Source: an uncultured Prevotella sp.
GTDB lineage: Bacteria > Bacteroidota > Bacteroidia > Bacteroidales > Bacteroidaceae
Assembly (NCBI GenBank): GCA_905235835.1
Contig: CAJONQ010000004.1
Location: 1 to 40,165 of the forward strand
Length of the DNA: 40,165 nt
Direction: 5' to 3'
Shown here piece by piece: positions 1 through 40,165 of the stretch; the first letter of the stretch is position 1; every line of letters begins with the position of its first letter. The notes below the pieces were generated by a model that saw only the letters and a list, made by a program, of their open reading frames with translations, did not search any database and was not told where the DNA came from. Made by a program: the position numbers and the translations under genes.

Positions 1-897
1 GATTTTGTAAGCAACCTCGATGGCTGCCTTACGAATCTTCTCGTTGGTGCATATATAATAAGGTATCTTCTTCAGACTCTCGTAGCCCTTCGCCTCGGCA
101 GTTCCTGCTGCATAGCCATTGCCGCAGGTTTTGTAGAGATAGACACCCGGGGTTCTGTCCATACAACTGAACGAGCCGTCGCTATAGGTGGTTCCCGGAA
201 GGAAGGGAGCGCAGAACGGCACGTAGACATCGATGTCGCGCCAGTTGTACTTGTCGCTGTAGTATGCCTGCAGGGCGGTGGTGATGCCGTCCTTGCTGAC
301 ACCCGTGCTTGCCCACTTGCCTTTGCTGAACAGGCTCTTGCGCAGCGTGCTGGCGATGTTGTGAAGGTCGTGAGCCTCTTGGTCAGCATTCAGGTAGGTC
401 ATGCGGGAGTCTTCGAAGTTCTCGGGAAGCGACTGTCCGAAGTAACGGTGCTCCACATTGATCTGATTAGCGTCGAGTTGCGTGGCAAGTGGACCATACA
501 CCACCATTTCCTCGTTAAAATTATAGCCGTGCGTGTGGAGAACGACATTCTTGTCGAAACCCTTGAAAATCAGTCTTACCCGCTGCGTGAAGGTGCCCGC
601 GTTAGGATTATAGTGGTCTACGGGTTGCGTGAAGTTGAAGTTATACACCTTATCTTCGGTTTCATCGATATCTTTTGTTTCAGAATCCTCGCCGTATACA
701 GTTTCTGTTCCGATCTCTATACCGCTGATCTCGGGAATGGTCTTGAGTGCTGTGATGATATCGTCACTTGTCTCCGTCTCCTTTTCGGGGGTTGTTTCTT
801 CTATTTTCGTCATACTGTTGTCTTCAGAACAGCCTGTAAACAGGACAAGTGCCAACAGCAGTCCTACCAGTAGATATTGTGATTTTTTCATTTTCAT
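1..897 (-). CDS. S37-like serine peptidase lipoprotein, C-terminus beyond window edge
   Basis: Open reading frame on the minus strand, not in the ORF track because it has no stop in the window. Starts MKMKKSQYLLVGLLLALVLFTGCSED (lipobox LFTGC). Contains VEHRYFGQSLPE and STGVSKDGITT, matching VEYRYHGWSLPE and STGVSKNGMTT of the 3161-4795 gene. Confidence 0.8.
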   Translation of the reverse strand, partial: MKMKKSQYLLVGLLLALVLFTGCSEDNSMTKIEETTPEKETETSDDIITALKTIPEISGIEIGTETVYGEDSETKDIDETEDKVYNFNFTQPVDHYNPNAGTFTQRVRLIFKGFDKNVVLHTHGYNFNEEMVVYGPLATQLDANQINVEHRYFGQSLPENFEDSRMTYLNADQEAHDLHNIASTLRKSLFSKGKWASTGVSKDGITTALQAYYSDKYNWRDIDVYVPFCAPFLPGTTYSDGSFSCMDRTPGVYLYKTCGNGYAAGTAEAKGYESLKKIPYYICTNEKIRKAAIEVAYKI

Positions 898-908
898 TGT
901 CTTTAAAA

Positions 909-2453
909 TTAATTGCCTGTCCGGATATACTGAAGTGCACGGTCGAGTTGATTGTCAATATTGCTTGCGACGAATTTCTCGTAATCAAGACTGATGTTGA
1001 TGTCGGGTTCAACACCAACACCTTCACGAATCTTCTTTTCCATGTCGAAGAATGTCAAATACGGCGTATAGCAGTAAACTGGAGTATTATTCCTTATTCC
1101 GATATGTCCGCTATAGTTAAGCGAGAATGTGCTGATGTCATTCAACCCGCAGAGTCCACCATGGGTGCGCGTTCCTATCAACTTGCCGTTAGGCATCAGT
1201 TTGACAGCCGCTGAGGTTATCTCTGCCATACTGACAGAACGTATATTAGCAAGGACTACCACAGGGACGTCATTGATGGTCTCATGGTCACCGCTCATGG
1301 TAGGTAAGACAAAAGGTGTCAATGGCGAGTAGTCGTAACGCCCCAAGCCACGCTTGAAGCGGTTCCAGCCAATCTGGAAGCCGCCTTTCTCCATCAAACT
1401 TCCGAGCACGTATTGGAAATCGTCCATGTAGCCACCGCCGTTGTTGCGAACGTCGATGATGACTCCCTTCAACTTGTTTTGCTTGTGAAGTCGCTGAATG
1501 GCATTGAACCATGCCGTCCATGTGTCCGTCACATATCTTGCGATGGATATGGTGTGCGAATTGGTGACGTCGAAAGTGTTGTAGTATTCTTTCTCGTTAA
1601 GATAGGGGGTGAGAGCGAAACCACTGATGTAAAGGTAGGCTATACCGTCGTCGAACAGGTTATACGTGATTCTAACACCATTATCTATGAATGTCTCGTC
1701 TATCGGGTCAAGATTGGGAATGTTCAGATAACTGTAACGCAAGGCAACATTGTTGTACTGCGTGAGCATCTGCTTTACATTAGGCAACTTTCTCAGTTCC
1801 TCGATTTCTTTCAGAAACTGCGACAATCCACTCGCCTCGGCAGCCTCGCTTTCTGTGGGAGACGGGAGGGCTATCAATTTGTCGTAACGTGTCTGCGCCC
1901 ATTTGACAATGGGTCCATAGATAGCGTCTGTGAGTTGTCTATAGGCTGACGAATTGTATTCCTTTGATTCGACAATACTGCTTGAGTATCCTGACAAATC
2001 GGGAGTGAATTGCGCTAATTGGCTATACCCTTCAATCTTCTGATTACGAATCGAACTGGGCGATGCTAATATGAATTTATTCGTCTTATGGTTCTGGAAC
2101 TCTACCACGAAGTGACCGTCATGCAGCGGAGCCACCATCTCGTTCATGAGATCCTGGAGTTCTTTGTCAGTAACGTCATCCTTCTCGTCAAGAGCCTGGA
2201 ACTTAGGAAGGAAGGTAGCATAGTGCTCGTCCCAGTCAAGACCGTTCTGCTTCTCATAATCCCACAGCGTATAGTTGATGTTCAGCGCTTTCCAGAACAC
2301 GCGGTATTTCCCGGCAAAACTATTTTTCGCCTCGTTAAAACTCAGTTCATCGTTGTTGGCATAACTCATGACGACATCGTTCTCCTCGTGACACGATGTA
2401 GCGCCAACCAGCGTCAGGAACATGAGTCCTAATGTAAATATCTTATTCTTCAT
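909..2453 (-). CDS. S41 family (C-terminal processing-like) peptidase lipoprotein
   Basis: MKNKIFTLGLMFLTLVGATSC lipoprotein signal; GVIIDVRNNGGGYMDD and SVSMAEITSAAVKLMPNGKLIGTRTHGG are S41-type motifs. Start moved from the ORF-track 2564 to the ATG at 2453 before the signal peptide. Confidence 0.8.
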   Translation of the reverse strand: MKNKIFTLGLMFLTLVGATSCHEENDVVMSYANNDELSFNEAKNSFAGKYRVFWKALNINYTLWDYEKQNGLDWDEHYATFLPKFQALDEKDDVTDKELQDLMNEMVAPLHDGHFVVEFQNHKTNKFILASPSSIRNQKIEGYSQLAQFTPDLSGYSSSIVESKEYNSSAYRQLTDAIYGPIVKWAQTRYDKLIALPSPTESEAAEASGLSQFLKEIEELRKLPNVKQMLTQYNNVALRYSYLNIPNLDPIDETFIDNGVRITYNLFDDGIAYLYISGFALTPYLNEKEYYNTFDVTNSHTISIARYVTDTWTAWFNAIQRLHKQNKLKGVIIDVRNNGGGYMDDFQYVLGSLMEKGGFQIGWNRFKRGLGRYDYSPLTPFVLPTMSGDHETINDVPVVVLANIRSVSMAEITSAAVKLMPNGKLIGTRTHGGLCGLNDISTFSLNYSGHIGIRNNTPVYCYTPYLTFFDMEKKIREGVGVEPDINISLDYEKFVASNIDNQLDRALQYIRTGN

Positions 2454-2478
2454 TGTCGTTTTCCTTTTCTTATTTATT

Positions 2479-3144
2479 TTAGAAACAATACCACACTCCG
2501 GCTTGCAGGGCAAGCGTGGAGTTATAGCGGTTATCCTTAAATCCGGTGTAGTCCTTCTGAACACTTACCGTGCTGTAGTAGTAGCGCAACTCCAACTGCG
2601 CAGCCCATTTGGCGGCAAAGCGATACTCCAGACCGGCACCACCGACGAAACCGAAGTCCCAGCGCTGGTCACGCTCGTCGTTGAAATCAATCTTCTCCGA
2701 GAAATCGTATGCTACTAACCCGCTGGTGTTCATTTCCACACCCTTACGGCTGCTATTGAGCCAATAGCCGCCATAGATACCCAGATTGCAGAAGCCGCGG
2801 AGCTTCTTGCCACCGAAACTGAACGATGCCATGACAGGCAATTGCAGATAGTTGTTCGTGTACTTATAGTCGACATACCCGAGTATCGGACGCTTCATAC
2901 GATAGTTCTTCTGTGTCCAGTCGAGTTCAGCGCGCACACCCAACCAGTCGAAGAAATTGTATTGTCCCATTGCGCCCATCGTCACACCCCAGCGGTCCTT
3001 GTACTGGAGGTCTGACTGAAACTGTGTGCTGACGGAGTAGTGATTCACGTCACCTCCGACATTTACGCCCACACGCCATTGGGCAAATGCGGTAATTGGC
3101 AACATGAGTGCCAAAGACAGAAATAGTTTTTTCATATTCATCAT
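2479..3144 (-). CDS. outer-membrane beta-barrel (porin family) protein
   Basis: Signal peptide MKKLFLSLALMLPITAFA; alternating aromatic/polar strands; C-terminal LALQAGVWYCF ends in Phe. Confidence 0.75.
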   Translation of the reverse strand: MMNMKKLFLSLALMLPITAFAQWRVGVNVGGDVNHYSVSTQFQSDLQYKDRWGVTMGAMGQYNFFDWLGVRAELDWTQKNYRMKRPILGYVDYKYTNNYLQLPVMASFSFGGKKLRGFCNLGIYGGYWLNSSRKGVEMNTSGLVAYDFSEKIDFNDERDQRWDFGFVGGAGLEYRFAAKWAAQLELRYYYSTVSVQKDYTGFKDNRYNSTLALQAGVWYCF

Positions 3145-3160
3145 ATTATCGTCTTATTAA

Positions 3161-4795
3161 TTATTCAAAGTTGAAGCCCAGACCAGCGAGCCATTGTAAA
3201 AGATCGTTTCTCTCCGACGCGTTCCACTTATCTATGGCATCATCATGTTTGCCGTACGAGATGAAGAGTTTTGAACTGTTCGGACCCATCTTGTCGTCAG
3301 GAATCTGGCCACCCGTCCAGGGATCCTGCATGCCATAGACAAACTTCATGTGACAATCAGACTTCTTCATACCTTCAAAGAACTCATTGATAAACTTGCC
3401 GTTGTCGTAGGTCACACCATACGCAGAAGGATTGTGCCCCGAATCCTGGAGATATTTCTTTTCCTCAGGAGTCAACAAGTCATCTACCCATGTCGTAACA
3501 AATCCATAAGTTCCCAGTTCTATGCATACCTGAACAAAATAGGCGACTTTACGTTTGACAGCGTCTGCACCTCTGCGGACAAGGCTGGCAGAACTCTCGT
3601 CGGAATAGGATGACGACTCAAAGTCTGTGTAATAGTACTTACGGCGGTCGTAATCGAACTGGTCTTCCCCATTGTATTTAGTCTCGCCATTGGCAAGAAT
3701 GAAATCAAGGAATTTCTTGGCATCGTCGCCAGCCTGGGGTATCATGGGCTCCCACCGCTCGTATGTCACATAAGACATTTTGCCAAAATAATTATCAAAC
3801 AAATTCGCCAACAAATTTTTTCGAACATCTTCATCCGATGATGCCGCCATCGAAGGTGCCTGCTGTTTGTACAACTTCACGCACTCAGCCTGCAAATTCC
3901 TGTTCCCTACATACGCACGGAAAGCAGCCTTCACCTTCTCATATCTTTCCTCATTATCATTAAATGCCTTTTTGTCAAGGATATGCTTAAACGGTCTGTC
4001 GTCATTCAGACTATTCAGGAAGGGGGCACAGAAGGGCACGTATGCATCCATTTCGTTGGGATAGTAATAGGCATAGTGGGCGGTCGTCATACCATTCTTG
4101 CTGACACCGGTAGATACCCACTTGCTGCTCTGCGAGATGATGCCACTCTTCTTGATGGCTGTGACAATGGCATGCAAGTCGTCCGAATGCTGCTTGGCAG
4201 TCAGGTAGTTCCATTTATTAGTGTATCCCTCAGGCAGCGACCAACCGTGATAGCGGTATTCCACCTGCAGACAGTTGGCATTGAGGGCCGGCACGAGTGC
4301 CGGTTCGCCGATTATGTCCAAACGGTTATTATCTCCTTCCAAGGCATAGCCCTCGGTATGCAGTACGGTGGGGCGGTCCTTGCCAGCCACGGTGAGCATG
4401 CACTGCTGCTTATACCATCCCTTCGAGGGATTGTTGTGGTCGATCGGCTGCTTGAAGTTGAAGTAATAGGCAGTCTTTGTAATATTTTCCTTTTTGAAGT
4501 AGTCGTAAATACCCGTTATTTTGAAAGGCTTCACGTCGGTCACATTGTCGATTGCCTTCAGGGCGTCGACGATAGCCTGGTCAAAGTCTGTAGTTGCAGG
4601 CACCTTGGTTTTGAACTGGTTCTCAGGCATTGTCATACCCTCTCCCACCTCTATCTTGTAACCATCCTCATCAGTAGTAGGATCAACAGTCTCTTTGCCG
4701 TTGTCATTATCATCACTGTCGCTGCACGAGGTCAGCATCAGTCCAAGACCACAATAAAGGATGGTGATCAGCATCCATAGATTTTTCTTTTTCAT
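3161..4795 (-). CDS. S37-like (PS-10 type) serine peptidase lipoprotein
   Basis: Lipobox LTSC; FNFKQPIDHNNPSKGWYKQQ, VEYRYHGWSLPEGY, STGVSKNGMTTAHYAYYYPNEMDAYVPFCAPF; C-terminal GMQDPWTGGQIPD and SYGKHDD. Confidence 0.75.
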   Translation of the reverse strand: MKKKNLWMLITILYCGLGLMLTSCSDSDDNDNGKETVDPTTDEDGYKIEVGEGMTMPENQFKTKVPATTDFDQAIVDALKAIDNVTDVKPFKITGIYDYFKKENITKTAYYFNFKQPIDHNNPSKGWYKQQCMLTVAGKDRPTVLHTEGYALEGDNNRLDIIGEPALVPALNANCLQVEYRYHGWSLPEGYTNKWNYLTAKQHSDDLHAIVTAIKKSGIISQSSKWVSTGVSKNGMTTAHYAYYYPNEMDAYVPFCAPFLNSLNDDRPFKHILDKKAFNDNEERYEKVKAAFRAYVGNRNLQAECVKLYKQQAPSMAASSDEDVRKNLLANLFDNYFGKMSYVTYERWEPMIPQAGDDAKKFLDFILANGETKYNGEDQFDYDRRKYYYTDFESSSYSDESSASLVRRGADAVKRKVAYFVQVCIELGTYGFVTTWVDDLLTPEEKKYLQDSGHNPSAYGVTYDNGKFINEFFEGMKKSDCHMKFVYGMQDPWTGGQIPDDKMGPNSSKLFISYGKHDDAIDKWNASERNDLLQWLAGLGFNFE

Positions 4796-4825
4796 TTCTT
4801 ACATCCAATTATATAACACTGTCTT

Positions 4826-5548
4826 TTAATTCTTATGATGATAGTCCTGTATCAATCCCTTCTTCACGAGGATGGGCAGGATGTTGGCGGCAGACTGGCG
4901 GTCACCCTTCTTGTTACGCCCGTAATACTGCTCGTAGGTAACGGGGTCGTCACGCAGCAGATTCTCCATGAAGGCGTCGTTCAGGCGGGTCATGATATAC
5001 TTGCCTTTCGCATTAGGCTCCTTGTCGACCAGAAAGAGTATATGGTTCTGCATCAGGTCATCGTTGGTCAGCAACAGGTCGGTGGCGAGGAAGATGCTTC
5101 CCCAGGTGGTATGCCCGGTGGCAAGCAGACCGATGTCGAGACCGACATTCACCAAGTCCAGGACATCGCTCAGTGTCACATGGTAACTGACTACCAACAG
5201 TTTATTTCCCTTGTAAGGGAGGGCTCGCAGGTAGTTGTTGACTGGCAGGATGCCACCGTCCTCGTCACGCAGGAAACGCTGGTTGATAAACAACTGTTTG
5301 TCAATGGTCATCAAAAACACATCCGACTTGATAACCTTGTTTACTTCCTTGTCGGAAGTCTTGAGGGTAAAGTCCTGACCGTCGTACTTCACACGTATGG
5401 AGTCGGGCTCCTTACCTGGAATCAATTCCTCGTAGGACTTCCAATGATTAGCCTTGTAATCGGCATAACTTAAACAGAACTTCGTCTGTGCTTGTGCATT
5501 AAGTGCCATAAGGCACACCATCATGATTAGTAATTGTACTCTTTTCAT
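4826..5548 (-). CDS. hypothetical exported protein
   Basis: 240-aa ORF with signal peptide MKRVQLLIMMVCLMALNAQA; promoter-like TTG-N20-TATATTTG upstream. No family recognised. Confidence 0.7.
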   Translation of the reverse strand: MKRVQLLIMMVCLMALNAQAQTKFCLSYADYKANHWKSYEELIPGKEPDSIRVKYDGQDFTLKTSDKEVNKVIKSDVFLMTIDKQLFINQRFLRDEDGGILPVNNYLRALPYKGNKLLVVSYHVTLSDVLDLVNVGLDIGLLATGHTTWGSIFLATDLLLTNDDLMQNHILFLVDKEPNAKGKYIMTRLNDAFMENLLRDDPVTYEQYYGRNKKGDRQSAANILPILVKKGLIQDYHHKN

Positions 5549-5604
5549 ACTATTTTCATACTATCTATATTTGTCCAAAAAACTATTTATCAGCATTTCG
5601 TATG

Positions 5605-5635
5605 CAAATATACATTAATTATATATTATATGCAA
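5605..5635 (-). promoter_or_regulatory. Bacteroidota-type promoter for the 5548->1 gene run
   Basis: Minus strand TTG (CAA at 5633-5635) - 20 bp - TATATTTG (5605-5612), matching TTG-N19-21-TAnnTTTG. Confidence 0.65.
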
Positions 5636-5729
5636 AGAACAAATTCAATTTTAACATATCACTTTGCGCCTTTTTGTTTTAAATCATGTGGCAAGAGTAT
5701 CGGCAATACCCCTTCCCTGACAGGAGAAA

Positions 5730-6203
5730 TCACTCCCAACGCTGATAGGGATGACGACGTAACTGGGAGTTGTAATATCGGCGGTCACCCGTCACTTCTT
5801 TCCCGATGAAATCGGGAATTATCGGACTTTCATCAACGGATGAAAGCTCCACTTCCGCCATGACAAGTCCCTCGTTCTCACCAAAGAACTCGTCGACCTC
5901 AAAGGTGTGTTTCCCGCTTTTCACGAGCCATCTGGTCTTGTCAATGATACCTGGCTCGCAGAGAAACATCAGTCTTTTACCATCTTCCAAGGGGATCTCA
6001 TACTCAAACTCGTCACGGGAGAGTCCACCATCGATGCTGGGCCCCTTTATCGTGAGGTAAGCATGGTCGTCACGGATGCGAACACGGACCGTCCGTCCCC
6101 GTTCACTACAGATATACCCCTGCTGGATATGGCTATGACTGAACGACTCCTGTTTGTAGGAGTCGTTCAGTACTAAGAATTTGCGTTCAATCTCTTTCGC
6201 CAT
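5730..6203 (-). CDS. CYTH domain protein (triphosphatase / class IV adenylate cyclase-like)
   Basis: N-terminal MAKEIERKFLV (ExExK signature), RVRIRDDHAYLTIKGP, VDEFFGENEGLVMAEVEL. ATG at 6203. Confidence 0.88.
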   Translation of the reverse strand: MAKEIERKFLVLNDSYKQESFSHSHIQQGYICSERGRTVRVRIRDDHAYLTIKGPSIDGGLSRDEFEYEIPLEDGKRLMFLCEPGIIDKTRWLVKSGKHTFEVDEFFGENEGLVMAEVELSSVDESPIIPDFIGKEVTGDRRYYNSQLRRHPYQRWE

Positions 6204-6346
6204 TAAGACATCATGGAGAATGTCCAGATCAGATAGATGACAGCGAGGATTATCAGTCCTCCGAAAATCCAACCAACAACTTTCTTACCCTTCTCTTCCT
6301 GTTTCTTAGCGTAGGCGTCACGCTTTGCTTGATTTTTCTTGCTCAT
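6203..6346 (-). CDS. 47-aa single-TM small protein
   Basis: Translated by eye: MSKKNQAKRDAYAKKQEEKGKKVVGWIFGGLIILAVIYLIWTFSMMS*. Basic N-terminus then one hydrophobic helix. Its stop overlaps the CYTH start (TAATG). Confidence 0.7.
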   Translation of the reverse strand: MSKKNQAKRDAYAKKQEEKGKKVVGWIFGGLIILAVIYLIWTFSMMS

Positions 6347-6364
6347 AATATTTAAGTTTTAAAG

Positions 6365-7486
6365 TTACTCTTCATCCGTGGTGGGGAATTCCATCAGGTA
6401 AGCCTTGATGAAATCGTCGATTTTTCCATCCATCACCCCATCGACATCCGAGGTCTGGTAGTTGGTACGATGGTCTTTCACACGACGGTCGTCAAAGACA
6501 TACGAGCGGATTTGCGAACCCCATTCTATCTTCTTCTTGCCAGCCTCTATCTTCGCCTGAGCCTCCAACCGTTTCTTCATGGCACGGTCGTAGAGCTGGG
6601 AGCGGAGCAGTGCCATGGCACGCTCCTTGTTCTTCGGTTGGTCGCGCGTCTCCGTATTCTCGATGAGGATCTCCTCTTCCTCCCCTGTATCAGGATCGGT
6701 ATACCAATAACGCAGGCGGACACCCGACTCCACCTTATTGACATTCTGACCACCGGCACCACTGGAACGGAAGGTGTCCCACGAGAGCTTTGCCGGGTCA
6801 ACATATACCTCGATGGTATCATCCACCAACGGGGTCACAAAGACAGAGGCGAAAGAGGTCATACGCTTGCCCTGGGCATTGAAGGGAGAGACACGTACCA
6901 GTCGGTGAACGCCATTCTCACTCTTGAGATAGCCATAAGCGAACTCGCCACCCTCTATCTGCATCGTCACACTCTTGATACCCGCCTCGTCACCGTCCTG
7001 CAGGTTGGAGATACTCACTTTATAGCCATGTGCCTCAGCCCATCGCTGGTACATACGCATCAGCATGGATGCCCAGTCCTGACTCTCGGTACCACCAGCG
7101 CCGGAGTTGATCTTGAGGACGCACTCCATAGGGTCCTCTTTCTGGCGGAGCATATTTTTTAACTCTAGTTTTTCCAGGAGATCTAGTACAACCAGGTAGT
7201 CGTTGTCCACCTCCTCTTCCGTCACCATCTCCTCCTTGTAGAAGTCGAAGGCAAGCTGTAGCTCATCGGCGGCATTACGTACCTCATTATAGCCATCAAT
7301 CCATTTCTTGATAGCCTTCACCTTCTTCATCTGCTCCTCGGCACGCTTCTGGTCTTCCCAGAAGTCGGGAGCCTGTGTGCGAAGGTCCTCCTCCTCGAAC
7401 TCTATCTTTTTCTCGTCAATCTTCAGATAGCGGTACAGTTTCTCCGTCCTATCCAAGACATCCTTCAGTTGGTCTTGTGTAATCAT
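6365..7486 (-). CDS. prfB: peptide chain release factor 2
   Basis: SPF tripeptide (VRVSPFNAQGKRMTSF) and GGQ motif (RSSGAGGQNVNKVESGVRLRY). Likely start MITQDQLKDVL at 7486. Confidence 0.95.
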   Translation of the reverse strand: MITQDQLKDVLDRTEKLYRYLKIDEKKIEFEEEDLRTQAPDFWEDQKRAEEQMKKVKAIKKWIDGYNEVRNAADELQLAFDFYKEEMVTEEEVDNDYLVVLDLLEKLELKNMLRQKEDPMECVLKINSGAGGTESQDWASMLMRMYQRWAEAHGYKVSISNLQDGDEAGIKSVTMQIEGGEFAYGYLKSENGVHRLVRVSPFNAQGKRMTSFASVFVTPLVDDTIEVYVDPAKLSWDTFRSSGAGGQNVNKVESGVRLRYWYTDPDTGEEEEILIENTETRDQPKNKERAMALLRSQLYDRAMKKRLEAQAKIEAGKKKIEWGSQIRSYVFDDRRVKDHRTNYQTSDVDGVMDGKIDDFIKAYLMEFPTTDEE

Positions 7487-7498
7487 ATTTTCAATTAG

Positions 7499-7518
7499 TA
7501 ATGAGTAATTACTCATTA
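7499..7518. repeat. 20-bp perfect palindrome TAATGAGTAATTACTCATTA
   Basis: Self-reverse-complementary; spans the ligase stop codon and the ligase/prfB intergenic gap. Confidence 0.85.
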
Positions 7519-9324
7519 TTCTTCGTACATCTTATCAATTTCCGCCTTGTAGTTCTCATAGAGTACACGACGGCGTATTTTCAGGGTATTGGTGAGCTCG
7601 CCCTTCTCCATCGACAGGTGATGGGGAAGCAACGTGAAGCGTTTCACCTGCTCATAATGGGCAAGTTGCTGCTGGAGAGTATCAATACGCTCCTTCATCA
7701 TCTCGATAATCTGGGGGGCAGCACAGAGCTGTTCACGGTTCTCAAACGGGATGTTATGCTCACGGGCATACTCTTCCAAGAGCGGATAGACGGGAACTAT
7801 GAGTGCCGACACGAACTTACGCTGGTCAGCGATGACTGCCAACTGGTCGATATACTTGTCGACCAACAGTTTCGACTCAATCATCTGGGGAGCGATATAC
7901 TTACCATTGCTGGTCTTGAAGAGGTCTTTGATACGCTCTTTCAAGAACAACTCACCGTCTTTCAGATAACCTGCGTCCCCTGTCTTGAAATAACCATCCT
8001 CCGTAAAGGCTGCCTTTGTCAGGTCCTCACGGTTATAATAGCCCGGGGTAATCGTCGGACCTTTCAGCAAGATCTCACCCTCCTCACTAATCTTGATATC
8101 AATACCCTCGATGGGCTGACCTACGGAACCCACGGTATAGGGTTCTCCTAAGTGGTCGCAGGAAACCGTCGCCAGGGACTCTGTCAAGCCATAGCCCACA
8201 ATCATATTAATACCGATGGAATGGACGAATTCCTCCACATGGGCACTCACTGCAGCACCGGCAGTGGGGAAGAAATGGGCATTCTCCAAACCTAGTTCCT
8301 TACGCACGAGTGAGAATACGGTGCGGTTCAGCATCTCATATTCTAAATGGAGTGCCATCGGTGGTTTCTTACCCAGACTAAGATACTCAATATTATGCTT
8401 ACGTCCCACTTTCAGCGCATGCATGAAGAGTCTACGCTGCATCACGCTGGAATGGTCGATCTCATCCATCACACCCATATATACCTTCTCCCAGAAACGG
8501 GGAACACTCGACATACAGGTAGGATGAGTCTCACGCATCGACTGCTGCACCTCCTGCGGATGGGTGTTCACAATCATCGTGGCACCCTTGGTCAAGGAGA
8601 GGAGCGCCCAGCCACGTTCAAAGATATGCGTATAAGGCAGGAAATTCATCACCCGGTCATGCTCATTCACCGGCACACACTTGTTGTTTGCCTCAAAGGC
8701 TGCATGGAACATCGAGTGCGGCAGGATGACACCCTTGGAGTCACCTGTGGTACCACTCGTATAGAGAATATTGGCGATTTCATCGAAAGAAGCCTCTTTC
8801 TGACGAGCTTCTACTTCCGACTGACGGGGCAAGTTCTCACCCATTTTCAAGAAATCACTGAAATAGATGGCATTGGGGTCATGGGTGGAGATACGAACCA
8901 TGGGGTCAAAGACGATGATACGCTCCAACGTAGGACAGAGGGACACCACCCGACGGGCACGGTCGTACTGCTCCTGCTCACCCACGAAGAGGAAACGTAC
9001 CTTCGCGTCATTGATTATAAACTGTATCTGTTGTTCAGAGCTGGTAGCGTAGAAAGGAATAGTGACTGCACGGACACCCCATGCTCCAAAGTCACACTCC
9101 AGATACTGCACGGAGTTCTGCGAGAAGATACCGATATTCTCCTGTACCTTCACACCCAGATTCAACAGGGCATTGCTTACCTGCTTGACGGTCTGCGACA
9201 CTTGATTCCATGATAACGACTTCCACTCCTTACCTCCAAAATCCTGGTAAATCAACATCTCACGGTCACCATAGTGAGCTGCTAAGTCGTGTATCAACAC
9301 CGACATATGACTGTTTATCTGCAT
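7516..9324 (-). CDS. long-chain fatty acid--CoA ligase (AMP-forming)
   Basis: ANILYTSGTTGDSKGVILPH P-loop, VGYGLTESLATVS, FKTGDAGYLKDGELFLKERIKDLFKTSNGKYIAP. Confidence 0.92.
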   Translation of the reverse strand: MQINSHMSVLIHDLAAHYGDREMLIYQDFGGKEWKSLSWNQVSQTVKQVSNALLNLGVKVQENIGIFSQNSVQYLECDFGAWGVRAVTIPFYATSSEQQIQFIINDAKVRFLFVGEQEQYDRARRVVSLCPTLERIIVFDPMVRISTHDPNAIYFSDFLKMGENLPRQSEVEARQKEASFDEIANILYTSGTTGDSKGVILPHSMFHAAFEANNKCVPVNEHDRVMNFLPYTHIFERGWALLSLTKGATMIVNTHPQEVQQSMRETHPTCMSSVPRFWEKVYMGVMDEIDHSSVMQRRLFMHALKVGRKHNIEYLSLGKKPPMALHLEYEMLNRTVFSLVRKELGLENAHFFPTAGAAVSAHVEEFVHSIGINMIVGYGLTESLATVSCDHLGEPYTVGSVGQPIEGIDIKISEEGEILLKGPTITPGYYNREDLTKAAFTEDGYFKTGDAGYLKDGELFLKERIKDLFKTSNGKYIAPQMIESKLLVDKYIDQLAVIADQRKFVSALIVPVYPLLEEYAREHNIPFENREQLCAAPQIIEMMKERIDTLQQQLAHYEQVKRFTLLPHHLSMEKGELTNTLKIRRRVLYENYKAEIDKMYEE

Positions 9325-9347
9325 AAGCCTATTATATTAATTAGGTG

Positions 9348-9355
9348 CAAAGATA
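9348..9355 (-). promoter_or_regulatory. -7 element TATCTTTG for the acyl-CoA ligase operon
   Basis: Minus-strand TATCTTTGC about 24 bp upstream of the ATG at 9324; divergent with the 9398 element. Confidence 0.5.
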
Positions 9356-9397
9356 CAACATTTTTATTAAAAAAGACGATGGATGAAGTTTTTTCTG

Positions 9398-9405
9398 TAT
9401 CTTTG
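9398..9405 (+). promoter_or_regulatory. -7 element TATCTTTG for the M20 gene
   Basis: TATCTTTGCG ending 8 nt before the ATG at 9414. Confidence 0.5.
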
Positions 9406-9413
9406 CGTACGAA

Positions 9414-10466
9414 ATGACATACAAGAAATACACAAACGAAGCGGTGGCACTGTTGAGCAGACTCATCAGCACACCCTCTGTCAGCCGTGACGAGCAAGCT
9501 GCGGCTGACATCCTGCAACAACAGATCAAAGAATGGGGACTTCCCTGTAAGCGTATCGGTAACAACCTGATGGTAGCTGGAAGACCCAGTAAAAAGAAAC
9601 CTACACTGTTACTCAATGCACATATCGACACGGTAAAGCCTGTGGCAACATGGACACGTGATCCTTTTACCCCGACCATTGAGGATGGTAAACTCTATGG
9701 GTTGGGAGCAAACGACTGCGGTGGCGGACTGGTCAGTCTGTTGCAGGCATACCGCATCCTGAGGGAAGAGAAAAACCTTCCATACAATCTGGTCTATGTC
9801 GCTTCGTGTGAAGAGGAGGTGAGCGGTCAGAACGGTTTCTCCGCTGTCCTACCCCATTTACCTCAGATTGACGTCGCCATCGTCGGAGAACCGACAGGTA
9901 TGCAGCCAGCCATCGCCGAGAAGGGCTTGATGGTAATTGACGGTATCGCTCATGGGAAGAGTGGTCATGCGGCTCGTAATGAGGGGATCAATGCTATTTA
10001 CGAGGTTTTAGACGACTTGCAATGGTTGCATGACTACAAGTTCCGCAAAGTGAGTCCACTATTAGGAGAGACCAAGGCAACAGTTACCGTGCTGCATGCT
10101 GGTACCCAGCATAATGTCATCCCCGACAAGGTGGAGTTTGTCATAGATATCCGCACCAACGAATACTACCAGAATGAATATCTTTTCGCTTTCTTGCAGA
10201 AACATATGAAGAGTGAATTGAAGGCACGTTCCTTCCGTCTGCACTCCTCTTCCATCCCAGAAGATCACCCCTTGATCAAGAAATGCAAAAAGATGAGAAT
10301 GAAGCCCTTCGGCTCACCCACCCTGTCGGATCAGGCACTGATGCCTTTCCCCTCTTTCAAGTTAGGTCCAGGGGAGTCAAGTCGCAGTCATTCTGCCGAT
10401 GAATTCGTCAAAATTGATGAAATTCATCAGGCAATCAACTGTTATGTGAGGTTAATTTCGAGATAA
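9414..10466 (+). CDS. M20 family metallohydrolase, acetylornithine deacetylase-like
   Basis: LLLNAHIDTVKP, YGLGANDCGGGLVSLL, VASCEEEVSGQNG, IVGEPTGMQPAIAEKG, SRSHSADEFV motifs of the ArgE/DapE family. Confidence 0.85.
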   Translation: MTYKKYTNEAVALLSRLISTPSVSRDEQAAADILQQQIKEWGLPCKRIGNNLMVAGRPSKKKPTLLLNAHIDTVKPVATWTRDPFTPTIEDGKLYGLGANDCGGGLVSLLQAYRILREEKNLPYNLVYVASCEEEVSGQNGFSAVLPHLPQIDVAIVGEPTGMQPAIAEKGLMVIDGIAHGKSGHAARNEGINAIYEVLDDLQWLHDYKFRKVSPLLGETKATVTVLHAGTQHNVIPDKVEFVIDIRTNEYYQNEYLFAFLQKHMKSELKARSFRLHSSSIPEDHPLIKKCKKMRMKPFGSPTLSDQALMPFPSFKLGPGESSRSHSADEFVKIDEIHQAINCYVRLISR

Positions 10467-10490
10467 TGAGATCCCGAGATAACGAGATCT
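10459..10490. repeat. 16-bp tandem duplication CGAGATAA(T/C)GAGATC(C/T)
   Basis: cgagataatgagatcc (10459-10474) and cgagataacgagatct (10475-10490); the first copy contains the M20 stop codon. Confidence 0.75.
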
Positions 10491-10499
10491 CAAAAGGAA

Positions 10500-12089
10500 T
10501 CAGCGTCCTAACCAAGACTCTGGATTGAGTTTCGCTGTCTCTTTGCGTAACTGAAACTGGAGAATATCATCCTGTCCTACCCGTCCTAATGCCTGACGTG
10601 TACTGACTTTCTGTCCACGATGCACATTGACTGAGGAAAGGTTGCAATAAACGGAGATATAACTGCCATGGCGAACCATCACCACCATGGTACCTCCGAA
10701 ACTGAACACGGCACTGACCTCACCATCGAAGATAGAACGGGCTTGCGCACCAGACTGTCCCTTGATATTAATACCCTTATTATCAAGGGTGACATTATGC
10801 AGTCCCTCCACGTTATACTGTCCGAAATGGCTCACGATACGATAAGGACCAGTGATAGGCATCGGCAGACGACCACGGTTACTCTCAAAGTTACCACTCA
10901 GGCGACGGTCCTCTGACGACATCGAATAATCGAGCGTCTCCGTATTTCTCTTTGCCTCAGCAACCTCCTTGGCATGCTCACGAGCCTCTGACTCAGCACG
11001 ACGCTCCGCAGCAAGACGCGCAGCTTCCGCTTCACGAGCCTGTCGCTCAGCCTCTTCACGAGCCTTCTTATTACGGGCGGCACGAGCCTCCGCCTTTGCT
11101 TTCTCCTCACGAGCCTTTGCCTCAGCGATACGACGGGCATTCTCTTTTGCCGCAGCCTCTGCAGCCGCCTTCTTACGAGCCAACTCAGCAGCACGTTTCT
11201 TGGCTGCTTCCGCCTCTGCCTTACGTTTAGCCTCTGCGGCAGCACGGGCTTTCTGACGAGCCACCTCCTCTGCGATCAAACGGTCGATCTGCGCATTGAG
11301 AACCGCATCTTTCTTCTTCTGCTGGGCAATCACATTCTGAATTTCCTTCTGTTGTTTCTGTAAACCAGACACCACATTTTTCTGCTCGGTCTGTTTATCC
11401 TCCAGCGAACGACGCTCACTCTCACCACGACGCAACAACTGATTCTTATTATCACGAGCGGCAAGCAACTCGACCTGCTTGGCATTCACCTCTGCCTGCT
11501 TCACCTTCACGTCCTCACCTTGAGAGCGCTGATAGGAAGCATATTCCCGCATAAAACGCATGCGACGGAACATCTGGGTGAAACTGCTGGCACTGAAGAT
11601 GAACATCAGCTTACTCTGTAGCGACTGGTTACGATGCATATAGCGCATCGACTTGACATATTTCTGCTTGCAGTCCTCCAACTCTGACTTCAACACACCA
11701 AGTTCCGTATTAAGCACCTCTATCTCGACATCCAGCGAGGAGAGGTCTTTGCGGATGGTATCTATCGTACGACGTTTGTGGGCTATCTCTGTGTTGAGCA
11801 TCATCAGGTTCTCCAGCCGCTTCTTGACATCACGCTCATTGGAGCGAAGTTTCTGCTCCTGCTCCTTAATCTGCTGCTGAATCTGCTGACGCTGGTTTTG
11901 CAAACTCTGCACAGAGACTGGCTGCCCTGACGAACTCTTCGTAGAAGTCGTCTTCTTTTTGGTCGTCTTCTTGGTTGTTTTCTTAACAACAGTAGTCTTA
12001 TTCTTCCCCTTTGTCGTCGTACGCCGCTGCTGCGCATACGGACTCAAGGCAAAGAGCAGAAGTATGATAAGTATACCAGTCCGCCTCAT
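10500..12089 (-). CDS. EnvC-like murein hydrolase activator (coiled coil + degenerate LytM/M23)
   Basis: Signal peptide, Lys/Thr-rich segment, coiled coils, long Ala/Glu/Arg/Lys helix, C-terminal LytM-like fold ending LNPESWLGR. Confidence 0.85.
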   Translation of the reverse strand: MRRTGILIILLLFALSPYAQQRRTTTKGKNKTTVVKKTTKKTTKKKTTSTKSSSGQPVSVQSLQNQRQQIQQQIKEQEQKLRSNERDVKKRLENLMMLNTEIAHKRRTIDTIRKDLSSLDVEIEVLNTELGVLKSELEDCKQKYVKSMRYMHRNQSLQSKLMFIFSASSFTQMFRRMRFMREYASYQRSQGEDVKVKQAEVNAKQVELLAARDNKNQLLRRGESERRSLEDKQTEQKNVVSGLQKQQKEIQNVIAQQKKKDAVLNAQIDRLIAEEVARQKARAAAEAKRKAEAEAAKKRAAELARKKAAAEAAAKENARRIAEAKAREEKAKAEARAARNKKAREEAERQAREAEAARLAAERRAESEAREHAKEVAEAKRNTETLDYSMSSEDRRLSGNFESNRGRLPMPITGPYRIVSHFGQYNVEGLHNVTLDNKGINIKGQSGAQARSIFDGEVSAVFSFGGTMVVMVRHGSYISVYCNLSSVNVHRGQKVSTRQALGRVGQDDILQFQLRKETAKLNPESWLGR

Positions 12090-12095
12090 CCTCGA

Positions 12096-12944
12096 TTATA
12101 GAGCCATAAAGCGACGAAGGATCTCGTCAACGCTTACCTCTCGATATTTGCCGGAAATCTCTGTGCGGGTCTCCCACTCCTCGTCATTGCCGAGATAATT
12201 GAAATTCATACCCATCTTAACAGACTTACCCGGACTATTAAACAGGATATGATGGGTGAAGGGGAACTGTTTCTTGCCACTGGCACGGAAGTCTTCGTAG
12301 TCCCAGTTCAACTGATAGTTACCACGAATCTTATCCTCATACATGATGTTTGCCATCTTGATTAGTGCGCCATCCTTATCAGCAAGCCAACGATAAGAGA
12401 GCTTGCCATTCTCCATCGAGATGATAGCATCCTCGCCTATCAAGTCAGTCTCATAGGCGTTCAGCAACTCGTCGGTGATCTTTGACTTGCCGGGCTGGAA
12501 CAACTCATTCCAGAACAATGCCTGCAAAGAGTAGAAATTCAGACCACTATTACGCATGAAATCCAACTGGTTATAGCTTGCCTTGATGAATTGTTTGTTG
12601 ATACGGTCCATGATCAGCACATAGTCTTTCGTAAACTCCAGACGTCCTGCCTCTACGAAGCCGAAAGCCATCAATTGCAGACGAATCACATCGTCACGCT
12701 TCATCTTCAGGTTACCTGTCAGTGTCAACTGCTGGTTACCTACCTCCACTGAGAATTTCACTTTAGAAGTAATGAACTTAGCATATTGTGCATTGTCATT
12801 CACTTTCTGTAAGAACTGCTGCGCCTTCATAGTAGACGGAGTCGTTGTCTTAGTCTCTTTTACAGCTTTCTTCTGTGTGCCGCAAGCTACCAATACCAAT
12901 GGCAGTACCAAGGCGGCAAGTTTCATAATACGTGATGGTTTCAT
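12096..12944 (-). CDS. DUF4292-type lipoprotein (LolA/LolB-like fold possible)
   Basis: Lipobox LVAC; QFLQKVNDNAQYAKFITSKVKFSVEVGNQQLTLTGNLKMKRDDVIRLQL; C-terminal VKMGMNFN.. as in DUF4292 proteins. Confidence 0.7.
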   Translation of the reverse strand: MKPSRIMKLAALVLPLVLVACGTQKKAVKETKTTTPSTMKAQQFLQKVNDNAQYAKFITSKVKFSVEVGNQQLTLTGNLKMKRDDVIRLQLMAFGFVEAGRLEFTKDYVLIMDRINKQFIKASYNQLDFMRNSGLNFYSLQALFWNELFQPGKSKITDELLNAYETDLIGEDAIISMENGKLSYRWLADKDGALIKMANIMYEDKIRGNYQLNWDYEDFRASGKKQFPFTHHILFNSPGKSVKMGMNFNYLGNDEEWETRTEISGKYREVSVDEILRRFMAL

Positions 12945-14674
12945 TCTTTTAGGTATTTTTTTAGTTTTATCTTTCGTGTTAATATCTCTCTACGATCTTC
13001 CGCAGCTGGCTGTGGCGGGACCTCTGCAGCACGTGTCAATGCCAGCTGCCAATAGGCTAATGCCTGTTCCTTCTCACCTGCATGATAATAGATATCACCT
13101 GCATGCTCCAGTAGCACTGCCGACGTATCGGAGTCACATTGTAATGTCTGATCGATGTAAATCTTTGACTCTGCATAGCGTCCTTCCTTAAAAAGAATCC
13201 AGGCATAGGTATCAAGGTAAGTCGCATTCTTCGGCTCTGCCTTGATGGTACGGTATGACATCTGCTCTGCCTTTTCCAAGTGTATTTCTTTCTCACTGAG
13301 ATAGTAGGCGTAGTTATTCAAGCAACCAATATTATCGTCTTTCCACGCCAGACAGGAGTCATAGGCGGCAAAAGCCTCCTTGTCTAGTCCTTTCTGGTGC
13401 AGAATATCACCCATGACAGCATAGAAGTCACTGACAATCTCGACATCACTCTGCTGGTTGATGACACTGATACCATTCTGGAAAGCATCGAGTGCCTCAT
13501 TCAGTTTCTCCTGTTTGTAATAGGCAATCCCCTGATAGTAATAAAATGCCATTTCATCGGGATTATACTGGCGGGCATCCTTACAAAGAGAGATAATACT
13601 GTTCATGTCGTCTGCCTGCCATGCGTAACTTACTAGCTGTAATCGGGCTGCAGCATGATCTGGAGCAACCTTCAGCACTTGCTGTAATACAGCACTGATA
13701 GAATCGTTAGGCATCTGTTTCAGATTCATATAGGTCGCACAGAGGATTGCCACATCCGCATCCATCTGTGGCTGTTCCAGCATCCGATGGAAAAGATAGA
13801 GCACACGAGTAGAGTCACCTCCCTCTTGTTCACTCTGTCCTATCTCTTGACGCATCAGTAAAATGCGGTCCTGTGAGGTGACATTCTTACTCAACAACAC
13901 CTGCTCTGTCAAGGCTGCTGCCCTCTCTGGGTCACCCTCATCCTTCTCATAGGCAAGCAAAGCCATCAAAGCATTCCGATTCTCAGGCTCTATGCGCAGA
14001 ATATCATGGTATATCTCCAAGGCTTTCTTCTTCTGTCCGTTCACAAAAAGGGTATTGGCATAAAGTCCCCGATAATTCTGGTCGTTAGGATACTGGTCGG
14101 CTAGACGCTTCATCTCCGCAATAGCAGCTTTCTTGTCACCTAACTGCGTATAGAAATTACTCTTGGCATATGAAAGGCGCTCACTCTTTCCCTCTATGGT
14201 CTCTAACTTCTCCAATGCTTTAATCGCTGCTCCATACTCATGCTGCTCCTCATAAAGCTGAATGAGAATACCCAAGACATCATCCCTGTCACGATGTTGA
14301 TCGTATAGACGTTCCAAGACAACCGCTGCCTTATCATACTGATGGAGATTAATATAAGCATTCGCCAAATTCTCTTGATAAGTGGCATTCTCCGGTTCTA
14401 TGGATGCTGCTTTCTCAACACAGGCAAGTGCTTGGTCTTTGAGTTTCAAGGCACCATAATAGTGGCTCAAATAAAAATAAGCCTCCGATTTCGAGGAGTC
14501 AATCTCCACACAACGGCGTAACAGATCAAATGCGGCATCATTATTTCCTTTGGCTCGCTCACAGATAGCCTCCAAGAAGAAAGCATCATAGCGACGATTA
14601 GCGTTGACCGTCTGTGCAACTACAGACAATCCCGCCGTTAATACCAAGAGAAATAATAAACCTAGTCTTTTCAC
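12941..14674 (-). CDS. tetratricopeptide repeat protein, exported
   Basis: Signal peptide plus multiple TPR-like 34-aa repeats (e.g. SEAYFYLSHYYGALKLKDQALACVEKAASIEPENATYQENLANAYINLHQYDKA). Confidence 0.88.
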   Translation of the reverse strand: MKRLGLLFLLVLTAGLSVVAQTVNANRRYDAFFLEAICERAKGNNDAAFDLLRRCVEIDSSKSEAYFYLSHYYGALKLKDQALACVEKAASIEPENATYQENLANAYINLHQYDKAAVVLERLYDQHRDRDDVLGILIQLYEEQHEYGAAIKALEKLETIEGKSERLSYAKSNFYTQLGDKKAAIAEMKRLADQYPNDQNYRGLYANTLFVNGQKKKALEIYHDILRIEPENRNALMALLAYEKDEGDPERAAALTEQVLLSKNVTSQDRILLMRQEIGQSEQEGGDSTRVLYLFHRMLEQPQMDADVAILCATYMNLKQMPNDSISAVLQQVLKVAPDHAAARLQLVSYAWQADDMNSIISLCKDARQYNPDEMAFYYYQGIAYYKQEKLNEALDAFQNGISVINQQSDVEIVSDFYAVMGDILHQKGLDKEAFAAYDSCLAWKDDNIGCLNNYAYYLSEKEIHLEKAEQMSYRTIKAEPKNATYLDTYAWILFKEGRYAESKIYIDQTLQCDSDTSAVLLEHAGDIYYHAGEKEQALAYWQLALTRAAEVPPQPAAEDRREILTRKIKLKKYLKE

Positions 14675-14683
14675 TGAATATCC

Positions 14684-15121
14684 TTATTTTACGCCTGTAT
14701 GTCCATAACCTCCTTCGCCACGCTCTGTCTGGTCGAGTACCTCCACCACGACGAAATCCGCCTGTTCATGTTTAGCAATGATCATCTGGGCAATACGTTC
14801 TCCGTCATTAATCACAAAATCTTCCTGCGAGAGATTAATCAGAAGGACACCCACCTCACCACGATAATCCGCATCAATTGTACCAGGTGAGTTCAACACT
14901 GTCAGTCCATGTTTGAGAGCGAGACCACTACGGGGACGTACCTGTGCCTCATATCCCTCTGGTAGTGCGATATGCAATCCTGTAGGTATCAAACGCCTTT
15001 CCATAGGATGAAGGGTGATTGGCTCCTCAATATTCGCACGGAGATCCATGCCTGCACTTTGTGGTGTGGCATAAGTGGGCAGCTGTTGATGCCCTCGGTT
15101 TACAACTTTTATCTGAATCAT
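14684..15121 (-). CDS. dut: deoxyuridine 5'-triphosphate nucleotidohydrolase
   Basis: [49 protein letters not shown]-terminal [10 protein letters not shown]: dUTPase motifs 1-5. Confidence 0.96.
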
Positions 15122-15148
15122 TTCGAAATGTTACTATTAATTAATGTG

Positions 15149-15156
15149 CAAAATTA
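15149..15156 (-). promoter_or_regulatory. -7 element TAATTTTG for the dut operon
   Basis: Minus-strand TAATTTTGC about 28 bp upstream of the dut ATG. Confidence 0.5.
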
Positions 15157-15219
15157 GTCATTTCTCTCCAAATAGCCATACTTTTTAAGGAAAAAGTGGT
15201 TTTATAGCTAAAAAAGTTG

Positions 15220-15227
15220 TAATTTTG
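15220..15227 (+). promoter_or_regulatory. -7 element TAATTTTG for dgt
   Basis: TAATTTTGCACCATG; ends 4 nt before the ATG at 15232. Confidence 0.55.
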
Positions 15228-15231
15228 CACC

Positions 15232-16575
15232 ATGATGGACTGGAATAAACTCATTTCAAACAAGCGATTAGGTCAAGAATTCCGTCACTCGAAGCCACAT
15301 GACGACCGCACAGAGTTCAAGCGTGACTATGACCGACTCATTTTCTCGGCACCTTTCCGCCGACTGCAAAACAAGACACAGGTTTTCCCTTTGCCTGGCA
15401 GTATTTTCGTGCATAACAGGCTGACACACTCTTTGGAAGTTGCCAGTGTGGGTATGTCTTTGGGTAATGACGTAGCACATCGTATCATCGGGGAGAAGCA
15501 TCCTGAACTAAAAGATACCATGTTAGAGCAGATTGGACAGATAGTCAGTACCGCATGTCTTGCCCACGACTTAGGAAATCCACCTTTTGGTCACAGTGGC
15601 GAGAAAGCGATACAGACATTCTTCACCGAAGGACCTGGCAGTTTCCTAAAGGAGAAGGTGAGTCCTGCCTTTTGGGATGACATCACACACTTTGAGGGAA
15701 ACGCTAATGCCTTCCGCCTACTCACCCATCAGTTTAAAGGCAGACGACCTGGTGGTTTTGTGATGACATACAGCACTCTCGCCAGTATTGTCAAATACCC
15801 TTTTGCCTCCTCTGCAGCCAGCAAGAAAGGTAAGTTCGGCTTCTTCCATTCTGAGCAGGATTTCTATCAGAGGATTGCCGATGAAATGGAAATTATCCGT
15901 CTCTCCAAAGAAGGAGAGCCTCTTCGATATGTTCGCCATCCATTAGTATATTTAGTGGAGGCAGCAGATGACATCTGCTATGAGATTATGGATTTGGAAG
16001 ATGCTCATAAGTTAAAAATTCTCTCTTATGCGGAGACCGAAAAGCTATTGCTCAGTTTCTTCAACGAGGAAGAAAAAGCACGAATTCAACGGAGAATTTC
16101 AGAGGAAGGTGTGCTTGACCCCAACGAAATGGTAGTTTATATGCGTGCTTGTGTGATTGGAAAGTTGGAAAGTGAGTGTGTAAATACTTTTATCAAACAC
16201 GAAGAAGATATTCTGAACGGTTCTTTTACTGGCAGTCTCATCAGTCACATTAACGAATTACAAGCAAAAGCGTATGAGGATTGCTCCAAATTATCAGTAG
16301 AGCGCATTTATCAGAGTCGGCCCGTGCTCGATGTAGAACTTTCTGGTTACAAGATCATGGAGACTTTGATGGAGCAGATGACTGAGGCGGTTATACATCC
16401 TAACCGTTTCTACTCCAAGCAACTAATAGACCGCGTATCCAGTCAGTACGACATCAAGGCTAAAGATTTAGAGACCCGTATCATGGCAATGATAGACTAC
16501 ATTGCTGGAATGACAGACGTTTATGCGCTGGATGTCTACCAAAAGATGAACGGCATATCACTGCCTATCGTATAG
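15232..16575 (+). CDS. dgt: deoxyguanosinetriphosphate triphosphohydrolase
   Basis: HD motif ACLAHDLGNPPFGHSGEKAI; FRRLQNKTQVFPLPGSIFVHNRLTHSLEVASVG; EAADDICYEIMDLEDAH. Confidence 0.95.
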   Translation: MMDWNKLISNKRLGQEFRHSKPHDDRTEFKRDYDRLIFSAPFRRLQNKTQVFPLPGSIFVHNRLTHSLEVASVGMSLGNDVAHRIIGEKHPELKDTMLEQIGQIVSTACLAHDLGNPPFGHSGEKAIQTFFTEGPGSFLKEKVSPAFWDDITHFEGNANAFRLLTHQFKGRRPGGFVMTYSTLASIVKYPFASSAASKKGKFGFFHSEQDFYQRIADEMEIIRLSKEGEPLRYVRHPLVYLVEAADDICYEIMDLEDAHKLKILSYAETEKLLLSFFNEEEKARIQRRISEEGVLDPNEMVVYMRACVIGKLESECVNTFIKHEEDILNGSFTGSLISHINELQAKAYEDCSKLSVERIYQSRPVLDVELSGYKIMETLMEQMTEAVIHPNRFYSKQLIDRVSSQYDIKAKDLETRIMAMIDYIAGMTDVYALDVYQKMNGISLPIV

Positions 16576-16581
16576 CCATCA

Positions 16582-17571
16582 TTATTTCTCTTTATATATA
16601 ACTTTATTGGCTCCAGAGGTGATCTTCAACTCGTCACGATGCATATCAATAAAGGTATCAATATGTCGTTTACGTTTTTCCTCAAAAATCTCGTCAATAG
16701 CTATTAAGATGCCCGTTTCTTCCACATCACCAAAACCGTAATTAATAGCTGTTCCGAAGAGCTTCATTGTTGGAGAGAGACCCATGTATGCATTTACCAA
16801 TGGAGGAATATTGTAGCCCAACTTACGAATCTCCCTATTCAAAATACGATAATCTTCCTTAAAAGAATTCATACAGAAAAGTCTCTCCAACTCGGCTTCA
16901 TCAGTTTCAATAATAAGCGGTTTCATCGGAATGATAAGCTTTTCTTTGTCATCAAAATACTTCTTGAGGAAATAGAGAATCATATCACGTCCTTTACGGA
17001 TATAGGAAGGATACATGGTCATCTTACCAAAATAATAGCGCACATTAGGGCGAATGACCGTAATCGCCCCCAATCCGTCCCAAAGATTATCCAGGGCAAA
17101 TAGGCTTTTAGCACCCATGCGAGAAGATTGATAAGGCAAGGATACAAAAGAGCGCCCCAGCTCTGCAGTATAAGGTGCGTATTCCTTGATAAACTTCTCA
17201 GAGAAATGGAACATATGGCTCGTAGCAAGAATAGGTTGACCTTTATCATCATACTCCCAATCAGTACCTAACAGATACCGATAACCACCAATAATCTCTT
17301 CTGCTTCTGGATTCCATACAATCAACTGCTTATAACAATTGTCACAAAGATCAAACTCATCGAGATCCAACTCTTTGCCAGTACCACCGCCAGCCTCACG
17401 AAAGACAATCTCACGTAAGCGGCCTATCTCCCTTAATACGTTAGGAGCGTTATGCGCTGTTACCACATAAATCTCATTATTGCTCTTGTTAGTCAAACGC
17501 AACTGCTTGCCTGACGTTAATTCGCTCTTGAGCAATTCTTTGTCAATCGGCTGGATGATTTCCTGTTCCAT
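16582..17571 (-). CDS. glsB: GNAT-like N-acyltransferase, GlsB/OlsB-like
   Basis: LREIVFREAGGGTGKELDLDEFD, IIGGYRYLLG, LGRSFVSLPYQSSRMGAKSLFALDNLWDGLG; adjacent to a PlsC-like acyltransferase as in the Bacteroides glsB-glsA pair. Confidence 0.7.
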   Translation of the reverse strand: MEQEIIQPIDKELLKSELTSGKQLRLTNKSNNEIYVVTAHNAPNVLREIGRLREIVFREAGGGTGKELDLDEFDLCDNCYKQLIVWNPEAEEIIGGYRYLLGTDWEYDDKGQPILATSHMFHFSEKFIKEYAPYTAELGRSFVSLPYQSSRMGAKSLFALDNLWDGLGAITVIRPNVRYYFGKMTMYPSYIRKGRDMILYFLKKYFDDKEKLIIPMKPLIIETDEAELERLFCMNSFKEDYRILNREIRKLGYNIPPLVNAYMGLSPTMKLFGTAINYGFGDVEETGILIAIDEIFEEKRKRHIDTFIDMHRDELKITSGANKVIYKEK

Positions 17572-17586
17572 TTTATTACTGGTTGT

Positions 17587-18414
17587 TTAGAGTTCGTAGA
17601 CTTTGTCTTGCACAAATTTAGCCCATTCTAACGGTGTCTTACTATGATCGAAGGTCTGCCAAGGTATCGGTTTACCTATCTTGACTTCAAAGGTCTTTCC
17701 CACATTTTTATACATCTCATCCACCAAATAAAGCATCGCTAAATTAAATGGTAGGAATTTGTCCGAAAAATTGGCTAAACGATAAAAGAACTTAGAATTC
17801 TGTCCACTAAAATGAATGGGAACAATATCACGTTGATACTCCACACTTTTAGTGATAAAAGTCTTAGACCAAGGTATATCTCGAATACTACCGTCACTCT
17901 GTTTGCGCGAGCAGAGACCAGCAGGGTACATCAGCAGATGGTTGCCACTCTCAAAGCCCGCCTTCACCATGGCAGGTAAGTTACGACTCTGTTTCCCTGT
18001 CTTATTGATAGGAATACATAATGGAGCAAGTCCGGGAAGGTTCATGAGGAGATCATTCACCAAATAACGAAAACGGCTGTCATAGTGACGACCGATAATG
18101 GCACCCAAAGCGACACCGTCTTCTCCCCCTAACGGATGGTTCGACACAAACGTATACAAGCATCCGTCGTTTTTGTCAGGCAAATTTTCCTTACCTTCAA
18201 TTTTAAGTGTCATCTGAAGATATTCCACACAAGCCTCCAACCATTCAGTGCCAATTTTATCACGACTCTCCCAAAGGAAAGCGTTTACCTCATCTTGATG
18301 GATGGTACGCTTGAGCCACGAAACAAGAAATGAAGGAATCCATTTAGCTTTGGGGCCCATCTTACTCCTCAGAATTTCATCGATATCAATCGTCTTTTCT
18401 GTGATTTTTTCCAT
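17587..18414 (-). CDS. glsA: PlsC-like 1-acyl-glycerol-phosphate / aminolipid O-acyltransferase, GlsA/OlsA-like
   Basis: FVSNHPLGGEDGVALG (NHPLGGxD), LLMYPAGLCSRK; likely start MEKITEKTIDIDEI at 18414, downstream of a minus-strand TATTTTTG at 18442-18449. The ORF track extends to 18546. Confidence 0.68.
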   Translation of the reverse strand: MEKITEKTIDIDEILRSKMGPKAKWIPSFLVSWLKRTIHQDEVNAFLWESRDKIGTEWLEACVEYLQMTLKIEGKENLPDKNDGCLYTFVSNHPLGGEDGVALGAIIGRHYDSRFRYLVNDLLMNLPGLAPLCIPINKTGKQSRNLPAMVKAGFESGNHLLMYPAGLCSRKQSDGSIRDIPWSKTFITKSVEYQRDIVPIHFSGQNSKFFYRLANFSDKFLPFNLAMLYLVDEMYKNVGKTFEVKIGKPIPWQTFDHSKTPLEWAKFVQDKVYEL

Positions 18415-18639
18415 TTCTCTCACATATCTACTAACAGTTTGCAAAAATAACAAATTTGTTTGAGAAAAATGCACTTTTAACAAAAAATGTGCAAACTTCG
18501 CCAAATAACATAGAATTTCCCTTAAAAACTTCTTTATGATTTTCATTCCTCCCCACTTTTTAGTAAGTACGTAAAATGTTGTATATCAATAAAATATAAA
18601 TCACGCGCCGTTTTTTAAGGAATATTCACTAAAATAAAG

Positions 18640-18664
18640 TGGGGAAATGTGGAGAATTGTGGAG
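18640..18664 (+). promoter_or_regulatory. MraZ operator: three TGGRG boxes at 10-bp period
   Basis: TGGGG(18640-18644)-AAATG-TGGAG(18650-18654)-AATTG-TGGAG(18660-18664); matches the known MraZ pattern of TGGGN direct repeats with 5-nt spacers. Confidence 0.8.
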
Positions 18665-18673
18665 GAAAATGAT

Positions 18674-18681
18674 TAATTTTG
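18674..18681 (+). promoter_or_regulatory. -7 element TAATTTTG for mraZ/dcw
   Basis: TAATTTTGC 31 bp upstream of the mraZ ATG. Confidence 0.6.
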
Positions 18682-18712
18682 CAACCGACATTATAATTAT
18701 AAAGAAGTACGC

Positions 18713-19162
18713 ATGCGATTTTTAGGTAATATTGAAGCAAAAATGGACACCAAAGGCCGTGCCTTTCTACCCGCCACCTTCCGCAAAATACTGCAAGCAG
18801 GTGGGGAAGAAGGACTCGTTCTTCGCAAAGATGTCTTCCAGCCATGTCTTGTACTTTATCCCGAATCCGTTTGGAATGAGCAGATGGACACAATGAGACA
18901 GCGTCTGAACAGATGGAACAAACAACACCAACAAGTATTCCGCCAGTTCGTCAGCGAGGTAGAGATTATCAGTCTTGACGGAAACGGTCGGTTTCTGATA
19001 CCCAAGCGGTATCAGCGCATGGCAGCCATAGAGCAAGACATTAAATTTGTTGGCATGGGTGACACCATCGAGATATGGGGTGTCCAAAAAGCCGAAGAAC
19101 AGCAGATGACACCAGAGGAATTCAGTAGCTCATTGGAAGAACTTATGGGTGTTGAAGAATAA
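18713..19162 (+). CDS. mraZ: transcriptional regulator MraZ
   Basis: MRFLGNIEAKMDTKGRAFLPATFRK; second repeat ISLDGNGRFLIPKRYQ; first gene of the dcw cluster. Confidence 0.95.
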   Translation: MRFLGNIEAKMDTKGRAFLPATFRKILQAGGEEGLVLRKDVFQPCLVLYPESVWNEQMDTMRQRLNRWNKQHQQVFRQFVSEVEIISLDGNGRFLIPKRYQRMAAIEQDIKFVGMGDTIEIWGVQKAEEQQMTPEEFSSSLEELMGVEE

Positions 19163-19171
19163 AAAGAAAAG

Positions 19172-20083
19172 ATGAAGACTGCAGAGACATATCACGTACC
19201 AGTACTCCTTCAAGAGAGTATCGACGGACTTGCCATCAAGCCCGAAGGCATCTATGTAGATGTCACTTTCGGAGGTGGCGGACATAGTCGGGAGATCCTC
19301 TCCAGACTGGGTTTAAAAGGACATCTCTACAGTTTCGACCAAGATGCTGATGCAGAGGACAATATCATCAACGATAAGCGTTTCACTTTCGTACGTAGTA
19401 ATTTCAGATACCTTCGCAATTGGATGCAATATTACCAGATAGAGCAGATTGACGGATTGTTAGCTGATCTTGGAGTCTCCTCTCACCACTTCGATGACGA
19501 GACCAGAGGATTCTCTTTCCGTTTTGACGCTCCTCTTGACATGCGTATGAACAAGAGAGCAGGCAAGACTGCAGCTGATGTCGTTAACGAATACGATGAG
19601 GTGAAGTTAGCGGACGTATTCTACATCTATGGAGAAATGAAAAACTCACGTCGCATTGCCAATGCGATCGACACATACAGGAAGCAAAAGCGCATAGAAA
19701 CAACAGGTGATTTAATAGCTGCCACAGAGAAATTAATGCGCACTGAGAAAGAGAAAAAAGACCTGGCAAGACTATTTCAGGCCTTACGTATAGAGGTCAA
19801 CCATGAGATGGATGCCTTACGTGATATGCTTAATGGCGCAAGTCTTTTACTAAAAAAAGGAGGACGACTCAGTGTCATCACCTATCATTCTTTGGAGGAC
19901 CGCATCGTAAAAAACGTGATGAAGGCAGGGAATGCAGAGGGAAAAATCGAACAAGATTTTTTCGGACGTATATCCAGTCCTTTCCGGATCGTAAACAACA
20001 AAGTTATCACTCCTCAAGAAAACGAACTACACAACAACCCACGTAGCAGGAGTGCCAAACTCAGAATCGCTGAAAAAATATAA
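19172..20083 (+). CDS. rsmH: 16S rRNA (cytosine1402-N4)-methyltransferase
   Basis: YHVPVLLQESIDGL, VDVTFGGGGHSREIL, LADLGVSSHHFDDETRGFSFRFDAPLDMRMN, VITYHSLEDRIVK. Confidence 0.97.
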   Translation: MKTAETYHVPVLLQESIDGLAIKPEGIYVDVTFGGGGHSREILSRLGLKGHLYSFDQDADAEDNIINDKRFTFVRSNFRYLRNWMQYYQIEQIDGLLADLGVSSHHFDDETRGFSFRFDAPLDMRMNKRAGKTAADVVNEYDEVKLADVFYIYGEMKNSRRIANAIDTYRKQKRIETTGDLIAATEKLMRTEKEKKDLARLFQALRIEVNHEMDALRDMLNGASLLLKKGGRLSVITYHSLEDRIVKNVMKAGNAEGKIEQDFFGRISSPFRIVNNKVITPQENELHNNPRSRSAKLRIAEKI

Positions 20084-20091
20084 GAAAAAGC

Positions 20092-20574
20092 ATGGAAGGA
20101 AAAGAAGCACAAGAGCTCAGCAACCAAGAACAATTCATCGAACAAGACGAGGAATTTGTTGGGCAGCAAGAACCTGACAATAGTGAGAAAGTGTTGCAAG
20201 AGACCATCAAGAAAATCAAGGAGACAGCTAGTGAAGAAGACCCAAGACCTTCTCAGCAAGTCAATCTCCGTACGATACTTGGTGGGGATATTCTTACTGC
20301 AGAGATGGTTCGCTCACAAATCTGGCTGTTTGTACTGATTGTGGCTTTCACCATTGTTTATGTAGCTTTCCGCTATCAATGCCAACAAGACATGCAAGCT
20401 ATCGATAGGCTTGAGACACAACTGAAAGACGCTAAGAACAAGGCACTTGCAGCCTCCAGTACGCTCACTGAGAAATGCCGCGAGAGTCACGTGCTTGATA
20501 TATTAAAACAAAACAAGGACTCGTTGCTGCATATTGCAGACCAGCCTCCTTATATAATACAAGTTCCAGAATAA
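20092..20574 (+). CDS. ftsL: FtsL-like bitopic cell division protein
   Basis: 160 aa, one TM helix (WLFVLIVAFTIVYVAFRY) followed by a short coiled coil; lies between rsmH and ftsI. Confidence 0.75.
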   Translation: MEGKEAQELSNQEQFIEQDEEFVGQQEPDNSEKVLQETIKKIKETASEEDPRPSQQVNLRTILGGDILTAEMVRSQIWLFVLIVAFTIVYVAFRYQCQQDMQAIDRLETQLKDAKNKALAASSTLTEKCRESHVLDILKQNKDSLLHIADQPPYIIQVPE

Positions 20575-20583
20575 AAGACCGCC

Positions 20584-22731
20584 ATGAGTAAATTCGACAA
20601 TGACAAAGTAATGCCGCGCTACATGGCTATTGCTGTAGTGCTCACTATTGTTGGTCTTGCCGTCATCGGCAAAGCCTTCTATATCATGACGGCAAAAAAA
20701 CAATACTGGACTGATGTCGCAGACCGCCTGAAGCGTGATAGTGTCAGTGTGAAGCCCAAACGTGGAAACATTCTCAGCTGCGATGGACAGCTGATGGCAA
20801 GCTCCATCCCAGAGTATAAGATTTTTATGGACTTCAAAGCTGGCGGTGAAGAGAAGGACTCTATCTGGCAAGAGAAAGTAGACTCCATCTGCATGGGGCT
20901 TCATGAGATATTCCCCCAGAAGACTGCCGAGGAATTCAAGAAGCACTTAGAGGAAGGACATGAAAAGATGTCACAGCACTGGTCTATCTGGCCTCGCCGT
21001 ATCGACTATAATACCTATACAGAAGTAAAGCAACTTCCCCTATTCCGTCTTCCTAAATATAAGAGTGGTTTCCACGAGGAAGAGTTTAATGCCCGTCGTC
21101 GTCCCTTCGGCTCTTTGGGTGAACGCACCATTGGTTCTATGTTCGGTGCCAAAGACAGTGCTCGTCTGGGACTGGAGTTGGCGTTCGACTCTATCCTACG
21201 CGGTACTCCAGGACTCACCAACCGTCGTAAGATTCTCAATAAATACATGAACATCCCTGTAACGATGCCTATTGATGGTTGTGATATCGTGACAACGATT
21301 GATGTAAACATGCAAGACCTTGCGGAACGAGCTGTTATTGAGGAGTTGAAATTTATTGGTGGAGACCTCGGTGTCGCCATCCTTATGGAAGTAGAGACAG
21401 GTGACATCAAAGCCATTGTTAACATGACCCGCTGTCCAGATGGAGAATATCGTGAAGTGAAAAACAATGCTGTTGCCGATCTCCGCGAACCAGGCTCCGT
21501 ATTCAAGACTGCCTCTATATTGGTAGCACTTGACGATGGTGTTGTTGACACAACCTACCGAGTGGAAACGGGATGTGGTATCTGGAACATGCACGGTAGG
21601 GACATGAAGGACCACAACTGGCGACGTGGTGGATATGGGAACATCTCTTTACCCCGCATTTTGGAAGTGAGCTCCAACATCGGTGTGAGTCGTATCATAG
21701 ACGAGAAATATGGCAGTAAACCCGAAAGATTTATTGAGGGTATCTACCGAACAGGATTAGCTGCAGACCTCAAACTCCCTATCAAGGGTTATGCACGTCC
21801 TCATATCCGCATGCCGGAAAAAGACAAATACGGACATTGGACGAACTGGAGCAAGACAGCTCTACCTTGGATGTCCATTGGTTATGAAACACAAATTCCG
21901 CCGATTTCAACGGTAACCTTCTATAATGCCATTGCAAATGATGGTATCATGATGAGACCTCGATTTGTCAAGAGCGTCATGAAAGATGGGAAAGTAGTGG
22001 CTGAGTTCCCACCAGAGAAAGTCATGGAACGAAGAATCGCTAAACCACAAACGATCAAGACGATGCAGACTATCCTAGAACATGTAGTGAGCCAAGGACT
22101 TGGAAGAAAAGCAGGTTCACGAATGTTCAAGGTGGCAGGTAAGACTGGTACCGCACAGATTGCTGAAGGTGGCGGATATAAGACTGGTATTGTCAAATAC
22201 TGGTTGTCATTCGCAGGATATTTCCCAGCAGACAATCCTCGTTATACCTGTATTGTCTGTCTGAAGAAATCCGGTTTACCAGCATCTGGCGGTGGCATGA
22301 GTGGTGTCGTATTCCACCATATCTCTGAGGGTGTCATGGCTCGCAACTTGAAATTAAAAGTTCAAGACGCTCACGATACTACCTCCATCGTCATCCCAGA
22401 TGTCAAGAATGGCAATATCATGGATGCCAACTATGTCTTAAATCATTTAGGCATCAAGACCAACAAGAGCTGGGAAGGTTCTTATGCTAATGGTAACCCC
22501 ATATGGGGTAAAGCCGAGCGTCAGTCTAGTCAGGTCGCTCTCCAGCAATTCCAAGTCAACAAGAACGTCACTCCCGACGTGATTGGCATGGGAGCAAAAG
22601 ATGCTATCTATCTGTTAGAGAGCTTAGGATTAAAAGTCAAACTGCATGGCAGAGGAAAAGTGAAGAGCCAAAGTTATGCGGCAGGGAAGTCTATCACACA
22701 GGGCAGTGAGTGTATTTTGAGTTTAGAATAA
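20584..22731 (+). CDS. ftsI: PBP transpeptidase FtsI-like with C-terminal PASTA domains
   Basis: EPGSVFKTAS (SxxK), SSNIG (SxN), KTGTAQ (KTG); C-terminal VIPDVKN... and TPDVIGMGAKDAIYLLESLGLKVKL (PASTA). Confidence 0.93.
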   Translation: MSKFDNDKVMPRYMAIAVVLTIVGLAVIGKAFYIMTAKKQYWTDVADRLKRDSVSVKPKRGNILSCDGQLMASSIPEYKIFMDFKAGGEEKDSIWQEKVDSICMGLHEIFPQKTAEEFKKHLEEGHEKMSQHWSIWPRRIDYNTYTEVKQLPLFRLPKYKSGFHEEEFNARRRPFGSLGERTIGSMFGAKDSARLGLELAFDSILRGTPGLTNRRKILNKYMNIPVTMPIDGCDIVTTIDVNMQDLAERAVIEELKFIGGDLGVAILMEVETGDIKAIVNMTRCPDGEYREVKNNAVADLREPGSVFKTASILVALDDGVVDTTYRVETGCGIWNMHGRDMKDHNWRRGGYGNISLPRILEVSSNIGVSRIIDEKYGSKPERFIEGIYRTGLAADLKLPIKGYARPHIRMPEKDKYGHWTNWSKTALPWMSIGYETQIPPISTVTFYNAIANDGIMMRPRFVKSVMKDGKVVAEFPPEKVMERRIAKPQTIKTMQTILEHVVSQGLGRKAGSRMFKVAGKTGTAQIAEGGGYKTGIVKYWLSFAGYFPADNPRYTCIVCLKKSGLPASGGGMSGVVFHHISEGVMARNLKLKVQDAHDTTSIVIPDVKNGNIMDANYVLNHLGIKTNKSWEGSYANGNPIWGKAERQSSQVALQQFQVNKNVTPDVIGMGAKDAIYLLESLGLKVKLHGRGKVKSQSYAAGKSITQGSECILSLE

Positions 22732-22749
22732 TATTTAAAAATAGATATC

Positions 22750-24207
22750 ATGAGACTAAGTGAACTGCTTAAATACGTCAAACCACTCCGTATCATCGGT
22801 GACGAGCAAATCGACATCACTGGTATTAACATTGATTCTCGCAAAATCGAGAAAGGACACTTGTTCGTTGCCATAAAAGGAACACAGACAGACGGACACA
22901 AGTTTATTCCAAAAGCATTAGAGCTGGGGGCTTCTGCTGTTTTATGTGAGGATCTTCCTGATGAGAAAGCTGAGGGAATAACGTATATACAGGTTACTTC
23001 TACGGAAAGTGCCGTGGGACCTGTAGCCACCGTTTTCTTTGGCGAACCTTCCAAAAAGCTGAAACTGGTTGGTGTCACAGGTACTAATGGTAAGACGACT
23101 ATAGCCACCTTATTATATAATATGTTTCGCAAGTTCGGACACAAATGCGGATTGCTCTCAACAGTCTGCAACTATATCGAGGAAGAAGCTATTCCTGCCG
23201 ACCATACGACACCCGACCCCATCGAATTAAACCGATTGTTAAATAAAATGGTTGAGGCAGGTTGTGAGTATGCCTTTATGGAATGTTCGAGCCATGCCAT
23301 TGCCCAGCAGCGCATAGGAGGGCTGCAGTTTGCTGGAGGGCTATTCACAAATCTGACGCGTGACCATTTAGACTACCATAAGACCTTTGAGAACTATCGT
23401 GATGCGAAGAAAGCGTTCTTCGATAGTCTTCCAAAGGATGCTTTTGCCATTACCAACGCAGATGACAAGAACGGTAGTGTGATGGTTCAGAACTGCAAGG
23501 CAAAAATCAAGACCTACTCCACTCGCACAATGGCTGATTTCCGTGCTCGCATCATTGAATGTCATTTTGAGGGTATGTATCTGGAGATAAACGGAAAGGA
23601 AGTGGGTGTACAGTTTATCGGCAAATTCAATGTCAGCAATTTGCTTGCTGTCTATGGCGCTGCCATCATGTTAGGCAAGAAGCAAGAGGATATCCTGTTG
23701 ATATTAAGCACCCTCAAGAGTGTGGCTGGACGGCTGGAGCCTATCCGCTCCAAAGAGGGAGTTACTGCCATTGTCGACTATGCCCACACTCCTGATGCGT
23801 TAGAGAATGTGCTGAATGCCATCCACGAGGTATTGGACGGTAAAGGCGGACAAGTCATTTCCGTCTGTGGTGCCGGAGGTAACAGAGACAAGGGTAAGCG
23901 TCCGTTGATGGCACAGGAAGCAGCCAAGCAAAGTGACCGGGTCATCATCACCAGTGACAATCCCCGTTTCGAGGAGCCGCAGGACATCATCAACGACATG
24001 CTGGCTGGTCTTAACACCCAACAGATGAAGAAGACCATCAGTATCACGGATCGTAAGGAAGCCATCCGCACAGCCTGTATGATGGCGCAGAAAGGGGATG
24101 TCATCCTCATTGCAGGAAAAGGGCATGAGGACTATCAGGAGATCAAGGGTGTCAAGCACCATTTTGACGATCGTGAGGTAGTACGTGAAATCTTTGAAAT
24201 CAATTAA
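22750..24207 (+). CDS. murE: UDP-MurNAc-tripeptide ligase (meso-DAP type)
   Basis: [16 protein letters not shown]-loop, [31 protein letters not shown] motif ([10 protein letters not shown]) of DAP-adding enzymes. Confidence 0.96.
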
Positions 24208-24212
24208 CGCCT

Positions 24213-25487
24213 ATGTTATACTATCTGTTTAGATTCTTAGAGCAATTCAACATACCAGGTGCACATATCTGGTCGTATATCTCTTTCCGCGCTTTGCTGG
24301 CATTGATTCTCTCATTGATCATCTCTGCTTGGTTCGGAGAGCGGTTTATTAAATGGATGAAGCATCGCAATATCTCCGAGACTGCTCGTGACGTGAGCAT
24401 TGACCCCTTTGGGATAGAGAAGAAAGGTGTTCCCACGATGGGTGGCATCATCATCATAGTCTCCATCCTTATCCCCATCCTCTTATTAGGTCGTATGCGT
24501 AACATCTATCTGATATTGATGATTATCACGACGGTATGGCTGGGCTTCCTGGGATTTATGGATGACTATATCAAGATCTTCAAGAAGAACAAGGACGGAT
24601 TAAAGGGAAAATACAAGATTATCGGACAGGTGTCTATCGGTTTTATTGTCGGCTTGACCTTATGGCTTAGTCCTGATGCCGTCGTCCGTGAGAATATCAC
24701 AGTACCCCAGCAGAACCAACAGGAGATTGTCGTCAAGCACAAGGCGGAAGACGTGAAATCGCTCCAGACGACCATCCCATTCATCAAGAACCATAATTTG
24801 AACTACTCAGATGTGATGTCGTTCTGTGGGAAATACAAAGTAGCGGCAGGATGGGTTCTCTTCGTCCTGATGACCATATTCGTGGTGACTGCTGTCAGCA
24901 ATGGCGCCAACCTGAACGACGGCATGGACGGTATGTGTGCAGGAAACTCCGCCATCATAGGAGTCGGTTTGATGATATTTGCCTATGTCAGCAGCCATAT
25001 TGTCTATGCAGCCTATTTTGATATCATGTATATCCCTGGCTCACAGGAGTTGGTAGTGTTCCTCAGTTCCTTTATCGGTGCGATGATAGGCTTTCTCTGG
25101 TACAACGCCTATCCTGCCCAGGTATTTATGGGTGATACAGGCTCGCTGACCATTGGAGGAATCATTGGGGTATGTGCTGTCATCGTCCACAAAGAACTCT
25201 TACTCCCAGTCCTTTGTGGTATCTTCTTCATCGAGAGTCTGAGTGTGATTATACAGACCCAGTGGTTCAAGATACAGAAACGAAAGGGAAAGCGTGTAAG
25301 GGTGTTCCGGGCCACCCCTATCCACGACACCTTCCGTCGTTTAGACTCCCAACTAGACCAGACAAGTACGTATCTCCTCAAAGGATGGCCTCACAGACCT
25401 TTCCATGAGTCGAAAATCACCATCCGTTTCTGGATTACGACCATTATATTAGTAGCAATAACCATTATAACGTTGAAAGTAAGATGA
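24213..25487 (+). CDS. mraY: phospho-MurNAc-pentapeptide transferase
   Basis: KKGVPTMGGIII, LGFMDDYIKI, NGANLNDGMDGMCAG, FMGDTGSL. Confidence 0.96.
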   Translation: MLYYLFRFLEQFNIPGAHIWSYISFRALLALILSLIISAWFGERFIKWMKHRNISETARDVSIDPFGIEKKGVPTMGGIIIIVSILIPILLLGRMRNIYLILMIITTVWLGFLGFMDDYIKIFKKNKDGLKGKYKIIGQVSIGFIVGLTLWLSPDAVVRENITVPQQNQQEIVVKHKAEDVKSLQTTIPFIKNHNLNYSDVMSFCGKYKVAAGWVLFVLMTIFVVTAVSNGANLNDGMDGMCAGNSAIIGVGLMIFAYVSSHIVYAAYFDIMYIPGSQELVVFLSSFIGAMIGFLWYNAYPAQVFMGDTGSLTIGGIIGVCAVIVHKELLLPVLCGIFFIESLSVIIQTQWFKIQKRKGKRVRVFRATPIHDTFRRLDSQLDQTSTYLLKGWPHRPFHESKITIRFWITTIILVAITIITLKVR

Positions 25488-26815
25488 GCAGGATTGTCAT
25501 ATTAGGAGCAGGAGAAAGCGGAGCTGGTGCAGCCGTCCTCGCCAAGAAAGAAGGCTTCGAAGTGTTTGTCAGTGACATGTCGAAAATCAATGAGAAATAC
25601 AAGAATCTGATGGACTCCCGTCATATCGAGTGGGAAGAGGGTCAGCACTCAGAAGAGAAGATTCTCAATGCCGACGAGATTATCAAGAGTCCTGGTATCC
25701 CCGATACAGCTCCTATGATTATGAGAATCAAGGAGAAGGGCATCCATATCATCAGCGAGATAGAGTTCGCCAGTCGTTATACCAACTCCAAGATGGTGTG
25801 TATCACCGGTTCTAATGGAAAGACGACGACGACGAGTCTTATCTATCATATTTTCAAAGAGGCAGGATATGACGCAGGACTTGCCGGTAACATTGGCAAC
25901 TCCCTCGCCCTACAGGTTGCAGAGGACCCACACGAATACTACATCATTGAGCTCAGCTCTTTCCAATTGGATAATATGTATGACTTCCGTGCAAATATAG
26001 CTATCTTGCTAAATATCACACCCGACCATCTCGACCGCTATGATTTCTGCATGCAGAATTACGTAGATGCCAAGATGCGTATCATCCAGAACCAGACACC
26101 TAACGATGCCTTTATCTACTGGAATGACGACCCCATCATCAAGAAGGAGTTGGAGAAATACCATATCCAAGCCATCCAGTATCCCTTCTCTGAGTTGAAA
26201 GAGAAAGGTAGCATCGGATATATCGAGGAAGGACAGTATAAGATTGAGAAGCCTGAGCCATTCAATATGGAACAGGAGGCACTCAGCCTGACTGGCAAGC
26301 ATAATATCTACAACTCCCTTGCCGCTGGTATCGCTACCAACATTGCCGGTATCAAGAAAGAGGTCATCCGTAAGTCATTAAGCGACTTCCCTGGTGTGGA
26401 GCATCGCTTGGAGAAAGTCTGCATGGTCCGTGGTGTCCAATATATCAACGACTCCAAAGCCACGAACGTGGATGCCTGCTGGTATGCGTTAGAGTCGATG
26501 AAGACCAAGACCATCCTTATTATCGGTGGTAAGGACAAGGGCAACGATTATGATCCCATCAAACCACTGGTGAAGGAGAAATGTGCGGGACTGGTGTATC
26601 TGGGTGCTGACAATCAGAAATTACATGACAATTTCGACGGCATGGGGATTCCTGTGAGGGACACCCATTCCATGAAGGAGTGCATAAAGGCATGCTACGA
26701 GCTTGCCGAGCCTGGTATGACGGTCCTGCTGAGTCCTTGTTGTGCGTCTTTCGACCTCTTCAAAAATATGGAAGACCGTGGTGAGCAATTCAAAGAATTA
26801 GCAAGAAATCTATAA
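25484..26815 (+). CDS. murD: UDP-MurNAc-L-alanine:D-glutamate ligase
   Basis: ITGSNGKTTTTSLI, ELSSFQLD, NITPDHLDRY, NDSKATNVDA; ATGA overlap with mraY. Confidence 0.96.
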   Translation: MSRIVILGAGESGAGAAVLAKKEGFEVFVSDMSKINEKYKNLMDSRHIEWEEGQHSEEKILNADEIIKSPGIPDTAPMIMRIKEKGIHIISEIEFASRYTNSKMVCITGSNGKTTTTSLIYHIFKEAGYDAGLAGNIGNSLALQVAEDPHEYYIIELSSFQLDNMYDFRANIAILLNITPDHLDRYDFCMQNYVDAKMRIIQNQTPNDAFIYWNDDPIIKKELEKYHIQAIQYPFSELKEKGSIGYIEEGQYKIEKPEPFNMEQEALSLTGKHNIYNSLAAGIATNIAGIKKEVIRKSLSDFPGVEHRLEKVCMVRGVQYINDSKATNVDACWYALESMKTKTILIIGGKDKGNDYDPIKPLVKEKCAGLVYLGADNQKLHDNFDGMGIPVRDTHSMKECIKACYELAEPGMTVLLSPCCASFDLFKNMEDRGEQFKELARNL

Positions 26816-26817
26816 AT

Positions 26818-28059
26818 ATGAATAAGAAGATAGGCAATATTTTCAAGGGAGACAAAGTCATCTGGATGGTGTTCTTCTTTCTCTGTATGATCAGTATCGT
26901 GGAGGTATTCTCTGCCTCCAGTAACCTGACCTACAAGAGTCAGAACTACATCGGACCTATTATTTACCATGCAGGAACCATTGCTTTTGGTGTCCTTGTG
27001 GCTGTCATCACGTTGAACATCCCTTGCAGGTTCTTTAAGTTGATGACCCCCTTCCTCTTGCTTATCACTGCCATCACCCTGCTATGGGTACTGATTGGCG
27101 GACAGACCATCAATGGCGCCAACCGCGTCATCTCCTTGTTTGGTTTCACTTTCCAACCCTCCGAGATAGCCAAAGGCACTATCGTTTTGACAACAGCCCA
27201 GATTCTCAGTGCTATGCAACGAGAGAACGGAGCTGATAAAAAAGCCTTCAAATGGATTCTGTGGATCACGATTCCCACCTGTTTCCTCATCGGACTGGAG
27301 AACCTCTCTACGGCAGCCTTGCTGTTTGTGGTCGTCATCTTGATGATGTTCATCGGACTGGTACCTTTCAGACAACTTGGTAAACTGATCGGTATATTGG
27401 CATTCCTTGTCGTCCTTGCCATCTCCATGGTGATGCTGGTAGGTCATGACACCACAGGAGAGGAAGTCGCCAAGACAGAACAGACCGACCAACCAAAGAA
27501 GAAGAACAAGCTGGAAAAGATGCTCCACCGTGCGGACACCTGGAAGGGACGAATCCTTAAATTCGGGAAGGATGATGTCACACCACAAGAGTACGACCTC
27601 GACAAGGACGCACAGGTGGCACATGCTAATATCGCCATCGTCTCCAGCAACATCATCGGAAAAGGTCCTGGTAAGTCTGTGGAGCGTGACTTCCTGTCAC
27701 AGGCGTTCTCCGACTTCATCTATGCCATTGTCATTGAGGAGTTAGGAATCATAGGAGCCGCCTCCGTGATATTCTTATATATCATCCTGCTTTATCGTGC
27801 GGCACGTATCGCGAGCCGCTGCGAGAACAACTTCCCTGCCTTCCTCGTCATGGGACTCGCTTTACTGTTGGTGATACAGGCTGCTTTCAACATGATGGTG
27901 GCTGTAGGACTGGCTCCAGTCACTGGTCAGCCCCTGCCGTTGATCTCCAAGGGAGGAACCTCTACCATCATCAATTGTGCCTATGTCGGCACCATATTGA
28001 GCATCAGTCGCTCAGCGAAAATGAAGAAAGAGCCCGAAGCGGTAAAAAATATCGGGTAA
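26818..28059 (+). CDS. ftsW: SEDS peptidoglycan polymerase FtsW
   Basis: Multi-TM SEDS protein; ANRVISLFGFTFQPSEIAKGTIV, VGLAPVTGQPLPLISKGGTS. Confidence 0.94.
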   Translation: MNKKIGNIFKGDKVIWMVFFFLCMISIVEVFSASSNLTYKSQNYIGPIIYHAGTIAFGVLVAVITLNIPCRFFKLMTPFLLLITAITLLWVLIGGQTINGANRVISLFGFTFQPSEIAKGTIVLTTAQILSAMQRENGADKKAFKWILWITIPTCFLIGLENLSTAALLFVVVILMMFIGLVPFRQLGKLIGILAFLVVLAISMVMLVGHDTTGEEVAKTEQTDQPKKKNKLEKMLHRADTWKGRILKFGKDDVTPQEYDLDKDAQVAHANIAIVSSNIIGKGPGKSVERDFLSQAFSDFIYAIVIEELGIIGAASVIFLYIILLYRAARIASRCENNFPAFLVMGLALLLVIQAAFNMMVAVGLAPVTGQPLPLISKGGTSTIINCAYVGTILSISRSAKMKKEPEAVKNIG

Positions 28060-28085
28060 CATTCGCTAAAAAGAAATTTAATTCG

Positions 28086-28093
28086 TAATTTTG
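28086..28093 (+). promoter_or_regulatory. internal -7 element TAATTTTG upstream of murG
   Basis: TAATTTTGC in the 59-nt ftsW-murG gap; no clear -33 TTG. Confidence 0.4.
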
Positions 28094-28118
28094 CAGAGTA
28101 CTATATATAATAAGGTAT

Positions 28119-29234
28119 ATGAACAACGATTTAAGGGTTATCATCAGTGGTGGCGGTACAGGTGGGCACATCTTCCCAGCCGTATCTATCGCCAATGCCA
28201 TCAGGGAGTTACGCCCTGATGCCAAGATTCTCTTTGTGGGCGCATTAGGTCGCATGGAGATGCAACGTGTACCTGCTGCTGGTTACGAGATAAAAGGGTT
28301 GCCAATCTGTGGTTTCGACCGTAAGAATCTCTTCAAGAACATCGTTGTACTCTTTAAGATTTGGAAAAGTCAGCAGATGGCGAAGAAAATCATCAAGGAC
28401 TTCCAGCCACAGGTAGCTATTGGTGTGGGTGGCTATGCCAGTGGTCCTACGCTCAACAAAGCAGCCTCGATGGGTATCCCTTGTCTGATACAGGAACAGA
28501 ACTCCTATGCGGGAGTTACCAATAAACTGTTGGCAAAGAAAGCCGAGAAGATCTGTGTCGCCTACGACGGTATGGAGCGTTTCTTCCCTGCCGACAAGAT
28601 TGTCAAGACGGGTAATCCTGTCCGTCAGTCGTTGTTGGAGACGACAGCCTCTCGTGAGGATGCCGTCCGTTCTTTCGGTCTTGACCCCAATAAGAAGACC
28701 ATTCTCTTGGTGGGTGGCAGCTTAGGAGCCAGAACCATCAACGAGAGTGTCATGCAGCACCTTGACCTCGTTCGTCAGAGCGACGTACAGTTTGTATGGC
28801 AGACGGGTAAATACTACCACGACCAGATCATGGAGCAGTTAGAGAAGGAAGGAAAGCCCGACAACTTGATTGTCACCGACTTCATCAGTGACATGGGAGC
28901 TGCCTATAAGGCTGCCGACCTCGCCATCAGCCGTGCTGGTGCCAGCAGCATCTCCGAGTTCTGTCTGATAGGCAAGCCCGTCATCCTGGTACCCAGTCCT
29001 AATGTAGCAGAAGACCACCAGACGAAGAATGCCATGGCATTGGTCAATGTCAATGCCGCCCTTTATGTGAAAGACAGTGAGGCACCCGCCCAGCTGTTGG
29101 CATTGGCTGTTGAGACGGTCAACGACCATGCGAGATTAGAGTCATTGAAAGAGAACATCCTCAAACTGGCACTGCCCGACTCAGCAGCCATCATCGCCAA
29201 AGAGGTCATTAGATTAGCAAGCAATGGAGATTAA
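28119..29234 (+). CDS. murG: UDP-GlcNAc:lipid I GlcNAc transferase
   Basis: IISGGGTGGHIFPAVSIANAI, LIQEQNSYAGVTNKLLA, LLVGGSLGARTINE, SRAGASSISEF. Confidence 0.96.
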   Translation: MNNDLRVIISGGGTGGHIFPAVSIANAIRELRPDAKILFVGALGRMEMQRVPAAGYEIKGLPICGFDRKNLFKNIVVLFKIWKSQQMAKKIIKDFQPQVAIGVGGYASGPTLNKAASMGIPCLIQEQNSYAGVTNKLLAKKAEKICVAYDGMERFFPADKIVKTGNPVRQSLLETTASREDAVRSFGLDPNKKTILLVGGSLGARTINESVMQHLDLVRQSDVQFVWQTGKYYHDQIMEQLEKEGKPDNLIVTDFISDMGAAYKAADLAISRAGASSISEFCLIGKPVILVPSPNVAEDHQTKNAMALVNVNAALYVKDSEAPAQLLALAVETVNDHARLESLKENILKLALPDSAAIIAKEVIRLASNGD

Positions 29235-30600
29235 AGATATCAAAGCCGTTTATTTCGTAGGTGCCGGTGGCATCGGAATGAGTGCCATCGCCCGCTATTT
29301 CATCGGTCGTGGACTGGTGGCCGCTGGTTATGACAAGACACCCAGTGACCTCACCCGTCAGTTGGAGAAAGAGGGAATGCTGATACACTATGAGGAGAAT
29401 ATCAACGAGATTCCCGAGGCTTGTCTGCAACCGGCTTCCTGTCTCGTCATCTACACCCCAGCTATCCCTGAAGAGCATCAGGAGCTGCAGTATTTCCGAC
29501 AGAATGGTTTTGAGATTCAGAAACGAGCACAGGTGTTAGGCACCCTGACCCGTCAGCATAAGGGACTCTGTGTCGCTGGTACCCATGGTAAGACGACAAC
29601 CTCTACGATGTGTGCCCATATCATGCACCTGAGTCATCTCGACTGCAACGCCTTCTTGGGAGGTATCTCCAAGAACTATAGTACGAACTATATCCTCTCC
29701 GACTCTGACTATGTGGTGATCGAGGCGGATGAGTTTGACCGCTCCTTCCACTGGCTGCGCCCCTGGATGACTGTCATTACGGCGACAGACCCCGACCATC
29801 TGGATATCTATGGCACGAAAGAGGCTTATCTGGAGAGTTTCCGTCATTATACGGAGCTTATCCAACTGGGGGGTGCCCTGATCATCCATCGTGACTTGGA
29901 GATGAAGGAGAACCTACAGGCTGGTGTCAAACGATACGACTATGCGCTCCATGAGGGCGACTTCCATGCGGAGAATATCCGTATCGAGGATGGTGAGATA
30001 TCCTTCGACTTCATCTCTCCTATCGAGATCGTGAAGGGTATAGAACTGGGACAACCCGTTCCCATCAATATCGAGAACGGTATCGCTGCCATGGCAATGG
30101 CACAGCTTGCCGGCTGCACTGCCGACGAGTTGCGTCAGGGCATGAAGACCTTCGGAGGTGTCGACCGTCGTTTCGACTTCAAGTTGAAGAACGACAAGAT
30201 CGTGTTCCTCAGCGACTATGCCCACCACCCCAAGGAGATCTACCAGAGTGCCAAGAGTATTCGTGAGCTTTATCGCCATCGTAAGATCACGGCAATCTTC
30301 CAGCCTCACCTGTATACCCGCACTCGTGACTTCTACAAAGACTTCGCGGAGGCACTGAGTCAACTCGACGAGGTGATCCTCACAGAGATATACCCAGCCC
30401 GTGAGCTTCCCATCGAGGGAGTGACCTCCGAACTGATTTATAACAACCTGCGCCCAGGTATTGAGAAACAGATCATCCATAAGGATGATGTCCTCCAACT
30501 GGTGAAGGAGCGCGACTTTGACGTACTTATCGTATTAGGAGCTGGCGACCTCGACAATCAGGTACCGCAAATCACAGAAATATTAAAGAACAAGCAATAG
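29224..30600 (+). CDS. murC: UDP-MurNAc:L-alanine ligase
   Basis: VGAGGIGMSAIARYF, VAGTHGKTTTSTM, EADEFDRSFHWLRP, DYAHHPKEI. Confidence 0.96.
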   Translation: MEIKDIKAVYFVGAGGIGMSAIARYFIGRGLVAAGYDKTPSDLTRQLEKEGMLIHYEENINEIPEACLQPASCLVIYTPAIPEEHQELQYFRQNGFEIQKRAQVLGTLTRQHKGLCVAGTHGKTTTSTMCAHIMHLSHLDCNAFLGGISKNYSTNYILSDSDYVVIEADEFDRSFHWLRPWMTVITATDPDHLDIYGTKEAYLESFRHYTELIQLGGALIIHRDLEMKENLQAGVKRYDYALHEGDFHAENIRIEDGEISFDFISPIEIVKGIELGQPVPINIENGIAAMAMAQLAGCTADELRQGMKTFGGVDRRFDFKLKNDKIVFLSDYAHHPKEIYQSAKSIRELYRHRKITAIFQPHLYTRTRDFYKDFAEALSQLDEVILTEIYPARELPIEGVTSELIYNNLRPGIEKQIIHKDDVLQLVKERDFDVLIVLGAGDLDNQVPQITEILKNKQ

Positions 30601-30604
30601 GCCA

Positions 30605-31354
30605 ATGACCCTCAACTGGAAGAAATCGATATTCATCCTGATAGACATCATCCTTGCCGTCTATCTGCTCCTTGCCATCACGGCACTCAACCAGCCTGAT
30701 GACCAGAAGTCGGTATGCACACAGGTGGATATCCATATCGAGGATGGGAATGTTGAGGGATTCCTCGGAGACATGGAGATCAAGGAGCAGCTTCAACGGG
30801 CGAAGATCTATCCGCAAGGACAACCGATGAAGCAGATTAACGTCCGTAAGATAGAGGAGACGATTCGACAGAACCCCTTCGTCGAGACGGCAGAGTGCTT
30901 CAAGACACAAGGTGGACATGTGAAGGTGATCCTCACCCAGCGTCTCCCCGTCGTACGTGTCAAGGCAGACAATGGGGACGACTATTATGTGGACATGCAT
31001 GGTGAGATCATGCCTAACACCCGTTATACCAGCGACTTGGTGATTGCCACAGGACATATCAATCGTCCTTATGCCCAGAAGAAACTGGCTTATCTTGGCA
31101 ATTTCGTCACCACGAACCCGTTCTGGCACTCTCAGGTGGAGCAGCTCAACGTCCTTGAGGACGGCACGGTGGAGATGGTACCTCGCATTGGCGACCATAT
31201 CGTCTATCTGGGCAGTATCTCCAATATCCCCCAGAAGTTCGACCGTCTGGAGAAATTCTACCGTTACGGACTGAGTGTGGCAGGCTGGAACAAATACTCC
31301 TATATCAATATGGAGTTCGACAACCAGATTATCTGTAAGAAGAGAAGAAAATAA
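30605..31354 (+). CDS. ftsQ: cell division protein FtsQ
   Basis: Single N-terminal TM then POTRA-like region; position between murC and ftsA. Confidence 0.85.
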   Translation: MTLNWKKSIFILIDIILAVYLLLAITALNQPDDQKSVCTQVDIHIEDGNVEGFLGDMEIKEQLQRAKIYPQGQPMKQINVRKIEETIRQNPFVETAECFKTQGGHVKVILTQRLPVVRVKADNGDDYYVDMHGEIMPNTRYTSDLVIATGHINRPYAQKKLAYLGNFVTTNPFWHSQVEQLNVLEDGTVEMVPRIGDHIVYLGSISNIPQKFDRLEKFYRYGLSVAGWNKYSYINMEFDNQIICKKRRK

Positions 31355-31377
31355 GGAATAAAAATATAGAAATAAAG

Positions 31378-32829
31378 ATGCCAAAAGAATTTATCGTTGC
31401 TATCGAACTGGGGTCATCCAAGATGACAGGTATCGCAGGAAAGAAGAACCTTGACGGCAGTATCCAGGTACTCGCCGTGGTAAAGGAGGAGTCCTCCTCA
31501 TTCATCCGTAAGGGTTATGTGTACAACATCGACAAGACCGCTCAGTGTCTGGCGACTATCGTCAGCAAACTGGAGAAACAGCTCAAGACATCCATCACAC
31601 AGGTATATGTCGGAGTCGGTGGTCAGTCAATACGCTCTGTTCGTAATGTCATCTCCAAAGAATTACCTGTTGACACGGTAGTCACTCAGGACATGGTCAT
31701 TGAACTGATGGACGCCAACCGTAACATGAAATACCCCGATCAGGAGATTCTCGACGCCGCTGTCCAGGAATACAAGGTCGACTCCCAGTATCAGCTGGAC
31801 CCAGTAGGTATCCAGTGCAACCATATCGAGGGTAACTTCCTGAACATTCTGCAGCGTAAGGCATTCTATAAGAACCTCAACATGTGTTTTGAGGCTGCCA
31901 ACATCAATGTGGCAGAGATGTATCTCGCACCGCTGGCACTCGCTGACAGCGTGCTCACCGAGACAGAGAAACGCTCTGGATGTGCCTTGATAGACTTAGG
32001 TGCCGACACGACGACGGTCAGCGTGTACTCCAAGAACGTGCTGCGCCACCTCGCTGTCATCCCTCTGGGAGGTAACAACATCACCAAGGATATCGCTTCC
32101 TTGCAGATGGAGGAGCGTGACGCTGAGAAGATGAAAATCAAATATGCGTCAGCCTATACCGACAATAACGATATCGACAACAACCTGAAATACCCTATCG
32201 ACCAAGACCGTCAGGTGGAGAGCCGTAAGTTCGTGGAGATCGTAGAGGGTCGTCTGGAGGAGATCATTGCCAACGCATGGTGTCAGGTTCCCGAGGAGTT
32301 GTGCGACAAACTGCTGGGTGGTATCATCCTCACGGGTGGTGGCTCCAACATGAAAATGATAGAGAAGGCTTTCGCCAACTATACCCATATCGAGAAGATC
32401 CGTACGGCGAAGTTCGTCACACAGACCATCGTATCGAACCTGCCCGACATCACGGCAAAGAACGGACAGATGAACACGGTCTTAGGACTCCTTGCCAAGG
32501 GAGACATCAACTGTGCCGGACAGGAGATAGACCCCAATGGCGACCTTTTCAGACAGCCCCAGCAACAGCCTGCAGAGAACATCCTCGACCAGCGCAAGGC
32601 TCGTCAGGCTGTGGAGACCCCCGCTGGTGTCGTCCGTACCCGTGAGGAGGTGCTCCGTGCCGAGGAGGAGGCTCGTCAGAAGAAAGAGGACGAAGAGCGT
32701 ATAGCTCGTGAGAAAGCTGAGGAGGAAGCCCGTCTGGAGGCAGAGCGTCGCAAGGAGAACAGTGCGTTCACCAAGATGGGACGCTGGCTGAAGAAGTTCG
32801 GACAAGAGATTATCAAGGAAGAAGATTAA
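31378..32829 (+). CDS. ftsA: cell division protein FtsA
   Basis: VAIELGSSKMTGIAG, LIDLGADTTTVSVY, GGIILTGGGSNM; C-terminal amphipathic KMGRWLKKFGQEIIKEED. Confidence 0.95.
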   Translation: MPKEFIVAIELGSSKMTGIAGKKNLDGSIQVLAVVKEESSSFIRKGYVYNIDKTAQCLATIVSKLEKQLKTSITQVYVGVGGQSIRSVRNVISKELPVDTVVTQDMVIELMDANRNMKYPDQEILDAAVQEYKVDSQYQLDPVGIQCNHIEGNFLNILQRKAFYKNLNMCFEAANINVAEMYLAPLALADSVLTETEKRSGCALIDLGADTTTVSVYSKNVLRHLAVIPLGGNNITKDIASLQMEERDAEKMKIKYASAYTDNNDIDNNLKYPIDQDRQVESRKFVEIVEGRLEEIIANAWCQVPEELCDKLLGGIILTGGGSNMKMIEKAFANYTHIEKIRTAKFVTQTIVSNLPDITAKNGQMNTVLGLLAKGDINCAGQEIDPNGDLFRQPQQQPAENILDQRKARQAVETPAGVVRTREEVLRAEEEARQKKEDEERIAREKAEEEARLEAERRKENSAFTKMGRWLKKFGQEIIKEED

Positions 32830-32845
32830 CGAAAAAAGAAATAAT

Positions 32846-34156
32846 ATGGACAATTTACTGGATTTCGGTGCACCCGAAAAGGAGAACAGCATCATCAAGG
32901 TGATTGGTGTTGGCGGTGGTGGCGGTAATGCCGTCAACCACATGTATCGTGAGGGCATTCACGATGTGACCTTCGTGCTCTGTAATACCGATAACCAAGC
33001 ACTCAACGACTCCCCTGTCCCCGTTCATCTGCAACTGGGTAAGGAAGGACTGGGCGCCGGTAATAAGCCTGAACGTGCACGTGCTGCCGCCGAGGAGAGC
33101 CTTGAGGATATCAAGGCGATGCTGAGTGACGGTACCCGCATGACGTTCATCACTGCCGGTATGGGTGGTGGTACGGGCACTGGTGCCGCTCCTGTCATCG
33201 CCCGTGTCTCCAAGGAGATGGGCATCCTGACAGTAGGTATCGTCACCATCCCCTTCCGTTTCGAGGGTGACCGCAAGATAGACCAGGCACTGGATGGTGT
33301 CGAGGAGATGTCGAAGCATGTCGATGCTCTGCTGGTCATCAATAACGAGCGTTTACGTGAGATATACCCTGAGCTGTCGGTGCTCGACGCCTTCGGGAAG
33401 GCTGATGACACCCTGTCGGTGGCTGCTAAGTCTATCGCGGAGATCATCACCGTCCACGGACTCATCAACCTCGACTTCAACGATGTGAAGACGGTGCTGA
33501 AGGATGGCGGTGTCGCCATCATGTCAACAGGTTATGGCGAGGGTGAGGGTCGTGTGCGCAAAGCCATTGACGACGCCCTTAACTCCCCGTTGCTCAACGA
33601 CAATGACGTGTTCAACTCAAAGAAAATCCTGCTCAGCATCTCGTTTGCGGGCAATAAGGATGGCAAGGACTCCCTCATGATGGAGGAGATGAACGATATC
33701 AACGAGTTCATGGCGAAGTTCGGCGACTTCGAGATCAAGTGGGGACTCGCCACCGACCCCGAGTTAGGAAAGAAGGTGAAGGTGACCATCCTCGCTACTG
33801 GCTTCGGCATCGAGAATGTCGACGGTATGAACGGACACCTGAAGCGCCACACCCAAGAGGAGGCCACCCGTCTTGCGGAACAGCAGGAGCGTGAGGCAGA
33901 GCGTCAGGACCGTCGTAATCGCTACTATGGCAACGAGGGCAGCACGAAGCGTTACAAGCGCCGTCCGCATGTCTATGTGTTCCGTCCCGACGACCTCGAC
34001 AACGACGATGTCATCTCTGCCGTAGAGCAGACACCGACATATAAACGCACGAAGGAGATACTGGACAGTATCTACCATCAGGCAAGTGGTGACGAGCCGC
34101 TACAGACGGAAGAGCCCCCACAGGAGCCTGTACAGGGAACCATCGTTTTCTCATAA
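32846..34156 (+). CDS. ftsZ: tubulin-like GTPase FtsZ
   Basis: IKVIGVGGGGGNAVNHM, AGMGGGTGTGAAPVIA tubulin signature, NLDFNDVKTVLKDGG. Confidence 0.97.
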   Translation: MDNLLDFGAPEKENSIIKVIGVGGGGGNAVNHMYREGIHDVTFVLCNTDNQALNDSPVPVHLQLGKEGLGAGNKPERARAAAEESLEDIKAMLSDGTRMTFITAGMGGGTGTGAAPVIARVSKEMGILTVGIVTIPFRFEGDRKIDQALDGVEEMSKHVDALLVINNERLREIYPELSVLDAFGKADDTLSVAAKSIAEIITVHGLINLDFNDVKTVLKDGGVAIMSTGYGEGEGRVRKAIDDALNSPLLNDNDVFNSKKILLSISFAGNKDGKDSLMMEEMNDINEFMAKFGDFEIKWGLATDPELGKKVKVTILATGFGIENVDGMNGHLKRHTQEEATRLAEQQEREAERQDRRNRYYGNEGSTKRYKRRPHVYVFRPDDLDNDDVISAVEQTPTYKRTKEILDSIYHQASGDEPLQTEEPPQEPVQGTIVFS

Positions 34157-34182
34157 GAATACAAACAACATCATCCACATAA

Positions 34183-34917
34183 TTATCCACCATCCCACAA
34201 TTTTTCAAGCACTGCCAGACTTTTCAATTCATGAAAGTCTGGCAGATGTGATTTATAATACCTCATCAGCACCTCTAAGATACGCTGACGGTCCGTCCGT
34301 GAAAGTCGGAACAGGTGCATCGTGGGGAAGTCCATGCGCATCAGCAACAGCACCAGTTGCGCTTCCACAGGAGGCAGGAAGTCGGGATGCATGGGCACGG
34401 TGACAGAGAAACGACCCTCCCGCAAGTCGAAGACAACATCAGAGATTCCCTCTGTCTCCATATTCGGATAAAATCCCAGGAAACGGGAGAGACGCATGAG
34501 GAACGTCAGATGGAAATTCGCAAACCCCTCCTCTGCGGCATCCAGCCACTGCATGGAGTCAGCGATATAGTCGAAGAGGGGTTCGTTACGCTGCTCAGAA
34601 CGCAGTGCGTAATACAGGAACTCAGCCACGAACAAAGTGATGGCAAGTTTCTCGGCTGATAACGGGAGCGTGGTGTATGGCACCAGCAGACGGGCGTCAG
34701 TGAGCTGTTGCAGCTGCACCCTCTGTCGCATGTCGAAGGTGATCTCCAACAACGTCATCGGCTGGAAATACTGCTTCTTCAACGACCCCCTCCCCGTCTT
34801 GGACATCGTCATCACGAAGGAGAGCCTACCCTGTTGCCTCGTGAACATCTCCACGATCATTTTACGCTCCCCATACTTCAAGGTATGCAGTACGATGGCT
34901 TCTGTCTTGACAATCAT
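34183..34917 (-). CDS. recO: DNA repair protein RecO
   Basis: MIVKTEAIVLHTLKYGERKMIVEMFTRQQGRLSFV OB-fold N-terminus; likely start 34917, not the ORF-track 34965. Confidence 0.88.
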   Translation of the reverse strand: MIVKTEAIVLHTLKYGERKMIVEMFTRQQGRLSFVMTMSKTGRGSLKKQYFQPMTLLEITFDMRQRVQLQQLTDARLLVPYTTLPLSAEKLAITLFVAEFLYYALRSEQRNEPLFDYIADSMQWLDAAEEGFANFHLTFLMRLSRFLGFYPNMETEGISDVVFDLREGRFSVTVPMHPDFLPPVEAQLVLLLMRMDFPTMHLFRLSRTDRQRILEVLMRYYKSHLPDFHELKSLAVLEKLWDGG

Positions 34918-34972
34918 GAGGGCGAAATTACATAAAAAATCGGGAAAAAGAGCATTTTTCAGCAAGAAAATT

Positions 34973-35002
34973 TTGTCAGACCGAAAAAATGCAGTACCTT
35001 TG
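34973..35002 (+). promoter_or_regulatory. promoter of tRNA-Glu
   Basis: TTG(34973-34975)-N19-TACCTTTG(34995-35002), full match to the Bacteroidota consensus. Confidence 0.7.
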
Positions 35003-35022
35003 CACCCGCAAAAAATGGCGAT

Positions 35023-35097
35023 GGTCCCTTCGTCTATCGGTTAGGACGAGAGATTTTCATTCTCTAAAGAGGAGTTCGACTCTCCTAGGGACTACCA
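35023..35097 (+). tRNA. tRNA-Glu (anticodon TTC), CCA encoded
   Basis: GGTCCCT...AGGGACT acceptor pairs, anticodon stem AGAGA/TCTCT around TTTTCAT, T arm GGAGTTCGACTCTCC, 3' ACCA. Confidence 0.96.
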
Positions 35098-35124
35098 TTA
35101 AATCCGTCATCTGCACAGCCAAGT

Positions 35125-35195
35125 GCTACCCATACAGGGGATACGGTGGCGGAGGGTGGCAACACCCGCCCAGGGCAGTCCGCAAGAGACGTAAG
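35125..35195 (+). promoter_or_regulatory. candidate structured leader between tRNA-Glu and rpsT
   Basis: CCC-ATACA-GGG hairpin, then GGC..GGGTG-GCAA-CACCC-GCC hairpin with GNRA tetraloop (35148-35170), then GTC-CGCAAGA-GAC. Confidence 0.45.
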
Positions 35196-35238
35196 ACCCA
35201 TAAGCTTTATATTAACATTTTTAAAAAAACAGAAAAAA

Positions 35239-35490
35239 ATGGCAAATCACAAGTCATCCCTGAAGAGAATTCGTCAGGACAAGGTTAAGCAGGAGCATAA
35301 CCACTATTACGCAAAGACCATGCGCAACGCCGTTCGTAAACTGCGTGCCATGACCAACAAGGAAGAGGCAGAGAAGCTCTATCCCAGTGTACAGAAGATG
35401 CTGGATAAGTTGGCAAAGAACAACATCATCCACAAGAACAAGGCTGCAAATATCAAGTCAAGTCTCTCTGCACACATCAATCAGCTGTAA
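35239..35490 (+). CDS. rpsT: 30S ribosomal protein S20
   Basis: [36 protein letters not shown]...[20 protein letters not shown]; true start 35239. Confidence 0.95.
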
Positions 35491-35513
35491 TAATAGCAAA
35501 AAAAGAATAAAAA

Positions 35514-35547
35514 GGTCAGATAAACTTTGTTTATCTGGCTTTTTTTG
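35514..35547 (+). terminator. Rho-independent terminator of rpsT
   Basis: CAGATAAAC(35517-35525)-TTT-GTTTATCTG(35529-35537) followed by a T-tract. Confidence 0.85.
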
Positions 35548-35557
35548 TGTAATTTTG
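35527..35557 (+). promoter_or_regulatory. gyrB promoter
   Basis: TTG(35527-35529)-N20-TAATTTTG(35550-35557). Confidence 0.65.
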
Positions 35558-35583
35558 TACCCATTAAGTACGATTAAAAAACA

Positions 35584-37557
35584 ATGGCAGAAGAACTGAA
35601 CAAAGAAAGCAATTATTCCGCGAGTAATATTCAGGTGCTCGAGGGTTTAGAGGCAGTGCGTAAACGCCCTGCCATGTATATCGGTGATATCAGTGAGAAG
35701 GGGTTGCACCATTTGGTGAACGAGACCGTCGACAACTCTATCGACGAGGCGATGGCAGGCTACTGCACCCATATCGAGGTCACCATCAACGAAGACAACT
35801 CCATCACCGTGTTAGACAACGGACGTGGTATCCCTGTCGACGAGCACGAGAAGATGCATAAGTCGGCACTCGAGGTCGTGATGACCGTCCTCCATGCCGG
35901 TGGTAAGTTCGACAAAGGCTCCTACAAGGTCAGCGGTGGACTCCATGGTGTCGGTGTCAGCTGTGTCAACGCCCTCTCCACCCACATGCTCTCCCAGGTA
36001 TACCGTAACGGACATATCTACCAGCAGGAATACGAGAAGGGAAAGCCCCTCTACGACGTGAAGATCGTAGGTGACACCGACAAGACCGGTACACGCCAGC
36101 AGTTCTGGCCCGACGCCACCATCTTCACCACGACGGAATACAAATACGACATCATTGCCCGCCGCATGCGTGAGCTCGCCTACCTGAATGCAGGCATCAC
36201 CATCACGCTCACCGACCTCCGTCCTGACGAGGAGGGCAACCTGCGCCAGCCAGAGGTCTTCCATGCCAAGGAGGGACTGAAGGAGTTCGTTCGTTATGTC
36301 GACCGTCACCGCACCCACCTCTTCGACGATGTCATCTACCTGAAGACCGAGAAGCAGGGTGTGCCCATCGAGGTCGCTGTGATGTACAATACCGACTATA
36401 GTGAGAATATCCACTCCTACGTGAATAATATCAACACCATCGAGGGAGGTACCCACCTCACGGGTTTCCGCATGGCACTCACCCGTACACTGAAGGCGTA
36501 TGCCGATGCCGACCCACAGATCTCCAAGCAGATCGAGAAGGCGAAGATAGAGATTGCCGGTGAGGACTTCCGTGAGGGACTCTCCGCTGTCATCTCCATC
36601 AAGGTGGCAGAGCCCCAGTTCGAGGGACAGACCAAGACGAAGCTCGGCAACTCCGAGGTCACCGGTGCCGTCCAGCAGGCTGTCGGTGAGGCTTTGAGCA
36701 ACTATCTGGAGGAACACCCGAAGGAGGCTAAGCTCATCTGCGACAAGGTGGTCCTTGCCGCCACCGCACGTATCGCTGCCCGTAAGGCACGTGAGAGTGT
36801 ACAGCGTAAGAACCCGATGACAGGTGGCGGACTTCCCGGTAAGCTCGCTGACTGCTCCAATAAAGACCCGAAAGACTGTGAGATATTCCTCGTCGAGGGT
36901 GACTCTGCCGGTGGTTCTGCTAAGCAGGGGCGTGACCGTCACTTCCAGGCGATCCTCCCCTTGCGTGGTAAAATCCTGAATGTGGAGAAAGTACAGTGGC
37001 ACCGTGTCTTCGAGGCTGAGTCCGTCATGAACATCATCCAGTCCATCGGTGTCCGCTTCGGTGTTGACGGCGAGGGCGACCGTGAGGCGAATATCGACAA
37101 GCTGCGTTACGACAAGATCATTATCATGACCGATGCCGATGTCGATGGCTCTCACATCGACACCCTGATCATGACCCTCTTCTATCGCTTCATGCCGCAG
37201 GTCATCCAAGGTGGTCACCTCTATATCGCCACCCCACCCCTCTACAAGTGTACCTACAAGAAATTCTCTGAGTATTGCTATACAGAGCAGCAGCGTCAGA
37301 ACTTCATCGACCGTTATGTCGACGGACGTGACGATGACAAAGCACTGCACACCCAGCGATACAAAGGTCTTGGTGAGATGAACCCCGAGCAGCTGTGGGA
37401 GACCACCATGAACCCCGAGAACCGTCTGTTGAAGCAAGTCACCATCGAGAATGCCGCCCAGGCTGACGAGATATTCTCCATGCTGATGGGAGATGACGTA
37501 GAGCCCCGTCGTGAGTTCATCGAGCAGAATGCGACCTACGCCAATATCGACGCATAA
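35584..37557 (+). CDS. gyrB: DNA gyrase subunit B
   Basis: RKRPAMYIGDISEKGLHHLVNETVDNSIDEAMAGYC, EGDSAGGSAKQGRDRHFQAILPLRGKILNVEK, MTDADVDGSHI, QRYKGLGEMNPEQLWETTMNPENR. Confidence 0.97.
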   Translation: MAEELNKESNYSASNIQVLEGLEAVRKRPAMYIGDISEKGLHHLVNETVDNSIDEAMAGYCTHIEVTINEDNSITVLDNGRGIPVDEHEKMHKSALEVVMTVLHAGGKFDKGSYKVSGGLHGVGVSCVNALSTHMLSQVYRNGHIYQQEYEKGKPLYDVKIVGDTDKTGTRQQFWPDATIFTTTEYKYDIIARRMRELAYLNAGITITLTDLRPDEEGNLRQPEVFHAKEGLKEFVRYVDRHRTHLFDDVIYLKTEKQGVPIEVAVMYNTDYSENIHSYVNNINTIEGGTHLTGFRMALTRTLKAYADADPQISKQIEKAKIEIAGEDFREGLSAVISIKVAEPQFEGQTKTKLGNSEVTGAVQQAVGEALSNYLEEHPKEAKLICDKVVLAATARIAARKARESVQRKNPMTGGGLPGKLADCSNKDPKDCEIFLVEGDSAGGSAKQGRDRHFQAILPLRGKILNVEKVQWHRVFEAESVMNIIQSIGVRFGVDGEGDREANIDKLRYDKIIIMTDADVDGSHIDTLIMTLFYRFMPQVIQGGHLYIATPPLYKCTYKKFSEYCYTEQQRQNFIDRYVDGRDDDKALHTQRYKGLGEMNPEQLWETTMNPENRLLKQVTIENAAQADEIFSMLMGDDVEPRREFIEQNATYANIDA

Positions 37558-37629
37558 AAACACTTTTATCATAGAATTTTAACATTCAAGATCTAGATTT
37601 CAAAACTTTATAATTATTGTTTATAGGCC

Positions 37630-37664
37630 CCCCTGCTAATCGTGAGATTCGCAGGGGTTTTTGT
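37630..37664 (+). terminator. Rho-independent terminator of gyrB
   Basis: CCCCTGCTAATC(37630-37641)-GTGA-GATTCGCAGGGG(37646-37657), 12-bp stem with one mismatch and GNRA-type loop, then TTTTTTGTT. Confidence 0.9.
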
Positions 37665-37744
37665 TCTGTACTTTGATTAATTTCTGACTCATAGTCTTTG
37701 TGTGTGTTTAAAGGGTTAATGGGTTGTGCGCACTGTCGATGGAA

Positions 37745-37825
37745 TCAGTCGGTAACTGAGTGCCCTTCAGTCGGCAACTGAGTCGTGGTCAGTCGGTAAC
37801 CGAGTGCCCTTCAGTCGGTAACCGA
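37745..37825. repeat. four tandem 22-bp repeats with internal dyads (last unit partial)
   Basis: TCAGTCGGTAACTGAGTGCCCT (37745), TCAGTCGGCAACTGAGTCGTGG (37767), TCAGTCGGTAACCGAGTGCCCT (37789), TCAGTCGGTAACCGA (37811). Confidence 0.9.
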
Positions 37826-37845
37826 CTTTCATCCGATGACAACGG

Positions 37846-37876
37846 CAAAGGTACAACATTTTACATGTAATGTCAA
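37846..37876 (-). promoter_or_regulatory. leftward promoter driving transcription through the 22-bp repeats
   Basis: Minus-strand TTG (CAA 37874-37876)-N20-TACCTTTG (37846-37853); spacer contains ACATTTTACATGTAATGT dyad (37856-37873). Confidence 0.55.
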
Positions 37877-37919
37877 GGTTTTCCACCCCAAACGTGTACG
37901 AAAACGTGCACGGAAAAAC

Positions 37920-38085
37920 GGTGACGGTGACGGTTACAGTTTTCCAAAAATGAGAATCCTCAGAAGCGTATAAAACCCGTATATTTATATTACTATATAT
38001 ATAATATATATATTATATATATAGTAAAAGTTATAGTCAACCTTTTCAGTACGATTTCACAAAAACTGTAACCGTCACCGTCACC
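37920..38085. mobile_element. MITE-like element: perfect 24-bp inverted arms, no transposase
   Basis: GGTGACGGTGACGGTTACAGTTTT (37920-37943) and AAAACTGTAACCGTCACCGTCACC (38062-38085) are exact reverse complements around an AT-rich 118-bp core. Confidence 0.5.
37990..38027. repeat. 38-bp perfect AT palindrome
   Basis: TTACTATATATATAATATATATATTATATATATAGTAA is its own reverse complement. Confidence 0.9.
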
Positions 38086-38187
38086 ACTTTGAAGTCAGTT
38101 TCCCGTTGAAATGGGGTATTTTTGATGATAGTAACAAAATTATTTGAGTGGATGTAACAAAAGTTAATCGATTTGGAACAAAAATAT

Positions 38188-38218
38188 TTGTTTTTCCACC
38201 CTACTCCCTGTAACTTTG
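38188..38218 (+). promoter_or_regulatory. promoter of the HhH/barrel gene
   Basis: TTG(38188-38190)-N20-TAACTTTG(38211-38218), ending 4 nt before the ATG at 38223. Confidence 0.65.
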
Positions 38219-38222
38219 CACC

Positions 38223-40165
38223 ATGCATTTCATTACAACATTACTAGTCATTACATTCTTCTCGCTAACTTGTTCAGCACAAAACGCGGGAGACTGGGAA
38301 GAAGCCTTTCGACAATGGATAGACGCTGATGAAACGGGTACCACTTCATTAGAGGATGCTTATGACGCATTATCCGAACGGGCGACAAACCCCATCAATC
38401 TAAATCAGACAAGTCGTGAGGAACTGGAACAGCTACCTTTCCTCACTGCTCTGCAAGTAGAGGAACTAATAGCTTATATCAACCGCTATGGTGTCGTCCG
38501 GTCCATCGGGGAATTACAAATGGTAACTTCATTGGACGCAACGTGCAGAAAGCTGCTAAAACACTTTGTCTATGCAGGGGAGCCCAAGAGGAAAGACAAC
38601 CGTCTCAGAATTGATTCTGTCTTCCGACATGGGAATCACCAACTACTCATGACCGGGAAGATTCCCTTATACACCCGAAAAGGCTTTCGTAAAGGATATA
38701 TAGGCTCACGATACCAACATACTTTCCGATATCAGACGACTTATCATGAACGGGTAAAACTGGGTATCACGGGTGCCAAGGACGCAGGAGAGCCCTTCTT
38801 TAAAGACAAGAATCGCTGGGGCTATGACCACTATTCCTATTATCTGCAGATAAAGGACGTCGGATGCTTTGACAACCTGTGCATAGGGACCTATCGGGTA
38901 CAACAGGGGATGGGACTGATCATGAATGGCGGTTTCTATCTGGGAAAACGCTCCACACTACAATCTTTAGGTCGCTCAACGGCAACACTTCGTCCCCACT
39001 CATCACGATCCACTGAGGGATATTTACAAGGTCTCGGCGCTACCATCCGACTCCATAGGGATTGGCAACTTACAGCTTTCGCATCCTATCGTCCCCTGGA
39101 TGCCACGCTCAATAAAGACAGTACGGCACGGACACTTTATTACACCAATTACCACCGCACAGAGACAGAAATCAGCAAGAAAAACAACACACATGAGACG
39201 GACTTAGGAGGAAGTATCGGGTGGCGTAAGGGAAGTCTCTTCGCACATGCTAATATGCTCTATACCCATCTTGACAGACGACTGGTACCGCAAAAAGAGA
39301 ACACCCCATACCGACGTTATGCGGCTGAGGGACAAGACTTTATGAATATGAGCATGGACTATGGCTATACCCATGCGAGGTTCTCTTTCTCAGGAGAGAC
39401 GGCTTTGAATCGGGAAGGAGCATTGGCTGCCATTCACCAGATCAGTCTCAGACCATGTCATTCCTTATCACTCATGCTCCTGCATCGTTATTATGACAAG
39501 CGATACACAGCACTGCGGTCCCAAAGTTTCAGCGAAGGGTCCAGCGTACAGAATGAGCACGGTGCTTATCTTGGAATCATCTGGCAACCGACATCCAAAT
39601 GGACGATCAACTGGTATGCTGACTATGCTCATTTCCCTTGGAAACGCTACCAAGTAAGTCTTCCCAGCGATGCTTTCGACACGATGATCCTGACACAAGC
39701 GTCATTCAACGACAAATGGAGACTGGAAGGACGTTACCGGCTGCATATCAGACAGAAAGACAATTCTGAGAAGACCATGCTCCTCAATCGTATAGAGCAA
39801 CAGGCACGACTGCGACTGTCTTACGAGTCCACCAACGGACTCTCCTTACAGACACAACTCGATGGAATCGATGTTTCTTACAAAACGCACGACAGAGGTT
39901 TTATGGTGGCAGAATATGTGCAATACGCATGGCAACGGGTACAACTCTCAACCAGTTTCGCTTATTTCCATACGGACAATTACGAGAGCCGTCTGTACCT
40001 GTATGAGCATGCTGTCCTCTACAGTTTCTCGTCACTGATGCTTTATGGTAAGGGTATCAGATATGCGATGATGGCTCGTGCAGAGTTAGGGAAACACCTC
40101 CTGCTCATCGGAAAGATCGGGGTCACCAACTATTTCGACCGCTCTAAGATCGGCAGCGACCTGCA
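38223..40165 (+). CDS. exported helix-hairpin-helix (ComEA-like) plus outer-membrane beta-barrel protein, C-terminus beyond window
   Basis: Translated by eye: MHFITTLLVITFFSLTCSAQNAGDWEEAFRQWIDADETGTTSLEDAYDALSERATNPINLNQTSREELEQLPFLTALQVEELIAYINRYGVVRSIGELQMV..., open to 40165. Absent from the ORF track because no stop occurs in the window. Confidence 0.8.
   Translation, partial: MHFITTLLVITFFSLTCSAQNAGDWEEAFRQWIDADETGTTSLEDAYDALSERATNPINLNQTSREELEQLPFLTALQVEELIAYINRYGVVRSIGELQMVTSLDATCRKLLKHFVYAGEPKRKDNRLRIDSVFRHGNHQLLMTGKIPLYTRKGFRKGYIGSRYQHTFRYQTTYHERVKLGITGAKDAGEPFFKDKNRWGYDHYSYYLQIKDVGCFDNLCIGTYRVQQGMGLIMNGGFYLGKRSTLQSLGRSTATLRPHSSRSTEGYLQGLGATIRLHRDWQLTAFASYRPLDATLNKDSTARTLYYTNYHRTETEISKKNNTHETDLGGSIGWRKGSLFAHANMLYTHLDRRLVPQKENTPYRRYAAEGQDFMNMSMDYGYTHARFSFSGETALNREGALAAIHQISLRPCHSLSLMLLHRYYDKRYTALRSQSFSEGSSVQNEHGAYLGIIWQPTSKWTINWYADYAHFPWKRYQVSLPSDAFDTMILTQASFNDKWRLEGRYRLHIRQKDNSEKTMLLNRIEQQARLRLSYESTNGLSLQTQLDGIDVSYKTHDRGFMVAEYVQYAWQRVQLSTSFAYFHTDNYESRLYLYEHAVLYSFSSLMLYGKGIRYAMMARAELGKHLLLIGKIGVTNYFDRSKIGSDL

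Follow-up and report, generated by a model that had tools for sequence, protein, structure and literature searches.

Iteron-type phased repeats are direct repeats of about 22 bp, or two helical turns, a spacing that lends itself to cooperative binding along the same side of the helix. To our knowledge, leader arrays with a 22-bp period are not a described trait of the HU-HIG / HU_rel family of proteins (PF18291, TIGR01201). The BrickBuilt MITE of Porphyromonas gingivalis is present in about 20 intergenic copies that consist of a 23-nt tandem minisatellite with conserved leader and tail flanks, contain promoters within the element with bidirectional promoter activity, and have IS5-like ends (GAGACCTTTGCA / GAGACC(T)TTGCA) (PMC4596501). 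A literature search on Prevotella 22-bp arrays, HU-HIG and DUF6078 retrieved nothing relevant, and an array system conserved in its spacing appears to be undescribed.

The window analyzed here is the whole 40,165-nt stretch of contig CAJONQ010000004.1 from an uncultured Prevotella sp. (GCA_905235835.1). Its gyrB gene (35584-37557, plus strand; taken from the ORF list and matching Pfam DNA_gyraseB with an E-value of 1.9e-56) is followed by a stem (37630-37641 / 37646-37657) and T-run that probably constitute the gyrB terminator (37630-37662, plus strand) and are conserved in a sister species. Farther downstream lie four 22-bp units arranged head-to-tail (37745-37832, minus strand), which read leftward share the core TTACCGACTGA and comprise TCGGTTACCGACTGA (twice), TCAGTTGCCGACTGA and TCAGTTACCGACTGA. 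The Tandem Repeats Finder (TRF) score of this array was 107, the highest within the window, and no such array was obtained from shuffled non-coding DNA of the sampled genomes. A Bacteroidales promoter of the form TTG-N20-TACCTTTG (37846-37876, minus strand; start expected near 37840) is aimed into the array, its -7 box agreeing with the published consensus TAnnTTTG (PMC7366714); the window contains four matches to this pattern, compared with 0.37 expected. Upstream of this promoter lies a long inverted repeat with 29-nt arms (37915-37943 / 38062-38090) carrying the motif GGTGACGGTGACGGTTACAG and enclosing a perfect 38-bp A/T palindrome (37990-38027). The promoter of the next gene (38188-38218, plus strand; gene start 38223) is directed away from the element.

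A previous sequence-only reading of this locus had reported the array downstream of gyrB, the promoter pointing into it and the lack of a leftward U-tract terminator, and each of these observations held: a minus-strand terminator toward gyrB was searched for and none was found. The same reading had proposed a leftward non-coding RNA with four hairpins maintained by compensatory change. In the predicted minus-strand fold, different units instead pair with one another to give a single long, imperfect stem (z -1.9), and when the dyad was compared with shuffled 22-mers the commonest unit reached p 0.51 and the best unit p 0.09. The arms were found to differ by a single A/G only, with no second, compensating change. 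Because this A/G variation lies in the 5' part of the unit and the 3' part ACCGACTGA hardly varies across the window units (GCCGACTGA in one of them), one base shifts the pairing register. A covariation check in related genomes gave the same result, as pairing among 35 distinct units did not exceed that of shuffles (149 of 2000 reached it). Across 171 units from four genomes (this one and its relatives) the 5' arm is variable and columns 6-13 (TACCGACT) are retained, being at least 88% conserved with most columns above 95%. The conserved feature is the core TACCGACT, not a hairpin.

The reading that the locus encodes a dedicated small RNA transcribed leftward, or an RNA antisense to gyrB, with the repeated hairpins as its functional part, would profit from the good promoter and from the free path toward gyrB, and one BrickBuilt locus of P. 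gingivalis does overlap a reported putative sRNA (PMC4596501). We nevertheless consider it highly improbable: covariation was not beyond shuffles, the fold lacks the four hairpins, a scan of the window against Rfam at gathering score matched only a tRNA elsewhere and nothing at the array, the locus is missing from the sister species, and the leader terminates in the start codon of an HU-type gene. The promoter feeding the array is very probably genuine, and the notion of a dedicated ncRNA behind it fails on covariation.

On contig C105 of the same genome, the inverted repeat, the promoter block (93% identical), an array of three 22-bp units and the leader follow each other in the same order as in the window, and the C105 leader runs into an intact HU-HIG gene (C105:4260-4805; PF18291, E-value 1.5e-16; NCBIfam HU_rel, E-value 3.7e-13, which is below the cut-off of that model). 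The window promoter and leader thus share homology with their counterparts at an intact HU-HIG gene. The distal leader of the window (GCGACAGTGCGCACAACC...ATTAACCC...ACACAAAGAC-ATG; 37690-37744, minus strand) could be aligned with the leader of the C105 gene and with two copies in the sister species G043, which like C105 carries three units as compared to four in the window. Downstream of the window leader there is no intact HU-HIG coding sequence; what is left is a start codon (37690-37692) and a short ORF (MSQKLIKVQNKNP). This ORF of 18 codons (MSQKLIKVQNKNPCESHD; 37636-37692 including the start codon, minus strand) is probably what remains of the start of an HU-HIG gene, as a 42-nt stretch around the start codon matches the start of another HU-HIG gene of this genome, on C128 (MSQKFIKAKNNN), at 32 positions, which is a short match. 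Of the two G043 copies, one (G043:C9) precedes an HU-HIG gene start that is truncated after about 25 codons and the other (G043:C41) is cut within the leader. At the gyrB locus of G043 the syntenic terminator and the next gene are present and the element between them is absent. Taken together, the unit before the intact gene in C105, the truncated G043 copies, the C128 match and the element-free G043 gyrB locus make it probable that the window holds the stranded upstream region of a mobile-type HU-HIG gene whose coding part was lost.

Whether the element arrived by insertion or results from the decay of a resident HU gene, the data fit both. The empty site of G043 is too diverged to define a target-site duplication, and the inverted repeat is located on one side only. 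A search of 299 genomes for a coding parent, using the inverted-repeat arm as query, detected the arm only in G043 and G175. 

A leftward transcript is plausible as the orphaned 5' leader of the lost protein gene, rather than as a dedicated ncRNA, because a matching promoter, array and leader precede the intact HU-HIG gene in C105. The window promoter would still fire leftward, and the resulting leader RNA would have no specific job and may extend antisense into gyrB; RNA from the window array is most likely a by-product, the gene of the array being lost. In intact genes, the array just past the promoter would act as a regulatory stretch, probably as sites lined up at intervals of two helical turns and coated by the HU-type protein or a partner, and such coating would allow the HU-type protein to control its own gene. 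The binding of HU-HIG proteins to the arrays is only a guess, because 22-bp arrays also lie far from HU genes.

Tandem arrays of the 22-bp window unit occur at about 17 places in the genome, and the long inverted repeat is present in five copies, each adjoining a 22-bp array; as some assembly breaks lie within the inverted repeat or the array, these draft-genome copy numbers should be read as minimum counts. Several such breaks in or next to repeats were observed (ends of C95 and C110, L080 and L081; start of C3, L069). The genome-wide count proposed by the sequence-only reading thus revealed half of what it had set against its own proposal: the repeats are dispersed arrays, and a promoter accompanies them at only two of the places (C4 and C105). 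The array loci that were examined are intergenic or at gene ends, beside ordinary chromosomal genes, and the remaining arrays of the window unit would be dispersed minisatellites. Further arrays of this unit were identified in RUG037 and Prevotella sp. tf2-5, and a search of genome contigs for the tandem core pattern retrieved only RUG037, tf2-5 and UBA2755, all of them Prevotella-type genomes.

Many of the arrays in this genome and two relatives are longer and ordered, with about 20 units that each differ; the series starts with the TCAGTTACCGACTGA-type, continues with ATTAAAGCC- and CTCCAAGCCCC-types and ends in CACCTTCGACCC-types, an order kept across loci. The 22-bp register is held in these arrays even where adjacent units share only about half of their letters. 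A lysozyme-like gene (MPTKRKPQHKSTTKR...) was noted as a shared neighbor of an ordered array in one species (L069, C3:1-250) and of the HU-promoter form in the other (L090, G043:C41), which may reflect recombination between the two kinds of array at this site.

The leader of the C128 HU-HIG gene contains an array of quite different sequence that begins about 18 nt past the -7 box and yet has a period of 22, and the period was therefore tested instead of the sequence. For this analysis 29 HU-HIG genes were chosen by profile score alone, and 57 upstream regions of neighboring genes served as controls. A strong lag-22 or lag-44 array was found upstream of 9/29 HU-HIG genes versus 2/57 controls (Fisher p 0.0007), and other periods showed no difference (5/29 versus 14/57). 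In several of these HU-HIG upstream regions, the distance from the -7 box to the start of the array is about 55 nt or less. Most HU-HIG genes tested lack such an array; with only about a third carrying one, a leader array as a universal trait of HU genes was ruled out.

A survey of non-coding tandem arrays with periods of 10-49 covered 200-400 kb of each of five genomes of the genus; array z-scores were obtained from mononucleotide shuffles. Period 22, which recurs with unrelated sequences, was the commonest and accounted for 28 of the 76 arrays; G130 supplies 16 of these 28, mostly from one dispersed family. Shuffled non-coding DNA of three genomes yielded zero period-22 arrays. A small outside sample, which covered some 225 kb of DNA (part of it masked) of further families in the order plus 100 kb of G014, had no array at period 22. 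Dyad symmetry was rejected as a general principle of the 22-bp arrays, as 2 of the 28 had p<0.05, which is not above shuffled units. The G130 family (L251-L270; core AAAAGCTAAG) is a dense, dispersed non-coding family present in both orientations. The majority of the 16 lag-22 arrays found in the 400 kb sampled from G130 fall within it, and period 41 is also common in that genome.

An alternative account of these arrays is that they are neutral minisatellites, their 22-bp period arising from slippage only with nothing selected. The variation in unit number among the window, C105 and G043 copies is in line with this account, as is the fact that minisatellites, other periods included, are common in the genus, and we regard it as a serious possibility that stops short of being probable. 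It is harder to reconcile with the recurrence of period 22 among unrelated sequences in five genomes, with a register held through roughly 20 strongly diverged units of the ordered arrays, and with an enrichment upstream of HU-HIG genes that is specific to lag 22. A further proposal, which we put forward as speculation and judge to be unlikely, is that the genus keeps intergenic arrays in which the 22-bp spacing and not the sequence is selected, that these provide phased sites two turns apart for HU-HIG proteins or their partners, typically just past the HU-HIG promoter where they would serve self-control, and that they spread with mobile gene modules.

Some 22-bp arrays have palindromic units (e.g., TGGAACACTTTGTTCCA; L142 2480-2600, L278 9088-9248, L289 413-537), and these sit between DUF6078 and VapE-like genes as well as elsewhere, so that period 22 is not confined to HU-HIG genes. 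Two gene pairs composed of DUF6078 (PF19555) and a VapE-like gene (PF05272, DUF3874) were found at L143 (G000:C21) 3916-6169 and at L142 (G000:C68) 471-3270. Each pair lies between terminal inverted repeats, with lengths of 84 bp (89%) and 124 bp (90%), respectively, that are built of different short motifs (GGGAGTAGTT; TTGCCACCGTTGCC), and blocks of these motifs also occur alone beside ordered 22-bp arrays (C51, C2, C64, C3; C6, C50). This suggests an undescribed family of mobile elements with motif-specific ends and solo copies.

Understood as a probable relic, the window locus accounts for a tempting but false ncRNA call. It also exposed a pattern in a genus of gut (rumen-type) bacteria, in which 22-bp arrays of unrelated sequence dominate the non-coding tandem repeats and occur above chance upstream of HU-type genes. 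If their spacing is selected, these arrays would represent an uncommon DNA element defined by period and not by sequence, and would offer an experimental handle on a large and essentially unstudied family of HU-like proteins of Bacteroidetes.

BrickBuilt is the nearest described counterpart, since the window element is likewise a multi-copy, intergenic minisatellite that has conserved flanks, carries a promoter and occurs in one genus-level group. The two differ in period (23 versus 22), and the promoter of the window element belongs to an HU-HIG gene. The IS5-like terminal repeat of BrickBuilt had no match at the element and only chance-level matches with two mismatches in the window, and the tandem core pattern of the window unit was not found in P. 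gingivalis genome contigs. Membership in BrickBuilt was thus ruled out by period, ends and sequence, and the similarity is one of kind only. A more general version of this comparison, in which the locus is a MITE-like dispersed element of the BrickBuilt type whose promoter is an incidental passenger unlinked to HU function, draws on the combination of an inverted repeat, a minisatellite and an outward promoter in multiple non-coding intergenic copies, for which BrickBuilt offers equivalent parts and promoter activity. We find this version rather doubtful, as the promoter, like the leader, demonstrably belongs to an HU-HIG gene, and neither a terminal inverted repeat around the array and the inverted repeat together nor the BrickBuilt TIR was seen. 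With iterons the window array shares direct repeats at two-turn spacing; in contrast to them it has no replication gene or origin and is chromosomal, dispersed and adjoining a promoter. The HU-HIG / HU_rel proteins are matched by the intact C105 copy and its relatives, and of this family the window carries the promoter, the leader and the start codon, with only a short remnant of the coding sequence.
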